64,000 bases of DNA from the NCBI GenBank assembly GCA_006738865.1, contig AP019701.1:124001-188000 (forward strand), read 5' to 3'. Position numbers and translations under genes: made by a program. Below the pieces are notes generated by a model that was not told the origin of the DNA, did not search any database, and saw only the letters and a program-made list of their open reading frames with translations. Source of the DNA: Allostella sp. ATCC 35155 (GTDB lineage Bacteria > Pseudomonadota > Alphaproteobacteria > ATCC43930 > Allostellaceae). How positions within the stretch are numbered: position 1 is the stretch's first letter; the number at the start of each line of letters is the position of its first letter. Shown piece after piece: positions 1 through 64,000 of this stretch.

Positions 1-804
1 GACGTCGCGCCATTCGGAGGAGGTCAGCGTGATCCCCACGGCCTCGACAATACCGAGCAGGAAGCCGCCGGCGATGGCGCCGGGGAAGCTGCCGAGGCCG
101 CCCAGCACGACGACCACGAACGCCTTGATGATGAGCGGCAGGCCCATCCAGGGATTGACCGCGAAGACCGGCGCCAGCAGTGCCGCGGCGACGGCGGCCA
201 GCGCCGCGCCGAGGGCGAAGGTCATGGTGTGGATGCGCGCGGCCGGCACGCCGACGACGGCGGCGGCCTCGGGATCCTGGGCGGTCGCACGCACCGCCCA
301 GCCGAAGCGGGTGTAGCGCAGCACATAGGCCATGACGCCCATCACCGCGACGGCGACGACGAAGATCAGCACGCGCTGCCACGGCAGCCGGAACTCGCCG
401 ACCTGCAGCAGCCCGTCGACGAAATAGGGCACCGACTGGAAGCGTTCGCCCCACAGGGCCAGCGCCAGGTTCTGCAGGAAGATCGAGACGCCGAGCGTCG
501 CCGCGATGGTACTGAAGGCCCAGCCTTCGCGCTTCAGCAGGACGTGGACGGTCAGGCGCTGGACGATGGCGGCGACGAGGGCGACGCCGGCGACCGCGAT
601 GATCACCGCCGGCACCGGATTCAGGCCCTGCTGGGCGAACAGGAAGAACACGAAGAACCCGCCCAGCATGTAGAACTCGCCATGCGCGAAGTTGAGGATG
701 CGCATGGTGCCGTAGATGAGGGCGAGGCCGGCCCCCATGATCGCGTACATGGATCCGAGGATGATCCCGTTGACGATCTGCTCCAGGAAGAGGGTGAGCG
801 TCAT
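1..804 (-). CDS. livH: Branched-chain amino acid ABC transporter permease LivH-like (partial at 3' end)
   Basis: Inner-membrane permease of a high-affinity branched-chain amino acid (or related amide/carboxylate) importer. About 268 codons are visible and the C-terminus lies beyond the left edge. The translation is strongly hydrophobic and starts MTLTLFLEQIVNGI, followed by GSMYAIMGAGLALIYGTMRI and LNFAHGEFYMLG, the hallmark N-terminal block of LivH permeases. A GGLGSFPGAIAGG loop, which in this family contacts the ATPase, lies near the visible end. It follows livF by 9 bp at the end of a livK-livG-livF-livH run. A LivM permease is expected downstream, outside the window. Substrate specificity cannot be read from the sequence. 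Confidence 0.93.
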   Translation of the reverse strand, partial: MTLTLFLEQIVNGIILGSMYAIMGAGLALIYGTMRILNFAHGEFYMLGGFFVFFLFAQQGLNPVPAVIIAVAGVALVAAIVQRLTVHVLLKREGWAFSTIAATLGVSIFLQNLALALWGERFQSVPYFVDGLLQVGEFRLPWQRVLIFVVAVAVMGVMAYVLRYTRFGWAVRATAQDPEAAAVVGVPAARIHTMTFALGAALAAVAAALLAPVFAVNPWMGLPLIIKAFVVVVLGGLGSFPGAIAGGFLLGIVEAVGITLTSSEWRDV

Positions 805-813
805 GGCGGGCCC

Positions 814-1518
814 TCAGGTACCGAGATAGACGCGCTTGACCATCTCGTGCTCGAGCATGGCGAGGCCCGAGCCTTCGAGGACGATGCGGCCGCTTTCCAG
901 CAGATAGCCGCGATGCGCGTTGGAAAAGGAGAGGTGGACGTTCTGCTCGTTGAAGAGCACGGCGATGCCCTCGCCGTTGATGCGCCGGATGATGTCGACG
1001 ATCTGGTCGACGATCCGGGGCGCGAGGCCGAGGAACGGCTCGTCCATCATCAGCAGGCGGGGTCCGGACATCAGGCCGCGGGCGATCGCCACCATCTGCT
1101 GCTCGCCGCCGCTCATCCGGCCGGCGAGCTGGCCGCGGCGCTCGCGCAGGATCGGGAACAGCGACTCGACCCATTCCAGCCGCTCCTTCTCGCGGCTGCG
1201 CACGGCCGGGTGGAAGGCGCCCATGCGGACGTTCTCCAGCACCGTCATCTGCGCGAAGAGGCGGCGCCGCTCGAGCACCAGCGAGACGCCGAGGCCGGCC
1301 ATGGCATGGGCCGGCTGGCCGGCGATCGGCCGGCCGTCGAGGGTGATGGTCCCGGCGGCGGAGCGCACGAGGCCGATGATGGCCTTGAGGATGGTGCTCT
1401 TGCCCGATCCGTTCGGACCCATCACCGCGACCACCTCGCCGGCGCCGACGGTGAGATTGATGTCCCACAGGACCTGGACGTCGCCGTACTTCACGTCGAG
1501 TCCGCGAACCTCAAGCAT
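814..1518 (-). CDS. livF: Branched-chain amino acid ABC transporter ATP-binding protein LivF
   Basis: Second ATPase subunit of the Liv-type importer, on the cytoplasmic face, powering uptake together with LivG. Visible motifs are Walker A GPNGSGKST, the Q-loop/LivF-like stretch VLERRRLFAQMTVLENV, signature SGGEQQ, Walker B LLMMDEPFLGLAP and a switch His region. Length is about 234 aa, normal for LivF. The chosen start is the ATG at 1518 (MLEVRGLDVKYG), because GGAGGG lies 8 nt upstream and it overlaps the livG stop by 8 bp. An in-frame ATG at 1536 would add 6 residues but sits upstream of that ribosome-binding site. The overlap implies translational coupling with livG. Confidence 0.95.
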   Translation of the reverse strand: MLEVRGLDVKYGDVQVLWDINLTVGAGEVVAVMGPNGSGKSTILKAIIGLVRSAAGTITLDGRPIAGQPAHAMAGLGVSLVLERRRLFAQMTVLENVRMGAFHPAVRSREKERLEWVESLFPILRERRGQLAGRMSGGEQQMVAIARGLMSGPRLLMMDEPFLGLAPRIVDQIVDIIRRINGEGIAVLFNEQNVHLSFSNAHRGYLLESGRIVLEGSGLAMLEHEMVKRVYLGT

Positions 1519-2260
1519 GGCCGGGCCCTCCGGCATGGGCCGCGCCGAGGTAGAGGCTGACCACGTCGGGGTGGTTCGCGATCTCGTCCGGCGAGCCCTC
1601 GGCCAGCTTCTCGCCGCGGTTCAGGAACATCATGCGGTCCGACAGCCGCATGATGACCCGCATGTTGTGCTCGACCAGGATCAGGGTGACACCGGTCTCG
1701 CGCAGCCGCGCGACGAGGTCGATGAGGCCGGGAATGCTCGCCTGGTCGACGCCGCCGGTCACCTCGTCCAGGAGCAGCAGGCGCGGGTTGGTCGCCATGG
1801 CGCGGGCCAGCTCCAGGCGCTTGCGCTGGCCGGTCGACAGTTCCTTGGCTAGCGCATGGCGCTTGGCGCCGAGGCCGACCATGTCGACGAACGGTCCCGC
1901 GGCCGCCCGCATCTCGGCCAGCGTGCGATGGCGCGCGATGCCGGCGGCCATCACGTTCTCCTCGACCGTCAGTTCGGCGAAGGGCTGGGTGATCTGGAAG
2001 GTGCGCGCGATGCCGAGCCGCGAGCGCCGGTCGGGCCGCAGTCCCGTCACGTCCCGCCCCTCGAAGCGGATGCGGCCGCTGGTCGGGTGCAGCGCGCCCG
2101 CGATCAGATTGAACAGCGTCGTCTTGCCGGCGCCGTTCGGGCCGAGCAATCCGAACACTTCGCCGCGGCGCACGCGGAAGCTGACGTCGTTGACCGCGAC
2201 CAGCCCGCCGAAGCGGATGCCGAGCCCTTCGACCGCCAGGATGTCCTCGCCTGTCGTCAT
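1511..2260 (-). CDS. livG: Branched-chain amino acid ABC transporter ATP-binding protein LivG
   Basis: First ATPase of the Liv-type importer, 249 aa, the usual LivG length. It shows Walker A GPNGAGKTTLFN, the LivG-typical TFQITQPFAELTVEENV block after the Q-loop, signature STGQRKRLE, and Walker B LLLLDEVTGGVD. In most ABC ATPases the Walker B is followed by EP; here EV is seen, with the catalytic Glu retained. The C-terminal LYLGAAHAG stretch is the LivG tail. It lies between the substrate-binding-protein gene and livF; its start is separated from the binding-protein gene by 79 bp containing a hairpin. Confidence 0.95.
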   Translation of the reverse strand: MTTGEDILAVEGLGIRFGGLVAVNDVSFRVRRGEVFGLLGPNGAGKTTLFNLIAGALHPTSGRIRFEGRDVTGLRPDRRSRLGIARTFQITQPFAELTVEENVMAAGIARHRTLAEMRAAAGPFVDMVGLGAKRHALAKELSTGQRKRLELARAMATNPRLLLLDEVTGGVDQASIPGLIDLVARLRETGVTLILVEHNMRVIMRLSDRMMFLNRGEKLAEGSPDEIANHPDVVSLYLGAAHAGGPGHA

Positions 2261-2288
2261 GATCCCGTCGATGCGAGCAAGAAGAAGG

Positions 2289-2324
2289 CCATCCCCCGCG
2301 GCAGCGCAGGCCCGCGGGGGATGG
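2289..2324 (-). terminator. Hairpin between binding-protein gene and livG (partial terminator or RNA stabiliser)
   Basis: Perfect 13-bp inverted repeat, CCATCCCCCGCGG (2289-2301) against CCGCGGGGGATGG (2312-2324), with a 10-nt loop. On the minus strand it is followed by a pyrimidine-rich CCTTCTTCTT stretch rather than a pure T run. The position right after the binding-protein stop suggests partial termination or 3'-end protection, giving more binding protein than ATPase and permease. The function is inferred. Confidence 0.7.
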
Positions 2325-2339
2325 GGTTCCGAAACGCCC

Positions 2340-3566
2340 TTACTGGGGCTTGTATTCGCTGGTCGCGACCGAGGCCGGCCAGATCGCCCGCTGCGTCCCG
2401 TTCTGGATCTGCGCCGCGGGGACCGCGAAATAGTCCGCGCCGACCTTGGGCGAATGGTTGTCGAGGTTGAAGACCCAGCGCCCGAGCGTGCACTTGAAAT
2501 CGGTCTTGGCGAAGGCCTCGTTCATCTTCTTCACGTCGGTCGACCCGGCGCGCTTGATGACGTCGAACAGGACCGCGCCGTTGCAGTAGCCGAAGGCGTG
2601 GTCGCCGGACGGCGCGATGCCGAGGAAGGGCTGCATCTTGTCCGACAGCGCCTTGTGCTCCTTGTTGTTCTCGGGGTCGAACAGCAGCGGCGAGTAGACG
2701 ATGTTCTCCGCCGCCGCGCCGGCGCCCGCGACGAACTCGCGCAGCGTCGGGTAGAAGATCGCGAAGTGGAAGGGCTTCACGCCCTGTTCCTTCATCTGCT
2801 TGGCGAGGGCCGCGCCGGCGTTCGGCGAGGTGAAGATGCTGATCAGCACGTCGGGCGGGCTGGCGCGGAGCTTGGAAAGCTGCGGGTAGAAGTCCGCATT
2901 GCCGATCGGCACCAGCTCCTGCCCGGTCATCTTCCAGCCGGCCGGCTCGAAGAGCTTGCGCATGAACTCGATGTTGGACTTCGAGTAGTCGGTTTCCTCG
3001 GCGATGAAGCCGAAGGTCTTGTTCGGTGCCTTGACCTTGCCGTCCTTGATCAGCCACTCGATGGTCTGGAAGGTCGTGTCGGCATAGGCGTCGCTGTTGA
3101 ACGAGAACTTCCAGTAGTTCCCGTATTTTTTCGGATCGGTGGCGATCTTCTTGGCGATCTCCTGGCTGACCGGCTGCCCGGTGAAGAAGATCTTGGGGAA
3201 GGCCGGCGCCAGCTCCATGATGGCCAGCGTCACATGGCTGTGGAACAGCTCGCCGACCAGGATGTCGACATTGTCGCGCGTCAGCAGCTTCTGCGCCGCG
3301 CTGACGCCGATCTCGGGCCGCGACTGCGAATCCTCGAAGATCAGTTCGACCTTCTTGGATTTCCCGTCGACCATGATGCCGCCGGCGTCGTTGACCTCCT
3401 TGGCCGCGAACTCCCACGACTTGCGCATGGCGACGCCGGAGGCGGCGGCGGGCCCCGAAAGCGGGCCGATGGCGCCGATCTTGACGGTATTCTGGGCGAG
3501 CGCCGGTTGCGCAACCCCGATGGACAGCACGGCCGCGGCGGCGGCGATGGACGCGATGAGACGCAT
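2340..3566 (-). CDS. ABC transporter substrate-binding protein (LivK-like, periplasmic)
   Basis: Periplasmic receptor delivering substrate to the LivHMGF importer. About 408 aa, starting MRLIASIAAAAAVLS with a Sec signal peptide cleaved after PALAQ. The mature part begins NTVKIGAIGPLSGPAAASG, the Peripla_BP_6 start typical of LivK/AmiC-type proteins. An ATG exists upstream at 3644, but residues between the two lack signal-peptide character, so 3566 is preferred. It is divergent from a GNAT gene. The ligand is unknown; this family also binds amides, urea and aromatic acids, so the livK symbol is not assigned. Confidence 0.92.
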   Translation of the reverse strand: MRLIASIAAAAAVLSIGVAQPALAQNTVKIGAIGPLSGPAAASGVAMRKSWEFAAKEVNDAGGIMVDGKSKKVELIFEDSQSRPEIGVSAAQKLLTRDNVDILVGELFHSHVTLAIMELAPAFPKIFFTGQPVSQEIAKKIATDPKKYGNYWKFSFNSDAYADTTFQTIEWLIKDGKVKAPNKTFGFIAEETDYSKSNIEFMRKLFEPAGWKMTGQELVPIGNADFYPQLSKLRASPPDVLISIFTSPNAGAALAKQMKEQGVKPFHFAIFYPTLREFVAGAGAAAENIVYSPLLFDPENNKEHKALSDKMQPFLGIAPSGDHAFGYCNGAVLFDVIKRAGSTDVKKMNEAFAKTDFKCTLGRWVFNLDNHSPKVGADYFAVPAAQIQNGTQRAIWPASVATSEYKPQ

Positions 3567-3624
3567 GATGCGAACCCCCGATGCGAAGAATCCCTGCCCG
3601 ATTTGCGCACGAGGCGCGGTGCCG

Positions 3625-4134
3625 GTGCAAGGGTCGTGGCACATCCGCCGGCCGCGGCCGGGGGAATGGCGGGCGGTTTCGCGGCTGGTGCTGCGCTCGA
3701 AGGCGTTCTGGGGTTATTCGGAGCGGTTCATGGCGCATTTCGCGCCAGGGATGAGGGTTCCGCCACGCACCCTGGCCCGGGCGGACTGCCTCGTCGCCGC
3801 GCGGGGCCGCCGGCTGCTCGGCTACGGCGTCCGTCGCGGCGGGCGCCTCGACGACCTCTTCGTCGCGCCGGAAGCGATGGGGCGGGGCATCGGCCGGACC
3901 CTGCTCGACCGGCTGCGGCGGCACGCGCGTGCCGCCGGCCATGCCATGCTCGTCCTTGACGCGGACCCGTTCGCGGTCGGGTTCTATCGGCGCCAGGGCG
4001 CCCGCATCGTCGGATGGACGCCGTCGCCCTGGCCCGGCGATCCGTCGCGCCGGCTGCCGCGGATGCGCCTGCCGGTGCGACGGACCGTGCCGTGCAGGGG
4101 TGGCTACTCGGCGGCCTCGGCCAGCTGCGGATAG
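3625..4134 (+). CDS. GNAT family N-acetyltransferase
   Basis: Predicted acetyl-CoA-dependent N-acetyltransferase, about 169 aa; the acceptor substrate is unknown. The N-terminal stretch LRSKAFWGYSERFM matches the RSKAHWGY block that opens one common GNAT subgroup, so the frame is real well upstream of the first convenient ATG. The acetyl-CoA-binding motif is DDLFVAPEAMGRGIGRTLL, followed by VLDADPFAVGFYRRQGA. No ATG precedes the conserved N-terminus, so a GTG at 3625 (or 3619) is taken as the start with a weak GAGG upstream. The gene is divergent from the LivK-like gene, and its last 31 bp overlap the convergent Old Yellow Enzyme gene. Confidence 0.75.
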   Translation: MQGSWHIRRPRPGEWRAVSRLVLRSKAFWGYSERFMAHFAPGMRVPPRTLARADCLVAARGRRLLGYGVRRGGRLDDLFVAPEAMGRGIGRTLLDRLRRHARAAGHAMLVLDADPFAVGFYRRQGARIVGWTPSPWPGDPSRRLPRMRLPVRRTVPCRGGYSAASASCG

Positions 4135-5171
4135 TCGACGTAGCCGGCCGGACCCGGTGCATAGAAAGTCGCGGTGTCCCAGGCGCCGAGCGGGGCGCCC
4201 AGCGCGATGCGGCGCGGCAGGTCGGGGTTGGCGATGAAGAGCTTGCCGAAGGCGACGGCATCGGCTTCGCCGGCGGCGAGGACGGATTGCGCGCTGTCGG
4301 GCGTGAAGCCCTCGTTGGCGATGTAGACCCCGCCGAAGGCCGCCTTCAGCGCCGGGCCAAGGCGCGGCTCCTTCAGCGATTCGCGGGCGCAGAGGAAGGC
4401 GAGCTTCCGCCGGCCCAGTTCGCGGGCGACATGGCCGAAGGTCGCGGCCAGGTCGCTGTCGCCCATGTCGTGCGAATCGCCGCGCGGTGCCAGGTGCATC
4501 CCGACCCGTCCGGCGCCCCAGACGGCGACGACTGCGTCCGTCACCTCCAGCATCAGCCGGGCGCGGTTCTCGATGCTGCCGCCATAGGCGTCGGTGCGGC
4601 GGTTGGTTCCGTCCTGCAGGAACTGGTCGAGCAGGTAGCCGTTGGCGCCGTGGATTTCGACGCCGTCGAAGCCGGCGGCCAGGGCATTCTCGGCGCCGCG
4701 CCGGAAGGCCGCGACGATGCCGGGGATTTCCCCGGTCTCGAGCGCCCGCGGTGTGGGGTAGGGCCGCTGCGGGCGCAGCAGGCTGACATGGCCGCGCGCC
4801 GCGATCGCGCTCGGCGCGACGGGCGGGGCGCCGTCGAGATAGACGGGGTCGGAGATCCGCCCGACATGCCAGAGCTGCAGCAGGATGGTGCCGCCGGCGG
4901 CGTGGACGGCGTCGGTGATCCGCCGCCAGCCGGCGACCTGCGCGTCCGACCAGATGCCGGGCGTGCGCGGATACCCCACGCCCATCGGCGTCACCGAGGT
5001 CGCCTCGGTGAGGATCATGCCGGCCGAGGCGCGCTGGACGTAGTAGTCGCGCATCAGGTCGTTCGGTATGCGGCCCGGTTCGTCGGCGCGCGTGCGGGTG
5101 AGCGGCGCCATGATGACGCGGTTGGCGAGGCGAAGGTCGCCGACCGTGATCGGTTCGAGGAGATGCGGCAT
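4104..5171 (-). CDS. Alkene reductase, Old Yellow Enzyme family (NemA-like)
   Basis: FMN-dependent NAD(P)H oxidoreductase of 355 aa that reduces activated C=C bonds or nitro groups. The TIM-barrel sequence starts MPHLLEPITVGDLRLANRV and contains MAPLTRTRA (flavin contact), LQLWHVGRIS, the substrate-binding pair in VEIHGANGYLLDQF, and DAYGGSIENR, all diagnostic of the family. The C-terminus carries VAFGKLFIANPDLPRR, the phosphate-binding region. The ATG at 5171 sits directly before the conserved N-terminus; the reading frame stays open upstream, but that part has no family similarity. Its 3' end overlaps the convergent GNAT gene. Confidence 0.93.
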   Translation of the reverse strand: MPHLLEPITVGDLRLANRVIMAPLTRTRADEPGRIPNDLMRDYYVQRASAGMILTEATSVTPMGVGYPRTPGIWSDAQVAGWRRITDAVHAAGGTILLQLWHVGRISDPVYLDGAPPVAPSAIAARGHVSLLRPQRPYPTPRALETGEIPGIVAAFRRGAENALAAGFDGVEIHGANGYLLDQFLQDGTNRRTDAYGGSIENRARLMLEVTDAVVAVWGAGRVGMHLAPRGDSHDMGDSDLAATFGHVARELGRRKLAFLCARESLKEPRLGPALKAAFGGVYIANEGFTPDSAQSVLAAGEADAVAFGKLFIANPDLPRRIALGAPLGAWDTATFYAPGPAGYVDYPQLAEAAE

Positions 5172-5293
5172 GGATGGACCCTGCGGGATGAAAGGCTCGC
5201 AAGGGGAACTGGGATCGCTGCTGCACCGCAGCAAGCGTGGCCGGCGCGCATGGCTGCCATGCACGGATCGGTCGTCACGGCCCTCTCGGCCGG

Positions 5294-6115
5294 TCAGCCC
5301 GGGATCGGCCGCTGGCGGATGGTGCAGGCGGCCGGCCCGCCGAAGATGCGGGCGAGGGCCGCCCCGGCGCGCCCGATCTCCTGGTCGAACCGCCAGGGCG
5401 GGTTGACGATGACGAGGCCGCCGCCGGCCAGCCGCAGCCCGTCCGGCGGATGGCGCAGGAACTCCGCCTGCAGGCAGTCGCCGATCCCGGCGGCATGCAG
5501 GTGGTGCAGGATCGTGCGGGCGATGCCGTCGGCCTTGACCGGGTACCAGGCCGCAAAGATGCCGGTTGCCCATTTGCCGAGGCCGGCGACCAGCGCGCGG
5601 CCGACCCGGTCGGCCTCCTGGCGGCTCTCGTAGGGCGGGTCGACCAGGACCAGGCCGCGGCGCTCGGGCGGCGGCACCAGCGCCGGCAGCGCCTCGTAGC
5701 CGTCGCGATGGTGGACGGCGACGCGCGCGTCGCCACGGAAATTGCCGCGCAGGGCGGCGGCGTCCTCCGGGTGGAGTTCGCAGACGGCGAGGCGGTCGCC
5801 GTCGCGCAACATCCCGGCCGTGATCGCCGGCGAGCCCGGATAGCGGCCGCGGTCGACGAACGGCCGGATGCGGTCGAGATAGGGGGCGAGGTCCGGCTCG
5901 GGCGCTGCCGCCAGCACCCGGCCGATCCCGTCCGCCGCCTCGCCGGTCCGTTCCGCCTCGGGCGCGGCGAGGTCGTAGAGGCCGGTCCCGCCGTGGGTGT
6001 CGAGCACGAAGAACGGCTTCGCCTTGCGCCGCAGATGCTCCAGCAGCAGGACCAGCGCCGCGTGCTTGAAGACGTCGATATGGTTGCCGGCGTGGAAGGC
6101 GTGGCGATAGTTCAT
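5294..6115 (-). CDS. rlmJ: 23S rRNA (adenine(2030)-N6)-methyltransferase RlmJ
   Basis: SAM-dependent enzyme that methylates N6 of A2030 in 23S rRNA. 273 aa, normal for RlmJ. The start MNYRHAFHAGNHIDVFKH is the family signature; FVLDTHGGTGLYDL is the SAM-binding motif I, and LVLVDPPYESRQEADRV is the DPPY catalytic motif of N6-adenine methyltransferases. It ends with IVNPPWRFD, also conserved. The start at 6115 is fixed by the N-terminal signature. The next gene on the same strand starts further upstream and ends 19 bp before this one. Confidence 0.95.
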   Translation of the reverse strand: MNYRHAFHAGNHIDVFKHAALVLLLEHLRRKAKPFFVLDTHGGTGLYDLAAPEAERTGEAADGIGRVLAAAPEPDLAPYLDRIRPFVDRGRYPGSPAITAGMLRDGDRLAVCELHPEDAAALRGNFRGDARVAVHHRDGYEALPALVPPPERRGLVLVDPPYESRQEADRVGRALVAGLGKWATGIFAAWYPVKADGIARTILHHLHAAGIGDCLQAEFLRHPPDGLRLAGGGLVIVNPPWRFDQEIGRAGAALARIFGGPAACTIRQRPIPG

Positions 6116-6134
6116 CGGCGGCGGTCGATCGGGG

Positions 6135-6956
6135 TCAGTCGATGCGGCTGGCGTCCCCGTCGAACTCGACCACGCAGGTCGGGCCGCCATGGAACAGCAG
6201 GGCGACCGGGTGCTCGGGCGGCGCGTTCTCCATCAGGTCGTCGGCCCAGGCCTCGGCATCGTCCTCCGGATGGTAGCCGACGAGGTCGGCCGCATGGGTC
6301 CACCAGGTCGCGCGGCTGTTGGCCGAGACGCCGTAGAGCGTGATGTAGTGGAAGTCGGGCGCCTCCACCGCACAGCCGACCAGACGCACCATGTCGCCGG
6401 GGGAGATCCAGGTCATGAGCTGGCGCCGGTCGCGCGGCCGCTCCTGGAACGAGCCGATGCGCAGGCTCGCCACCTGCATCCCGTGCTTGTCGGCATAGAG
6501 TCGGCCGACGGCCTCGCCGAAGACCTTGGTGACGCCATAGCGGCTGTCCGGCCGCGGCACGTCGTGCTCGTCCAGCGGACGGGCGCGGCGATGGAAGCCG
6601 ACGGCATGGTTGGAGCTGGCGAAGATCACCCGGCGGACGCCGGCGCGCCTGGCCGCCTCGAAGAGGTTGTAGGTGCCGGAGATGTTGGCGGGCAGCAGCC
6701 GGTCCCAATCGTCCTCGTCCGGCACCGCCGCGAGATGCACGATGACGTCGATGCCGGCGACCGCACGCTCGACCGCCGCCATGTCGGCGACGTCGCAGGT
6801 CACCAGCTCCTCGCCGGTGCCGGCCTCGTCCTGCTGGGCGATGTCGGCCAGCCGCAGCAGGGCATAGCGCCCGGCCAGCCCGTCGCGCAGCGTGCGGCCG
6901 ATGCGGCCGGCCGCGCCGGTGATCAGGACCCGGAGGGTGGAATTGGGATGGGGCAT
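6135..6956 (-). CDS. NAD-dependent epimerase/dehydratase family, uronate-dehydrogenase-like
   Basis: Extended short-chain dehydrogenase of 273 aa. It shows the NAD-binding TGAAGRIGRTL at the N-terminus, DVADMAAVERA and VIVHLAAVPDE, the active-site region FASSNHAVGFHRR, and YGVTK with the catalytic Tyr and Lys. The GVSANSRATWWTHAADLVGY block near the C-terminus resembles bacterial uronate dehydrogenases (galacturonate/glucuronate to aldarolactone), which share SSNH and the WW block. The exact substrate is inferred. The start at 6956 was chosen over an ATG at 6995 because the Rossmann strand begins a few residues after it. Confidence 0.85.
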   Translation of the reverse strand: MPHPNSTLRVLITGAAGRIGRTLRDGLAGRYALLRLADIAQQDEAGTGEELVTCDVADMAAVERAVAGIDVIVHLAAVPDEDDWDRLLPANISGTYNLFEAARRAGVRRVIFASSNHAVGFHRRARPLDEHDVPRPDSRYGVTKVFGEAVGRLYADKHGMQVASLRIGSFQERPRDRRQLMTWISPGDMVRLVGCAVEAPDFHYITLYGVSANSRATWWTHAADLVGYHPEDDAEAWADDLMENAPPEHPVALLFHGGPTCVVEFDGDASRID

Positions 6957-7044
6957 CGCGCGATGATCCGTGCGGCTGTCTCGAAGGCGGGCCACACTAT
7001 GCGATAGTCCGTCCCCCGGCTAGGAAGCCCGAACGGAAGAGCCC

Positions 7045-7470
7045 ATGACGGACGAAGCGATCCAGCGCGGCATCGACAATCTGATGCAGACCTTCGGGCG
7101 GGTGCCCGACACGTTCCGGGTGATGCTCGAGCACGCGCCCGAAGCCTTTGCGGGCTACACCACCATGCGCAGCTTCGCCATGCGCGACCGCCACGAGGGG
7201 GCCGCGCTCGACCTCAAGACGAAGGAGTTCATCTTCGTCCTGCTCGACGTCGCCGGCGGCAACCTGGTCGGGGCCAAGAGCCACCTCACTCAGGCGATGA
7301 AGCTGGGCCTGACCATTCCGGAACTGGTCGAAGGGCTGGTCCAGGTGATGATGGCGAACGGCATCACCGCCTGGAACCTGGTCGGCCGCCCGGTCCTGGA
7401 GCACGGGCTGGAGATCGAGGCCGCCGCCAAGGCGCCGGCCGCGCCGCCGCGTGAGCGCGGCGACGATTAG
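7045..7470 (+). CDS. Carboxymuconolactone decarboxylase (CMD/AhpD-like) family protein
   Basis: 141-aa protein with the CMD fold: FRVMLEHAPEAFAGYTTMRSF, LKTKEFIFVLLDVAG and ITAWNLVGRPVLEHGL. The AhpD CxxC pair is absent; the equivalent position reads LDVAGGNLVGAKSH, keeping the His but with no cysteines, so peroxidase or disulfide-reductase activity is unlikely. The actual reaction is unknown. It starts at 7045 after AACGGAAGAG, 88 bp from the divergent uronate-dehydrogenase-like gene, which might share a promoter region. Confidence 0.8.
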   Translation: MTDEAIQRGIDNLMQTFGRVPDTFRVMLEHAPEAFAGYTTMRSFAMRDRHEGAALDLKTKEFIFVLLDVAGGNLVGAKSHLTQAMKLGLTIPELVEGLVQVMMANGITAWNLVGRPVLEHGLEIEAAAKAPAAPPRERGDD

Positions 7471-7481
7471 GCGGCCGCGCT
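7454..7481. terminator. Convergent-junction hairpin
   Basis: An 8-bp inverted repeat AGCGCGGC (7454-7461) / GCCGCGCT (7474-7481) with a 12-nt loop. The loop holds the TAG stop of the CMD gene, and the right arm includes most of the stop of the convergent methyltransferase gene. There is no T tract. Its role as a bidirectional terminator is inferred. Confidence 0.4.
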
Positions 7482-8916
7482 ACGCCGGCGCGAAGCCGAC
7501 CCGGAGCCAAGCCATCATCGCGCGCTCGGCGTCGAGATCCTTGCGCTCCTGGGTTCCTTCGGCCGCGGACGTCCGGCCGGCGGCGAAGTCGCCGATGCGC
7601 GAGGCGGCCATGCGCGCTCCGGAGCCCAGCACCGGCGAGGCGAGCACGTCATGGGGGTGGCCAGCAGCCACCTCCGCGGCGAGGACGCGGTTCAGCCGCT
7701 GGGACGGTCCCGGATCGGCATCGACCGGTGCCGCCGGCTGGACGTAGCCCGCCGCGACCATGGTCACCACGCGCCGCAGCACGCTGCCGTTCTGCGCGTC
7801 GCCCGCGACCGCGCTGAGCTCGCCCACGGTCGCCGGACCCTCGGCGAGACGATCCAGGATCGGACGGAAGGCGCTCTCGTTCAGTTCGACCGTGCCCACG
7901 GGGAAACTCACGCTCATGCGGCAGCGGTCGCGCAGCCGGACCAGCGCGAAGCGCAGGTCGCGCGCGATGTCGCGCCATTCCGCGGGCAGCATCGGGATCG
8001 GTCCGCGGACATAGATGTCGCGCCGGAAGCTGTTGTTGCGCAAGAGGTCGCCCACCGTCTCGCGCATCGGGCCGGCGGGCACTTCCGCCAGGGCCTTGGC
8101 GGTCTCGGGCGCCATCACGAACCGTTCCAGCGTGTCCACGACATCGGTGGTGCCGACGAAGGACAGCTTCGCCTGCGCCATCCGTCGCGCCACGTCGCTG
8201 TGCGGCGTCGGCTCCCAGTGGCGGACGAAATACTCGTGGAGGACGTAGCGGATATCCCCCGACTTCGTCTGTTTCACCCACTCGGACAGCGCCTTGGCGT
8301 TCTTGAAGTGACCTGCGTTGACCGCGATCAGCGACTCGAGGAAGTCGAGTGCCTTGCGGGCGCGCTCCTCGGGCGTGCCGGTGCTCTGCTCGGCATGGTC
8401 GTAGAGCAGCTTCTGGATCGGCAGGAGGCCGGTCCAGGTCGTCAGGGTGTTGTAGCTGACATAGACGATGCCGCCCGGCTTCATGTGGCGGTCGAAGAGG
8501 CCGAGAAGCGCGTCGCGGCTGGCGTTGGGGATCCAGCTCCAGATGCCGTGGATCGCCGCCATGTCGAGCGGCGGCAGGTCGTCCGGCCGCAGCTCCTCGA
8601 AGGCGCGCTCCAGCAGAACCACGTTCGCGAGCCCGGCGCGATCGGCCATGGCGCGGGCCCGCGCGATGTGGGCCGGGCTGTAGTCGATGCCGTAGAAGGT
8701 GGCGTCGGGGTTGGCCGCGGCCATGATCAGCAGGCTCAGGCCCTGGCCGCAGCCGAACTCCGCATAGGTGAAGCGACCGCTGCCGCGCGCGCCGGGGAGG
8801 CTGGCTCCGGCGTGCTGGCGATGGAGCAGCGGGACGAAGCGCAGCATCGCGGGCGACAGCGCCGAGAAGAACTTGTTCGTGTAGGGGATCGCGAAGGCGA
8901 TGTCGTCGGCGCTCAT
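7480..8916 (-). CDS. Class I SAM-dependent methyltransferase with C-terminal regulatory domain
   Basis: 478-aa protein. The N-terminal half is a Rossmann methyltransferase: TYAEFGCGQGLSLLIMAAAN is motif I, FYGIDYSPAHIARAR is motif II, and GGIVYVSYNTLTTW is a post-motif strand. The second half resembles the methyltransferase regulatory domain found in large putative protein methyltransferases (ESLIAVNAGHFKNAKALSEW and DIYVRGPIPM). The substrate is unknown; such proteins are often linked to protein or surface-glycan modification. The start MSADDIAFAIPYTNKFF at 8916 begins the conserved region directly. It is convergent with the CMD gene, with 9 bp between them. Confidence 0.85.
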   Translation of the reverse strand: MSADDIAFAIPYTNKFFSALSPAMLRFVPLLHRQHAGASLPGARGSGRFTYAEFGCGQGLSLLIMAAANPDATFYGIDYSPAHIARARAMADRAGLANVVLLERAFEELRPDDLPPLDMAAIHGIWSWIPNASRDALLGLFDRHMKPGGIVYVSYNTLTTWTGLLPIQKLLYDHAEQSTGTPEERARKALDFLESLIAVNAGHFKNAKALSEWVKQTKSGDIRYVLHEYFVRHWEPTPHSDVARRMAQAKLSFVGTTDVVDTLERFVMAPETAKALAEVPAGPMRETVGDLLRNNSFRRDIYVRGPIPMLPAEWRDIARDLRFALVRLRDRCRMSVSFPVGTVELNESAFRPILDRLAEGPATVGELSAVAGDAQNGSVLRRVVTMVAAGYVQPAAPVDADPGPSQRLNRVLAAEVAAGHPHDVLASPVLGSGARMAASRIGDFAAGRTSAAEGTQERKDLDAERAMMAWLRVGFAPA

Positions 8917-8995
8917 GGATGCGGTGCCTCGTCCGGCGTCGGGGTCCGGACGTTAGCATCGCGCTCGGCGCCGACGCCAATGCGCCCGCGGGCCA

Positions 8996-9484
8996 TCAGG
9001 CATAGGCGGCGTAGCGGCCGCAGATCGCAGCCGCGGTCCAGGCGGCGAGCGAGACGAGCGCGGCTAGGCGGGCCGATGCCGGAACGCCCTCCCAGGAGGC
9101 AACATCCCGGAAGCGCCCGCGATGGAAGAGGACGATGTTGGCGATCCCGATCCCGATCGCCGCGAACTTCGCCAGGAAGATCGGGTTGCCGACGATCGGG
9201 CCGGCCTCGGCGACGAACAGCACCAGACCGGTCGGCAGGGCGAGCGCGAAGCCGACCTTCGCCACCGGCAGCAGCAAGGCGGCCGCGTCCGCCGGCCGCG
9301 TCGCGCGAAGGACGCCCAGCAGCCGCAGGTCCAGCGCGGCGATGGCGCCCAGCAACAGCGCCACGCCCAGGACGTGAAGGACGTTGGACCAGGGATAGAT
9401 CCAGACCGAACCGCGGATCAGGTCGCCGGCCGCCGATTTCTCGATCGCGGTCGCCCAGGCGAGGATCGTGGCGCCGGCATCCAT
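8996..9484 (-). CDS. Small integral membrane protein, DUF6644-like
   Basis: 162 aa with about four transmembrane stretches: roughly residues 30-52 (WSNVLHVLGVALLLGAIAAL), 68-90, 100-122 and 138-158. His residues lie at membrane boundaries (NVLHVLG and VLFHRGR), which could bind haem or metal, but this is speculation. The WIYPWSNVLHV motif is typical of uncharacterised DUF6644 proteins as I recall the family. It is followed upstream, 19 bp away on the same strand, by a periplasmic DUF6152-like gene, so the two probably form a pair. Confidence 0.65.
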   Translation of the reverse strand: MDAGATILAWATAIEKSAAGDLIRGSVWIYPWSNVLHVLGVALLLGAIAALDLRLLGVLRATRPADAAALLLPVAKVGFALALPTGLVLFVAEAGPIVGNPIFLAKFAAIGIGIANIVLFHRGRFRDVASWEGVPASARLAALVSLAAWTAAAICGRYAAYA

Positions 9485-9503
9485 CGCGGGAGGCGGAACC
9501 CGG

Positions 9504-9863
9504 CTATCTCAGTTCGACGGTCTTGCCCTCGGCGATGACGCGCTCGGCGCGCAACTCGGCCTCGTCGGTGCGATGGGGGTAGCCGACCGCCGTCACCGAC
9601 TTGCCGACGGCGACCATCTCCGGCGTCAGGCCGCGCGCCCGCATCCGCGACGGCGGTGCCAGGATGACGAACCAGGTCTTGCCGCCGGCCTCCAGCCGCA
9701 TCGTTCCGTGCGGATTGCCGTAATGGATCTCCCGCACCGTGCCGGAGAGTTCCAGGGGGCGGCCGGAATCATAGGAGCCCCAGCCGTGATGGGCGGCGAG
9801 CGGGGCGGCGACGAGGAGGGCGGCGAGGCCGGCGGGGATGGCGGCTGCGGGCAGTGCGCGCAT
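9504..9863 (-). CDS. Periplasmic DUF6152-like protein
   Basis: 119-aa exported protein. A signal peptide (MRALPAAAIPAGLAALLVAA) is cleaved near PLAAHHG. The mature part begins HHGWGSYDSGRPLELSGTV, followed by YGNPHGTMRLEAGGKTW, a pattern typical of DUF6152 proteins, which are small OB-like beta proteins. The HH at the mature N-terminus could bind metal (inference). The function is unknown. The start at 9863 was chosen because it begins the signal peptide; a much longer open frame upstream shadows the ketopantoate-reductase gene. The DUF6644-like membrane protein lies immediately downstream. Confidence 0.75.
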   Translation of the reverse strand: MRALPAAAIPAGLAALLVAAPLAAHHGWGSYDSGRPLELSGTVREIHYGNPHGTMRLEAGGKTWFVILAPPSRMRARGLTPEMVAVGKSVTAVGYPHRTDEAELRAERVIAEGKTVELR

Positions 9864-10013
9864 GGCTTGGCTCCGGGACGGTTGCACCCGGTGGGATATG
9901 GTGCGGACGGCGGCGTCGACCAGCCCTGCCACGGTCGCCTTTCCGTTCCGACGCGGCGCCGGCACCGCTATGCTGTGGCCCCAGGCAAAATGGCACGAAC
10001 GGCGGGAGCGGGC

Positions 10014-10910
10014 ATGAAGATCGGCGTGATGGGCGCGGGCGCAGTCGGTTGCTACTACGGGGCCATGCTGGCGATGGCGGGCCACGACGTCACGCTGGTC
10101 GGCCGGCAGGCGCTGGCGGATCGCGTGTCCGCGGACGGCCTGCGCTTCCAGAGCGCCGACATCGACCGTTCCGTGCCCATGGCCGCATCGGTCGATCCGG
10201 CCGCGCTGGCCGGATGCGAACTCGTCCTCTTCTGCGTGAAGTCGACCGACACCGAGGCCGCCGGGGCGGCGATCCGCCCCCACCTCGCGCCGGGTGCCGC
10301 CGTCTTCTCCTTCCAGAACGGCGTCGACAATGCCGATCGTCTCGGCGCGGTGCTGGGCCGGCCGGTGGTTCCGACCGTGGTCTATGTCGCCGCCGGCATG
10401 GGCGGCGCCGGCCATGTCCAGCACCACGGCCGCGGCGACATCGTCGTCGGCCGCTTTCCCTCCGACGAGACCGTCGCGGAGATGTTCCGCGCCGCCGGGA
10501 TTCCCACGACCGTGTCCGACGGGGTGCGCGCGGTGCTGTGGGGCAAGCTCGTCACGAACTGCGCGCACAATGCGCTCTCGGCCGTCGGACAGGCATCCTA
10601 CGGCCACATGACGCGGGTGCCGGGGGTGACCGACGTCATGTCGGACGTGGTCGACGAATGCATGGCGGTGGCCGCCGGCCTGGGCATCGCCCTGCCGGCG
10701 GGGATCAAGGAGATGGTGCTCGGCGTCGCCGCCTCGATGCCCGGCCAGCATTCCTCGACGGCCCAGGACGTGGCCCGCCACAAGCCGACCGAGATCGAGC
10801 ACCTCAACGGCTATGTCGTGCGCCAGGGACAGGCGCTGGGAATCCCGACGCCCGTCAACCGGGCGCTCCTGGCGATGGTCCGGCTGGTGGAGTCGAAATA
10901 CGCCGGGTAG
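10014..10910 (+). CDS. 2-dehydropantoate 2-reductase family protein (ApbA/PanE)
   Basis: 298-aa NADPH-dependent reductase. KIGVMGAGAVGCYYGAML is the dinucleotide-binding GxGxxG motif. The middle carries FCVKSTDTEA and FSFQNGVDNAD, and the helical C-terminal domain has LWGKLVTNCAHNALSA, containing the conserved Lys and Asn of ApbA/PanE, plus KPTEIEHLNGYVVRQG. In pantothenate synthesis the family reduces ketopantoate to pantoate, but several paralogues act on other 2-oxo acids, so panE is not assigned. A GGGAG ribosome-binding site precedes the ATG at 10014. It is divergent from the DUF6152-like gene, with 150 bp between them. Confidence 0.9.
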   Translation: MKIGVMGAGAVGCYYGAMLAMAGHDVTLVGRQALADRVSADGLRFQSADIDRSVPMAASVDPAALAGCELVLFCVKSTDTEAAGAAIRPHLAPGAAVFSFQNGVDNADRLGAVLGRPVVPTVVYVAAGMGGAGHVQHHGRGDIVVGRFPSDETVAEMFRAAGIPTTVSDGVRAVLWGKLVTNCAHNALSAVGQASYGHMTRVPGVTDVMSDVVDECMAVAAGLGIALPAGIKEMVLGVAASMPGQHSSTAQDVARHKPTEIEHLNGYVVRQGQALGIPTPVNRALLAMVRLVESKYAG

Positions 10911-10915
10911 CGGCC

Positions 10916-11314
10916 TCAGGCCGGCGTGAAGTGCATGGCGACGCCGTTGATGCAATAGCGCTGGAAGGTCGGCGGCGGGCCGTCGTCGAAGACATGCCCG
11001 AGATGGCTGCCGCAGTTGGCGCAATGCACCTCGGTCCGCACCATCCCGTGCGAGGCGTCGACATCCGTCTCGACGGCACCGGGAATCGGGTCGTCGAAGC
11101 TGGGCCAGCCGGTGCCGCTCTCGAACTTGCCCGCGCTCTCGAACAGCGGCGCATCACAGCCCACGCAGGAGAACCGGCCCGGACGCTTCTCGTAGAGGAG
11201 GGCGCAGCTGCCGGGCCGCTCGGTGCCGTGCCGCCGCATGACGGCGTACTGCTCGGGCGTCAGCCGGGCCTGCCATTCCGCCTCGCTGCGGGTGACCGGG
11301 AAGGTCTTGCTCAT
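10916..11314 (-). CDS. msrB: Peptide-methionine (R)-S-oxide reductase MsrB
   Basis: Repairs oxidised methionine by reducing methionine-R-sulfoxide. 132 aa, normal for MsrB. Structural zinc cysteines are Cys50/Cys53 (CVGC) and Cys98/Cys101 (CANC). GTGWPSFDDPI is the substrate-binding block and RYCING holds the catalytic Cys121. No signal peptide, so cytoplasmic. The start at 11314 (MSKTFPVTRSEAEW) matches the family N-terminus. Its stop lies 5 bp from the convergent reductase gene's stop, with a small 5-bp dyad around the TCA at 10916. Confidence 0.96.
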   Translation of the reverse strand: MSKTFPVTRSEAEWQARLTPEQYAVMRRHGTERPGSCALLYEKRPGRFSCVGCDAPLFESAGKFESGTGWPSFDDPIPGAVETDVDASHGMVRTEVHCANCGSHLGHVFDDGPPPTFQRYCINGVAMHFTPA

Positions 11315-11390
11315 GCCCTGATCCTTCGGTGATGGAGCGCTGGGCCAGGATATCGGGACTGCGCCCGCGGGGCAAAAGGGCCCGATGCGA

Positions 11391-12896
11391 TCACGACGCC
11401 GCGACCTGGGCGCCGGGCTCCGGCAGGCCGTCGGCAAGGGCTGTCAGAAGGCGCGCGCGGTCGAGCTTGCCGAGGTCGTTCGTCGGGATCGCAGGCAGGG
11501 CGACGATGCGGCGCGGGAGCTTGAACATGGCCAGCCGCTTCGCGCAGTGCTGCCGGAGTTCCACCCCGCTGGCCGACCGGCGCAGCACCACGCCGGCGAC
11601 CGGTACCGTCCGGCCGCCGACCACCAGGCCGACCACGGCGACGGCCCGGACGGCTTCGTGGCTGCGCAGCGCGTCCTCGATCTCCACCGGATAGACCTTG
11701 CGCCCGTCGACGTTGATCACGTCGTCCGAACGTCCCAGCAGGCGCACGAAGCCCGCCGCGTCAATGGCGGCGAGATCGCCGGGCACGAACCATCCGTCGC
11801 GGAAGTGGCGCGCATCGGCTTCGGCATCGCGATGGTAGCCCGGCGGAATGCAGTCCCCACGGAACTGGATCTCGCCCACCCCATCGGGCCCGCTCGCCGA
11901 TGTGTCAGCCGCGTCCAGGGCGGCCTCGATGCCGGGAACGATCCGGCCGACACTGTCCTCCGGGGCGTCGTCCTCCGGCCGGAGGATCGCGATGGGGCCT
12001 ACCTCGTTGGTGCCGTAGAGGACATGGATGCCGCGCGCGATGCGTGAGCGCGCCTGCGCCAGCGATCCGGGATGGAGGCGCGCGCCGGTCACGATGATGC
12101 AGCGAACGTGATCGATCAGCGGGCCGGGGCCGGCCGATGCGGCCAGCGCCTCTTCGATCATGGCCGGCGTCATGACCATCCAGCTGATGCCGTGGCGGCG
12201 CGTGGTTGCGGCGAGCGCGTCTGCGGTCGTCAGGCGGTCGGGAAAGACGACGGTGCCGCCATAATGCAGCATCCGCAGGGCAGCGACCCGCCCGAGATTG
12301 AAGCCGACATCGATGATGGCGAGATACCGGTCGTGCGCGCTCGCGCCGAGCAGGTCGCCGAGGCGGGTGATGCGCAGAATCTCGTGCCGGTGCGTGTAGA
12401 GCATCGCCTTGGGCTGCCCGGTCGAACCGGCGGACAGCGAGAACAGCCATGGCGCATCGGGGCCCGGCGGGGGTGGCAGCGGCCCATCCTCGATCCATCG
12501 CTCGGCAGTCGGAATCAGAAGGGGTAGCCCGGGGAGCGCGTCGTCGGGGGCTTGGCCGATCACGACCCTGGCGCCGAGCCGGGACGCGAGGGCACTTCGC
12601 ACGGCGATCGGCGCATCCCGGTCGAGGGGCAGTACCACGGCGCCGAGGCGGCCGAGGGCATGCAGGAGGACGAGGTGCTCGGCGTCGCTGCGGCGCGACA
12701 GGCCGGTCACGATCCCGGGGCCGCAGCCCCGCCGGGCCAGCCAGGCCGCTGCCGCCAGGACCGTCCGGCGGAATGCCGCCATGCCGATCGTCGCCTGCGG
12801 CGTGACGATCGCCGGACGATCCGGAGCGGTCGTCGCGAAATGGTCGATCGGGGCGAAGAGGCAGCCCCATCGGTCCGGTGCTTGCGGCAAGTCCAT
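11391..12896 (-). CDS. AMP-dependent acyl-CoA synthetase/ligase family protein
   Basis: 501-aa adenylate-forming enzyme. Motifs are the P-loop SAGSTGQPKAMLYTH, the adenine-binding VLYGTNEVG, the GWFVPGDLA hinge region, GRSDDVINVDGRKVYPVEIE (A8), and the C-terminal catalytic Lys in NDLGKLDRARL. All core ATP-binding and catalytic positions are present, so it should activate a carboxylic acid as an acyl-adenylate and probably transfer it to CoA. The substrate is unknown. No carrier protein, thioesterase or condensing enzyme is adjacent, so it looks like an orphan acyl-CoA ligase. It is transcribed alone. Confidence 0.88.
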   Translation of the reverse strand: MDLPQAPDRWGCLFAPIDHFATTAPDRPAIVTPQATIGMAAFRRTVLAAAAWLARRGCGPGIVTGLSRRSDAEHLVLLHALGRLGAVVLPLDRDAPIAVRSALASRLGARVVIGQAPDDALPGLPLLIPTAERWIEDGPLPPPPGPDAPWLFSLSAGSTGQPKAMLYTHRHEILRITRLGDLLGASAHDRYLAIIDVGFNLGRVAALRMLHYGGTVVFPDRLTTADALAATTRRHGISWMVMTPAMIEEALAASAGPGPLIDHVRCIIVTGARLHPGSLAQARSRIARGIHVLYGTNEVGPIAILRPEDDAPEDSVGRIVPGIEAALDAADTSASGPDGVGEIQFRGDCIPPGYHRDAEADARHFRDGWFVPGDLAAIDAAGFVRLLGRSDDVINVDGRKVYPVEIEDALRSHEAVRAVAVVGLVVGGRTVPVAGVVLRRSASGVELRQHCAKRLAMFKLPRRIVALPAIPTNDLGKLDRARLLTALADGLPEPGAQVAAS

Positions 12897-12999
12897 CCGC
12901 TCGTGTCCCCGATCATATGGCCGGTCGCTGCGGCCGATATCCTATCGGGGGTTGATGGTGACGCAACCGCCCCGGCTTTGGGGAGTGCGCACCTGCGCT

Positions 13000-13683
13000 T
13001 CAGGTTGCCGACAGAAGCCCGATCGCGGCCGCCGCGGCATTGCGGACGTGCGTGACGGCGGCGGCGCGGGCGCGCGCGCCATCGCGGGAATCGAGTGCCG
13101 CCATCAGCTCGGTCAGTTCGGCGATGCTGTCCGCGCTGCGCCCGGGCACCTGCAGGGAGGTGGCCCGCAGGAGCATGACGCGGGCGTTCAGCATCCGCAG
13201 GCTGATGCCCAGCGCCTCGTTGCCGGAGCCGTCGACGAGGCAGTCGTAGAAGTGGTTCTTGGCCCGCAGCCGGGCGAGCGGATCGGCGTCGTCGAAGGAT
13301 GCCTTGAGCCGTTCGAAGGCAACGGCCAGCGCCGCCCGCTGCGCGGTCGATGCCTGCTCGGCGAAGAGCTGGCAGGCCAATCCTTCGAGCTCGATCCGCA
13401 CCTGGTAGATGCCGCGCGCCTGATCGGGGGTGACCCGGGCCACCACCGGGCCGCGATGCGGCACGACCTGGATCAGCCCCTCCGACTCCAGCTGGCGCAG
13501 GGCCTCGCGGACGAGCGTCCGGCTGACGCCGGTCATCTCGCAGAGTTCGCGCTCCGGCAGGCGCTCGCCGGCCCGGAAGCGGCCGATCGCGATGGCGTAG
13601 CGGATGCTCTCGGTGACGCTGTGGCGCAGCGGCGCTGCAACCCGCTCCACCCGGAACTGCTGATCCGCCGCCAAGCCGCTCAT
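13000..13683 (-). CDS. GntR family transcriptional regulator, FCD (FadR C-terminal) type
   Basis: 227-aa repressor-type regulator. The N-terminal winged helix (residues about 20-90) includes AGERLPERELCEMTGVSRTL followed by VREALRQLESEGLI. The C-terminal FCD ligand domain has GIYQVRIELEGLACQ, KNHFYDCLVDGSGN and AVTHVRNAAAA, containing the Asp/Glu and His metal-ligand positions of the family. FCD members often sense carboxylic acids. It lies next to a TRAP importer and PrpD gene set and has an ATACAGTAT dyad in its own promoter, so local regulation and autoregulation are likely (inference). Confidence 0.93.
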   Translation of the reverse strand: MSGLAADQQFRVERVAAPLRHSVTESIRYAIAIGRFRAGERLPERELCEMTGVSRTLVREALRQLESEGLIQVVPHRGPVVARVTPDQARGIYQVRIELEGLACQLFAEQASTAQRAALAVAFERLKASFDDADPLARLRAKNHFYDCLVDGSGNEALGISLRMLNARVMLLRATSLQVPGRSADSIAELTELMAALDSRDGARARAAAVTHVRNAAAAAIGLLSAT

Positions 13684-13720
13684 CGCCCTCGTCCGCCTCC
13701 GTCCGTCGGTTCCACGCGAC

Positions 13721-13731
13721 TATACAGTATC
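13721..13731. promoter_or_regulatory. Putative GntR operator upstream of the GntR gene
   Basis: TATACAGTATC, containing the perfect dyad ATAC-A-GTAT (13722-13730), lies 38 bp upstream of the GntR start codon as an A/T island in G+C-rich DNA. Its core differs by one base from ATACAATAT found upstream of the TRAP genes. The assignment is by motif resemblance and position. Confidence 0.45.
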
Positions 13732-13749
13732 GGCCGGGCAGGGCGACGA

Positions 13750-13779
13750 AGCGGCGGCGCTGCGTGCAACGCCGCCGCT
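13750..13779 (-). terminator. Hairpin after TRAP binding-protein gene
   Basis: A 10-bp stem AGCGGCGGCG (13750-13759) / CGCCGCCGCT (13770-13779) with a 10-nt loop, starting 9 nt past the stop of the DctP-type gene on the minus strand. There is no clear T run. It probably separates this gene from the GntR gene downstream. Confidence 0.6.
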
Positions 13780-13787
13780 CCCTCCGG

Positions 13788-14804
13788 TCAGGACGCCGGC
13801 TTGCCGAGCGCCGCGCGGATGCGGTTGACATAGGCCGGGCCGTCGAAGTCGACCTCCTTGGCGCGGGCATACCAGCTGTCGAAGGCCGCCTTGGAATATT
13901 CGGCCGAGTTGATCTTGCGCCGCTCGGCCTCAGGCGCCGTCCAGGGCGTGATGCCGTTCTTCTTCATGTTGTCGAGCGCGGCCTGGACGAAGGCGTTGTA
14001 GGTGCCGAAGGCATCCTTCTGCAGTCCGTTCATCGCCGTCTGCATCTGCTGGCGGACGTCGGCCGGCATCCCGGCCCATTCGGCCTTGTTGACGAGGATG
14101 GCCCAGCCGGTGATCGGCCCGATCCCCCAGTCCTGCACGTTCTTGGCGATCCGCCACAGCTCCATCGCCCCGCCGACGCAGGTCGAGGTGAAGACCCCGT
14201 CGATCACGCCGCGCTCCAGGGCCGGCATGATCTCGAGCATCGACATCGCCACCGGCTTCGCGCCCAGCGCATTCATCTGGGCCGCCGTCTGGGGGTTGTG
14301 GACGCGCAGGCGCTTGTTCTTGAAGTCGTCGATCGAGTGGATGGGCGTCTTGGAGAACAGCCGCGTCGGGCACCAGGCCCCCTCGGCCAGGACCACCGCT
14401 CCCCACTTCTCGTCCCAGATGCGGGCGACGTCCTTGGCCCAGAAGGCGTCGCGGACCTTCTGGTAGTCCTCGATGTTGCCGATCAGGTCGGGCAGGTTGA
14501 AGATGCCCATGCGCGGCTCGTCGGCCGCCAGATAGGTGTGCAGCGCCGCCGACATCGGCAGGCGGCCGTCGCGGACGGCCGACGCGATCTGGGCCGGCGC
14601 CACCAGGGAATCGCTGACCGTGATCTGCACCCGGCCGCCGGTCGCCTTGGCGACCCGCTCCGGCACGCTCGCCGTCATGGCCGAGTAGGCGTCGCCGGGC
14701 GAGACGATGATGCCCATCGTCAGGTCGATCTTCTGTGCCAAGGCGGCCCCCGGCAGCGCAAGGCCTGCCACGACCGCGGCGGCGGCCGCGAACATCGTCT
14801 TCAT
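13788..14804 (-). CDS. TRAP transporter substrate-binding protein, DctP family
   Basis: 338-aa periplasmic receptor. The signal peptide MKTMFAAAAAVVAGLALPG is cleaved near ALAQ. The mature protein begins KIDLTMGIIVSPGDAYSAM. FKNKRLRVHNPQTAAQMNAL carries the conserved Arg that contacts the ligand carboxylate in DctP proteins, and LEIMPALERGVIDGVFTST matches the family hinge region. It therefore probably binds an organic acid. It is divergent from the fused DctQM permease instead of being upstream in the same operon; the shared 173-bp region contains a GntR-type dyad. Confidence 0.93.
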   Translation of the reverse strand: MKTMFAAAAAVVAGLALPGAALAQKIDLTMGIIVSPGDAYSAMTASVPERVAKATGGRVQITVSDSLVAPAQIASAVRDGRLPMSAALHTYLAADEPRMGIFNLPDLIGNIEDYQKVRDAFWAKDVARIWDEKWGAVVLAEGAWCPTRLFSKTPIHSIDDFKNKRLRVHNPQTAAQMNALGAKPVAMSMLEIMPALERGVIDGVFTSTCVGGAMELWRIAKNVQDWGIGPITGWAILVNKAEWAGMPADVRQQMQTAMNGLQKDAFGTYNAFVQAALDNMKKNGITPWTAPEAERRKINSAEYSKAAFDSWYARAKEVDFDGPAYVNRIRAALGKPAS

Positions 14805-14879
14805 GGTTCATCTCCTCCCGAAGCGCAGGACCGTTTCGGCCCCTTCAGGGCGTACCCCGATGGCACGCCCGTAATGCGA

Positions 14880-14892
14880 TCATACAATATGA
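14880..14892. promoter_or_regulatory. Putative GntR operator in the divergent TRAP promoter region
   Basis: TCATACAATATGA is a perfect palindrome with 5-bp arms and a 3-nt centre, between the TRAP binding-protein gene (starting at 14804) and the DctQM permease gene (starting at 14978). The form fits FCD-type GntR operators, and the GntR gene is 1.2 kb away. Related cores occur at 13722 and 21024. Confidence 0.55.
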
Positions 14893-14977
14893 CGATAGGA
14901 TTGCGCGTCAAGCGAAGCCCATGCTACCGGTCCCCGAACCCTGCCGGCGGGCAGGGCGGAGAACCCGGGAGGACGAT

Positions 14978-17035
14978 TTGGCAGACGCCGTCGCCGCGCA
15001 GCCGCTCGCCGAGATGGACGGACCGAGGCCGGCCGTCGTGCGGGCGATCGACTTCCTCTCGGACCTCGCCGGCCGGCTCGCCGCGCTGGCGCTGGTCGCG
15101 ATGACGGGAATCGTCGTGTACGAGGTGGTCTCGCGCTACGTCTTCAACGCGCCGACGACCTGGGTGACCGAGATCGGCACCTACCTCTTCGTCGCGATCG
15201 TGTTCCTCGGGCTGGCCGCCGCCCAGCGCGGCAACGCCCATGTCCAGGTCGAGATCCTGGTCGATCGCCTGGAGCCGCCGGCACGGCGCTTCCTGGAGAC
15301 GGTGACCCTCTGGCTCGGGCTGATCTTCGTCGTCTTCTCCGCCTGGCACACCGCGCGGTTCACCTTCCTCGAATATGTCCATGGCGCGCGGGACTGGGGG
15401 CTTCTCGGCACGCCGCAATGGATGCCCCAGGTGCCGATGACGATCGGGCTCGCCCTCTTCGCCGCCGCCATCCTCGGCGACATCTGCCGCCTGCGCCCGC
15501 CGGCCGGCGCGCTGGCGCGCTGGACGCTGCCGCTCGTGGCGGTCGCCCTGGTCGCCGCCCTCTGCTGGATGGGGCGCGGCGACTGGCGCATTCCGGGAAC
15601 GCGCTTCGACTGGGGCAGCGTCGCGATCGTCGCCGCGTTCGCGATCGGGATGACGGCATGGAGCGGCCTGCGGGTCGCCGCCGTCGTCTCGCTCCTCTTC
15701 GGCCTGCTCGCGCTCGCGTTCTGGGCGTCGCGCGGCAGCTCGATGCTGTGGCTCGGCCTCCTGCTCGGGGCCAGCCTGCTGCTGCTGCTGCTGATCGGCG
15801 TGCGCGTCGCCTTCGCCATGGGGCTGGTGGGGCTGCTCGGGCTCTATTTCCTGCTGCCCATGACCCAGCTGCCGGTCCTGGCCGACCGCGCCTGGACCAG
15901 CATCAACAATTTCACCCTGACGGCCGTGCCCAGCTTCGTCCTGATGGGTGCCCTGCTCGTGCGCAGCGGCATCACCTCGGACCTGTTCGACGCGCTGGTC
16001 TGCTGGTTCGGACGGACCCGTGGCGGCCTCGCCCATTCGAGCGTCGCGGCCGCGGCCACGTTCGCCGCCGTCTGCGGGTCGAGCCTGGCGACCGCGGCCA
16101 CGCTGGGGGCCGTCGCCGCGCCCGAGATGGTGCGGCGCGGCTACAGCCCGCGGCTGACCTACGGCGTGGTCGCTGCGGGCGCGACGCTCGGCATCCTGAT
16201 CCCGCCCAGCATCGCCATGATCATCTACGGCAATGTCGTCGGCGTCGCCGTGACGCAGCTCTTCATCGCCGGCATCGTGCCCGGCCTCCTGCTCGCGGCC
16301 CTGTTCATGGCGACCGTCTTCGTCTGGGGCCTCGTGTCCCCCGGGGCGATCCCGCCGGGCGAGGCCTATCCCTGGTCGCGCAAGCTCGCCGCCACGGCCG
16401 CCGTGCTGCCGTTCCTCGTCCTCATCCTGGCGGTCCTGGGCTCGCTCTATCTCGGCATCGCGACGCCGACGGAGGCGGGCGCGATCGGCGCCGTCGCCTC
16501 GCTGCTGCTGGCGCTGCGCCGCGGCAAGCTCGACTGGTCGTCCTTCTATGCGACCCTGTTCGACACGGTGAAGGTGACCGCCTTCATCATGCTCATCGTC
16601 GTCGGTGCCGCGGTCATGAGCTGGGTCTTCGACTTCCTGCGGCTGCCGCGGGCGATGGTGCAACTGGTGACCGACGCCCAGCTGGCGCCCTGGCTGGTCA
16701 TGCTGATCATCGTCGCGATCTACATGCTCCTCGGCTGCTTCATCGAATCCATCGCGATGATGCTGATGACCCTGTCGGTGACGTTCCCGGTCATCGTCGC
16801 GCTCGGGCTCGACCCGGTGTGGTTCGGCGTCGTGCTGGTCCTCCTGGTCGAGATCGGGCTGGTGACACCACCGGTTGGGCTCGTGCTCTTCGTGTTGCGC
16901 GGCATGAGCGGCGACGTCCCGCTCCGCGACATCGCGCTCGGCGTCATGCCGTACATCCTCGTCATGCTGGGTTTCGTCGCGCTGCTCTACGCCGTTCCCG
17001 ACATCGTGACCTGGCTGCCGCGGCAGATCGGATAG
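14978..17035 (+). CDS. TRAP transporter fused permease (DctQ-DctM)
   Basis: Inner-membrane component of a sodium-driven organic acid importer, about 685 aa. The N-terminal DctQ part (about residues 15-180) has MTGIVVYEVVSRYVFNAPTT and GNAHVQVEILVDRL. After several extra membrane segments, the DctM part (from about 260) has TAVPSFVLMGALLVRSGI, AAVCGSSLATAATLGAVAAP and GATLGILIPPSIAMIIYG. The start is taken as TTG at 14978 because GGGAGG lies just upstream; the first in-frame ATG is at 15014, still before the first membrane helix. MmgE/PrpD follows after 12 bp, so the two are one operon. Fused small and large permeases are a known TRAP variant. Confidence 0.9.
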   Translation: MADAVAAQPLAEMDGPRPAVVRAIDFLSDLAGRLAALALVAMTGIVVYEVVSRYVFNAPTTWVTEIGTYLFVAIVFLGLAAAQRGNAHVQVEILVDRLEPPARRFLETVTLWLGLIFVVFSAWHTARFTFLEYVHGARDWGLLGTPQWMPQVPMTIGLALFAAAILGDICRLRPPAGALARWTLPLVAVALVAALCWMGRGDWRIPGTRFDWGSVAIVAAFAIGMTAWSGLRVAAVVSLLFGLLALAFWASRGSSMLWLGLLLGASLLLLLLIGVRVAFAMGLVGLLGLYFLLPMTQLPVLADRAWTSINNFTLTAVPSFVLMGALLVRSGITSDLFDALVCWFGRTRGGLAHSSVAAAATFAAVCGSSLATAATLGAVAAPEMVRRGYSPRLTYGVVAAGATLGILIPPSIAMIIYGNVVGVAVTQLFIAGIVPGLLLAALFMATVFVWGLVSPGAIPPGEAYPWSRKLAATAAVLPFLVLILAVLGSLYLGIATPTEAGAIGAVASLLLALRRGKLDWSSFYATLFDTVKVTAFIMLIVVGAAVMSWVFDFLRLPRAMVQLVTDAQLAPWLVMLIIVAIYMLLGCFIESIAMMLMTLSVTFPVIVALGLDPVWFGVVLVLLVEIGLVTPPVGLVLFVLRGMSGDVPLRDIALGVMPYILVMLGFVALLYAVPDIVTWLPRQIG

Positions 17036-17047
17036 GACTGCATCGCC

Positions 17048-18382
17048 ATGATCTCGCGCCGCCTTTCCCGCTTCCTCGTCGAGTCGCGCTGGGAGGACGT
17101 CCCCGCGGCCGTCCGCCATGCCGCGACCCGGTCGATCCTCAACGTCGTCGGCACCGCGCTCGGCGGCAGCGCCGACGCCGCCCTACGTCGTTCGGAAACC
17201 GTGCTCGCGCGCTTCTCGGGCCCGCCGGAGGCGACCGTCGTCGGTCGGCCGGGGCGCGTCGACTGCATGACGGCCGCCTATCTCAACGCGCTGGCGGGCA
17301 ACGTCTTCGATTTCGACGACACCCACCCCGGCACGATCATCCATCCCTCGGCGCCGGTGGCGCCGGCCCTCTTCGCCTGGGCCGAGCGGCAGCCGATCAC
17401 CGGGGCGGAACTGCTGCACGCCTTCGTTCTCGGCACCGAGGTCGAGTGCCGGCTCGGCAATGCGGTCTCGCCCTGGCACTATGCGCGCGGCTGGCACATC
17501 ACCGCGACCTGCGGCGTCTTCGGCGCGGCGGCGGCCGTCGCGCGGCGCCTCGGGCTGGACGAACAGCGGATGCTGTGGGCGCTGGGCAACGCGTCGGCGC
17601 AATCCTCGGGCCTGGTCGAGACGCTGGGCACCATGGCCAAGAGCACCGGGGTCGGCCACGCGGCCCGCGGCGGCATCCTGGCCGCGCTCCTCGCCGAGGC
17701 GGGCGTCGAAGGTCCGGAAGCGCCGATCGAGGGTCCGCGCGGCTTCCTCCGGGTCATGGGCAGCGACGCCGATGCGGCCGGCGTCGCGGCGGGCCTGGGC
17801 GAAAGCTGGGAGATCGCGCGCAACGAGTGCAAGCCCTATCCGTGCGGGGTCGTGCTCAATCCCGTCATCGATGCCTGCCTCGATCTCCGGGCCGAGTGCC
17901 CGCTCGCGCCCGACGCGATCGCTGCCATCGTCGTGTCCGGGCATCCGCTGCTGCGCCAGCGCGCCGACCGGCCGGGCGTGACGACCGGCCGGGAAGCGCA
18001 GGTCAGCGCCCAGCACGCCGTCGCCGTCGCCCTCATCGACGGTCGCGCCGGCGTCGCCGAGTTCACCGACCGGCGGGTCGCCTCCGACGATGTCCGCCGC
18101 CTCGGCGCGCTCGTCACGGTCGCCGAGGAAGCGGACGTGCCGGTCGAGGCGGCCCGCCTCGTGATCACGATGCGCTCGGGCGAACGGATCGAGCGGTTCG
18201 TGCCGGCCGCGCGCGGCAGCGCCCGGCGTCCGCTCTCCGATGCCGAACTCGAGGCCAAGTTCCGCATCCTGGCGGCGCATGGCTGCCCCGGCTTCGATCC
18301 CGAGCCGCTGATCGCCGCGCTGTGGTCGCTGGAATCCGCGCCCCAGGCGGCCGCGGTCATCGGCCTCGCGCGCCACGGATAG
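17048..18382 (+). CDS. MmgE/PrpD family protein
   Basis: 444-aa member of the 2-methylcitrate dehydratase / cis-aconitate decarboxylase / iminodisuccinate epimerase superfamily. The sequence shows LNVVGTALGGSADAALRR, YLNALAGNVFDFDDTHPG (helical-domain active-site region), HITATCGVFGAAAAVARR, and the KPYPCG motif at the hinge of the second domain. The actual substrate is unknown; many TRAP-linked members act on non-native acids. It starts 12 bp after the DctQM permease and probably processes the acid that transporter imports. Confidence 0.9.
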   Translation: MISRRLSRFLVESRWEDVPAAVRHAATRSILNVVGTALGGSADAALRRSETVLARFSGPPEATVVGRPGRVDCMTAAYLNALAGNVFDFDDTHPGTIIHPSAPVAPALFAWAERQPITGAELLHAFVLGTEVECRLGNAVSPWHYARGWHITATCGVFGAAAAVARRLGLDEQRMLWALGNASAQSSGLVETLGTMAKSTGVGHAARGGILAALLAEAGVEGPEAPIEGPRGFLRVMGSDADAAGVAAGLGESWEIARNECKPYPCGVVLNPVIDACLDLRAECPLAPDAIAAIVVSGHPLLRQRADRPGVTTGREAQVSAQHAVAVALIDGRAGVAEFTDRRVASDDVRRLGALVTVAEEADVPVEAARLVITMRSGERIERFVPAARGSARRPLSDAELEAKFRILAAHGCPGFDPEPLIAALWSLESAPQAAAVIGLARHG

Positions 18383-18437
18383 CGGCGCTTCCTCCGGGCG
18401 GGGCACCGGCGGCGCCGATTTCCGTTACCCTTCGGAC

Positions 18438-19385
18438 ATGCTGCCGATTCTCGTTGTCGCCGCGGCGCTGCTGGCGCCGGCCCCGGACGCGCGGGCGGAC
18501 ACCCGGCCCCCGCAGGGGGTCGAAGCCTTCGTCGCGGCCTATCCCGAACATCTCGACGGCGTCGAGGACGGCGTGCTCCGCTGGCGCGACGGCACCCGCA
18601 TGCCGCTGTCGGCGCTCGGCCTCGGGCGCGACGGGCAACCGCTGCGCCGGCAGGGCAAGCCCGCGAGCGACCGTCTGGTGGCCGCGACCGAGGCCATCTC
18701 GTCAATCGACTACGAGCCGATCTACCTCAAGATGTACGGCGACTGCCGCAAGGCCGATATGGGCTCCCGGCTCGCCACGGTCCTGTGGAACCGAGGTGCG
18801 GCCGAAGGGCCGGTCGAACTCCGCGCCGCCCGCGCCAACGGGGTCGCGGCGGCGATGCAACGGGTCTCCGACGTGCTCGACCGCGCGGCGGGCAAGGGCA
18901 CCGACTTCCACCGTGCGACGGGCGGCACATTCAACTGCCGGACCATCGCCGATACCGACCGGCTGTCGCTGCACGGCTTCGGCATCGCCATCGACGTCGC
19001 CCCGAACGAGGAGGGGTACTGGAAGACCGCCGACACCGACGCCAAGGGACGGCCGATCCGCCGCAACCACATCCCGCCGGCGATCGTCGCGGCCTTCGAG
19101 CGCGAGGGCTTCGTCTGGGGCGGCCGCTGGAATCGCTTCGACGTCTTCCATTTCGAGTACCGGCCCGAATACCGGATCGCGACCGGCGGGCCGCTGCCGC
19201 CGCGGCTGACGCGCGAAAGCTTCACCGGCTTCTTCGGCGGCCGGGTGCGCCGGGCACCGGTCGAGCGCATGTCCTATGGGCCGCGCAAGAAGAGCGAGGT
19301 CATCTGCCATCGCTGGGTCCGGCAGCCGGGGCCGGACTTCGGCAAATGCCTGTCCAAGCCGGTGCGGCGCGGACAGGCGCGATAG
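18438..19385 (+). CDS. M15-type zinc metallopeptidase (D-Ala-D-Ala carboxypeptidase / endopeptidase-like), exported
   Basis: 315 aa with an N-terminal signal peptide (MLPILVVAAALLAPAP, cleaved near ARA). Zinc ligands of the M15/VanY-CwlK fold are visible: His179 in SLHGFGIAID, Asp186 in the same motif, and His238 in RFDVFHFEYRPE, preceded by GFVWGGRW. It is therefore likely to hydrolyse peptidoglycan peptide cross-links or termini in the periplasm. Cysteines at 103, 167 and near the C-terminus could form disulfides. It is 55 bp after the PrpD gene but functionally unrelated. It is convergent with the SDR gene, with one base between the stops. Confidence 0.87.
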   Translation: MLPILVVAAALLAPAPDARADTRPPQGVEAFVAAYPEHLDGVEDGVLRWRDGTRMPLSALGLGRDGQPLRRQGKPASDRLVAATEAISSIDYEPIYLKMYGDCRKADMGSRLATVLWNRGAAEGPVELRAARANGVAAAMQRVSDVLDRAAGKGTDFHRATGGTFNCRTIADTDRLSLHGFGIAIDVAPNEEGYWKTADTDAKGRPIRRNHIPPAIVAAFEREGFVWGGRWNRFDVFHFEYRPEYRIATGGPLPPRLTRESFTGFFGGRVRRAPVERMSYGPRKKSEVICHRWVRQPGPDFGKCLSKPVRRGQAR

Positions 19386-19386
19386 C

Positions 19387-20178
19387 TCAGCCGGCGTGCC
19401 AGCCGCCGTCGATCGGCAGGACGGTGCCGGTCATGTCGGCCCCGGCGGGGCTGCACAGGAAGAGCAGCAGGGCGGCCACGCTCTCCAGCGCCACGAACCG
19501 CCCGGTCGGGTGGCGCGGCCGGATATAGTCCCGCGCCGCCGCCTCGATGGGGATGCCGTCGCGCCGGGCGATGCCGGCGATCCGGTCGAGGATGGCGGGC
19601 GACGGCACGGTGCCGGGGCAGAGTGCGTTGCAGGTGACGCCGGTCGCCGCCGTCTCGATCGCGATCGCGCGCGTCAGGCCGATCAGCGCCGTCTTGGTGG
19701 TGACGTAGTCGACGCGGTTCTCCGCCCCCCGCTGCCCGTAGATCGAGGACAGGTGGACGATCCGGCCCCAGCCGGCGGCCTTCATGCCCGGCAGCGCCAG
19801 CCGCGCCGCGTGGAAGGCCGCCGACAGGTTGACGGCGATCGACGCGTTCCAGTCGGCCGCGGAGAAGGCCTCGATCGGCTGGAAATGGCGGATGACGGCG
19901 TTGCTGACCAGGATGTCGACGGCGCCGGAGCGGGCCGCCGCGGCGGCCATCATCGCCTCGATCTGGTCGACGTCGGCGAGGTCGCAGGGATCGAAGAATA
20001 CGGGCGACCCGCTCTCCGCCGCCAGCGCCGCGGCGGCGGCCTCGCCGGCGCCCGGCGGGGCGAGGCCGTTGAGGGTGACGGTGGCGCCCTCGGCTGCCAG
20101 CGCCCGTGCCATGGCGAGTCCCAGCCCGGCGACGGAGCCGGTGACGAGGGCGTTGCGTCCCGTCAGCGCGCGGCTCAT
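19387..20178 (-). CDS. SDR family NAD(P)-dependent oxidoreductase (3-hydroxybutyrate-dehydrogenase-like)
   Basis: 263-aa classical short-chain dehydrogenase. TGSVAGLGLAMARALA is the TGxxxGxG cofactor motif. The usual NNAG element reads LVSNAVIRHFQPIE, an altered form. The catalytic triad lies in IVHLSSIYGQRG and DYVTTKTALIG. The C-terminal LPIDGGWHAG resembles D-3-hydroxybutyrate dehydrogenases, but the substrate is uncertain. The start at 20178 overlaps the stop of the upstream lactonase gene as ATGA, so the two are coupled and probably act in one pathway (for example lactone opening, then hydroxy-acid oxidation). Confidence 0.88.
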   Translation of the reverse strand: MSRALTGRNALVTGSVAGLGLAMARALAAEGATVTLNGLAPPGAGEAAAAALAAESGSPVFFDPCDLADVDQIEAMMAAAAARSGAVDILVSNAVIRHFQPIEAFSAADWNASIAVNLSAAFHAARLALPGMKAAGWGRIVHLSSIYGQRGAENRVDYVTTKTALIGLTRAIAIETAATGVTCNALCPGTVPSPAILDRIAGIARRDGIPIEAAARDYIRPRHPTGRFVALESVAALLLFLCSPAGADMTGTVLPIDGGWHAG

Positions 20179-20981
20179 CGCGGCGTCTCCGCCGGCGGCA
20201 CGTCGAGCCGGACGGCGATGCCGCGGAGCTCGGGCGAGGGTGGCGGATAGAGCCACATGACGAGCGGGTCATGCCCCGGCACGACGTGGTCGGGGGATGT
20301 CGCCAGGCGATCCAGCGTGCGAAAGCCCTCCAGCATCTCGCCGACATGGTGGACGGCGGGGAAGGGGATGCCGCGGCCGCGGTTCATGTAGAGGTGCGAG
20401 GCGTCCGACGCGATGACGACCCACCCCCGCCGCGTCCATACGCGCACCACCTGCAGGCCGCCCGTATGGCCGCCGATCCGGTGCAGCGACAACCCGTCGG
20501 CCAGCTCCGTCGTGCCGTCGTGGAAGGCGACCCGGCCGGCAAAGACATGGCGGACGAAGGCGACGACATCCTCGACATGATAGGGGTGGCGCAGGAAGCC
20601 GTGGCACATGCAGCGCCCGGTGGCGTAGGCGGCCTCGGAATCCTGCACATGGAAGCAGGCGCGCGGGAAATCGCCCAGCGTCCCCGCATGGTCGTAGTGG
20701 AGGTGGGTCAGCACGACCTCGTCCAATTGCGCGGCATCGATCCCGAGCAGCGCCAGCGCCGCATCCGGCCGGCGCAGGAGCGTGCGGCCGCGGGCCGTCG
20801 CCTGGTCGCCGTCGAAGCCGGTGTCGATGACGAAGAGCCGGTCCGAGCGGCGGGCGACCCAGACGAAATAGTCGAGGTCCGATCCCTCCTCATGCAGGTC
20901 GCCGCCGATCGCGTTGTCGGACGCGCGGCGGGCAGTATGGTTGGCGTAGCGGACGGCGAAGAGGTCGAACGGCTCGGGCAT
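20175..20981 (-). CDS. Metallo-beta-lactamase fold hydrolase, N-acyl-homoserine-lactonase-like
   Basis: 268-aa cytoplasmic metallohydrolase. The zinc motif HxHxDH is in VLTHLHYDHAGTL (His93, His95, Asp97, His98). Further ligands are in RIGGHTGGLQVV and ASDASHLYMNR, and HVVPGHDPLVM gives the last His. Overall organisation resembles AttM/BlcC-type lactonases, which open AHL or gamma-butyrolactone rings. Quorum quenching is possible, but the SDR, PcaC and HIBADH neighbours favour a catabolic lactone. The start at 20981 was chosen by the conserved N-terminus; ATA/GTG-like starts further upstream would cross putative operator DNA. Confidence 0.85.
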   Translation of the reverse strand: MPEPFDLFAVRYANHTARRASDNAIGGDLHEEGSDLDYFVWVARRSDRLFVIDTGFDGDQATARGRTLLRRPDAALALLGIDAAQLDEVVLTHLHYDHAGTLGDFPRACFHVQDSEAAYATGRCMCHGFLRHPYHVEDVVAFVRHVFAGRVAFHDGTTELADGLSLHRIGGHTGGLQVVRVWTRRGWVVIASDASHLYMNRGRGIPFPAVHHVGEMLEGFRTLDRLATSPDHVVPGHDPLVMWLYPPPSPELRGIAVRLDVPPAETPR

Positions 20982-21022
20982 CGCGGCCGAATTCTCCAAG
21001 GATGGCGTCTCGTCAATTTCAG

Positions 21023-21048
21023 CACACAATATTACTGTCATACAATCG
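21023..21048. promoter_or_regulatory. Putative paired GntR operators in the lactonase / PcaC divergent promoter
   Basis: Two A/T-rich elements: CACACAATATTAC (21023-21035), matching 11 of 13 bases of the TRAP-promoter dyad CATACAATATGAC, and CATACAATCG (21039-21048), sharing its first 8 bases. They lie between the divergent starts at 20981 and 21121. A shared regulator, probably the GntR protein at 13000-13683, is inferred. Confidence 0.45.
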
Positions 21049-21120
21049 AGTTGACGGGCTTCCGGCCTGCGTCCTATGGATGACGGAGGAGCAACCCCTG
21101 TCGAGAAGAGGCCGAAGCCG

Positions 21121-21522
21121 ATGACGACGCGTCCCGAATTCGAAGGCGAACTGTTCCAGAAGGGCCTTGCCGTCCGGCGCGAGGTGCTGGGATCGACCTA
21201 TGTCGACAAGTCGGTCGCCGGGGCGACCAACATGACCGCGCCCCTGCAGAAGCTCGTCACCGAATGGTGCTGGGGCGAGGTATGGACCCGGCCCGGCCTC
21301 GACCGCCGCACCCGCAGCTTCCTCAACCTCGCCTTCCTCACGGCCCTCAACCGCCCCAACGAGGTGCGGCTGCATGTCCGCGGCGCCCTCAACAACGGCA
21401 TTTCGCGGGAGGAGATCCGCGAGGTCGTTCTGCAGGCCGCGATCTATTGCGGCGTTCCGGCCGCGCTCGACACGATGAAGGTCGCGCTCGAGGTCTTCAA
21501 GGAAGTCGACGAAGGCAAGTAG
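21121..21522 (+). CDS. Carboxymuconolactone decarboxylase family protein (PcaC-like)
   Basis: 133-aa alpha-helical protein close to gamma-carboxymuconolactone decarboxylases: LVTEWCWGEVWTRPGLDRRT, NLAFLTALNRPNEV, LHVRGALNNGISREEIRE and AAIYCGVPAALDTMKVA are all PcaC-type blocks. PcaC decarboxylates 4-carboxymuconolactone in protocatechuate breakdown, but no other pca genes are present, so the substrate is probably another lactone or acid. The ATG at 21121 begins the conserved region; an in-frame ATG at 21076 would add 15 residues with no family similarity. The oxidoreductase gene follows after 20 bp. Confidence 0.85.
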   Translation: MTTRPEFEGELFQKGLAVRREVLGSTYVDKSVAGATNMTAPLQKLVTEWCWGEVWTRPGLDRRTRSFLNLAFLTALNRPNEVRLHVRGALNNGISREEIREVVLQAAIYCGVPAALDTMKVALEVFKEVDEGK

Positions 21523-21542
21523 GCCAGAAAGGGACTTCGGGC

Positions 21543-22436
21543 ATGAGCGGCGAGCTTCTGGGTTTCGTCGGCGTCGGCCGCATGGGCGGCCCGATGGCGA
21601 TGCGTCTTCTCGACGCCGGCTACCGGCTGGTGATCTGCGATCCCGTGGCGGCGGCGACCGCGCCGCTCGTCGCCCGCGGGGCGATCCTGGCGGGCTCGCC
21701 CAAGGAGGTCGCCGACCAGGCCGAGACGGTCCTGGTCAGCCTGCCGACGCCGGCCGTGGTCAAGGCGGTCGCGCTCGGCCCGGGCGGCGTCGTCGAGGGT
21801 GCCGCCGTGCGGGTGATGATCGACCTCTCGACGACGGGTCCGGCGGTCGCGGCCGAGGTCGCTGCGGGGCTTGCCGCCAAGGGCATCGTTGCCGTCGACT
21901 CTCCGGTCAGCGGCGGCATCAAGGGCGCCGTCGCCGGAACCCTCGCCGTCATGATCTCCTGCCCGCGCACCACCTACCAGGGCCTCACTCCGGTGCTCGG
22001 CACCTTCGGTAAGCTGTTCTTCACCGGCGAGAAGCCGGGGCTGGCCCAGACCGCCAAGCTCGCCAACAACCTGATGGCGGCGGCCGCCCTCGTCGTCACC
22101 TCCGAGGCGATGGCCATGGGGGTGAAGGCGGGGCTGGACGCCCGCGTGCTGATCGACATCATCAATGTCAGCAGCGGTCGCAACAGCGCCAGCCAGGACA
22201 AGTTCCCGCGTGCCGTCCTGCCCGGCACATTCGATTTCGGCTTCGCCACGGGGCTGTCGTACAAGGACGTCCGGCTGTGTGTCGACGAGGCGGAGGCGCT
22301 GGGCGTGCCGATGGTGGTCGGCGCGGCCGTCCGCCAGATGCTGGCGGTGACCCAGGCGAAATTCGGCCCGGACTCCGATTTCACCTGCATTGCCAAGGTG
22401 CTGGAGGAGTGGGCCGGCGTCGAGATCCGCGGCTGA
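21543..22436 (+). CDS. NAD(P)-dependent beta-hydroxyacid dehydrogenase (3-hydroxyisobutyrate dehydrogenase family)
   Basis: 297 aa. LGFVGVGRMGGPMAMRLLDA is the Rossmann motif. VDSPVSGGIKGAVAGTL is the substrate-binding signature, and AQTAKLANNLMAAAALV contains the catalytic Lys. DFGFATGLSYKDVRLCVDEA is the C-terminal helical block. It oxidises a beta-hydroxy acid such as 3-hydroxyisobutyrate, tartronate or a related compound; the sequence does not decide which. It is co-transcribed with the PcaC-like gene and opposite the lactonase-SDR pair. Confidence 0.9.
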   Translation: MSGELLGFVGVGRMGGPMAMRLLDAGYRLVICDPVAAATAPLVARGAILAGSPKEVADQAETVLVSLPTPAVVKAVALGPGGVVEGAAVRVMIDLSTTGPAVAAEVAAGLAAKGIVAVDSPVSGGIKGAVAGTLAVMISCPRTTYQGLTPVLGTFGKLFFTGEKPGLAQTAKLANNLMAAAALVVTSEAMAMGVKAGLDARVLIDIINVSSGRNSASQDKFPRAVLPGTFDFGFATGLSYKDVRLCVDEAEALGVPMVVGAAVRQMLAVTQAKFGPDSDFTCIAKVLEEWAGVEIRG

Positions 22437-22451
22437 CGGGCCGGCGAGCGC

Positions 22452-22471
22452 CTGTAAGAAAAGCGTCACAT
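22452..22471 (+). promoter_or_regulatory. Pho box (PhoB binding site) upstream of pstS
   Basis: CTGTAAGAAAAGCGTCACAT resembles the Pho-box consensus of two direct CTGTCAT-type repeats separated by an A/T-rich spacer; the second half GCGTCACAT is almost exact. GATAAC at 22485-22490 could serve as the -10 element. The remaining 22491-22714 looks like an untranslated leader; no other gene or obvious RNA structure is seen in this 278-bp gap. Predicted to be induced under phosphate limitation. Confidence 0.8.
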
Positions 22472-22714
22472 ATCCGTCCTGAAAGGATAACGGCCTTCTC
22501 CTAGCATCCGAGGCCTCGACAGTGGCTGACCATCGCCGCGGTCGAGATCGGATCCGTCTCTCCCGACGGTCGCGACAGCCGGAGCAGATTTTTGCCGGAT
22601 CGGCGATCGGACGGGCGAGGCATGTGTCGATCGGGCGGCGCGCCGGGTGGGGATGCGGGATGGATCCGCATCGCCGGTCGTGGGCGCCCGACCAGACCAG
22701 TATGGAGATAGCCA

Positions 22715-23767
22715 GTGAGCATCATCCGCAACGCCATCGCCACGGCGAGCCTCGCGCTCGCGGTCACGGTCGCCCCGGCATCCGCAGCCGACATCTCGGG
22801 CGCGGGCGCCAGCTTCCCCTTCCCGATCTATGCCAAGTGGGCGGACGCCTACAAGAAGGAGACCGGCGTCGGTCTCAACTACCAGTCGATCGGTTCGGGT
22901 GGCGGCATCCGCCAGATCAAGGCCAAGACGGTGGCCTTCGGCGCGTCCGACGCGCCGCTCTCGGGCAAGGATCTGCAGGAAGCCGGCCTGGTCCAGTTCC
23001 CGATGGTCATGGGCGGCATCGTGCCGGTCGTGAACCTGCCGGGCATCAAGCCCGACGAGCTGGTGCTCGACGGCACGACGCTGGCCCGCATCTTCCTCGG
23101 CGAGATCAAGACCTGGGACGACGCGGCGATTAAGAAGCTGAACGCGAAGGCGAAGCTGCCCAAGCTGCCCATCGCGATCGTGCATCGTTCGGACGGGTCG
23201 GGCACGACCTACAACTTCGCCTACTACCTGGCCGAGGTCAGCCCGGACTGGAAGTCCAAGGTCGGCGTCAACACCTCGCTGCAGTGGCCGGCCGGCATCG
23301 GCGCCAAGGGCAACGAGGGCGTGGCCAACAACGTCGCCAACACCCGCGGCGCGATCGGCTATGTCGAATACGCCTACGCCAAGGAAAACAAGCTCACCCA
23401 CACCCGGATGATCAACAAGGACGGCAAGGCGGTCAGCCCGACGGCCGAGACCTTCCAGGCCGCGGCGGCCAGCGCCGACTGGAAGTCGAAGCCGGGCTAC
23501 GGCGTCATCCTCGCCAACCAGCCGGGTGCCGAGTCCTGGCCGATGACGGCGGCGACCTGGATCCTGGTTCACGCCCAGCCGCAGAAGCCGGACGAGGTCC
23601 GCGCAGCCCTGAAGTTCTTCGACTGGGCCTACACCAAGGGCGGCAAGATGGCCGACGAACTCGATTACGTCGCCATGCCGCTGGCGGTGGTCAAGCAGGT
23701 CGAGAAGACCTGGGCCGAAGAGATCAAGGACGCCGGTGGCAACCCGCTGTTCGCGCTGACGAACTGA
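22715..23767 (+). CDS. pstS: Phosphate ABC transporter substrate-binding protein PstS
   Basis: 350-aa periplasmic phosphate receptor. It starts with GTG at 22715 behind GGAGAT. The signal peptide MSIIRNAIATASLALAVTVA is cleaved near ASA. The mature protein begins ADISGAGASFPFPIYAKWAD, the classical PstS start. Phosphate-contact motifs are SGGGIRQIKA, FGASDAPLSG and VHRSDGSGTTYNF. The length matches E. coli-type PstS. First gene of pstSCAB with a Pho box upstream and a hairpin downstream. Confidence 0.97.
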   Translation: MSIIRNAIATASLALAVTVAPASAADISGAGASFPFPIYAKWADAYKKETGVGLNYQSIGSGGGIRQIKAKTVAFGASDAPLSGKDLQEAGLVQFPMVMGGIVPVVNLPGIKPDELVLDGTTLARIFLGEIKTWDDAAIKKLNAKAKLPKLPIAIVHRSDGSGTTYNFAYYLAEVSPDWKSKVGVNTSLQWPAGIGAKGNEGVANNVANTRGAIGYVEYAYAKENKLTHTRMINKDGKAVSPTAETFQAAAASADWKSKPGYGVILANQPGAESWPMTAATWILVHAQPQKPDEVRAALKFFDWAYTKGGKMADELDYVAMPLAVVKQVEKTWAEEIKDAGGNPLFALTN

Positions 23768-23788
23768 TCCGTACAAGGGTTCGGTCGG

Positions 23789-23816
23789 AAAGGGTGCCGC
23801 TGTGCCGGCACCCTTT
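23789..23816 (+). terminator. Intergenic hairpin between pstS and pstC
   Basis: Perfect 11-bp stem AAAGGGTGCCG (23789-23799) / CGGCACCCTTT (23806-23816) with a 6-nt loop. It is followed by CTGCCG, not a U tract. Placed directly after pstS, it probably causes partial termination or stabilises the pstS transcript 3' end so that PstS exceeds PstCAB. It also overlaps the upstream GTG at 23802, arguing against that codon as the pstC start. Confidence 0.75.
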
Positions 23817-23861
23817 CTGCCGCCTGCTTCCGACCGCCTCCAACAGCCGCAAGGTCCCGAC

Positions 23862-24857
23862 GTGACCGACACCGCCATCCGGGCCGAGGCCCCGCCGAAC
23901 GTTGCCGCCGCCAGCAGCCGCGAAGCGATCCTGCGGCGCATGCGCGGCAGCGACGCCATCTTCCACTTCGTCACGCGCCTGGCCGCGATCACGGTCCTGG
24001 TCGTCCTCGGTGGCGGCATCGCCGCGCTCGTGTTCGGCGCCTGGCCGGCCATGCAGACCTTCGGCTTCGGCTTCCTGACCAGCGGTTCCTGGAACCCGGT
24101 CACCGAGCAGTTCGGTGCGGTCGCCCCCATGTACGGCACGATCGTGACGGCGGTCATCGCCATGGTGGTGGCGGTGCCCATCAGCCTGATGATCGCGCTG
24201 TTCCTGACCGATCTCTGCCCGATGTGGCTGCGGCGCCCGATCGGGATCGCCATCGAGCTGCTGGCCGGCATCCCCAGCATCATCTACGGCATCTGGGGGC
24301 TCTTCGTCTTCGCGCCCTTCCTGCAGACGACGCTCCAGCCGGCGCTGATCGACCTGTTCGGGAATGTTCCGGTCCTTTCCAACCTGTTCGCCGGCCCGCC
24401 CTACGGCATCGGCGTGCTCACCGCCGGCCTCATCCTGGCGATCATGGTCCTGCCGCTGGTGACGTCGATCTCGCGCGATGTCTTCGACACGGTCCCGCCC
24501 GTCCTCAAGGAGGCGGCCTACGGCGTCGGCTGCACGACCTGGGAGGTGTTCCGCTACGTCGTCCTGCCCTATACCCGCGTCGGCGTCGTCGGCGGCTTCA
24601 TGCTCGGCCTCGGCCGCGCGCTCGGCGAAACGATGGCGGTCACCTTCGTGATCGGCAACGCGCACCGCATCTCCGCCTCGGTCCTGGCGCCCGGCACCAC
24701 CATCTCGGCCACCATCGCCAACGAGTTCACCGAGGCGGTCGGCGACCTCTACACCTCCTCGCTGATCCTGCTGGCCCTCATCCTCTTCGTCATCACCTTC
24801 ATCGTGCTGGCGATCTCCCGCTGGCTCCTGTCGCGCGTCGAGCGCCGGATCGGGTGA
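23862..24857 (+). CDS. pstC: Phosphate ABC transporter permease PstC
   Basis: About 331-aa inner-membrane permease. Six or so membrane helices are evident, beginning [20 protein letters not shown]. Family motifs are [37 protein letters not shown] and the EAA loop [29 protein letters not shown]-type residues ([16 protein letters not shown]) are present. The start is GTG at 23862 ([10 protein letters not shown]) with AAGGT upstream; a GTG at 23802 lies inside a hairpin. pstA begins 4 bp after the stop. Confidence 0.95.
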
Positions 24858-24861
24858 CCCC

Positions 24862-25716
24862 ATGAGCGAAACCATCAACCGCTACTATCCCGGCCGCCGC
24901 CGCCGGAACATCGTGACCACCGGCCTGGCCTACGTGGCGACCGCGATCGGGCTCGGCTGGCTCGTCATCATCCTTGCCGTCCTCCTGTGGGAGGGGTTCA
25001 GCGGCCTGTCCGTTGCCGTCTTCACCGAGATGACGCCGCCGCCGGGCTCCGACGGCGGCCTGCTCAACCCGATCATCGGCAGCCTCATCATGACGGCCCT
25101 CGGCGTCCTCTTCGGCACGCCGATCGGCATTCTCGCCGGTACCTACATGGCGGAATACGGGCGGCATGGACGGCTGGCCAACATCGTCCGCTTCATCAAC
25201 GACATCCTGCTCAGCGCGCCGTCGATCGTGATCGGCCTCATCGTCTACGAGATCGTGGTCTATCCCATGGGCCACTTCTCGGCCTGGGCCGGAGCCATCG
25301 CGCTCGGGATCATCGTGATCCCCGTCGTGGTGCGCACGACCGAGGACATGCTGCTGCTGGTGCCCAACCCGCTGCGCGAAGCGGCGTCGGCGCTCGGCCT
25401 GCCGCGGGCCTATGTCGTCCGGCACGTGTGCTACCGCGCCGCCAGCGCCGGAATGATCACCGGCGTGCTGCTCGCCGTCGCCCGCATCAGCGGCGAGACC
25501 GCGCCGCTGCTCTTCACGGCGCTCAACAACCAGTTCTGGTCGACCGACCTGAACTCGCCGATGGCGAGCCTGCCGGTCGTCATCTTCCAGTTCGCCCTCA
25601 GCCCCTACAAGGACTGGCAGGCCCTCGCCTGGACGGGCGCTCTCATCATCACCTTGGCGGTGCTGGCGCTCAGCATCACCGCCCGTGCGCTCACGGCTTC
25701 GGGGAAGCGGTCATGA
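24862..25716 (+). CDS. pstA: Phosphate ABC transporter permease PstA
   Basis: 284-aa partner permease of PstC. Hydrophobic helices alternate with conserved loops: [53 protein letters not shown], and the EAA loop [34 protein letters not shown] is the typical PstA C-terminal block. The stop overlaps the pstB start as ATGA, so translation is coupled. Confidence 0.96.
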
Positions 25717-26531
25717 ATACGAACACGACGCTGTCGGCACCGGACGTCGCCCAACCCTCGGTCGACGTTTCGCGCCTCGACGTGAAGATCGGCGTGCGCG
25801 ATCTGAAATTCTACTATGGCGACGCGTTGGCCCTGAAGGGGATCAACCTCTCGCTCTACCGCAACATGGTGACGGCCTTCATCGGCCCGTCGGGTTGCGG
25901 CAAGTCGACGCTGCTGCGCGTCCTCAACCGGATGTACGATCTCTATCCGGGGCAGCGGGCCACCGGCGAGGTTCTGGTGGACGGCCAGAACATTCTGGCA
26001 GCCGGCCAGGATCCGAACCTGCTGCGCTCGCGCGTCGGGATGGTGTTCCAGAAGCCGACGCCGTTCCCCATGTCGATCTACGAGAACATCGCCTTCGGCA
26101 TCCGCCTCTACGAGCGGCTGTCGCGGGCGGAGATCGACGCCCGGGTCGAATCCGCACTGCGCCGCGTCGCGCTCTGGGAAGAGGTGAAGGACAAGCTGCA
26201 CAACAACGGCCTCAGCCTGTCCGGCGGCCAGCAGCAGCGCCTCTGCATCGCCCGCACGGTCGCGGTGCAGCCGCAGGTCATCCTGCTCGACGAGCCCTGC
26301 TCGGCGCTCGACCCGATCTCGACGGCGAAGATCGAGGAGCTGATCGACGAGCTGAAGAGCGACTACACGATCGCCATCGTGACGCACAACCTGCAGCAGG
26401 CGGCGCGCTGCTCGGACTTCACGGCGTTCATGTACCTGGGCGACCTCGTCGAGTTCGACCAGACCCACACCATGTTCACCCTGCCGCGCGACCGCCGCAC
26501 GCAGGACTACATCACCGGCCGCTTCGGCTGA
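25713..26531 (+). CDS. pstB: Phosphate ABC transporter ATP-binding protein PstB
   Basis: 272-aa ATPase of the phosphate importer. [19 protein letters not shown] precedes Walker [13 protein letters not shown]. The PstB-specific [20 protein letters not shown] follows, then signature LSGGQQQRL, Walker [14 protein letters not shown] and switch [14 protein letters not shown]. The operon ends here: phoU, which usually follows pstB, is absent and the next gene (polA) is convergent. Confidence 0.97.
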
Positions 26532-26541
26532 TCTCGCGAAT

Positions 26542-26568
26542 GGAGGCGGCGCTCAGTGCGCCGCCTCC
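26542..26568. terminator. Bidirectional hairpin between pstB and polA
   Basis: Perfect 11-bp stem GGAGGCGGCGC (26542-26552) / GCGCCGCCTCC (26558-26568) around a 5-nt loop TCAGT that contains the polA stop codon (26553-26555 on the minus strand). It lies 11 bp after the pstB stop. It has no T run on either side but is the only candidate terminator for this convergent pair. Confidence 0.65.
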
Positions 26569-29384
26569 CAGTCGTGGCCGGTGCCGGTGTCGACGACCAG
26601 CGGCACGGAGAGGTGGGCGGCGCCCTCCATCACTTGCTTGACGGCCGCCGCGGTCGCCTCGACCTCGCTCTCCGGCACCTCGAACACCAGTTCGTCATGG
26701 ACCTGCAGCAGCATGGTCGCGCCGAGACCGGCATGCTTCAGCGCGCCCGGGATGCGCCCCATGGCGCGCTTGATGATGTCGGCGGCCGAGCCCTGCAGCG
26801 GCGCGTTGATCGCCTGGCGCTCGGCAAACGCCCGCCGGGCGGGATTGCTGTCCTTGATGCCGGGCACCCAGCAGCGGCGGCCGAAGATGGTCCGCACGAA
26901 GCCGTTCTCCCGGGCTTCCTGCTTGGCCCGGTTCATATAGTCGCGGATGCCGGGATAGCGCTCGAAATAGGCGGCGATGTAGGCCTGCGCCTCGCCCTGC
27001 GGGATGCCGAGCTGCTGTGCCAGGCCGAAGCCGCTGATGCCGTAGATGATGCCGAAATTGATCGCCTTGGCGCGCCGGCGGACCTGCGGGTCCATGCCCT
27101 CGACGGGCACGCCGAAGACCTGGCTGGCGGTCAGGGCATGGATGTCGATGCCCTGGCGGAACGCATCCTTGAGCGACGCGATGTCGGCGACGTGGGCGGC
27201 CAGCCGCAGCTCGATCTGCGAATAGTCGGCCGACATCAGGACATGGCCGGGGGCCGCGATGAAGGCGCGGCGGATCTTGCGCCCTTCCTCGGTGCGCACC
27301 GGGATGTTCTGGAGGTTGGGATCGGTGGATGACAGCCGGCCCGTCGAAGTCGAGGCGAGCGCGTAGGAGGTATGGACGCGGCCGGTCGCGGGATTGATCT
27401 GCTCGACCAGCGCGTCGGCATAGGTCGATTTGAGCTTGGCGAGCTGGCGCCAGTCGAGCACGCGGGCCGGCAGGTCGTGCCCCTGGGCGGCCAGCGCCTC
27501 CAGCACGTCCGCGCCGGTGGCGTAGGCGCCGGTCTTGCCCTTCTTGCCGCCCGGCAGCGCCATTTCGTCGAACAGCACCTCGCCCAGTTGCTTGGGCGAA
27601 CCGACGTTGAAGGGATGGCCGGCCAGCCGGTGGATCTCCGTCTCCAGCGTCGCGAGCCGTTCGGCGAAGTTGGCGCTGAGCCGTTTCAGCTCGACCGGGT
27701 CGACCAGGATGCCGGCCCGCTCCATGTCGGCGACGACGCCGACCAGCGGCCGCTCGGTCGTCTCATAGAGCGCGACCTGCCGGTCCTGCAGCAGCCGCGG
27801 CCGCAGCAGCCCGTGAAGGCGCAGCGTGACGTCGGCATCCTCGGCGGCATAGTCGCGGGCGCGGTCCAGCGGCACGAAGTCGAAGGTGATCTGGCTCTTG
27901 CCGCTGCCGCAGACATCGGCATAGGCGATCGTCTTGTGCTGCAGATGCAGCTCCGCCAGCTCGTCCATGCCGTGCCCGTGCAGGTGGCCGTCGAGCACAT
28001 AGGACAGCAGCATCGTGTCGTCGACCGGATCGGGCCGGATGTCGTGCTTGCCGAAGACGACGGCGTCGTATTTGAGGTTGTGGCCGATCTTGAGGACGGC
28101 CGGATCCTCGAGCAGCGGCTTCAGCCGCGCCAGCGCCGCGTCGCGGTCGACCTGCACCGGCGTGCCGCCGGCGGCGAGGTCGAGCCCGTCGACCTTGTGG
28201 GCGAGCGGCAGATAGGCGGCCTCGCCCGGCGTGATCGCCAGCGAGACGCCCACCAGCTCGCAAGCGACGGCGTCGAGCGACGTCGTCTCGGTGTCGACGG
28301 CGAACGCGCCGGCCTCACGCGCACGCGCGATCCAGGCGTCGAGCGCGGCCATGTCCTGGATCAGGACATAGCGGTCGCGGGCGACGCCGGCCGCGCTTGG
28401 CGTACCGGCCGCCGCCGCGACCGGCGCCAGGGCCGCCGCCGCGTGGGCGCGCTGGGCGTTGCGGCCCTCGACGCGGGCAAGGAGCGTGCGGAAGTTCTGC
28501 GCCCGCAGGAAATCGACGAGACGTCCGGGATCGGCCGGCCGGACGGCCAGCGCATCGACCGGGGGCAGGTCCGGCACATCGTCCTTGAGCCGCACCAGCT
28601 CGCGCGAGATGCGTGCCTGATCGGCAAATGCGATCAGCGATTCCCGCCGTTTCGGCTGCTTGATTTCGGCGGCGCGGGCGAGCAGCTGGTCGAGATCGCC
28701 ATATGTGCCGATGAGATCCGCGGCGGTCTTGACGCCGATGCCGGGAACGCCCGGCACGTTGTCGACCGAATCACCCGCCAGGGCCTGGACGTCCACCACC
28801 TTGTCCGGCAGGACGCCGAACTTCTCGCGCACCTCCTCGGGCCCGATCGCCTTGTTCTTGATCGGGTCGAGCATCCGGATGCCGCCATCGACGAGCTGCA
28901 TCAGATCCTTGTCCGACGAGACGATGGTGACCTCGATGCCCCGGCGCCGGGCGGCCCTGGCATAGGTGGCGATGATGTCGTCGGCCTCGTAGCCTTCGCT
29001 CTCGACGCCCGGCAGGTTGAAGGCCTCGGTCGCCTCCCGGACCAGCGCGAACTGCGGGATCAGCTCGGGCGGGGCGTCCGGCCGCTGCGCCTTGTAGTCG
29101 GCATAGATCGCATTGCGGAAACTGTGCCGCGAGGCATCGAAGATGACGGCGATGGCGTCGGCGTCGGTTTCGTTGAGCAGCTTCAGCAGCATGTTGCTGA
29201 AGCCGAGGACCGCGCCCACGGGCGTGCCGTCCGGGCGGGTCAGCGGCGGCAGCGCGTGGAAGGCGCGGAAGATGAAGCCGGAGCCGTCGACGAGATAGAG
29301 GTGGCGCAGCGTCGGCGCTGGCGTCGTCGTCGGCTCCGCTGCCGCGACTTCGGCCGCCGCGACATCTGCCGCCGGGCCGGTCAA
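26553..29384 (-). CDS. polA: DNA polymerase I
   Basis: Repair and Okazaki-fragment polymerase, about 943 aa. The 5' nuclease domain begins HLYLVDGSGFIFRAFHALPP and has EGYEADDIIATYAR and DSVDNVPGVPGIGVKTA. The 3'-5' exonuclease domain is intact, with the acidic DxE of FAVDTETTSLD and YAAEDADVTLRL. The polymerase domain shows motif A ADYSQIELRLAA, motif B RRRAKAINFGIIYGISGFG and motif C LQVHDELVFEV. No ATG precedes the conserved N-terminus; TTG at 29384 is the likely start, overlapping the stop of the upstream zinc-finger gene (TTGA), with GGCGAG nearby. About 27 extra residues rich in Ala/Thr/Pro precede the nuclease domain. Confidence 0.95.
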   Translation of the reverse strand: MTGPAADVAAAEVAAAEPTTTPAPTLRHLYLVDGSGFIFRAFHALPPLTRPDGTPVGAVLGFSNMLLKLLNETDADAIAVIFDASRHSFRNAIYADYKAQRPDAPPELIPQFALVREATEAFNLPGVESEGYEADDIIATYARAARRRGIEVTIVSSDKDLMQLVDGGIRMLDPIKNKAIGPEEVREKFGVLPDKVVDVQALAGDSVDNVPGVPGIGVKTAADLIGTYGDLDQLLARAAEIKQPKRRESLIAFADQARISRELVRLKDDVPDLPPVDALAVRPADPGRLVDFLRAQNFRTLLARVEGRNAQRAHAAAALAPVAAAAGTPSAAGVARDRYVLIQDMAALDAWIARAREAGAFAVDTETTSLDAVACELVGVSLAITPGEAAYLPLAHKVDGLDLAAGGTPVQVDRDAALARLKPLLEDPAVLKIGHNLKYDAVVFGKHDIRPDPVDDTMLLSYVLDGHLHGHGMDELAELHLQHKTIAYADVCGSGKSQITFDFVPLDRARDYAAEDADVTLRLHGLLRPRLLQDRQVALYETTERPLVGVVADMERAGILVDPVELKRLSANFAERLATLETEIHRLAGHPFNVGSPKQLGEVLFDEMALPGGKKGKTGAYATGADVLEALAAQGHDLPARVLDWRQLAKLKSTYADALVEQINPATGRVHTSYALASTSTGRLSSTDPNLQNIPVRTEEGRKIRRAFIAAPGHVLMSADYSQIELRLAAHVADIASLKDAFRQGIDIHALTASQVFGVPVEGMDPQVRRRAKAINFGIIYGISGFGLAQQLGIPQGEAQAYIAAYFERYPGIRDYMNRAKQEARENGFVRTIFGRRCWVPGIKDSNPARRAFAERQAINAPLQGSAADIIKRAMGRIPGALKHAGLGATMLLQVHDELVFEVPESEVEATAAAVKQVMEGAAHLSVPLVVDTGTGHDWEAAH

Positions 29385-29596
29385 TGCCCGTGGCTCGCCG
29401 CGGGATCGCCCGCGAAGACGAAATGCCGCCCGCAATAGGGGCAGTCGATCGCACCCGCCGGCAACAGGTTGAGGAAGACGAGCGGATGGCCGAGCGGGCC
29501 GTCGCCGCCGTCGCAGCCGACGGTCGGCTGGTCGGACTCGATCGTCTCGACCGGCGTCCCGGCGGGGGTGGTGCGGGGCGCGGAACTGTGCAGCAT
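29381..29596 (-). CDS. Small zinc-finger domain protein (zf-CHCC type)
   Basis: 71-aa protein with a single zinc site of the CHCC family: Cys28 in VGCDGGDGPLGHPLV, His37 in the same stretch, and Cys52/Cys55 in DCPYCGRHFVF. This fold is shared with the NDUFS6-type accessory subunit of complex I and is common as a short free-standing gene in alphaproteobacteria; its role there is not established. It starts at 29596 and overlaps the inferred polA TTG start by 4 bp, suggesting co-translation. Confidence 0.85.
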   Translation of the reverse strand: MLHSSAPRTTPAGTPVETIESDQPTVGCDGGDGPLGHPLVFLNLLPAGAIDCPYCGRHFVFAGDPAASHGH

Positions 29597-29749
29597 GGAA
29601 GCTTCCGATGGTGGCGGCCGCCCCTCGCGAAAGAGCAGGGCGACAGGGCAGGCCGGATTGACCCGAAGTCGGCCCGGATGATACCGATGGCGCCGCCGGA
29701 TTCCAACGCCCGGCCACCACGGACCTCCGGTAAGGGAAGACACGACAGC

Positions 29750-30715
29750 GTGCAGACGCCGGCGACCGTCCTGCCCGATCATGCCGTCGAGATCACGGGC
29801 CTCGCCAAGACCTACGCGGCCCGCCGCCGGCAGCAGGCCAAGCAGGCCCTCGACGGGGTCGATCTCGCGATCCCCCGGGGCAGCGTGTTCGGCCTGCTGG
29901 GTCCCAACGGCGCCGGCAAGTCGACGCTCATCAACATCCTGGCCGGCCTCGTCCGCAAGACGTCGGGCAAGGTGCGCATCTGGGGCTACGACATCGATCG
30001 CCAGCCGCTCCACGCCCGGCAGGCGATCGGCGTGGTGCCGCAGGAGCCCCACATCGATCCGTTCTTCACCCCGCGCGAGGTGCTGGAACTCCATGCCGGC
30101 CTCTTCGGCGTGCCGCCGTCGGCGCGCCGGACCGACGCGATCCTGGCCGCGCTCGGCCTCGTCGACAAGGCGGACGCCTATGCCCGCTCGCTGTCGGGCG
30201 GCATGCGCCGCCGGCTGCTCGTCGGCAAGGCGCTGGTCCATTCCCCGCCCGTGCTGGTTCTCGACGAGCCGACGGCCGGCGTCGATGTCGAACTGCGCCA
30301 GCAGCTCTGGACCTATGTCCGCGGGCTGGCGGCCGCCGGCACCACGATCATGCTGACGACGCACTATCTGGAGGAGGCGGAGGCCCTGTGCGACCGCATC
30401 GCCATCATCGATCGCGGCCGCGTCGTCGCCTGCGAGGAGACCTCCACCCTGGTGCGACGGCTCGACCGGAAGACGCTGGTGGTGACCCTTGCCGACCCGC
30501 TGGCCGTCCTGCCGTCGGCGCTGGCCGCTCTCGATGCCGAGCTGGTGAGCCCGCGCCGCCTCGCCATCCGCTACCGGCCCAGCCGGACGCGCGCCCAGGA
30601 TCTGCTGATCGCGCTCCAGGCGGCCGGCCTGGTCGCCGTCGACCTCACCACGGAGGAGGGCAGCCTCGAGGACGCCTTCCTCGCCCTGACGCGGCCGCTG
30701 GCGGCGGCGGCCTAG
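29750..30715 (+). CDS. ABC-2 type transporter ATP-binding protein (YadG/NatA-like)
   Basis: About 321-aa ATPase. It has Walker A GPNGAGKSTLINILAG, the Q-loop region GVVPQEPHIDPFFTPREVLE, signature LSGGMRRRL, Walker B VLVLDEPTAGVD and switch TTHYLEEAEALCDR, followed by a C-terminal extension typical of ABC-2 exporters. Members energise drug, polysaccharide or lipid export with a separate ABC-2 permease, but none is adjacent; the next gene encodes a lipoprotein hydrolase 7 bp downstream. The start is GTG at 29750 (VQTPATVLPDHAVEITG); ATG codons further upstream would add unconserved residues. Confidence 0.9.
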   Translation: MQTPATVLPDHAVEITGLAKTYAARRRQQAKQALDGVDLAIPRGSVFGLLGPNGAGKSTLINILAGLVRKTSGKVRIWGYDIDRQPLHARQAIGVVPQEPHIDPFFTPREVLELHAGLFGVPPSARRTDAILAALGLVDKADAYARSLSGGMRRRLLVGKALVHSPPVLVLDEPTAGVDVELRQQLWTYVRGLAAAGTTIMLTTHYLEEAEALCDRIAIIDRGRVVACEETSTLVRRLDRKTLVVTLADPLAVLPSALAALDAELVSPRRLAIRYRPSRTRAQDLLIALQAAGLVAVDLTTEEGSLEDAFLALTRPLAAAA

Positions 30716-30722
30716 GCCGGGA

Positions 30723-31721
30723 ATGCCGGGTGTCCGCCGGATCCTGCTGCTGGCGTGCCTCGCCATGCTGGTGGGGTGTGCGCCCGGCTACATGCTGCCC
30801 GGCCCGACCGTGACGACCGCCACCCTCGAGAGCCGCGAGCTCGTCACCGCCGACGGGCTGCGCCTGCCCATGCGCGTGTGGACGCCCGAGACGCAGCCGC
30901 GGGCCGTGGTCCTGGCTCTGCACGGCTTCAACGACTACTCGGCCGCCTTCGAGATGCCGGCGCGCCACTGGGCCGGACATGGCGTCGCGACCTATGCCTA
31001 CGACCAGCGCGGTTTCGGGGATGCGCCGAACCGCGGCTTCTGGGCGGGGGCGGAAGCCTACGCCCGCGACGCCGCCACGGCATTGCGGCTCGTGCGGTCG
31101 CGCCACCCCGACGCGCCGATCTTTCTCCTGGGCGAGAGCATGGGCGGCGCCATCGCCATGGTGACGATGACCGGGCAGTCCGTGCCGGCGGTCGACGGGG
31201 TCATCCTGGTCGCGCCGGCCGTCTGGGGCCGGACGACCATGGGGTTCACCAAGCGATGGGCACTGTCCCTGGTGTCGACGACCATGCCCTGGCTCACGCT
31301 GTCCGGGGGCGGGCTCGGGTTCCGCCCGTCCGACAACGAGACGATGCTGCGCGACTTCAGCCGTGATCCCAGGGTCATCAAGGACACGCGCGCCGATACC
31401 ATCCGCGGGCTCGTCGACCTCATGGACGCGGCCCTGGCCGCGGCGTCGCGCTTCCGCACGCGCGCGCTCGTCCTCTACGGCGAGAAGGACCAGATCGTCC
31501 CGAAGGCGCCGACGGCGCTGATGCTGTCGCGCCTGCCGGGGGCCGCGGACCGCCAGCGCGTCGCGCTCTATCCCGAAGGCTGGCACATGCTGCTGCGCGA
31601 CCTTCAGGCCGAGACGGTCTGGAACGACGTGCTGGCCTGGATCGGCGATCCGCTGACGCCGCTGCCGTCCGGTGCGGATCGCGCCGCCCGCCGGCGCCTC
31701 CAGGAGCAGGCGACCTCGTGA
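30723..31721 (+). CDS. Alpha/beta hydrolase, putative lipoprotein (monoacylglycerol-lipase-like)
   Basis: 332 aa. The N-terminus [18 protein letters not shown] is a lipobox (Cys at about 19), so the protein is probably anchored to a membrane on the periplasmic side. The hydrolase fold shows [14 protein letters not shown] (oxyanion HG), [13 protein letters not shown], the nucleophile elbow [12 protein letters not shown], the acid in [11 protein letters not shown] and the His in [11 protein letters not shown]. It resembles lysophospholipase/monoacylglycerol lipases, acting on acyl esters. It starts 7 bp after the ABC ATPase gene and is probably co-transcribed with it. Confidence 0.88.
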
Positions 31722-31824
31722 CCCGGGCGCTGCGGCCCGCCCGCGGCGCCGTCGAAAAAGAGCCGCAAAAGGGCCATATTGCCCAAGGACTTTTCCCACG
31801 CTCTTAACGCATCTGGGGGGAAGC

Positions 31825-32523
31825 GTGGCTCACACCATCGCTCTCGTCGACGACGACCGGAACATCCTGACCTCTGTCTCCATCGCGCTCGAGGCGGAAG
31901 GCTTCACGGTGCGGACCTTTACCGACGGCGCGGATGCGCTGCGCGGCCTGACCGCGCAGCCGGTCGATCTCGCGGTGCTCGACATCAAGATGCCGCGCAT
32001 GGACGGGATGGAGCTGCTGTCACGCCTGCGCAAGATCACGGCCATGCCGGTCATCTTCCTCACCTCCAAGGACGACGAGGTCGACGAGGTGCTGGGGCTG
32101 CGCATGGGGGCCGACGACTACATCAAGAAGCCCTTCTCGCAGCGCCTGCTGATCGAGCGCATCCGGGCGCTGCTGCGCCGCGGCGAGATCGCCCGCGAGC
32201 CGCCGGACGGCGAGGGCGAGCCGGCCATCCATCGCGGGCCGCTGGTGCTCGATCCCGGGCGCCACGCCTGCACCTGGAAGGGGCTGGACGTGACGCTCAC
32301 GGTCACCGAGTTCCTGCTCCTCAAGGCGCTGGCGGTCCGGCCGGGCCACGTCAAGAACCGCGACCAGCTGATGGACGCGGCCTATGGCGAGAGCATCTAT
32401 GTCGACGACCGCACCATCGACAGCCACATCAAGCGGCTGCGCAAGAAGTTCAAGGTCGTCGACGACGAGTTCCAGCAGATCGAGACGCTGTACGGCGTCG
32501 GCTACCGCTATCGCGAGGGCTGA
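31825..32523 (+). CDS. chvI: Two-component response regulator ChvI
   Basis: 232-aa OmpR-family regulator paired with ChvG. The receiver domain begins [20 protein letters not shown], nearly identical to alphaproteobacterial ChvI. The phospho-acceptor is Asp53 in [11 protein letters not shown], the switch Thr is in IFLTSKDDE, and the Lys is in [11 protein letters not shown]. The C-terminal winged helix includes [20 protein letters not shown] and ends [13 protein letters not shown]. The start is GTG at 31825 behind a strong GGGGGGAAG. ChvG/ChvI governs envelope stress, acid response and host association in Rhizobiales and relatives. Confidence 0.94.
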
Positions 32524-32554
32524 CGGCGGGCTGCCGCCGCGCGCGACGACGCCG

Positions 32555-34276
32555 ATGCGCCCATTCGCCGACAGCGAACGCCTGGAGCCGGAACTGCGGA
32601 ACGCCCCCGACCCGCATTCGTCCGACCCGCGTTCGCTTCCACTCCAGACGGTCGGGGCAGGGGATGCACGGTCCCGCTCCGTCCGGACCTGGCGCAACCC
32701 CTTCGGCTCGGCCCTGACGCGGCGCATCCTGGCGGTCAACGTGCTGCCGCTGCTGATCCTGGTCGGCGGGCTGCTCTATGTCGGGGAGTATCGCCGCGGC
32801 CTGGTCCAGAGCGAGCTGGACGCCCTGCGCACCCAGGCCGAACTGATCGCCAACGCGCTCGGCGAGGGCACGGTCGATCATATGGCGGCGGCGGAGGAGG
32901 TGACGCTGTCGCTCGAGGCGGCGCGGCACATGGTCCGGCGCCTCGTCGAGCCGACCGGCGCCCGCGCGCGCCTCTTCGCCGCCGACGGCTCGCTCGTCGC
33001 CGACACGCGCCTGCTGTCCGGGCCCGGCGGCAGCATCTACATCGAGCGGCTGCCGCCGCCGGAGGACGACCCGCCGCTGCTGGGGGCGGCGGGACGGATC
33101 TATGGTTGGATCGTCGGCCTCCTGCCCGACGGCGAGGAACTGCCGCTCTATGTCGAGCGCCCGACCCAGACGGCGTCGGACTATGTCGAAGTGCAGCGGG
33201 CGCTGGAGGGTGAACCCCAGCGCATGCGGCGGCGCGATCCGTTCGACCGCACCGTGCTGTCGGCGGCGGTGCCGGTGCAGCGCTTCAAGCAGGTGCTGGG
33301 CGCGGTCATGCTGTCGACCGAGGATCAGGCGATCCAGAAGGCGATCCGCTCGGTCCGGTTCGACATCCTGCGCGTCTTCGCCGTCGCGCTCGCCAGCACG
33401 GTCCTGCTGTCGCTCTATCTCGGCGGCACGATCGTCCGGCCGGTGCTGCGGCTCGCCCGGGCCGCCGAACGGGTGAAGCGCGGCCAGGGGCGGCCGCCCG
33501 AGATCCCGCAGATCGGGCGCCGCAACGACGAGATCGCCGACCTCGCGGAATCGCTGCGGACCATGACCCAGGTCCTGTGGCAGCGCCTGAACGCCAACGA
33601 ACGCTTCGCGGCCGACGTGGCGCACGAGATCAAGAACCCTCTCACCTCGCTGCGCAGCGCGGTCGAGACGGCGGCCCGCGTCAAGGATCCCGACCAGCAG
33701 CGCCGCCTCATGGCGATCATCCAGGAGGATGTCGGGCGCCTCGACCGTCTCATCACCGACATCTCGGACGCCTCCCGCCTCGATGCCGAGCTGTCGCGCG
33801 ACGCGACGGAGACGGTCGACGTCGCCCGCCTGCTCGATGCGCTGGCGGAACTGCATCAGACGACCGACGACGGCGGCGGACCGGCGATCCGGCTGGACAT
33901 CGCCCGCCACCAGGATCTCGCGGTGACGGGCCTGGAGAGCCGGCTCGGGCAGGTCTTCCGCAACCTGATCGCCAATGCGGTGTCCTTCAGCCCACCGGGC
34001 GGCACCGTGACGCTGCGCGCCGTCCGCCAGGGCGCCTGGGTGGTGGCGCAGGTCGAGGACGAGGGACCCGGCATCCCGCCCGACAATCTGGAGGCGATCT
34101 TCCAGCGCTTCTACAGCGAGCGTCCGTCCGGCGAGAAGTTCGGCACCCATTCCGGCCTTGGCCTCAGCATCTCCAAGCAGATCGTCGAGGCCCATGGCGG
34201 TACGGTCACGGCCGAGAACCGCCCGCCCCCCGGGGGAGCGCGCTTCACCGTCCGTCTTCCCTCCGATCGTCGCTGA
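32555..34276 (+). CDS. chvG: Sensor histidine kinase ChvG (ExoS-like)
   Basis: 573-aa membrane kinase. Helix 1 is at about residues 56-76 (ILAVNVLPLLILVGGLLYVG), a periplasmic sensor domain spans about 80-265, and helix 2 is at about 271-292, followed by HAMP. The H-box is FAADVAHEIKNPLTSLRSA (His357). ATP-binding boxes are FRNLIANAVSFSPPGG, DEGPGIPP and GTHSGLGLSISKQIVEAHGG. It starts 31 bp after chvI, forming a two-gene operon. In many alphaproteobacteria chvG is followed by HPr-kinase and PTS genes; these are absent here. Confidence 0.93.
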   Translation: MRPFADSERLEPELRNAPDPHSSDPRSLPLQTVGAGDARSRSVRTWRNPFGSALTRRILAVNVLPLLILVGGLLYVGEYRRGLVQSELDALRTQAELIANALGEGTVDHMAAAEEVTLSLEAARHMVRRLVEPTGARARLFAADGSLVADTRLLSGPGGSIYIERLPPPEDDPPLLGAAGRIYGWIVGLLPDGEELPLYVERPTQTASDYVEVQRALEGEPQRMRRRDPFDRTVLSAAVPVQRFKQVLGAVMLSTEDQAIQKAIRSVRFDILRVFAVALASTVLLSLYLGGTIVRPVLRLARAAERVKRGQGRPPEIPQIGRRNDEIADLAESLRTMTQVLWQRLNANERFAADVAHEIKNPLTSLRSAVETAARVKDPDQQRRLMAIIQEDVGRLDRLITDISDASRLDAELSRDATETVDVARLLDALAELHQTTDDGGGPAIRLDIARHQDLAVTGLESRLGQVFRNLIANAVSFSPPGGTVTLRAVRQGAWVVAQVEDEGPGIPPDNLEAIFQRFYSERPSGEKFGTHSGLGLSISKQIVEAHGGTVTAENRPPPGGARFTVRLPSDRR

Positions 34277-34332
34277 CGGCGGCCGCCAGCGTCATCTATG
34301 CTGCCGCCGGGCAGGCGGGAACGGAGGGGGCG

Positions 34333-34941
34333 ATGTTCATCAAGGCGATCTTGACCGGGACGGCCTGGTTCCTGGCGCCGACCCTGGCGCAGGCGCACCA
34401 TGCCATGGGCGGGAGGCTGCCCGAGGACGCGTTCGACGGACTGCTGTCCGGCCTGGGGCATCCCGTGATCGGCATCGACCATCTCGCCTTCGTCGTCGGG
34501 ATCGGCGTGCTGTCGGCGGCGGCGGGGCTCGGCGCGGCGCCGGTGCTGGCGTTCGTGGGCGGCACGCTCGCCGGCTGCCTCGTCCATGTCGCGGGCGCGG
34601 GCATGCCGATCGCCGAGGCCGCGGTCGCGGTGTCGCTGCTGGTCCTTGCGGCCATTCTCGCCGTCGGGCGCGGCGCCATGCCGGGCCGGCTGATGGTGCT
34701 CGGCGCCGCCGGCCTCTTCCATGGCTACGCCTATGGCGAGAGCATCGTCGGCGCGGAGGCGGGTGTGCTCGGCGCCTATCTCGTCGGTTTCGCCCTGGTG
34801 CAGGCGGCGATCGCGCTGGGCACCGCCCAGCTCGTCCGGTCCCTGGCGGGCGAATCGGCGGCGCGCGCCGCGGCGGCGACCAATCTCTCGGTCCTCCTGC
34901 TCGCCCTGATCGGAAGCACCCTGCTCATCACCCAGGCCTGA
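34333..34941 (+). CDS. HupE/UreJ family membrane protein (putative nickel/cobalt transport)
   Basis: 202 aa. The signal-like N-terminus MFIKAILTGTAWFLAPTLAQ ends at AHHAMGG. It contains the family motif SGLGHPVIGIDHLAFVVGIG with conserved His and Asp, then about five further helices, including LGAAGLFHGYAYGESIVGAE, the second conserved His motif. HupE/UreJ proteins are linked to nickel or cobalt acquisition, often beside hydrogenase or urease genes; neither is present here. A strong GGAGGGGG precedes the ATG at 34333. It is convergent with a metal-type MerR regulator. Confidence 0.88.
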   Translation: MFIKAILTGTAWFLAPTLAQAHHAMGGRLPEDAFDGLLSGLGHPVIGIDHLAFVVGIGVLSAAAGLGAAPVLAFVGGTLAGCLVHVAGAGMPIAEAAVAVSLLVLAAILAVGRGAMPGRLMVLGAAGLFHGYAYGESIVGAEAGVLGAYLVGFALVQAAIALGTAQLVRSLAGESAARAAAATNLSVLLLALIGSTLLITQA

Positions 34942-34972
34942 GCGTTTCGCGGACCGTCTGGACCCTTTCGTC

Positions 34973-35503
34973 TCAGGAGCCCGGCCGCGCCCGGCGGTGG
35001 GCGGCCGGCGCGACCGGTTCGGCGGTGCCGCCATGGTCATGGGTCAGGCAGTGGCCATGGGCGTGGTCCGCCAGCACCTCGATGATGCGGCAGTCGGCCG
35101 CCCGGTCGGCGTCGCAGGCGGCGATCATGCGGTCCAGTTCGCGTTCCAGCGCCTGCAGCCGCGCGATCCGGCTGCGCACCGCGTCGCGATGGCTGCTGGC
35201 GATCGCGTGGGCCTCGGCGCATGGCCGGTCCGGCTCGTCGGCAAGCGCCAGCAGCTCGCGGATCTGCTCCAGCGGGAAGCCCAGTTCGCGGGCGTGGCGG
35301 ATGAACGCCAGGCGATGGAGATGCGCTGCGCCGTACCGCCGCTGATTGCCGGACGAGCGGATCGCGGGCGGCAGCAGGCCGATCTGCTCGTACCAGCGGA
35401 TCGTCTGCACCTTGCACCCGGTTCGCTCGGCGAGCACCCCGATGGAGAGATCGCCCGGCGCGGCGGGCGGCGAGAAATCGAGTGCCATCTGCGGATCGGT
35501 CAT
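34973..35503 (-). CDS. MerR family regulator, heavy-metal-responsive type
   Basis: 176 aa. The HTH is LSIGVLAERTGCKVQTIRWY, followed by EQIGLLPPAIRSSGNQRRYG. A dimerisation helix leads to a metal-binding loop with Cys95 (DRPCAEAHA), Cys130 and Cys138 (AACDADRAADC), the spacing seen in CadR/ZntR/PbrR types. The tail DHAHGHCLTHDHGG is rich in His with one more Cys and could bind metal as well. No efflux ATPase is adjacent; the nearest membrane gene is the HupE/UreJ gene. CATATCTATG at 35508-35517, just upstream of the start, is a possible autoregulatory dyad. The metal is unknown. Confidence 0.87.
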   Translation of the reverse strand: MTDPQMALDFSPPAAPGDLSIGVLAERTGCKVQTIRWYEQIGLLPPAIRSSGNQRRYGAAHLHRLAFIRHARELGFPLEQIRELLALADEPDRPCAEAHAIASSHRDAVRSRIARLQALERELDRMIAACDADRAADCRIIEVLADHAHGHCLTHDHGGTAEPVAPAAHRRARPGS

Positions 35504-35601
35504 GGGTCATATCTATGCCCTTGCGGGCGCACCCGGAAGGGTCGCGGGAACCGCCATGCCCGGGATATGGTCGACTGGCCGATCCGACCGGAGGTCCACC
35601 C

Positions 35602-36516
35602 ATGCTGTTCGCGCCGCCGCAGCGCATCGCCACCACCGTCTTTGCCCGCCTGCCCGATCACCTGCGACGGCCGCGGCGCAGCGAGTGGGCCGACGCCAAC
35701 CGCGGCGGGCATCACGTCGACTGCTTCCTGGAAGGCCCGTCCTTCGATCGGCAGGGCGATCTCTGGGTCACCGACATTCCGAACGGCCGCATCCTGCGGG
35801 TATCGCCGGCCGGCCAGTTCACCCTCGTCGCGGAGTATGACGGCGAACCGAACGGCCTGAAGATCGCCCGCGACGGCCGCATCGCCATCGCGGACTACAA
35901 GAACGGCCTCCTGACGCTCGATCCGGCCTCCGGCACGATTGCGCCCCTGATCTCGCGTCGCCATTCCGAGCGGTTCCGCGGGCCGAACGACCTCATCTTC
36001 GCGTCGAACGGCGATCTCTACTTCACCGACCAGGGCCAGAGCGGCCTGCACGACCCGAGCGGCCGGGTCTACCGCCTGACGGCGGCCGGTCGGCTGGAAT
36101 GCCTTCTCGACCGCGTGCCGAGCCCGAACGGGATCGCGCTCTCACCCGACGAGCGCATTCTCTACGTCGCCGTCACCCGCGCCAACGCCGTCTGGCGGCT
36201 GCCGCTGATGGCCGACGGATCGCCCTCGAAGGTCGGCTGTTTCCTGCAGCTGTCGGGCGGCACCGGCCCGGACGGAATCGCCGTCCTCGGTTCCGGTGGG
36301 CTGGCCGTCTGCCATGTCGGCCTCGGCGCCGTCTGGCTGTTCGGGCCGACCGGCGAGCCGGAATGGCGGGTCGACAGCTGCGCCGGGCCGGGCACCACCA
36401 ATCTCGCCTTCGGCGGCGCGGACCGGCGGACGCTCTACATTACCGAGAGCGAGACCGGCCAGATCCTGAGGGCGGAGATCCCGGTCGCGGGGCTGCCGCT
36501 CTACTCGCACGCCTGA
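35602..36516 (+). CDS. SMP-30/gluconolactonase/LRE family protein
   Basis: 304-aa six-bladed beta-propeller lactonase, cytoplasmic. Blade motifs are CFLEGPSFDRQGDLWVTDIP, LIFASNGDLYFTDQGQ, SPNGIALSPDERILYVAVT and GGTGPDGIAVLGSGGLAVC. The conserved Glu of the first blade (EGPSFD), Asn of GPNDLIF and Asp of GPDGIAV are the metal ligands in the family. It would open sugar or other lactones; together with the uronate-dehydrogenase-like gene at 6 kb it could fit sugar-acid oxidation, but they are 29 kb apart. GGAGGT precedes the ATG at 35602. It is divergent from the MerR gene. Confidence 0.9.
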   Translation: MLFAPPQRIATTVFARLPDHLRRPRRSEWADANRGGHHVDCFLEGPSFDRQGDLWVTDIPNGRILRVSPAGQFTLVAEYDGEPNGLKIARDGRIAIADYKNGLLTLDPASGTIAPLISRRHSERFRGPNDLIFASNGDLYFTDQGQSGLHDPSGRVYRLTAAGRLECLLDRVPSPNGIALSPDERILYVAVTRANAVWRLPLMADGSPSKVGCFLQLSGGTGPDGIAVLGSGGLAVCHVGLGAVWLFGPTGEPEWRVDSCAGPGTTNLAFGGADRRTLYITESETGQILRAEIPVAGLPLYSHA

Positions 36517-36520
36517 CGGA

Positions 36521-36527
<7 letters not shown>
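36510..36527. terminator. Convergent-junction hairpin built from both stop codons
   Basis: A 7-bp stem CGCCTGA (36510-36516) / TCAGGCG (36521-36527) with loop CGGA. The left arm contains the TGA of the SMP-30 gene and the right arm the TCA (minus-strand TGA) of the kinase gene. The stem is short and lacks a T run, so a terminator role is tentative. Confidence 0.4.
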
Positions 36528-39589
<3,062 letters not shown>

Positions 39590-39698
39590 TCCATTCCGCC
39601 GGGGTAGGCGGGAGTCGTCGGCGTCCGTGGGGCCGGGGTGCGCATGCTACAGGCTAGCCGGCGCGCCCTGGACCACTCAAGCCGGATGGCGGGGCCGC

Positions 39699-41444
39699 TC
39701 AGGCGACGCGGTCGCCCTTCTTGATTTCGACGGCCCGATTGTCGACGCCGGGTAGCATCTGGCCCGGATCGCGGGTCACGACGACGTCGATCACGGTCGG
39801 TCGGTCGCGCTCGGCGATGCCGGCCGCGAGCGCACCGTCGATGGCCGCCGGGTCTTCCACCCGGATGCCGCGGCAGCCCATCTGCTCGGCGATCGCGGCG
39901 TAGTTCATCTCGACGAGATCGCTCGACTGGTAGCGCCGGCCGTACATCGCGTGCTGCAGCGCCTTGACGTAGCCCGAGGCGGCGTTGTTGACGACGACCA
40001 CCGTCAGGTTCGCGCCGCAGCGCCGCGCCGTCTCCAGCTCGCCCAGGCCCATGTTGAAGCCGCCGTCGCCCGTGACCGCGACGACCGGCTTGTCCGGTAC
40101 GCCGAGTGCGGCACCCATGCCGCCCGGCAGGCCGTAGCCGATCGAGGCCAGGCCGCGGTCGGCGATATAGTGCCGTCCGGCCGCCTTGGTGTCGTAGATG
40201 AGGCCGGTCCAATGGGCGGCAAAGCCGCCGTCGGCGACGACGACGCTCTCGGCCGGCATCACCTGGTTCAGCCCGTGGCAGAGCCGCGCCATGTTGATCG
40301 GCCGGTCGGTCGACAGCAGGCGGGGCGATGCCTCCTCCCGCCACTTGGTCATCCGCACCGGGATCTCGGCCAGATAGTCCGCGCGTTCGCCGCGCAGGCG
40401 GCGCGCATCGCCCGACAGCGCATCGGCCAGATCGTCGAGGCCGGCGGCCGCGTCCCCCCACAGCGCCACATCGCTCCGCTGGTGGCGGCCGATCTCCTCG
40501 GCGACGATGTCGAGGTGGATGATCGGGACGCCGGCGGGGATCAGCGCATAGCGCTTGGTCGCGATCTCGCCCAGCTTGCAGCCGACCACGAGCAGGCAGT
40601 CGGCCGCCGCGATGAGGTCGTTGGCGATGCGCGAATAGCGGCCGAACAGGCCGACCGACAGCGGGTCGGTGCAGGCGATCGAGCCCTTGCCGCTCATCGT
40701 GTGGGCGACCGGGATGCCGCAGCTCTCGGCCAGCCGCTGCAGCGCCGCCTGCCCGGCGGAGAGGTGGACGCCGCCGCCGACCAGCAGCAGCGGCCGCTTC
40801 GAGCCGGCGATCAGCGCCGCCGCCCGCTCGATCGCGGTCCGGTCGGGCCGGCTGCGGCGCGCCGGCGCGGCCAGCGTGTCGGCCGGGATCTGGAAGTCGT
40901 CGGCCGCAAACTCGTGCTCGCCGTGGCAGACGTCTTCGGGAACATCCAGCAGGACCGGGCCCGGTCGGCCGGAGGTCGCCACCGCGAAGGCACGGCGCAT
41001 CAGCTCCGGAATCCGGCTGGTCAGCTCGACCCGGATGAGCTCCTTCACCGCCGGGCGCAGGATGTCCACCTGCCGGCATTCCTGGGTCATGTTCTTCCAG
41101 GAGTGCGCACGGTGCGAATCGCCCGCGATCGCCACCATCGGCGTTCCGGCGTTGAGGGATTCGACCAGTCCCGTGACGAGATTGGTGGCACCGGGGCCGA
41201 GTGTGCCGTCGCAGACGCCGGGCCGGTTGGTCACCCGCGCATAGGCATCGGCCGCAAACGCGCCATGCCGCTCGTCGTTGATGAGGAAGTGGCGCAGGCC
41301 AAGCTGGTGCAGCGCGTCGTAGAACGGCAGCAGCTGGAAGCCGCCCATGCCGAACATCGGGCCGACACCGGCAAGGCGCAGCATCTCGGCCATCGCCCGG
41401 CCGCCATTCATGCGGCCGGAAGGTAGGTTCGCCAGTTCGGACAT
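39699..41444 (-). CDS. Thiamine-diphosphate-binding enzyme (acetolactate-synthase-like large subunit family)
   Basis: 581 aa with the three-domain ThDP fold. The N-terminal Pyr domain has the catalytic Glu58 in LINDERHGAFAADAYAR and CDGTLGPGATNLVTGL. The central domain has LLLVGGGVHLSAGQ. The C-terminal PP domain has VAVTGDGGFNMGLGELETA then VVVVNNAASGYVKAL, the ThDP-Mg GDG...N motif. No ACT-type regulatory subunit is near, so branched-chain synthesis is unlikely; it is probably a catabolic 2-oxo acid decarboxylase or lyase. It is second in a two-gene operon, 11 bp after the duplicated-domain protein. Start at 41444. Confidence 0.9.
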   Translation of the reverse strand: MSELANLPSGRMNGGRAMAEMLRLAGVGPMFGMGGFQLLPFYDALHQLGLRHFLINDERHGAFAADAYARVTNRPGVCDGTLGPGATNLVTGLVESLNAGTPMVAIAGDSHRAHSWKNMTQECRQVDILRPAVKELIRVELTSRIPELMRRAFAVATSGRPGPVLLDVPEDVCHGEHEFAADDFQIPADTLAAPARRSRPDRTAIERAAALIAGSKRPLLLVGGGVHLSAGQAALQRLAESCGIPVAHTMSGKGSIACTDPLSVGLFGRYSRIANDLIAAADCLLVVGCKLGEIATKRYALIPAGVPIIHLDIVAEEIGRHQRSDVALWGDAAAGLDDLADALSGDARRLRGERADYLAEIPVRMTKWREEASPRLLSTDRPINMARLCHGLNQVMPAESVVVADGGFAAHWTGLIYDTKAAGRHYIADRGLASIGYGLPGGMGAALGVPDKPVVAVTGDGGFNMGLGELETARRCGANLTVVVVNNAASGYVKALQHAMYGRRYQSSDLVEMNYAAIAEQMGCRGIRVEDPAAIDGALAAGIAERDRPTVIDVVVTRDPGQMLPGVDNRAVEIKKGDRVA

Positions 41445-41455
41445 GGTCGGGTCGA

Positions 41456-42292
41456 TCAGCCTTTCTGGTGGGCGGCGAGCACGCGCTCGCAGAATTCCTG
41501 GACCGGCATGTCGCGCTGGGCGCCCAGCGCGGCCGCCGCCTGATTGGCGAAGGAGAGGCGGCCCGTCGCCCATGCCGAGCGGGCGTCGCCGATGCGCGCG
41601 CTCTGGTTGCTGACCGTCACGGCGGCGATGCCGCGGGCATTGAGGGCCGGCAGCCGCCCGACGCCGGCGCGGTCGATGCCCATGCCGGCATCGTTGAACA
41701 CCGCCGCCAGGACGTCGGCCTTGATCGCCAGCGCCGGATTGCCGCCCATGAGGCCGCCATGCGAACCGGTGACGACGATGTGGCCGACATCCTCCGGCGT
41801 GACGAGCGAAGCGGAGTCCAATCCCCAGACCTTCGGGCCGGCGGCATTGTCCCGCAGCAGCGTGCGGGTCTCCTCGGCCATCGGCGGCGCCGCGTCTTCG
41901 GCGGGGGGAAGGGCTGCGACCATGCGCGCGGCGCAGTCGCGGACCTTGAGGCCGGGGACGCAGCCGAGCTGGCGCGCCGGGCCGTTGGCATGGCCGACGA
42001 GGCCACGGTCGACCATGTCGCGGGCGTCGCCGATGCGGCAGGACGAATGATAGACGGCGGCGGCGGGGATGCCGAGCCGCTCGAGATAGGCGAGGCCGGC
42101 GATGCCGGCCTCGTCGAGGCCGACCCCGGCATCGTTGAAGATCGCCGCCCGCACGCGCCCGCGCGCGGCCAGATAGCCGGAATAGGTTCCGCCGTGGGAG
42201 GCTGCGATCAGCACCAGTCCGGCGCAGCGCTCGTCCACCTGGGTGACGCTGTCCAGGGCAAAGATCGGTGAGGTCTGAGTCTGTTGATCCAT
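41456..42292 (-). CDS. Unrecognised protein built of two tandem copies of a ~115-residue domain
   Basis: 278 aa, no signal peptide or membrane segment. Residues about 12-125 and 158-273 are clearly homologous: both begin LDS, then contain SHGG (32-35; 177-180), FNDAGxGxDxAG (52-63; 199-210), RIGDAR (86-91; 233-238) and an AN...A..LG block. The conserved Ser/His/Asn/Asp/Arg residues and Gly-rich turns suggest an enzyme or ligand-binding active site repeated in each half, but I do not recognise the family. A linker of about 30 residues rich in Ala/Pro/Glu separates the copies. It is first in the operon with the ThDP enzyme and divergent from the E1/TRAP/BKACE operon, so it may act on the same substrate. 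Start at 42292, MDQQTQTSPIFALDS. Confidence 0.8.
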   Translation of the reverse strand: MDQQTQTSPIFALDSVTQVDERCAGLVLIAASHGGTYSGYLAARGRVRAAIFNDAGVGLDEAGIAGLAYLERLGIPAAAVYHSSCRIGDARDMVDRGLVGHANGPARQLGCVPGLKVRDCAARMVAALPPAEDAAPPMAEETRTLLRDNAAGPKVWGLDSASLVTPEDVGHIVVTGSHGGLMGGNPALAIKADVLAAVFNDAGMGIDRAGVGRLPALNARGIAAVTVSNQSARIGDARSAWATGRLSFANQAAAALGAQRDMPVQEFCERVLAAHQKG

Positions 42293-42371
42293 CGATTTCC
42301 CCGCCCGCGGCGCCGCCGATCCGGCTTGCCGACCGCCTGCCGATGGCTGATAAGTGCCCGCACGGGAAAGT

Positions 42372-42395
42372 GCAAGCGGGCGTTGCGCCGCTTGC
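42372..42395. promoter_or_regulatory. Inverted repeat in the divergent promoter region of the two ThDP operons
   Basis: GCAAGCGG (42372-42379) / CCGCTTGC (42388-42395) with an 8-nt centre, in the 124-bp region between the divergent starts at 42292 and 42417. It could be an operator or a 5'-leader hairpin 21 nt upstream of the E1-alpha start. No regulator gene is directly adjacent; the closest is the AraC-type gene at 49358. Confidence 0.35.
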
Positions 42396-42416
42396 CCAAG
42401 GGAAATCGAGGAGGGA

Positions 42417-43475
42417 ATGCCGGCACCGCTAGTCGACCGGCCGGGAGAATCGCGCGCCGATGCCACGGGTCCGATCCGTGGCAACGTCGACCGCGCGCGC
42501 ATCCTCGGTCACTATCGCACCATGGCGCGCGTCCGCGCCTTCGAGGAGGCGGCCGACCGGGCGCTGCAGGCCGGGCACGTCAAGGGCGCGGTCCACCTGT
42601 CGATCGGCCAGGAGGCCGTTGCGTCGGGCGTCTGCGTCAATCTCGATCGCGGCGACTTCATCGTCAGCAACCATCGCGGGCACGGGCATACGCTGGCCAA
42701 GGGCGCGGACATGGGCGCCATGATGGCCGAGCTCTTCGGCCGCGCGACCGGCGCGTGCCAGGGCAAGGGCGGCTCGATGCACATCGCCGATTTCCAGGTC
42801 GGCATGCTCGGCGCCAACGGCGTCGTCGGCGCCGGCATTCCGATCGCGGTCGGCGCGGCGCATGCGATGAAGCTCGCCGGCGACCCGCGCATCGTCACCT
42901 GCTTCTTCGGTGACGGCGCCATCAATCGAGGGCCCTTCCTGGAGGGGCTCAACTGGGCCAAGGTGTTCGACCTGCCGGTGCTGTTCGTCTGCGAGGACAA
43001 CGGATTCGCGGCGACGACGCGGACGCGCGCCGTCACCGCCGGCCCGGGGCCCGGCGCCCGGGCGGAGAGCCTGGGCATCCCGTCGACCCCGGTCGACGGC
43101 AACGACGTGCTCGCGGTCGACCAGACGGCGGCCGAACTCGTCCGCCTCGTGCGCGCTGGTGCCGGACCCCAGTTCCTGCACGCCCGGACCTACCGGCTGC
43201 GCGGCCATACCGCGGTCGATCCGGCGCCCTACCGGCCGGCCGCCGAGGTCGAGGAGCACTGGCGCGACGAACCGATCCGCCGCTGCCGCGACCTGCTGGT
43301 GCTGGGCGGCCTGGATACGGACGAATTGGACCGGGTCGTGGCGGACGCCGAGGCCGAGGCGGCCCGGGCGGTCGCCGACGGGTTGGCGGCGCCGCATCCC
43401 GAAGCGGATCTGGCATGGACCGATGTCCAGGACGTCGACATGCCCGGTGCGGGCCGGCCGGAGGCGCGGGCATGA
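42417..43475 (+). CDS. Thiamine-diphosphate-dependent dehydrogenase E1 component, alpha subunit
   Basis: 352 aa of the pyruvate/acetoin dehydrogenase E1-alpha family. It has HLSIGQEAVASGVCVNL, SNHRGHGHTLAKGAD, GRATGACQGKGGSMHIAD and the ThDP motif FFGDGAINRG ... CEDNGFA (GDG at 165-167, Asn195), plus YRLRGHTAVDPAPYR. It is closest in appearance to AcoA-type enzymes that use 2-oxo acids or acetoin. GAGGAGGGA precedes the ATG at 42417. The stop overlaps the beta-subunit start as ATGA. No E2 or E3 gene is present in the operon. Confidence 0.92.
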   Translation: MPAPLVDRPGESRADATGPIRGNVDRARILGHYRTMARVRAFEEAADRALQAGHVKGAVHLSIGQEAVASGVCVNLDRGDFIVSNHRGHGHTLAKGADMGAMMAELFGRATGACQGKGGSMHIADFQVGMLGANGVVGAGIPIAVGAAHAMKLAGDPRIVTCFFGDGAINRGPFLEGLNWAKVFDLPVLFVCEDNGFAATTRTRAVTAGPGPGARAESLGIPSTPVDGNDVLAVDQTAAELVRLVRAGAGPQFLHARTYRLRGHTAVDPAPYRPAAEVEEHWRDEPIRRCRDLLVLGGLDTDELDRVVADAEAEAARAVADGLAAPHPEADLAWTDVQDVDMPGAGRPEARA

Positions 43476-44440
43476 GCCAGCTCAGCTATCTCGACGCCTC
43501 GCGACAGGCGATCGCCGAGGAGATGCGGCGCGACCCGCGCGTCTGGGCGCTCGGCGAGGATCTCGGGCGCGGCGGCGTCTTCGGCCAGTATCGCGGCCTC
43601 GCCGAGGAGTTCGGCCCCGCCCGCATCGCCGACACCCCGATCTCCGAGGCGACGATCATGGGCGCGGCCGTCGGCGCGGCGATGGTCGGCAGCCGGCCGG
43701 TGGTCGAGATGCGGTTCTCGGACTTCGCCCTCTGCGCCGTCGACGAGCTGGTCAACCAAGCCGCCAAGGCACGCTACATGTTCGGCGGCCAGGGGCGGGT
43801 GCCGCTCGTCGTGCGCCAGCCGATCGGCATGTGGCGCTCGTCCGCAGCCCAGCACTCGCAGTCGCTCGAAGCCTGGTATGCGCATATTCCGGGTCTCGTC
43901 GTGGTCGCGCCCGCGACGCCCGCGGACAATTACGGGCTGCTCAAGTCGGCCATCCGCTGCGACGATCCCGTCGTCTACATGGAGCACAAGGATCTCTGGC
44001 CGGCGCTGGGCGAGGTGCCCGCCGATGCCGAGAACGGGCTGGTGCCGCTCGGCGAAGGCCGGCTGGTGCGCCGCGGCGACGACGTCACGATCGTCACCTG
44101 GTCGCGCATGGTCCAGGTGGTGGAGGCGGCGGCGGACGAGCCGGACACGCCGTCGCTGGAGATCATCGACCTGCGCACGCTGTGGCCGTGGGACCGGGCC
44201 ATGGTGCTGGATTCCGTGCGCCGCACCGGGCGCTGCCTCATCGTGCACGAGGCGGTGCAGGCGGGCGGCTTCGGCGGCGAGATCGCGGCCACCGTCGGCG
44301 AGGCGCTGTTCGGTGCCCTGAAGGCGCCCGTGCGCCGCCTCGGCGCGCCGCGCATCCCCGTCGCCTACGCGCCGGTGCTGGAGGCGGAGAGCCGCATCAT
44401 GCCCGCGAAAGTGGCGGCGGCGGCACGCGCGATGGTATGA
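43472..44440 (+). CDS. Thiamine-diphosphate-dependent dehydrogenase E1 component, beta subunit
   Basis: 322-aa partner of the alpha subunit. Visible blocks are LGEDLGRGGVFGQYRGLAEE, DTPISEATIMGAAVGAAMVG, EMRFSDFALCAVDELVNQAA and QSLEAWYAHIPGLVVVAPAT. The C-terminal domain has IIDLRTLWPWDRAMVLDSVR and CLIVHEAVQAGGFGGEIAA. Family members complete the active site and bind the E2 core; the E2 must be encoded elsewhere, or the E1 works without it. It is followed by the TRAP binding-protein gene after 29 bp. Confidence 0.93.
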   Translation: MSQLSYLDASRQAIAEEMRRDPRVWALGEDLGRGGVFGQYRGLAEEFGPARIADTPISEATIMGAAVGAAMVGSRPVVEMRFSDFALCAVDELVNQAAKARYMFGGQGRVPLVVRQPIGMWRSSAAQHSQSLEAWYAHIPGLVVVAPATPADNYGLLKSAIRCDDPVVYMEHKDLWPALGEVPADAENGLVPLGEGRLVRRGDDVTIVTWSRMVQVVEAAADEPDTPSLEIIDLRTLWPWDRAMVLDSVRRTGRCLIVHEAVQAGGFGGEIAATVGEALFGALKAPVRRLGAPRIPVAYAPVLEAESRIMPAKVAAAARAMV

Positions 44441-44469
44441 ATGCTCAACAAGATCGGGAGGAGGACCCC

Positions 44470-45498
44470 ATGACGATGTCCAGGAGATGGCTCTTCGCCG
44501 CAGCCGGCGCGCTCGCGGTCTCGCTTACGGCCGGCATGGCCGCGGCCCAGGCCTACAAGTCGGAATACAAGCTCTCGACCGTCGTCGGGAAGCCGTTCCC
44601 GTGGGGCATCGCCGGCGAGCGCTGGGGCGACCTCGTGCGCGAGCGGACGCAGGGCCGCATCAACATCAAGATGTATCCCGGCACCAGCTTGGTCGGCGGC
44701 GACCAGACCAAGGAATTCACCGCGCTCCGCCAGGGCACGATCGACCTCGCCATCGGCTCGACCATCAACTGGTCGCCGCAGATCAAGCAGCTCAACCTGT
44801 TCTCGATGCCCTTCCTGATGCCCGACTACAAGGCGATCGACGCGCTGACGCAGGGGCCGGTGGGCAAGAAGTTCTTCGAGCTTCTTTCGGCCCGGGACGT
44901 CGTGCCGCTGGCCTGGGGTGAGAACGGCTTCCGCGAGGTGACCAACTCCAAGCGCGAGATCAAGTCGCCCGACGACATGAAGGGCCTCAAGTTCCGCGTC
45001 GTCGGCTCGCCGCTCTTCAACGACACCTTCTCGGCGCTGGGCGCCAACCCGACGCAGATGAGCTGGGCCGACGCGCAGCCGGCCCTGTCGACGGGCGCGG
45101 TCGACGGCCAGGAGAACCCGCTCACCATCTTCACCGTCGCCAAGCTGCATACGGTCGGCCAGAAATACGTCACGCTCTGGGGCTACGTCGCCGACCCGCT
45201 GATCTTCGTCGTCAACAAGCAGGTCTGGGCGAGCTGGAAGCCGGAAGACCAGAAGATCGTCCGCGAGGCGGCCATGCAGGCGGCCAAGGAGAACATCGTC
45301 GCGGCGCGCAAGGGGATCGTCCCCGGCGACGATGCGACGCTGAAGGAGATCGCGGGCCTCGGCGTGACCATCACGCGCCTGTCCCCGGCCGAGCTGAAGG
45401 CGTTCCAGACCGCGACCAAGCCGGTCTACGAGAAATGGACCAAGGAGATCGGTCCGGATCTCGTGAAGATGGCCGAAGACTCGATCGCCAAGCGCTGA
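44470..45498 (+). CDS. TRAP transporter substrate-binding protein, DctP family
   Basis: 342 aa. The signal peptide MTMSRRWLFAAAGALAVSLT is cleaved near AAAQ. The mature start is AYKSEYKLSTVVGKPFPWGI. Conserved blocks are TQGRINIKMYPGTSLVGGDQ, ALRQGTIDLAIGST, MKGLKFRVVGSPLFNDTFSA (the carboxylate-binding Arg) and WADAQPALSTGAVDGQENPL. DctP members bind C4-dicarboxylates, 2-oxo acids, uronates and other acids; which one applies here is not evident. GGGAGGAGG precedes the ATG at 44470. A hairpin follows the gene before dctQ. Confidence 0.94.
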   Translation: MTMSRRWLFAAAGALAVSLTAGMAAAQAYKSEYKLSTVVGKPFPWGIAGERWGDLVRERTQGRINIKMYPGTSLVGGDQTKEFTALRQGTIDLAIGSTINWSPQIKQLNLFSMPFLMPDYKAIDALTQGPVGKKFFELLSARDVVPLAWGENGFREVTNSKREIKSPDDMKGLKFRVVGSPLFNDTFSALGANPTQMSWADAQPALSTGAVDGQENPLTIFTVAKLHTVGQKYVTLWGYVADPLIFVVNKQVWASWKPEDQKIVREAAMQAAKENIVAARKGIVPGDDATLKEIAGLGVTITRLSPAELKAFQTATKPVYEKWTKEIGPDLVKMAEDSIAKR

Positions 45499-45507
45499 CC
45501 CTGGGAT

Positions 45508-45540
45508 CGCCCCCCTCGCGCCGGCCGGCGCAAGGGGGCG
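45508..45540 (+). terminator. Hairpin between TRAP binding-protein and DctQ genes
   Basis: Outer stem CGCCCCC (45508-45514) / GGGGGCG (45534-45540), with an inner GCGCC (45518-45522) / GGCGC (45527-45531) stem. It begins 9 nt after the binding-protein stop, with no U tract. It probably lowers permease expression relative to the receptor, like the hairpins after livK-like and pstS genes in this window. Confidence 0.6.
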
Positions 45541-45559
45541 TCCCGTCGACCGATCCGGC

Positions 45560-46063
45560 ATGACCGAGCACGACCAGGAGGCGCCGGGGCGCCCCGATCC
45601 GGGCCCCCGCGTTCCCATCCGCATCGAAGAGGCGCTGACTGCGGCGGCGATGGCCGCCCTCTGCCTCATCACATTCGGCAATGTCGTCGTCCGCTACCTG
45701 ACGAACATCTCCTTCGCCTTCACGGAGGAGTACTCGATCGCGCTGATGGTGATCGTGACGCTGCTCGGCAGTGCGGTCGCCTTCACCGGCGACCGGCATA
45801 TCCGCGTCACCTTCCTGCTCGACCGCCTGACGCCCGGCGCGCGGCGCTGGGCAGAGCTGCTCGTGCTCGCCGCCTGCATCGTCATGTTCGCGCTGCTCGT
45901 CCGGCTCGGCGGCCGCCTCGCCTGGGACGAGTACCGCTTCGAGGAGACCTCGCCGGGGTTGGGTATCCCGACCTTCCTCTACACCATGTGGCTGCCGATC
46001 CTGTCGGCGGTTATCGTGCTGCGGCTGATCGGCCGCGCCATCCGGGTCTGGCGGGCGCGATGA
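45560..46063 (+). CDS. TRAP transporter small permease, DctQ family
   Basis: 167-aa inner-membrane protein with four predicted helices: about 27-46 (AAAMAALCLITFGNVVVRYL), 57-76, 96-116 and 134-155. The family motif FAFTEEYSIALMVIVTLLGS and DRHIRVTFLLDRL are present. It assembles with the large DctM permease, whose start overlaps its stop as ATGA. Confidence 0.93.
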   Translation: MTEHDQEAPGRPDPGPRVPIRIEEALTAAAMAALCLITFGNVVVRYLTNISFAFTEEYSIALMVIVTLLGSAVAFTGDRHIRVTFLLDRLTPGARRWAELLVLAACIVMFALLVRLGGRLAWDEYRFEETSPGLGIPTFLYTMWLPILSAVIVLRLIGRAIRVWRAR

Positions 46064-47349
46064 GCTTCGATACCGTGGTGCTGCTGTTCGGCTTCTTCGC
46101 GCTGATGTTCGCGGGCGTGCCGATCGCGGTCGCGCTCGGGCTGGTGGCTTCCGGTGTCATCGCCCATGCCGGGCTCGGCATCATGGCGATCCCGACCGGC
46201 ACCTACACGGGCATCGCCAAATATCCGCTGCTCGCCATCCCGGTCTTCATTCTCGCCGGCCTCATCTTCGAGCGCTCGGGCGTCGCGGCGCGGCTGGTGA
46301 CCCTGGCGACGGCGCTGGTCGGCCAGCGCGGGGGCGGGCTCGGCATCGTCGCCGTCCTGGTCTGCATGGTCATGGGCGGCATCTCGGGGTCGGGTCCGGC
46401 GGACGCCGCCGCCGTCGCCACGGTCATGACCGCCGGCATGGCCAAGGCCGGCTATCCCCGCGCCTTCAGTGCCAGCCTGATCGCCGCCGCCGGCTCGACC
46501 GCGATCCTCATTCCGCCGTCCATCGCCTTCATCGTCTACAGCGTCCTGGTGCCGAGCGCGACGGTGCCCGCCCTCTTCGCGGCCGGCATCTTCCCGGGCC
46601 TGCTGGCCGGCCTGTCGCTGATGGTGCCGATCGTTGTCATCTCGCGCTGGTACGGCTTCGGCCGTGATGCCGAGGGCGAGCGGCCCCGGGTCTGGGAGAG
46701 CCTCAAGGACGCCTCGTGGGGCCTGCTCGCCCCGGTCATCATCCTGGGCGGGATGCGCACCGGCGCCTTCACCCCGACCGAGGCCGCCGTGGTCGCGGTC
46801 TTCTACGGCCTTGCGGTCGGCGTCTTCGTCTACCGCACGATCGATCTGCGCGGCCTCTATCGCCTGCTGGTCGAGGCCGGGGAGATCTCGGCCGTCGTCA
46901 TGCTGATCGTCGCCCTCGCCAGCGTCTTCGCCTGGGCGGGATCGACGCTCGGCGCCTTCGATCAGGCGGCCAAGCTGCTGCTCGGCCTGGGACTGGGCGA
47001 GTGGGGCGTCATGGCGGTCCTGATGGGGCTCCTCATCGTCGCCGGCATGTTCCTCGACGGCGTCTCGATCTTCCTGATCATGCTGCCGATCCTGGTGCCG
47101 ATCGCGATGGCGTTCGGGTGGGACATGGTCTGGTTCGGCGTGATCCTGACCATGAACATCGCCATCGGCCAGTTCACGCCGCCAGTCGCCGTCAACCTGA
47201 TGGTCACCTGCAAGGTCGCGGGCGTCAGCATCGAATCGACCATCCCCTGGGTCGTCTGGATGATCCTCGCCATGGCGTCGGCCATGGCGCTCGTCATAGT
47301 CTTCCCCGGCATCGCCCTCTGGCTGCCGCAAGCCCTCGGCTACGGCTGA
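46060..47349 (+). CDS. TRAP transporter large permease, DctM family
   Basis: 429-aa sodium/substrate symporter subunit with 11-12 helices. It starts MSFDTVVLLFGFFALMFAGV. Family motifs are IPVFILAGLIFERSGVAARL, GGISGSGPADAAAVATVM, AAAGSTAILIPPSIAFIVYS, MRTGAFTPTEAAVVAVFYG and IAIGQFTPPVAVNLMVTCK. It is separate from DctQ, unlike the fused permease at 15-17 kb, so the two TRAP systems are distinct types. Confidence 0.95.
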   Translation: MSFDTVVLLFGFFALMFAGVPIAVALGLVASGVIAHAGLGIMAIPTGTYTGIAKYPLLAIPVFILAGLIFERSGVAARLVTLATALVGQRGGGLGIVAVLVCMVMGGISGSGPADAAAVATVMTAGMAKAGYPRAFSASLIAAAGSTAILIPPSIAFIVYSVLVPSATVPALFAAGIFPGLLAGLSLMVPIVVISRWYGFGRDAEGERPRVWESLKDASWGLLAPVIILGGMRTGAFTPTEAAVVAVFYGLAVGVFVYRTIDLRGLYRLLVEAGEISAVVMLIVALASVFAWAGSTLGAFDQAAKLLLGLGLGEWGVMAVLMGLLIVAGMFLDGVSIFLIMLPILVPIAMAFGWDMVWFGVILTMNIAIGQFTPPVAVNLMVTCKVAGVSIESTIPWVVWMILAMASAMALVIVFPGIALWLPQALGYG

Positions 47350-47379
47350 GCCGTCCTTCATCCGTTCGGGAGATCACGC

Positions 47380-48315
47380 ATGGCCGCCGCCAAGAAGGTC
47401 ATCATCACCTGCGCCGTCACCGGCTCCATCCATACGCCGACCATGTCGCCGCATCTGCCGCTGACCCCCGACGAGATCGCGACCCAGGCGATCGAGGCGG
47501 CGGAGGCAGGCGCCAGCATCCTGCACCTGCACGCCCGCGACCCGAAGACCGGCAAGCCGACGCCCGACCCCGCGGTCTTCATGGAGTTCCTGCCGCGGAT
47601 CAAGCAGTCGACCGACGCGGTGGTGAACATCACCACCGGCGGCGGCCACGGCATGTCGCTGCAGGAGCGGCTGGCAGCCGCGGTCCTCGCCAAGCCGGAG
47701 ATGACGTCGCTCAACATGGGGTCGATGAACTTCGGTCTCTTCCCCATGCTCGACCGGCCGCGGGAATGGAAGCACGACTGGGAACCCCAGATGCTGGAGA
47801 ATTCCCGCGACTTCATCTTCCGCAACACCTTCAAGGATATCGAGTACATCCTGAAGGAGCTGGGCGAGGGCGCGGGCGTCAAGTTCGAGTACGAGTGCTA
47901 TGACGTGGGCCACCTCTACAATCTGGCCCATTTCCTCGACCGCAAGCTGGTGACGCCGCCGCTCTTCGTGCAGACGATCTTCGGCATCCTCGGCGGCATC
48001 GGCGCCGACCCCGAGAATCTGATGCACATGAAACGCACGGCCGACAAGCTGTTCGGCGACGACTATCGCTGGTCGGTGCTGGCGGCCGGCCGCCACCAGC
48101 TTCCCTTCACGACCATGGCGGCGGTGATGGGCGGCAATGTCCGCGTCGGGCTGGAGGACAGCCTCTATATCGGCAAGGGCAAGCTGGCGAAGTCGAACGC
48201 CGAGCAGGTGCGCCTGATCCGCTCGATCATCGAGAGCCTGTCGCTGGAGATCGCGACGCCGGAGGAGGCGCGCGCCGAACTTGCCCTCAAGGGCGGCGAC
48301 AAGGTCGCGTTCTAG
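47380..48315 (+). CDS. Beta-keto acid cleavage enzyme (BKACE, DUF849 / 3-keto-5-aminohexanoate cleavage family)
   Basis: 311-aa TIM-barrel metalloenzyme. It begins KKVIITCAVTGSIHTPTMSP, contains the zinc-binding ASILHLHARDPKTGKPTPD (His-x-His), the catalytic acid region NITTGGGHGMSLQERL, FEYECYDVGHLYNL, and NVRVGLEDSLYIGKGKLA. The family condenses a beta-keto acid with acetyl-CoA to give acetoacetate and a CoA ester, with substrates ranging from 3-keto-5-aminohexanoate to dehydrocarnitine. It follows the TRAP permease by 30 bp, so the imported acid or a derivative is its likely substrate. The specificity residues cannot be assigned by eye. Confidence 0.92.
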   Translation: MAAAKKVIITCAVTGSIHTPTMSPHLPLTPDEIATQAIEAAEAGASILHLHARDPKTGKPTPDPAVFMEFLPRIKQSTDAVVNITTGGGHGMSLQERLAAAVLAKPEMTSLNMGSMNFGLFPMLDRPREWKHDWEPQMLENSRDFIFRNTFKDIEYILKELGEGAGVKFEYECYDVGHLYNLAHFLDRKLVTPPLFVQTIFGILGGIGADPENLMHMKRTADKLFGDDYRWSVLAAGRHQLPFTTMAAVMGGNVRVGLEDSLYIGKGKLAKSNAEQVRLIRSIIESLSLEIATPEEARAELALKGGDKVAF

Positions 48316-48348
48316 CCGCCGCCCGCCGCTGCGACCCCGCGCACCGTC

Positions 48349-49284
48349 TTGGAGGCGACCCTCACGGTCGTCCTGCCCGTGTTCGGCCTGCTGGCCGTGG
48401 GCTGGGCGGTCGCCCGCTTCGGCATCGTCGACGAGAAGGGCGCGCGCGGGGTCGGACAGGTCGTCCTGCATGTCCTGATCCCGGCGCTCCTCTTCCGCAG
48501 CCTCGCGACCGAGCGCGGGCTCGGCCCCAACGAACTCAAGGTCGCCGGCGCGTTCTTCATGGGCGCGTTGCTGCTCTATGGCGTCGGCATGCTCACGGCG
48601 CGGCGCTTCTTCGCCGCCCGGCTCGACGGCCAGGCGTTCATGGGCATGAGCGTCACCTTCGGCAACACCGTACAGATGGGCATCCCGCTCGTCGTGCTCG
48701 CCTACGGCTCGAAGGGCGAGGCGCCGCTGCTCGCGATCATCACCTTCCACTCGCTGGTCCTGATCTCGCTGACGACGGTCCTCGTCGAGATCGGCCAGAA
48801 CCGGGGGCGGGGCCCGCTCGCGACGCTGCGCCAGAGCGTGGCGGCGCTCGCGACCCACCCGATCATCATCGCGATCGTGGCGGGCATCGCCTGGGGCCTC
48901 ACCGGCCTGACGTTGCCGGTCATCCTCGATCGCTTCCTGATGCTGGCGGGCGGCGGCGCCGGGCCGATGGCGCTGCTGGCGCTGGGGGCCGGCCTCAACG
49001 GCATGCAGATCGCGGGCGACCTCAGGGAGAGCATCGTCGTCTCGGCGATGAAGCTGGTCGCGCTGCCGCTCATCGTCTGGCTGCTGGCGCGCCATCTCTT
49101 CGCCCTGCCGCCGCTCGAGGTCGCGGTGGCCACCATCGCGGCCGCCATGCCGACCGGGGCCAACGTCTTCATTCTCGCCCGCCGCTACGACCTCTATCTG
49201 CGGCGCGCGGCCAGCACGGTGCTGATCTCGACCGTCGGCTCGGTGGTGACGATTTCGGTCATCCTGACCCTCCTGACGGGGTAA
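48349..49284 (+). CDS. AEC family transporter (auxin efflux carrier fold)
   Basis: About 311-aa membrane protein with roughly ten helices in two inverted halves. It starts ATLTVVLPVFGLLAVGWAVA, has VVLHVLIPALLFRSLATERG and the conserved FGNTVQMGIPLVVLAYG, and a second half THPIIIAIVAGIAWGLTGL ending AAAMPTGANVFILARRYD. AEC carriers move malonate, malate or similar acids, often outward. The start is TTG at 48349 with no clear ribosome-binding site, so the N-terminus is uncertain. It is 33 bp after the BKACE gene and possibly in the same operon. Confidence 0.85.
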   Translation: MEATLTVVLPVFGLLAVGWAVARFGIVDEKGARGVGQVVLHVLIPALLFRSLATERGLGPNELKVAGAFFMGALLLYGVGMLTARRFFAARLDGQAFMGMSVTFGNTVQMGIPLVVLAYGSKGEAPLLAIITFHSLVLISLTTVLVEIGQNRGRGPLATLRQSVAALATHPIIIAIVAGIAWGLTGLTLPVILDRFLMLAGGGAGPMALLALGAGLNGMQIAGDLRESIVVSAMKLVALPLIVWLLARHLFALPPLEVAVATIAAAMPTGANVFILARRYDLYLRRAASTVLISTVGSVVTISVILTLLTG

Positions 49285-49357
49285 GGTCCGGGTCGGCTCC
49301 GGCGTGCCAGCGGCCCGGGGCCGATCATCGTCATGTATCGGATGCGGATGATCCGTC

Positions 49358-50146
49358 ATGCCCCGCAGCGTCGACCCGAACGACTACCAGCACGTCGCCC
49401 GACCGGTCGCCGCGATGCCCAAGGACTTCGCGGCGGGCTTCCGGATCGCGCCGCATTCCCACCCGCGGGCGCAGCTCGTCCATGCCGTCGAGGGACTGAT
49501 GTGGGTCGAGACGGATGCCGGCGCCTGGGCCGTGCCGACCCGCCATGCCCTGTGGCTGCCCCCCGGGATCCGGCACGCCGTGCGCATGGTGACGACGGTC
49601 GCCATGCGCACGCTCTACATCGACACGGCCCGCATCGAGCGGCTGCCCCGGACCTGCACCGTCATCGCGGTCTCGCCGTTGCTGCGCGAGCTCATCGTCG
49701 CCGCCATGGCCGAGCCGGTGGAGTATGACGAAGCCGGTCGCGGGGGCCATATCGCGGCCCTGCTGCTGGACGAACTGCGCCGGTCGCCGGCCGCACCCGT
49801 CCATCTGCCGATGCCGCGCGACCGCCGCCTCGTCCGCATCGCCGACGGGCTGCTGGCCGAGCCGGCGCGCGACGATACGCTCGATGCCTGGGGCGAGATG
49901 GTCGGGGCCAGCGGCCGCACGCTCGCCCGCCGCTTCCGGGAGGAGACCGGCATGAGCTTCGCCGAGTGGCGTCAGCGCGCGCGCCTCGTCCTGGCGCTCG
50001 CCCGCCTTGCCGAGGGCGAGTCGGTCGGTGCGCTTGCCTCCGCGCTCGGCTACCGCAGCGCCAGCGCCTTCACGGCGATGTTCCGCCGCACCATCGGCCG
50101 GCCGCCGCAATCCTATCGCCCCAAGATCGCCGATGCCCGTCCGTAA
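49358..50146 (+). CDS. AraC family transcriptional regulator with N-terminal cupin domain
   Basis: 262 aa. The cupin part (about 20-110) has RIAPHSHPRAQLVHAVEGLM and LPPGIRHAVRMV. The C-terminal double HTH has TLDAWGEMVGASGRTLARRF followed by REETGMSFAEWRQRARL and ALASALGYRSASAFTAMFRR with TIGRPPQSYR. It is of the AraC/XylS-type subgroup with the DUF6597/cupin sensor rather than an arabinose-like one. It lies just after the AEC gene and could control the 42-49 kb operon, but it also overlaps the DUF6880 gene by 14 bp. Confidence 0.9.
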   Translation: MPRSVDPNDYQHVARPVAAMPKDFAAGFRIAPHSHPRAQLVHAVEGLMWVETDAGAWAVPTRHALWLPPGIRHAVRMVTTVAMRTLYIDTARIERLPRTCTVIAVSPLLRELIVAAMAEPVEYDEAGRGGHIAALLLDELRRSPAAPVHLPMPRDRRLVRIADGLLAEPARDDTLDAWGEMVGASGRTLARRFREETGMSFAEWRQRARLVLALARLAEGESVGALASALGYRSASAFTAMFRRTIGRPPQSYRPKIADARP

Positions 50147-51509
50147 GACGACCATCTCCGCCGCCGAGCTGGCCAAGCTGGGAGCCCATCGCCTCGCCGA
50201 GATTCTCGTCGAGCGGGCGGCCGGCGACGCGGTTCTGGAGCGGCGGCTGCGCCTGCTCCTGGGGGCCGCCGATCCCGCACGTCTGGTCGCGGAAGTCGGG
50301 CGCCGCATCCAGCAGATGGCCCGCGCCCGTTCGCAGATGGACTTCGAGCAGGCGAAGGCGGCGGCGCGGGAGGTCGCCGACCTCCACCGGACGATCGTCG
50401 ACGACCTCGCCCCGGCGCGGCCCGCCGACGCCGTCGACGGCCTGTGGAAGCTCCTGGGACTGGCGCCGGCGCTGCTGGACCGCGTCGATCACGGCGGCGA
50501 TCGCATCGGCGCGGCGGTGGCGGCCGCGGTCGTCGATCTCGGCCGGCTGACCGCAGCACTGCCGGATGTCGATCCGGAGGGACTGGCCCGGCGCGTCGCC
50601 GCGGCCATCGACGGCGACCGCACGATGGCGACGGACGGGCTGCTCGCTGCGATGGCCGACGCGCTCGGCCGCGAGGGGCGGACCGTGATGCGCGAGGACG
50701 CGCTGGCCGCGCTCGACCTGCTGCCGACGGACGATGCCGGCTGGCAGACCCGCGGACTACGCTATGGCCTCGTCGCGCGGCTTCTGGAACTGGCCGACAT
50801 CGAGGACGACGTCGACGCCTATGCCGCCGCGGCCGCCGCCGGCGGAAGCCCGGAGCTGCATTCGGCCGAGGTGGCGCGGCGCCTGCTGGCGGCCGGCCGC
50901 GCGGCCGAAGGGCTCGGCTGGATCGACCGCCATCCGCCGCGTCTCGACCCGGATGCCGCCGTCGATCTGCGCCTGGACCTGCTGACGGCGCTCGGTCGCC
51001 GCGCCGAGGCGCAGGCGCTCTGCCGGGGGCACTTCGAACGCACGCTCTCGGCGCGGCATCTGCGCGCCTACCTGAAGTCGCTGCCGGACTTCGAGGATTT
51101 CGCGGCCGAGCAGCAGGCGCTCGATCACGTCATGGCCTCCCGCAGCACGGCGCAGGCGCTCGACTTCCTGGTCTCCTGGCCCGATCTCGATCGGGCGGCG
51201 CGACTGGCTGCGGAGCGGTTGCCGGCGCTCGGCCTCGGCGATGTACAGGCGATGCTGCATAGCGCCGAAGCGCTCGCGGCACGGCACCCGGAGGCATCGC
51301 TGCATCTGCGTCGACGGGTGGCGGTCCTCGTCCTCGAAAGCGGCGCTTCGAGCGCCTATGCCGACGCGGCCCTGGCCCTGGTCGATGCGGGGCAGTCCGC
51401 CGTGCGGGTTGCCGGCAGCGTGGAGCCGCACGCCGCGTTCGTCGAGGCCCTGCGCCGCGATCATCGTCGGAAATGGCGCTTCTGGCAGCTCTACGACGAG
51501 GCAGGTTAG
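50133..51509 (+). CDS. DUF6880-like alpha-helical repeat protein, unknown function
   Basis: 458 aa, almost wholly alpha-helical and rich in Ala/Leu/Arg, with no signal peptide or membrane helix. It begins KTTISAAELAKLGAHRLAEI. A TPR-like region follows, with repeating units such as LLELADIEDDVDAYAAAAAA, RRLLAAGRAAEGLGWID and ALGRRAEAQALCRGHFERTL. It ends HRRKWRFWQLYDEAG, typical of the DUF6880 proteins I know by sequence pattern only. No role is known. Its start overlaps the AraC gene, so they are co-translated; LysR follows after 10 bp. Confidence 0.75.
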   Translation: MPVRKTTISAAELAKLGAHRLAEILVERAAGDAVLERRLRLLLGAADPARLVAEVGRRIQQMARARSQMDFEQAKAAAREVADLHRTIVDDLAPARPADAVDGLWKLLGLAPALLDRVDHGGDRIGAAVAAAVVDLGRLTAALPDVDPEGLARRVAAAIDGDRTMATDGLLAAMADALGREGRTVMREDALAALDLLPTDDAGWQTRGLRYGLVARLLELADIEDDVDAYAAAAAAGGSPELHSAEVARRLLAAGRAAEGLGWIDRHPPRLDPDAAVDLRLDLLTALGRRAEAQALCRGHFERTLSARHLRAYLKSLPDFEDFAAEQQALDHVMASRSTAQALDFLVSWPDLDRAARLAAERLPALGLGDVQAMLHSAEALAARHPEASLHLRRRVAVLVLESGASSAYADAALALVDAGQSAVRVAGSVEPHAAFVEALRRDHRRKWRFWQLYDEAG

Positions 51510-51519
51510 ACGGTCCTCC

Positions 51520-52443
51520 ATGCAGCTCCGCCATCTCCGCTACTTCGTGGCACTTGCCGACGAGCGCCATTTCGGCCGCGCCGCCGACGCCTGCAACGTC
51601 AGCCAGTCGACCCTGTCGGCGGCGCTGCGCCTGCTGGAGGAGGAGATCGGCGCGCCGCTCGTGGAGCGCGACAAGCGCTTCAAGGGACTGACCGCCCAGG
51701 GCGTGGCGCTGCTCGAATGGTCGCGGCGCATCCTGGCCGAGCGGCGTCGCCTCGACCAGGAGATCGCAGCCCTCCAGGACGGGCTGTCGGGCGAACTCAC
51801 GCTCGGCGCGGTGCCGGCCGCCCTGCCGACGATCGGCCTGCTCACGACGGCATTCCATCGCCGCTATTCGAACGTCCGCCTGACCGTCGTCTCGCGCACG
51901 TCGAACGAAATCCAGCGCGCGCTCGACGAGTTCGCGCTCGATGCCGGCATCACCTATCTCGACAACGAGCCGCTGCATCGGGTGCGCGCGACGACGCTCT
52001 ACGAGGAACGCTACATCCTGCTGACGCCGGCCGACGGACCCTTCGCCGGACGGCGCGACGTCGGCTGGGCCGAGGCGGCCGATGCATCGCTCTGCCTGCT
52101 CACGCCGGACATGCAGAACCGCCGCATCATCGACGGCATCTTCCGCGAGGTCGACAAGACGCCGCGCGTGCTGGTCGAGACCAATTCGGTCATGACGCTC
52201 TGCTCGCACATCCGCACCGGTGCCTGGTCCAGCGTCTTCCCGCACAATTTCCTCTGGGTCTTCGGAACCCCCGCAGGGATGCTGACCTTGCCGCTCGTCG
52301 CGCCGGTGCGGACCCATGCGGTCGGCCTTGTCGTTCGCGAGGAGGATCCCCCATCCCCGCTCGCCCGGGCGCTGGAAGCGGTGGCCCGGGATCTCGGCAT
52401 GGCTGCCGAGCTGGAGCGTTCGGCGACGACACTCGCCGGCTGA
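51520..52443 (+). CDS. LysR family transcriptional regulator, probably of the formate dehydrogenase operon
   Basis: 307 aa. The N-terminal HTH is LRHLRYFVALADERHFGRAA, followed by ACNVSQSTLSAALRLLEEEI. The linker is SGELTLGAVPAALPTIGLLT and the effector domain extends to the end (LDAGITYLDNEPLHRVRATT, NSVMTLCSHIRTGAW). A LysR gene commonly sits beside fds operons (FdsR). Here it is codirectional, immediately upstream of fdsG, and an ATCGC-N5-GCGAT site lies right after its stop. Regulation of fds is inferred from this context. Confidence 0.9.
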   Translation: MQLRHLRYFVALADERHFGRAADACNVSQSTLSAALRLLEEEIGAPLVERDKRFKGLTAQGVALLEWSRRILAERRRLDQEIAALQDGLSGELTLGAVPAALPTIGLLTTAFHRRYSNVRLTVVSRTSNEIQRALDEFALDAGITYLDNEPLHRVRATTLYEERYILLTPADGPFAGRRDVGWAEAADASLCLLTPDMQNRRIIDGIFREVDKTPRVLVETNSVMTLCSHIRTGAWSSVFPHNFLWVFGTPAGMLTLPLVAPVRTHAVGLVVREEDPPSPLARALEAVARDLGMAAELERSATTLAG

Positions 52444-52457
52444 TCGCTTTTTGCGAT
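52443..52457. promoter_or_regulatory. LysR-type T-N11-A site in the fds promoter region
   Basis: ATCGCTTTTTGCGAT is a perfect 5-bp dyad with a T5 centre, giving T52444-N11-A52456, the LysR binding-motif form. It starts at the last base of the LysR stop codon and ends 88 bp before fdsG, as expected for an activator site. Confidence 0.6.
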
Positions 52458-52545
52458 TGCGGAGTGCGGAAAACTCGCTTGCGGTAGGCTTCGTCCGCTC
52501 CCAGAGTCATGGTTCTGGGGATAGCGAAGAGCGGAACCACCGCCG

Positions 52546-53037
52546 ATGGACGGGCCTGCAGCCGCCGCGTCGGGCGCCGCGTTCGACGCCGGCGCCGTGA
52601 TCGAGATTGCCGAACGCCTTCAGGGGCTGGAAGGGCCGCTCCTGCCGATTCTGCACGCCCTCATGGACCGCTTCGGCCATGTCGACGAGCGGGCGATCCC
52701 CGTCATTGCCGAGGTGCTCAACCTGTCGCGCGCCGAAGTGCATGGCGTCGTCAGCTTCTATCACGACTTCCGCCGGATGCCGGCCGGGCGCCATGTCGTG
52801 CGCCAGTGCCGCGCCGAGGCGTGCCAGGCGATGGGCGGCGAAGCGCTTGCCGCCGATCTCGAACGACAGCTGGGCGTCTCCTTCGGCGGAACGACGGCCG
52901 ACGGGCGGGTGACGCTGGAGGCGGTCTACTGCCTCGGCAATTGCGCGCTGTCGCCCGCGGCCCTGGTCGACGGGGAACTGGTCGGCCGGGCCGACGCCGA
53001 TGGCATCCTCGCCCGGGTCGCGGGAGGAGCGCGATGA
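52546..53037 (+). CDS. fdsG: NAD-dependent formate dehydrogenase gamma subunit FdsG
   Basis: 163-aa thioredoxin-like [2Fe-2S] protein homologous to NuoE. Cluster ligands are Cys88 and Cys93 (RQCRAEACQAMGG) and Cys129 and Cys133 (VYCLGNCALSPAALVDG). The helical N-terminus includes LPILHALMDRFGHVDERAIP and EVHGVVSFYHDFR. It forms the diaphorase part with FdsB, passing electrons from the formate-oxidising subunit to NAD+. Start at 52546; the stop overlaps fdsB as ATGA. Confidence 0.95.
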   Translation: MDGPAAAASGAAFDAGAVIEIAERLQGLEGPLLPILHALMDRFGHVDERAIPVIAEVLNLSRAEVHGVVSFYHDFRRMPAGRHVVRQCRAEACQAMGGEALAADLERQLGVSFGGTTADGRVTLEAVYCLGNCALSPAALVDGELVGRADADGILARVAGGAR

Positions 53038-54587
53038 TCCGGGTGTTCGTCCCGGGCGATGCGGCCGCGCTGTCGGTCGGGGCCGATGCCGTAGCCGCCG
53101 CCATCCGGGAAGTGGCGACGGCGCTGGGGCATGCGGTCGAACTGGTGCGGAACGGCTCGCGCGGGCTGTTCTGGCTCGAGCCGCTGGTCGAGGTCGAGCG
53201 TGGTGGACAGCGCTTCGGCTTCGGGCCGGTGCGCGCGGCCGACGTCGCCAGCCTGTTCGCCGCCGACTTCCTTTCGGCCGATCGCCACCCGCTGGCGCTG
53301 GGCGCGGTCGAATCGCTGCCCTGGCTCGCCCGCCAGCAGCGCCTCACCTTCGCGCGCTGCGGCATCGTCGATCCCGCCTCGCTGGCCGACTACGAGGCCC
53401 ATGGCGGCCTGGCGGGTCTGCGCCGGGCGCTGGCGATGGCGCCGGCCGACATCGTGCGCGAGGTGACGGAATCCGGCCTGCGCGGGCGCGGCGGTGCGGG
53501 CTTCCCGACCGGCATCAAGTGGAAGACGGTCCTGCAGGCGGAGGGCCCGCGCAAGTACATCGTCTGCAACGCCGACGAGGGCGACAGCGGCACCTACGCC
53601 GATCGCATGCTGCTGGAGGGCGATCCCTTCCTGCTGATCGAGGGCATGGTCGTCGCAGGCCTCGCGGTCGGCGCGGAGAAGGGGTTCGTCTATGTCCGCT
53701 CCGAATATCCGCACGCCTTCCGCCGCACCGAGGCCGCGATCGCATCGGCCCGGGCCGCGGGCCTGCTCGGGGCCGACGTGCTGGGCAGCGGACGCCGGTT
53801 CGAACTGGAGGCGCGGCTCGGCGCCGGCGCCTATATCTGCGGCGAGGAAACCTCGCTGCTGGAGAGCCTGGAGGGCCGGCGCGGCCAGATCCGCTTCAAG
53901 CCGCCGCTTCCGGCGATTCAAGGTCTCTTCGGCCGGCCGACCGTCGTCAACAACCTCGTCACGCTGGCGACGGTGCCGACGATCCTGGCGAACGGCGCCG
54001 CGGCCTATCGCGACTTCGGCTCCGGTCGCTCGCGCGGCACCATGCCGATCCAACTCGCCGGCAATGTGCGCCATGGCGGGCTGGTCGAGCGCGCCTTCGG
54101 CCTGACGCTGGCCGAGATCGTCGAGGAGTTCGGCGGCGGCACGGCGAGCGGCCGTCCGGTGCGGGCGGTCCAGGTTGGCGGTCCGCTCGGCGCCTACTGG
54201 CCGACGTCGCTGTTCGACACGCCCTTCGACTACGAGGCCTTCGCCGCCCGTGGCGGCATGGTCGGCCATGGCGGCGTCGTCGTCTTCGACGATACCGTCG
54301 ATCTCGCCCGGCAGGCCCGCTTCGCATTCCACTTCTGCGCCGTCGAATCCTGCGGCAAGTGCACGCCCTGCCGCATCGGCGCGGTGCGCGGCGCCGAGAC
54401 CTTGGACAAGGTGATCCGCGGTGCGGACCCGGACGCCAACATCGCCCTCGTGCGCGACCTCTGCGAGGTCATGCGCGACGGTTCGCTCTGCGCGCTGGGC
54501 GGCCTGACGCCGATGCCGGTCATCAGCGCGCTGGATCACTTTCCGGAAGACTTCGACCGGCCGGCGCAGGCCTGCGCGGCCGATTGA
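53034..54587 (+). CDS. fdsB: NAD-dependent formate dehydrogenase beta subunit FdsB
   Basis: 517-aa NuoF-type subunit that binds FMN and NAD+ and carries one [4Fe-4S] cluster. Residues about 1-120 are an additional N-terminal domain as in FdsB. FMN/NAD motifs are GLRGRGGAGFPTGIKW (148-163), VCNADEGDSGTYADR and GAYICGEETSLLESLEG. Cluster ligands are Cys440, Cys443 and Cys446 (ESCGKCTPC) and Cys486. Here electrons from formate reduce NAD+ to NADH. Second gene of the operon. Confidence 0.96.
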   Translation: MIRVFVPGDAAALSVGADAVAAAIREVATALGHAVELVRNGSRGLFWLEPLVEVERGGQRFGFGPVRAADVASLFAADFLSADRHPLALGAVESLPWLARQQRLTFARCGIVDPASLADYEAHGGLAGLRRALAMAPADIVREVTESGLRGRGGAGFPTGIKWKTVLQAEGPRKYIVCNADEGDSGTYADRMLLEGDPFLLIEGMVVAGLAVGAEKGFVYVRSEYPHAFRRTEAAIASARAAGLLGADVLGSGRRFELEARLGAGAYICGEETSLLESLEGRRGQIRFKPPLPAIQGLFGRPTVVNNLVTLATVPTILANGAAAYRDFGSGRSRGTMPIQLAGNVRHGGLVERAFGLTLAEIVEEFGGGTASGRPVRAVQVGGPLGAYWPTSLFDTPFDYEAFAARGGMVGHGGVVVFDDTVDLARQARFAFHFCAVESCGKCTPCRIGAVRGAETLDKVIRGADPDANIALVRDLCEVMRDGSLCALGGLTPMPVISALDHFPEDFDRPAQACAAD

Positions 54588-54604
54588 GGCGAGGAGAACA
54601 GGCC

Positions 54605-57445
54605 ATGTCGCTCGCGACCGCAGCCGACCTCGGCACGCCCGCCCGCGCGGGCACCGCCACCGTGACGCTGGAGATCGACGGCCGCACGGTTTCGGTGCCC
54701 GCCGGAACCTCGGTCATGCGCGCTGCCGCCATCGCCGGCGTCGCCGTGCCGAAGCTCTGTGCGACCGACTCGCTCGAACCGTTCGGCTCGTGTCGACTCT
54801 GCCTCGTCGAGATCGATGGTCGCCGCGGCACGCCCGCATCCTGCACGACCCCGGCCGAGCCGGGGATGCGCGTCGCCACCCAGACCGATCGGCTGGCGAA
54901 GCTGCGCCGCGGGGTGATGGAACTCTACATCAGCGACCATCCGCTCGACTGCCTGACCTGCGCGGCCAACGGCGACTGCGAGCTGCAGGACATGGCGGGC
55001 GCGGTCGGCCTGCGCGAGGTCCGCTATGGCTATGACGGCGCCAACCATCTCGCCGCGCCCAAGGACGAGAGCAACCCCTACTTCACCTTCGATGCCTCGA
55101 AGTGCATCGTCTGCTCCCGCTGCGTTCGCGCCTGCGAGGAGGTGCAGGGCACCTTCGCGCTCACCATCGGCGACCGCGGCTTCGGCTCGCACGTCTCGCC
55201 CGGCATGGACGAGGGCTTCCTCGGGTCCGAATGCGTCTCCTGCGGCGCCTGCGTCCAGGCCTGTCCCACGGCGACCCTGACGGAGAAGTCGGTCATCGAA
55301 CACGGCCAGCCCTCGCGCAGCGTCATCACCACCTGCGCCTATTGCGGCGTCGGCTGTTCGTTCGAGGCCGAGCTGCAGGGCAATCGCGTCGTCCGCATGA
55401 CGCCGCACAAGGACGGCAAGGCCAATCGCGGCCATTCCTGCGTCAAGGGCCGCTTCGCCTGGGGCTACGCCACCCATCCGGACCGGGTGACGAAGCCGAT
55501 GATCCGTGCCGCCATCACCGACCCCTGGCGCGAGGTCTCCTGGGAGGAGGCGATCGGCCATGCCGCGTCGGAGTTCCGCCGCATCCAGCAGAAATACGGG
55601 CGCGGCGCCGTCGGCGGCATCACCAGCTCGCGCTGTACCAACGAGGAGACGTATCTCGTCCAGAAGCTGATCCGCGCAGCCTTCGGCAACAACAATGTCG
55701 ACACCTGCGCGCGCGTCTGCCACTCGCCGACCGGCTACGGCCTCAAGACCGCCTTCGGCACCTCGGCCGGCACCCAGGACTTCGATTCGGTGATGGAGAC
55801 GGACGTCGTCCTCGTCATCGGCGCCAATCCGACCGACGGCCATCCCGTCTTCGCCTCGCGGCTGAAGCGGCGCCTGCGCGAAGGCGCGAAGCTGATCGTC
55901 GCCGACCCGCGCCGCATCGACCTCGTGCGCACGCCGCACATCGCGGCGGCCCATCACCTGCAGCTGCGCCCCGGCACCAACGTCGCGCTGGTCAATGCGC
56001 TGGCCCATGTCGTCGCGACCGAGGGCCTGGTCGACGAGGCGTTCGTCGCCGAGCGCTGCGAGCCCGCCGACTTCGCCCTCTGGCTCGACTTCATCCGCCG
56101 GTCCGAGAATTCACCGGAGGCGACCGAGGCGGTCACCGGCGTCCCGGCCGCGGAGGTGCGGGCCGCCGCCCGGCTCTACGCCACCGGCGGGCGGGCGGCG
56201 ATCTATTACGGCCTCGGCGTCACCGAGCACAGCCAGGGCTCGACCATGGTCATGGGCATGGCCAACCTGGCGATGGCGACGGGCAATCTCGGCCGGCCCG
56301 GCGTCGGCGTGAACCCGCTGCGCGGCCAGAACAACGTGCAGGGCGCCTGCGACATGGGCTCCTTCCCGCACGAGCTGCCGGGCTATCGCCATATCTCCGA
56401 GGACGCGACGCGCGCGCTCTTCGAGGCCGCCTGGGGCGTGCGGCTCGACGACGAGCCGGGTCTGCGCATTCCCAACATGCTGGACGCGGCGATCGACGGC
56501 AGCTTCCGCGGCATCTACATCCAGGGCGAGGACATCGCCCAGTCCGACCCCGACACACGCCATGTGACGGCGGCGCTCGCCGCCATGGAATGCGTCGTGG
56601 TGCAGGACATCTTCCTCAACGAGACGGCGGCCTATGCCCATGTCTTCCTGCCGGGCGCATCGTTCCTCGAGAAGGACGGCACCTTCACCAATGCCGAACG
56701 CCGGATCAGCCGGGTGCGGCGGGCCATTCCGCCGCTCGCCGGCAAGGCCGACTGGGAGGTGACGCTCGATCTGGCGGCCGCCCTCGGCTACCCGATGTCC
56801 TATCGCCACCCGTCCGAGATCATGGACGAGATCGCGCGACTGACGCCGACCTTCGCCGGTGTCAGCTATGATCTGCTGGATCGTGCCGGGTCGGTGCAGT
56901 GGCCCTGCACGGCCGCGGCGCCCGAGGGGACGCCGGTCATGCATGTCGGCGGCTTCGCCCGCGGCAAGGGCCAGTTCGTGGTGACCGAATACGTCCCGAC
57001 CGACGAGCGCACCGGCCCGCGCTTCCCGCTGCTGCTGACGACGGGCCGCATCCTCACCCAGTACAATGTCGGGGCGCAGACGCGGCGGACCGCCAACACC
57101 GTCTGGCACGACGAGGACGTGCTGGAGATCCACCCGCACGATGCCGAGCATCGCGGCATCCGCGACGGCGACCGGATCGCACTCGCCAGCCGGTCGGGCG
57201 AGACGGCGCTCACCGCCCGGATCAGCGAGCGGGTGCAGCCGGGCGTCGTCTACACGACGTTCCACCATCCGGAGAGCGGTGCCAACGTCGTCACCACCGA
57301 CTATTCCGACTGGGCGACGAACTGCCCCGAATACAAGGTGACGGCGGTGCAGGTTCGTCCGACCAACCGCTGGTCGCAGTGGCAGGAGGAGGCCGACCAG
57401 TTCCGCCGCCAGACGCGCCGCGTCGCGGTCGAAGCGGCGGAGTAG
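54605..57445 (+). CDS. fdsA: NAD-dependent formate dehydrogenase alpha (catalytic) subunit FdsA
   Basis: 946-aa molybdenum (or tungsten) bis-MGD enzyme oxidising formate to CO2 in the cytoplasm. The NuoG-like N-terminus has a [2Fe-2S] site (Cys52, 63, 66, 80), His112/Cys116/119/125, and two [4Fe-4S] ferredoxin sites (Cys167/170/173/177 and Cys210/213/216/220). The catalytic module has Cys244/247/251/279. The metal ligand is Cys372 in CARVCHSPTGYGL, where E. coli FdhF has selenocysteine, so this is a Cys-type enzyme. The C-terminus has VVYTTFHHPESGANVVTTDY and binds the pterin. All clusters are intact. Confidence 0.97.
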   Translation: MSLATAADLGTPARAGTATVTLEIDGRTVSVPAGTSVMRAAAIAGVAVPKLCATDSLEPFGSCRLCLVEIDGRRGTPASCTTPAEPGMRVATQTDRLAKLRRGVMELYISDHPLDCLTCAANGDCELQDMAGAVGLREVRYGYDGANHLAAPKDESNPYFTFDASKCIVCSRCVRACEEVQGTFALTIGDRGFGSHVSPGMDEGFLGSECVSCGACVQACPTATLTEKSVIEHGQPSRSVITTCAYCGVGCSFEAELQGNRVVRMTPHKDGKANRGHSCVKGRFAWGYATHPDRVTKPMIRAAITDPWREVSWEEAIGHAASEFRRIQQKYGRGAVGGITSSRCTNEETYLVQKLIRAAFGNNNVDTCARVCHSPTGYGLKTAFGTSAGTQDFDSVMETDVVLVIGANPTDGHPVFASRLKRRLREGAKLIVADPRRIDLVRTPHIAAAHHLQLRPGTNVALVNALAHVVATEGLVDEAFVAERCEPADFALWLDFIRRSENSPEATEAVTGVPAAEVRAAARLYATGGRAAIYYGLGVTEHSQGSTMVMGMANLAMATGNLGRPGVGVNPLRGQNNVQGACDMGSFPHELPGYRHISEDATRALFEAAWGVRLDDEPGLRIPNMLDAAIDGSFRGIYIQGEDIAQSDPDTRHVTAALAAMECVVVQDIFLNETAAYAHVFLPGASFLEKDGTFTNAERRISRVRRAIPPLAGKADWEVTLDLAAALGYPMSYRHPSEIMDEIARLTPTFAGVSYDLLDRAGSVQWPCTAAAPEGTPVMHVGGFARGKGQFVVTEYVPTDERTGPRFPLLLTTGRILTQYNVGAQTRRTANTVWHDEDVLEIHPHDAEHRGIRDGDRIALASRSGETALTARISERVQPGVVYTTFHHPESGANVVTTDYSDWATNCPEYKVTAVQVRPTNRWSQWQEEADQFRRQTRRVAVEAAE

Positions 57446-57456
57446 CCGGCAGGGGC

Positions 57457-58317
57457 ATGGATAGCCGATCGGCGGCCGGAGCCACCGGCGAGGAGGAGCG
57501 GCCGGCCTTCGCTGCCGCATCGGGCATCGTGCGGGTCCGCGGCGGCCGTGCGGCGGTGGCGAGCGAGGCGGTGGCGTCGGAGCTGCCGGTGGCGATCGCC
57601 TATGGCGCCGAAACCCACGTCGTCATGATGGCGACGCCGACCGACCTCGAAGATCTCGCGATCGGCTTCTCCCTGGCCGAAGGCATCGTCGCCAGCGTGG
57701 ACGAAATCAGCGACCTCCTCGTCGCCGATCTCGACGTCGGCATGCGGGTGGCCATGACCATCCCCCCGGATCGGGTCGACGCCCTCGTCGGACGCGAGCG
57801 CAACCTTCCCGGCCGGTCGGGATGCGGGCTCTGCGGCATTTCCAGTATCGAGGCGGCGCTGCGCACCCTTCCCGCCGCACCGCCCGGCACGACCGTCACC
57901 GCCGCGGCGATCCTCGCGGCCGTCGCGGCCCTTCCGGGCCGTCAGGACGCCAACCGGGCGACCGGCGCCGTCCACGCCGCCGCAATGGCCGACCGCGACG
58001 GCCGCCTGCTCCTGGTGCGCGAGGATGTCGGGCGCCACAACGCCCTCGACAAGCTCGTCGGGGCGGCTGCCCGTGCCGGGCTGCGTCCCGATGCCGGCTT
58101 CCTGGTGCTGACCAGCCGCTGCAGCATGGAACTTGTGCAGAAGGCGGCCACCGCGGGCTTTGCGATGATCGTCGCCATCTCGGCGCCGACGATGCTGGCG
58201 ATCGAACTCGCCCGGCAATCGGGCCTGACGCTGGCGGGCTTCGCACGTCCGGACGGTTTCAACCTCTATGCCCATCCGGACCGGGTCATGCTGGCCGGCG
58301 ACGAGGATCAACGATGA
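57457..58317 (+). CDS. fdhD: Formate dehydrogenase accessory sulfurtransferase FdhD (FdsC)
   Basis: 286-aa chaperone that transfers sulfur to the molybdenum cofactor and delivers it to the catalytic subunit. The conserved sulfur-carrying motif is SGCGLCGISSIE (Cys123, Cys126). Other family blocks are ATPTDLEDLAIGFSLAEGI, RATGAVHAAAMADRDGRLLL, REDVGRHNALDKLVG and LTSRCSMELVQKAATAGF. The start is ATG at 57457, 11 bp after fdsA. The stop overlaps fdsD as ATGA. Confidence 0.96.
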   Translation: MDSRSAAGATGEEERPAFAAASGIVRVRGGRAAVASEAVASELPVAIAYGAETHVVMMATPTDLEDLAIGFSLAEGIVASVDEISDLLVADLDVGMRVAMTIPPDRVDALVGRERNLPGRSGCGLCGISSIEAALRTLPAAPPGTTVTAAAILAAVAALPGRQDANRATGAVHAAAMADRDGRLLLVREDVGRHNALDKLVGAAARAGLRPDAGFLVLTSRCSMELVQKAATAGFAMIVAISAPTMLAIELARQSGLTLAGFARPDGFNLYAHPDRVMLAGDEDQR

Positions 58318-58547
58318 GCGCCGACCGCATCGACCGCATGGCGAACCAGATCGCCCGCTTCTTCGCCAGCCGCCCCGAGCCCGACGCTATCGCCGCGACG
58401 GAGGACCATATCCGCAAATTCTGGGATCCGCGGATGCGGGCGGCCCTGGTCGCGCACCTTGCTGCCGGCGGTACCGAACTGTCACCGATCGCCCGCGGCG
58501 CGGCCGGACGACTGCGCGATCAGCCGGTCCTGGCCCGGCACGGTTGA
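58314..58547 (+). CDS. fdsD: Formate dehydrogenase delta subunit FdsD
   Basis: 77-aa small subunit: MSADRIDRMANQIARFFASR followed by HIRKFWDPRMRAALVAHLAA and LSPIARGAAGRL, matching the FdsD family. It stabilises or helps mature the soluble FdsABG complex. It completes the canonical order fdsG-B-A-C-D. Its 3' end is convergent with the hybrid kinase, separated by 19 bp. Confidence 0.93.
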   Translation: MSADRIDRMANQIARFFASRPEPDAIAATEDHIRKFWDPRMRAALVAHLAAGGTELSPIARGAAGRLRDQPVLARHG

Positions 58548-58566
58548 GGCCGACGGCCGGGGCCGT

Positions 58567-61500
58567 TCAGAGGCTGGGCGGCCGCGCGTCGATCCACCGC
58601 CGCAGGGCGTCCAGGCCTTGCAGGGCCGCCTCCACCGCCAGCGGTACCGCGGCTGCCGCCGCGTCCGTCCGGCCGCTGCGGGCGAGCTGCTCGATGGCGC
58701 GTGCGGCGTCGGCGGCGCCGATCAGGCCGAAGCTCCGGAGACTGCCGACCAGTGCGTGCGCCGCCTCGCGCAGGGCTGCCGCCTCGCCGCCCTGGCGGAC
58801 GGCCTCCAGGCGCGTCAGGAGGGGTGGACCCTGATCCAGCATCTGCCGGACGAGGCGGATGAAGCTTTCGCGTCCCAGCGCTTTTTCGAGATCGCGGAGC
58901 ACGCCCTCGTCCAGGATCGCCGGCGATGCACCCGTTTCGGGGGGCGGCGGTGCGGTGGCCTGGGGCCTTTTCCGCCCGGCCAGCACCCGCTCCACCGAAG
59001 ACCGGGTGATCGGCTTGACCAGGACATCGGCCATGCCGGCGGCCAGAAACCGCCGGCGATCCTCGGGCGCATCCATGGCCGTCGCGGCGACGACGGGCAC
59101 GGCCCCGCGTGGCGGCGGCAAGGCGCGGATCTGCCGCGTCGCCTCCAGGCCGCTCATCTCGGGCATCTGGATGTCCATGAGCACGAGGTCGAAGTCGGCG
59201 GACGTGGCCTGCTGCAGCGCTTCCCGACCGTCGTTCGCCAGCGTCACTCCATGTCCCAGCCCCTGCAGCATCGTCGCCAGCACCTGCTGGTTGATGGGAT
59301 TGTCCTCGGCGACCAGGATCTTCAGCCGTCCGGCGTCCTGGGGAGCGTCCGACAGCGCTTGGCGAAGGGCGGCGGGATGCACCGGGCAGAGGGCTCCGGG
59401 CTGCGGTCGTTCGGCGATGGCGATCGTCCGCGCGAAGGCCGGGCCGGACAGGGTGGTGCCCGCGTGGATGATGGCCGTGTCCGGCAGTCCGCGACCGTCC
59501 TGCTCCATTTCGGTGATCGCTGCAGCCGCCTCGCCGGCGCTCGCTGCGGCCATGCCTTCGATGCCCCAGTCCCGGAGCTGGGCGACCAGCAGATCGCGGA
59601 CGGCGGGATCCGGCTCCACGACCAGGACGCGCGCGGCCGCCGGGAGCGGTCCGGGAGACGATGCCGGAGGCCCCGTTCCCGCGGGGATGCGGAACCAGAA
59701 CCGGCTGCCGGCGCCGGGCCGGCTTGCGACGCCGATCGCGCCCCCCATCCGCTCGACGATGCTGCGGGCGATGGCGAGCCCGAGCCCGGTGCCGCCGAAC
59801 CGGCGGGTGATCGAGGCATCGACCTGTTCGAAGCGCTCGAAGATCCGTTCCAGCGCGTCGGTGGGGATGCCGATACCGGTGTCGACGACCCGGAACTGCA
59901 CCCCAGCGCCGTCGTCGACCGCCTCGATCGACAGCGTGACCGAACCCCGTGCGGTGAACTTGACGGCATTGTCGAGCAGGTTGAGCAGCACCTGGCGCAG
60001 CCGGCCGGCATCCCCCGGTACCGTCTCGGGCACTTCGACCGCCCGTCGCCAGGCCAGCATCAGTCCCTTGGCCTGCGCCATGGGCGCGACCAGATCGATC
60101 GCGGCCGTCGCGACGGCGTCGACATTGATCGTCCCGTCCTCGAGCTGGAACTGTCCGGTCTCCAGGCGCGAGAAGTCGAGAAGGTCGTTGATCAGCCGCA
60201 GCATCGAGGCGGACGACGACTGGATCGTGGAGAGATAGCGCCGCTGCTCCGCCGACAGGTTCGTCTCCTGCAGGATGGACGCCATCCCCATGATGCCGTT
60301 CATCGGCGTGCGAATCTCATGGCTGATCGTGGCGAGGAACTCCGACTTGGCGACATTTGCCGCATCGGCGCGCTCGCGCGCGGCACGCAGATCCGCTTCG
60401 GCGCGTCGCCGGTCGGTGATGTCCCGCAGATATGCGGTATAGACCCGGCCGCGTTCCGTCGCCGTCGCGGTCACGGCGACCTCGGCCGGAAATGTCTCGC
60501 CGTCGGCCCGGACCGCCTGTAGCTCGATGCGGCGCCCGCCTGAGGAGCCGGCGGCACGGATGAGCGCCTGCAGTGCCTCCGCTTCGTCGCCGGGCAGCAG
60601 GACGTCCGCCATCGGGCGCCCCAGGACCGACTCCCGCTCGCGGCCGAAGATCCGTTCGGCCGCCGGATTGAACGCGGCGATCCGCCCGTCCTCGTCGGTG
60701 TCGACGATGCCGTCGAGCGCGGAGGCGAGGATGCCCGATTTCAGCGCCTCGCTCTCGGCGAGGTCCCGCTCGCGGCGCTGCGCGGCCGCGATCTGCCGCC
60801 AGGCGAAGAACAGTCCGGCCCCGATCAGCGCGACGATGGCGCCCGCCAGGGCAGCGAAGATCGCCGCTTCCTTGCGCCAGTCGTCCAGCGCCTCGGCCAC
60901 GGACAGCCCCACCGTCAGCACCAGCGGATAGGTCCGCAGCACCCGGAAGGCGGTGATCCGCTCGGTGCCGTCAGGATCGGTCGCGCGATACAGGCCCCGC
61001 TCCGACCGCGGAACGCCGGCTCGGAAGAACGGGAGCGTCTGCATCGCCGCACCCGGTACGCCGTCCGCTGCCGCGGTCGAAGCCGCCAGCGGTCCTTCGT
61101 AATGGATCAGGCGGATGACGCCTTGCTCGCCGGCTTCGACGGCACTGAAGAAGCTGACGAAGAAGTCCGGATTGATCAGGCCGATGACGACGCCGAGGAG
61201 TTGGCCGTCGACTGTCGTCACCGCGCGCGCCATCGGCACATGGAACTGGCGGCTCTCCGCCGCTTCGGCGGTCGTCTCGCCGAGATGCCGTCCGGCGGCG
61301 GGCCGGCCGAGGACCACCTGCCCGGGCTTGCGGATCGCCTGCTGCACGTAGGGCAGACGCTCGAGCGCGATCGGCGGCACGGCGTTGCCCGTCACGTCGA
61401 CGGCCCCGATGCCGTCGGCCGGCACGTAGACGAGGTCGCGAAGCTCCGTGGCGGTGCGTGTGCGGCTGCGCAGGATCTCCCGCACATAGGTGGGGGCGAG

Positions 61501-61767
61501 CCGGCGGTCGCTGGCCTGGAGGATGGCGTCGGCGACGGCATGCATCGTCAGCGCGACGGCGTCGACCGACCGGAATGCCTGCTCGGCCAGCATGCGCGCG
61601 GTCGACTGTGCGGTCCGCTCGGTGCGCATGAGGGCGGACTGGCGGGCGGACGCGAGTTCGAATGCGACCAGCCCGACGGTCGCGGCGATCATGACGGCGC
61701 CGCCGGCGACGACCCAGGTCATGAGGCGCGACGTAAAATACCCGGGCGAGGCTCGACCGACCTTCAT
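58567..61767 (-). CDS. Hybrid sensor histidine kinase with pseudo-receiver, receiver and HPt domains
   Basis: 1066-aa membrane kinase. Helix 1 is at about 15-38; a periplasmic double-Cache-like sensor spans 40-298; helix 2 is at about 302-323; PAS at about 340-455; HisKA with His483 ([14 protein letters not shown]); HATPase with [18 protein letters not shown] and [10 protein letters not shown]. The first receiver-like domain (712-805) lacks the phospho-Asp (IIHAG at 766-770), so it is a pseudo-receiver. The second has Asp865 ([13 protein letters not shown]). HPt at the end has His1004 ([14 protein letters not shown]). A phosphorelay from His483 to Asp865 to His1004 is expected; no output regulator is nearby. 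It is divergent from a periplasmic solute-binding-protein gene, a plausible ligand partner. Confidence 0.93.
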
Positions 61768-61810
61768 GTCGGAGGGAATACTAGCACCGTCCGACGATCA
61801 TGGAGCCGCA

Positions 61811-62620
61811 ATGCCGTTCCAGCTTTCCACCGGCCTGCGGGTCGTGCCCGCCGTCATCGCCCTGTCCCTGCTTTCGGCGATCGCGCAGGCAGGGGCATCG
61901 TCCCGGCTCGACCTCGTGCGGGAGCACGGAGTGCTGCGGCCCTGCATCTGGCCCGACTACTACGCCGTCACCTACCGCGACCCGCGCAGCGGCCGGCTGG
62001 AGGGCCTCGACATCGACCTCGCACGGGCGCTGGCACAGGATCTCGGCGTGCAGGTGGAGTTCGTCGAGACGTCCTTCGCGAACTTCATGGACGATCTCGA
62101 ACAGGGGCGATGCGATGTCGCCATGTTCGGGGTCGGCATCACGCCCGCCCGGCGGGAGCGTGTCGACTTCACCCGGCCCTATCTCGTGAGCGGCATATAC
62201 GGCGTGGCTCCCAAGGCCAGCCGGCGCATCCGCGCCTGGGGCGACGTCGATCGCCCGGGTGTCGTCGTCGCAGTCCAGGCCGGCACCTTCATGGAGCCCT
62301 TCATGCGCGACTATCTGAGCCATGCCCGGCTGATGGTGGTGCGCGCACCGCAGTCACGCGAGATCGAGGTGCAGTCGGGACGGGCCGACCTCTTCGTGAC
62401 GGACTATCCCTACAGCCGCCGCATGCTCGACCAGCACGACTGGGCCCGCCTGATCGCTCCCGAGAAGCCGATCGGGCGCACGGGCTACGCCTATGCCGTC
62501 GCCAAGGGGCAGCCGGAATGGCTGGCGCGTCTGGATGCCTTCGTCGCGTCGATCCGTGCCGACGGGCGCCTGGAGGCGGCCGCCCGTCGGCACGCGCTGT
62601 CGCCGATCGTCGCCCGCTGA
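61811..62620 (+). CDS. Periplasmic solute-binding protein (SBP_bac_3, amino-acid-type)
   Basis: 269 aa with a signal peptide ending AIAQAGAS. The mature part shows LDLVREHGVLRPCIWPDYYA, EGLDIDLARALAQDLGVQVE, FANFMDDLEQGRCDVAMFGV and ITPARRERVDFTRPYLVSG, the polar amino-acid-binding fold. DLFVTDYPYSRRMLDQHDW is the second-lobe motif. No permease or ATPase gene adjoins; instead the gene is divergent from the hybrid kinase, 43 bp away, so it may be a sensing rather than a transport partner. The ATG at 61811 has no strong ribosome-binding site. Confidence 0.88.
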   Translation: MPFQLSTGLRVVPAVIALSLLSAIAQAGASSRLDLVREHGVLRPCIWPDYYAVTYRDPRSGRLEGLDIDLARALAQDLGVQVEFVETSFANFMDDLEQGRCDVAMFGVGITPARRERVDFTRPYLVSGIYGVAPKASRRIRAWGDVDRPGVVVAVQAGTFMEPFMRDYLSHARLMVVRAPQSREIEVQSGRADLFVTDYPYSRRMLDQHDWARLIAPEKPIGRTGYAYAVAKGQPEWLARLDAFVASIRADGRLEAAARRHALSPIVAR

Positions 62621-62637
62621 GCGGGCGACGATCGGCG
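62601..62637. terminator. Strong bidirectional terminator hairpin with stop codon in the loop
   Basis: A perfect 17-bp stem, CGCCGATCGTCGCCCGC (62601-62617) against GCGGGCGACGATCGGCG (62621-62637), with loop TGA (62618-62620), the stop codon of the binding-protein gene. It lies 11 bp before the stop of the convergent leuA gene. There is no T run; stem length suggests it terminates or stabilises both transcripts. Confidence 0.75.
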
Positions 62638-62648
62638 CGTCGACCGCA

Positions 62649-64000
<1,352 letters not shown>

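Follow-up and report, generated by a model that had tools for sequence, protein, structure and literature searches.

Gene content of the P0001 locus

The window, a stretch of 64,000 nucleotides covering positions 124001-188000 of a one-contig genome of 5.34 Mb, carries on its minus strand a gene, P0001, which is translated as an open frame of 278 amino acids plus stop. The same reading frame extends further, to a longest open frame of 348 amino acids, and the shorter start is favoured by the presence of a methionine at the same position in three same-genus homologues. As proposed in a preliminary description of this DNA, P0001 is the first gene ahead of a ThDP enzyme, P0002, which starts 11 nt after the P0001 stop, and lies beside a divergent cluster of E1, TRAP and BKACE genes, found at 42417-48315 on the plus strand (Table 1).

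Table 1 Features of P0001 and of the genes that surround it in the window
Feature	Position	Strand	Basis or remark
P0001 gene, 278-aa two-copy protein	41456..42292	(-)	Open frame; start position conserved in relatives
N copy of domain, about residues 10-125	41918..42265	(-)	Half-versus-half alignment, BLASTP, residue columns
Motifs of N copy	SHGG 32-35; NDAG 53-56 (FNDAG 52-56); RIGDARD 86-92		Gly66 and Asp92
C copy of domain, about residues 155-273	41474..41830	(-)	Half-versus-half alignment, BLASTP, residue columns; modelled alone
Motifs of C copy	SHGG 177-180; NDAG 200-203 (FNDAG 199-203); RIGDARS 233-239		Arg213
P0002, acetolactate-synthase-like ThDP enzyme	39699..41444	(-)	Follows P0001; three TPP_enzyme Pfam domains
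E1 alpha (P0003), divergent from P0001	42417..43475	(+)	ATG 42417 chosen as start, 124 nt from P0001
E1 beta (P0004)	43472..44440	(+)	Transket_pyr and Transketolase_C; NF006667 310.9 bits, cut-off 321
DctP-type TRAP solute-binding protein (P0005)	44470..45498	(+)	TIGR00787 190 bits, above cut-off 175; start estimated from ORF
Probable TRAP small permease	45560..46063	(+)	Named from position and sequence
Probable TRAP large permease	45988..47349	(+)	Named from ORF list; start uncertain
BKACE, NCBIfam 3,5-dioxohexanoate:acetyl-CoA acetone transferase	47380..48315	(+)	NF053538 552 bits, above cut-off 430

With its three TPP-enzyme domains, P0002 matches many acetolactate synthase models. The best of its NCBIfam matches, acolac_lg, scored 386 bits against a cut-off of 538, and P0002 fell below every cut-off among the matches listed (25 of the 51 NCBIfam families matched). 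The E1 alpha protein, scanned from internal position 42516, matched E1_dh at 2.9e-66 and PDH_E1_alph_y at 293 bits, below the cut-off of 394.

P0001 is built from two copies of one domain

P0001 consists of two copies of one domain of about 120 residues. Aligning residues 1-140 with 141-278 gave a BLOSUM62 score of 197, which lies at z = 27 relative to 2000 shuffles (mean 32.6, s.d. 6.1, maximum 68), and BLASTP of the N against the C copy gave 39% identity across 120 residues (E 1e-22). The preliminary description had recognised these homologous halves, which it placed at residues 12-125 and 158-273, correct to within a few residues, and had noted that SHGG, FNDAG and RIGDAR (residues 86-91 and 233-238) are common to both; their order is indeed identical in the two copies.

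Three alignments were used: A1 (P0001 and 19 of 26 other loci from nearest relatives), A2 (P0001 and 69 of the best 80 loci, 70 proteins in all) and A3 (the halves of 34 of the A2 proteins, with L091 and L102 left out). Eleven columns are invariant across 68 half-domains from 34 proteins, including the Ser, the His and the first Gly of SHGG, the Asp of NDAG and a later Asn, and the polar residues S32, H33, D54, N103, S177, H178, D201, R213 and S239 are kept in 70/70 family proteins.

The earlier proposal of a functional pocket in each half is plausible, but such pockets would be unequal, since Arg213 and Ser239 of the C copy stand where the N copy has Gly66 and Asp92. In 70/70 proteins residue 213 is Arg and residue 239 is Ser. 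At the N position matching the first, the N halves listed have Gly, Ala, Ser or Cys; at that matching the second, Asp92, 68/70 have Asp. Eight single-domain rows combine Gly, Ser or Ala at the equivalent of 213 with Asp, Ser or Glu at that of 239. Because these rows share the N-type residues, the N copy seems to have kept the ancestral, single-domain type and the C copy to have become specialised, having gained an Arg and a Ser. In a wider set of C halves, exceptions were found at position 213 in L111, L112, L127, L128, L129 and L132 (Gly) and in L140 (Ala), and at position 239 in L111 (Arg) and in L127 and L140 (Asp). Separately, the two-copy homologues of L128, L111 and L112 are divergent, another residue taking the place of the Ser or the His of SHGG in one copy or in both, and are possibly inactive or of other function.

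A tree of 104 rows, from which the partial row L122 (a second frame) had been removed, grouped the N halves separately from the C halves, leaving a divergent clade of both kinds to one side, and set the single-domain rows beside the C halves with weak support, though their residues are N-type. This tree suggested that the domain was doubled twice; we do not claim this, because in a 50-row tree a single clade of all N halves was not rejected (AU test, p 0.218).

An unnamed family with a probable remote relation to DUF1805

The preliminary description did not recognise the family, and no characterised family was met in Pfam, NCBIfam or PDB sequence searches. P0001 reached no Pfam or NCBIfam family (best NCBIfam E 0.05; the only Pfam match was a sub-cut-off one to DUF1805), and these scans found no cofactor domain in it. 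Pfam gave no ACT domain in P0001, nor was one among the four families listed for the 70 members. Abhydrolase, suggested by the HGG of SHGG, had no Pfam match in P0001; it was matched in 1/70 members at E 0.0026 and in 8/68 halves at E <= 1 (best 0.0067). Sequence searches of the PDB returned only weak unrelated matches, the best E being 0.095 for P0001, 0.34 for A1 and 0.068 for the half profile of A3, and no description of the family appeared among the records listed in searches of the open-access literature.

AlphaFold2 modelled the whole of P0001 from the 70-row alignment with mean pLDDT 96.3 and pTM 0.92, and the C copy alone with pLDDT 96.7 and pTM 0.91. In both modelled copies SHGG, NDAG and SARIGDA each come after successive strands, and would line the same edge of the sheet. 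Foldseek found no PDB entry at E <= 0.001 for either the whole model or the single copy, 1qw2 being matched at E 0.88 and 1.7, respectively. With VIA-align, 1qw2 was the best match of the whole model (Z 7.2; next 5.1) and of the single copy (Z 7.5, rmsd 2.6, 74/129 residues; next Z 4.7), all values lying below 8, and no dehydrogenase, glycosyltransferase or hydrolase stood clear of the other matches.

The 1qw2 segment (TA1206) belongs to DUF1805 (PF08827, E 1.1e-21). DUF1805 is also the commonest sub-threshold Pfam match of the family, with 49/70 members at E <= 0.01 (best E 1.5e-07). In P0001 the signal lies at residues 247-270 and reaches 19.2 bits against a gathering score of 29.5. Across 11 related genomes the DUF1805 cut-off was passed in none, and four of the six sub-threshold places were in genes of the P0001 family. 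Aligned by hhalign to the single 1qw2 segment, only 21 columns were matched, at a probability of 1%, with no alignment of the whole domain. The C-terminal stretch that gives the DUF1805 signal also matches IMS in 31/70 members, and some of that signal may therefore stem from a short, common motif; the IMS domain itself (Y-family polymerases), weakly matched over a short C-terminal strand-helix, was rejected and taken as a shared local motif. DUF1805, through 1qw2, gives the best VIA-align match of P0001, but differs from it in being single-copy and, by our own reading of the 1qw2 segment, in lacking the SHGG segment and its helix. P0001 is probably a remote relative of DUF1805 and not a member.

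Range of the family and single-domain relatives

P0001 is a member of an unnamed doubled-domain family found in 25/61 genomes of its nearest relatives (own genome included), in 46/385 genomes of the class and in 4/299 genomes of a phylum sample. Across the genome collection homologues occur at 402 places or more; Gemmatimonadales, Poribacteria, Latescibacterota and Spirochaetaceae are represented among the best 80. Thirteen plasmids carry the family, five of them haloarchaeal; 12/13 of the records annotate the gene as 'hypothetical protein' and one leaves it unannotated.

Only one copy was matched in six genomes (G519, G677, G608, G605, G680 and G305), in one of which, G677, a second partial match lies close to the first. 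The single domain of G605 forms the end of a longer open frame (L124:1-2406, 802 residues), the earlier part of which reads as membrane-protein-like, so that this domain may be fused to a membrane protein. G003 (L130), which belongs to the same genus as the window, has a pair of adjacent one-domain genes at 9128-9556 and 9559-9951, between SDR and TRAP-like genes and in a locus that also has OiaK-like and OiaX-like genes. These relatives show that the domain can stand alone, P0001 being the doubled form.

P0001 is a standing partner of one ThDP enzyme

The association with a ThDP enzyme proved stronger than could be seen from the window. Gene calls in relatives were a rough choice of ORFs, and neighbourhood counts, which come from the best 80 of at least 402 places, lean towards close relatives. 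A ThDP gene is present in 68/80 of these loci, 67 of them at >= 58% identity and L107 at 30%, together with E1 alpha in 39, E1 beta in 38 (42% to 90% identity), SDR in 25 and IclR in 20. BKACE is present in 1/80 within the flanks covered and on that count does not appear to belong to the conserved module, an idea that was rejected, and a crude motif scan of called ORFs in the 80 loci saw no lipoyl E2 near the genes. Among the 46 loci with at least 5 kb on both sides, 41 have the ThDP gene, 24 have E1 alpha and beta, and five have neither partner. The 30 two-copy loci L131-L160, which represent 29 of the class sample's 41 two-copy genomes together with L140 from the phylum sample, include 18 with ThDP, 17 with E1, 21 with either and nine with neither; in three of these nine (G687, G408 and G514) both partners lie elsewhere in the genome.

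Whole-genome occurrence followed the same partners. Within the 385 class genomes the ThDP subfamily (E <= 1e-150, 62% identity or more) occurs in 35 and the E1 beta subfamily (E <= 1e-95) in 36. The P0001 family and ThDP overlap in 33 genomes, the family and E1 in 35, ThDP and E1 in 33, and all three in 33; three to four would be expected by chance per pair (about four for family and ThDP, versus the 33 seen). Fisher p is 1e-34 or less for each pair, a value that ignores shared ancestry, and the 33 genomes span 17 families. Every genome with both ThDP and E1 (33/33) has the P0001 family, which is missing from two ThDP genomes (G386 and G415) and one E1 genome (G626). Conversely, 13 of the 46 family genomes are without the ThDP enzyme and 11 without the E1 beta subfamily, and of five single-domain-only genomes, G608 and G680 have E1 and no ThDP enzyme. 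In the 33 genomes, family and ThDP genes lie no more than 12 kb apart in 26, family and E1 in 25, all three in 21, and no pair in two. At least one of the three genes lies apart in 12/33 genomes, so linkage alone does not explain their co-occurrence.

A further 24 genomes, picked because a partner was not seen near the family gene, have the ThDP enzyme in 17 and lack it in seven (L055, L061, L063, L079, L082, L103 and L107), with an E1 beta of 60% identity or more in six. Eight beta-proteobacterial genomes (L064, L077, L090, L101, L089, L105, L076 and L039) have ThDP and no E1 beta reaching 1e-60; both are present in Pseudacidovorax (L086). Few candidates were scored per genome (three for ThDP, five for E1, six for the family), so some absences may be misses. 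The partners also adjoin in Poribacteria, Latescibacterota and Betaproteobacteria. P0001 is thus the standing partner of one acetolactate-synthase-like ThDP enzyme, and since the pair occurs without E1 in beta-proteobacteria, P0001 and P0002 form the core, to which E1 is a common but not a needed addition.

Distant relatives occur in other settings

The preliminary description would have taken homologues consistently remote from ThDP or TRAP genes as refuting its proposal. Half of this applies: close relatives mostly sit beside a ThDP gene, and more distant ones sit elsewhere and so make the family wider than one pathway. OiaK is 3-oxo-isoapionate kinase and OiaX is 3-oxo-isoapionate decarboxylase. 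P0001 homologues have genes like these as direct neighbours in haloarchaea, L140 and L130, and within the same locus in L103 and L057, but P0001 itself matches no model of the pathway and the scanned neighbours fall below NCBIfam cut-offs. On 5/5 haloarchaeal plasmids a RuBisCO-like gene and a gene for a four-carbon acid sugar kinase come after the family gene, and an SDR gene lies nearby; on the Natrinema plasmid the RuBisCO-like gene is annotated only as a fragment. In L114, the haloarchaeal locus that was scanned, the neighbours best match OiaX (512 bits) and OiaK (448), with a cut-off of 700. In L140 the family gene forms a single run with OiaX-, OiaK- and ApnO-like genes and an SMP-30-like gene; the OiaX and OiaK scores of this locus (454 and 536 bits), like that of OiaK in L103 (317), are below the same cut-off of 700. 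L057 combines OiaK- and OiaX-like genes with the ThDP gene in one locus. The window has no OiaK-, OiaX- or ApnO-like gene. An ApnO-like gene was found in 3/385 class genomes, one of which (G006) has the module; given this scarcity, apionate itself is an unlikely substrate in most of the class, and degradation of apionate by the ThDP module was rejected for the class at large.

Other distant homologues lie in acyl-CoA or aromatic-acid type clusters (Rhodococcus, Rhizobium, Aminobacter), by SDR and cupin genes (Methylovirgula), between plasmid replication and PQQ-dehydrogenase genes (Ponticoccus), or in GMC-oxidoreductase or CMD clusters, L129 adjoining a CMD-family gene; Fic and GNAT genes are among the neighbours of single-domain members. 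In L063, the region directly upstream of the homologue (L063:3-3203) codes for the acylating sulfoacetaldehyde dehydrogenase SauS, above cut-off, and for CoA-ligase subunits (succinate-CoA-ligase-like) just under theirs, a possible link of this homologue to sulfonate breakdown. The two-copy homologues of L128 and L137 lie near hydantoinase-like A/B genes, as named by reading their sequences.

A putative role in hydroxy-oxo acid breakdown

That P0001 supplies a missing step in an undescribed carboxylate pathway, as first suggested, can reasonably be inferred. Our preferred reading, to which we give a probability of roughly 35%, is that P0001 is a putative cofactor-free hydrolase or isomerase whose substrate would be a hydroxy-oxo-carboxylate or its lactone and whose product would feed the ThDP enzyme. 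The ancestral unit would have been one Rossmann-like alpha/beta domain, some 125 residues long and remotely DUF1805-like, that was doubled and fused in P0001, the C copy then gaining its Arg/Ser pair. The position of SHGG, NDAG and SARIGDA after successive strands makes it probable that each copy has one pocket lined by these motifs, predicted to bind a small hydroxylated oxo-carboxylate. On this reading P0001 would most likely take an imported acid or the corresponding lactone and, by opening the ring or through isomerisation or epimerisation, turn it into an alpha-hydroxy-beta-oxo acid, which P0002 would then split in the reverse sense of acetolactate synthase; E1 alpha and beta, where present, would handle a product.

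By structure, 3-oxo-isoapionate is a dihydroxy form of acetolactate. Given this resemblance, the OiaK/OiaX route and a retro-acting ThDP enzyme could be alternative ends for similar acids, with the P0001 family acting before them. The preferred reading is favoured by the co-occurrence and adjacency of the family with the ThDP gene, by the conserved polar residues, by Pfam and NCBIfam scans that found no cofactor domain, and by distant members that adjoin relatives of enzymes for another branched alpha-hydroxy-beta-oxo acid. Against it stand the weakness of the apionate analogy, with the OiaK/OiaX-like neighbours below cut-offs, the lack of a significant Foldseek match and the acyl-CoA, GMC-oxidoreductase or CMD clusters of distant members; a lactonase role would also be less needed where an SMP-30-like gene adjoins the family gene, as in L140. 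The 13/46 class family genomes and 7/24 further genomes without a ThDP enzyme weigh against it too, and they also weigh against the idea that P0001 is no enzyme but an accessory or regulatory subunit, one whose two copies would each take up a metabolite and which would regulate the ThDP enzyme or assemble it, in the way that IlvN, the regulatory subunit of IlvB, relates to its partner. Such a subunit would fit a doubled, possibly ligand-binding domain, the frequent adjacency of the two genes and the presence of the family in 33/35 class genomes with the ThDP enzyme. We nonetheless think it unlikely, as P0001 has no ACT domain by Pfam, the family also stands beside OiaX/OiaK-like or acyl-CoA genes, and in some genomes with both the family gene lies away from the ThDP gene.

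In acetoin catabolism, E1 alpha and beta cleave an acyloin, and P0001 might by analogy decarboxylate alpha-hydroxy-beta-oxo acids as a non-homologous counterpart of acetolactate decarboxylase, leaving the acyloin to E1 alpha and beta. This would account for the ThDP ligase, P0001 and E1 alpha/beta together in 33 genomes, and for the CMD-family gene beside L129, but it would be redundant next to the OiaX-like decarboxylase of haloarchaea, L140 and L103, no lipoyl E2 was seen near the genes in the crude motif scan, and synthesis followed by breakdown would be strange in a cluster that has an importer; we regard it as distinctly unlikely. It is very unlikely that the family is a general housekeeping or moonlighting protein tied to ThDP by co-transfer of gene clusters only: its varied neighbours, including the Fic and GNAT genes, would be in keeping with this, yet co-occurrence persists at separate places (12/33 genomes) and across 17 families, and the partners are together in Poribacteria, Latescibacterota and Betaproteobacteria too.

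Beyond the preferred reading of a hydrolase or isomerase, it is possible, if rather doubtful, that P0001 founds a new enzyme class. Together with an acetolactate-synthase-like lyase running in reverse, and often with an E1-type ThDP enzyme that has no E2 of the usual kind nearby, it would make up a widespread undescribed bacterial route degrading a branched hydroxy-oxo acid, and haloarchaea would have taken up the doubled domain into a RuBisCO-like route for an acid of similar kind. At least 402 homologue places would gain a context, as a two- or three-part module with ThDP enzymes. If confirmed, the module would add a catabolic pathway, might give E1 alpha/beta a use outside the classical complexes, and would offer a first functional handle on a DUF1805-like fold; the partner enzyme and the pattern of occurrence make the function of P0001 directly testable.

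Further genes near the module

Other genes of the window flank the module. Downstream of P0002 on the same strand, 36521-39589 codes for a bacteriophytochrome-like hybrid histidine kinase (PAS_2, GAF, PHY, HisKA, HATPase and receiver domains), and a gene of the same cluster adjoins the module in L028 and L029. After BKACE, 48349-50146 holds genes for a Mem_trans-family transporter and an AraC-family regulator. An SMP-30/gluconolactonase-like gene lies near the module at 35482-36516, and such a gene is also found beside the family gene in L140 and in loci L028, L029, L066, L091 and L099.
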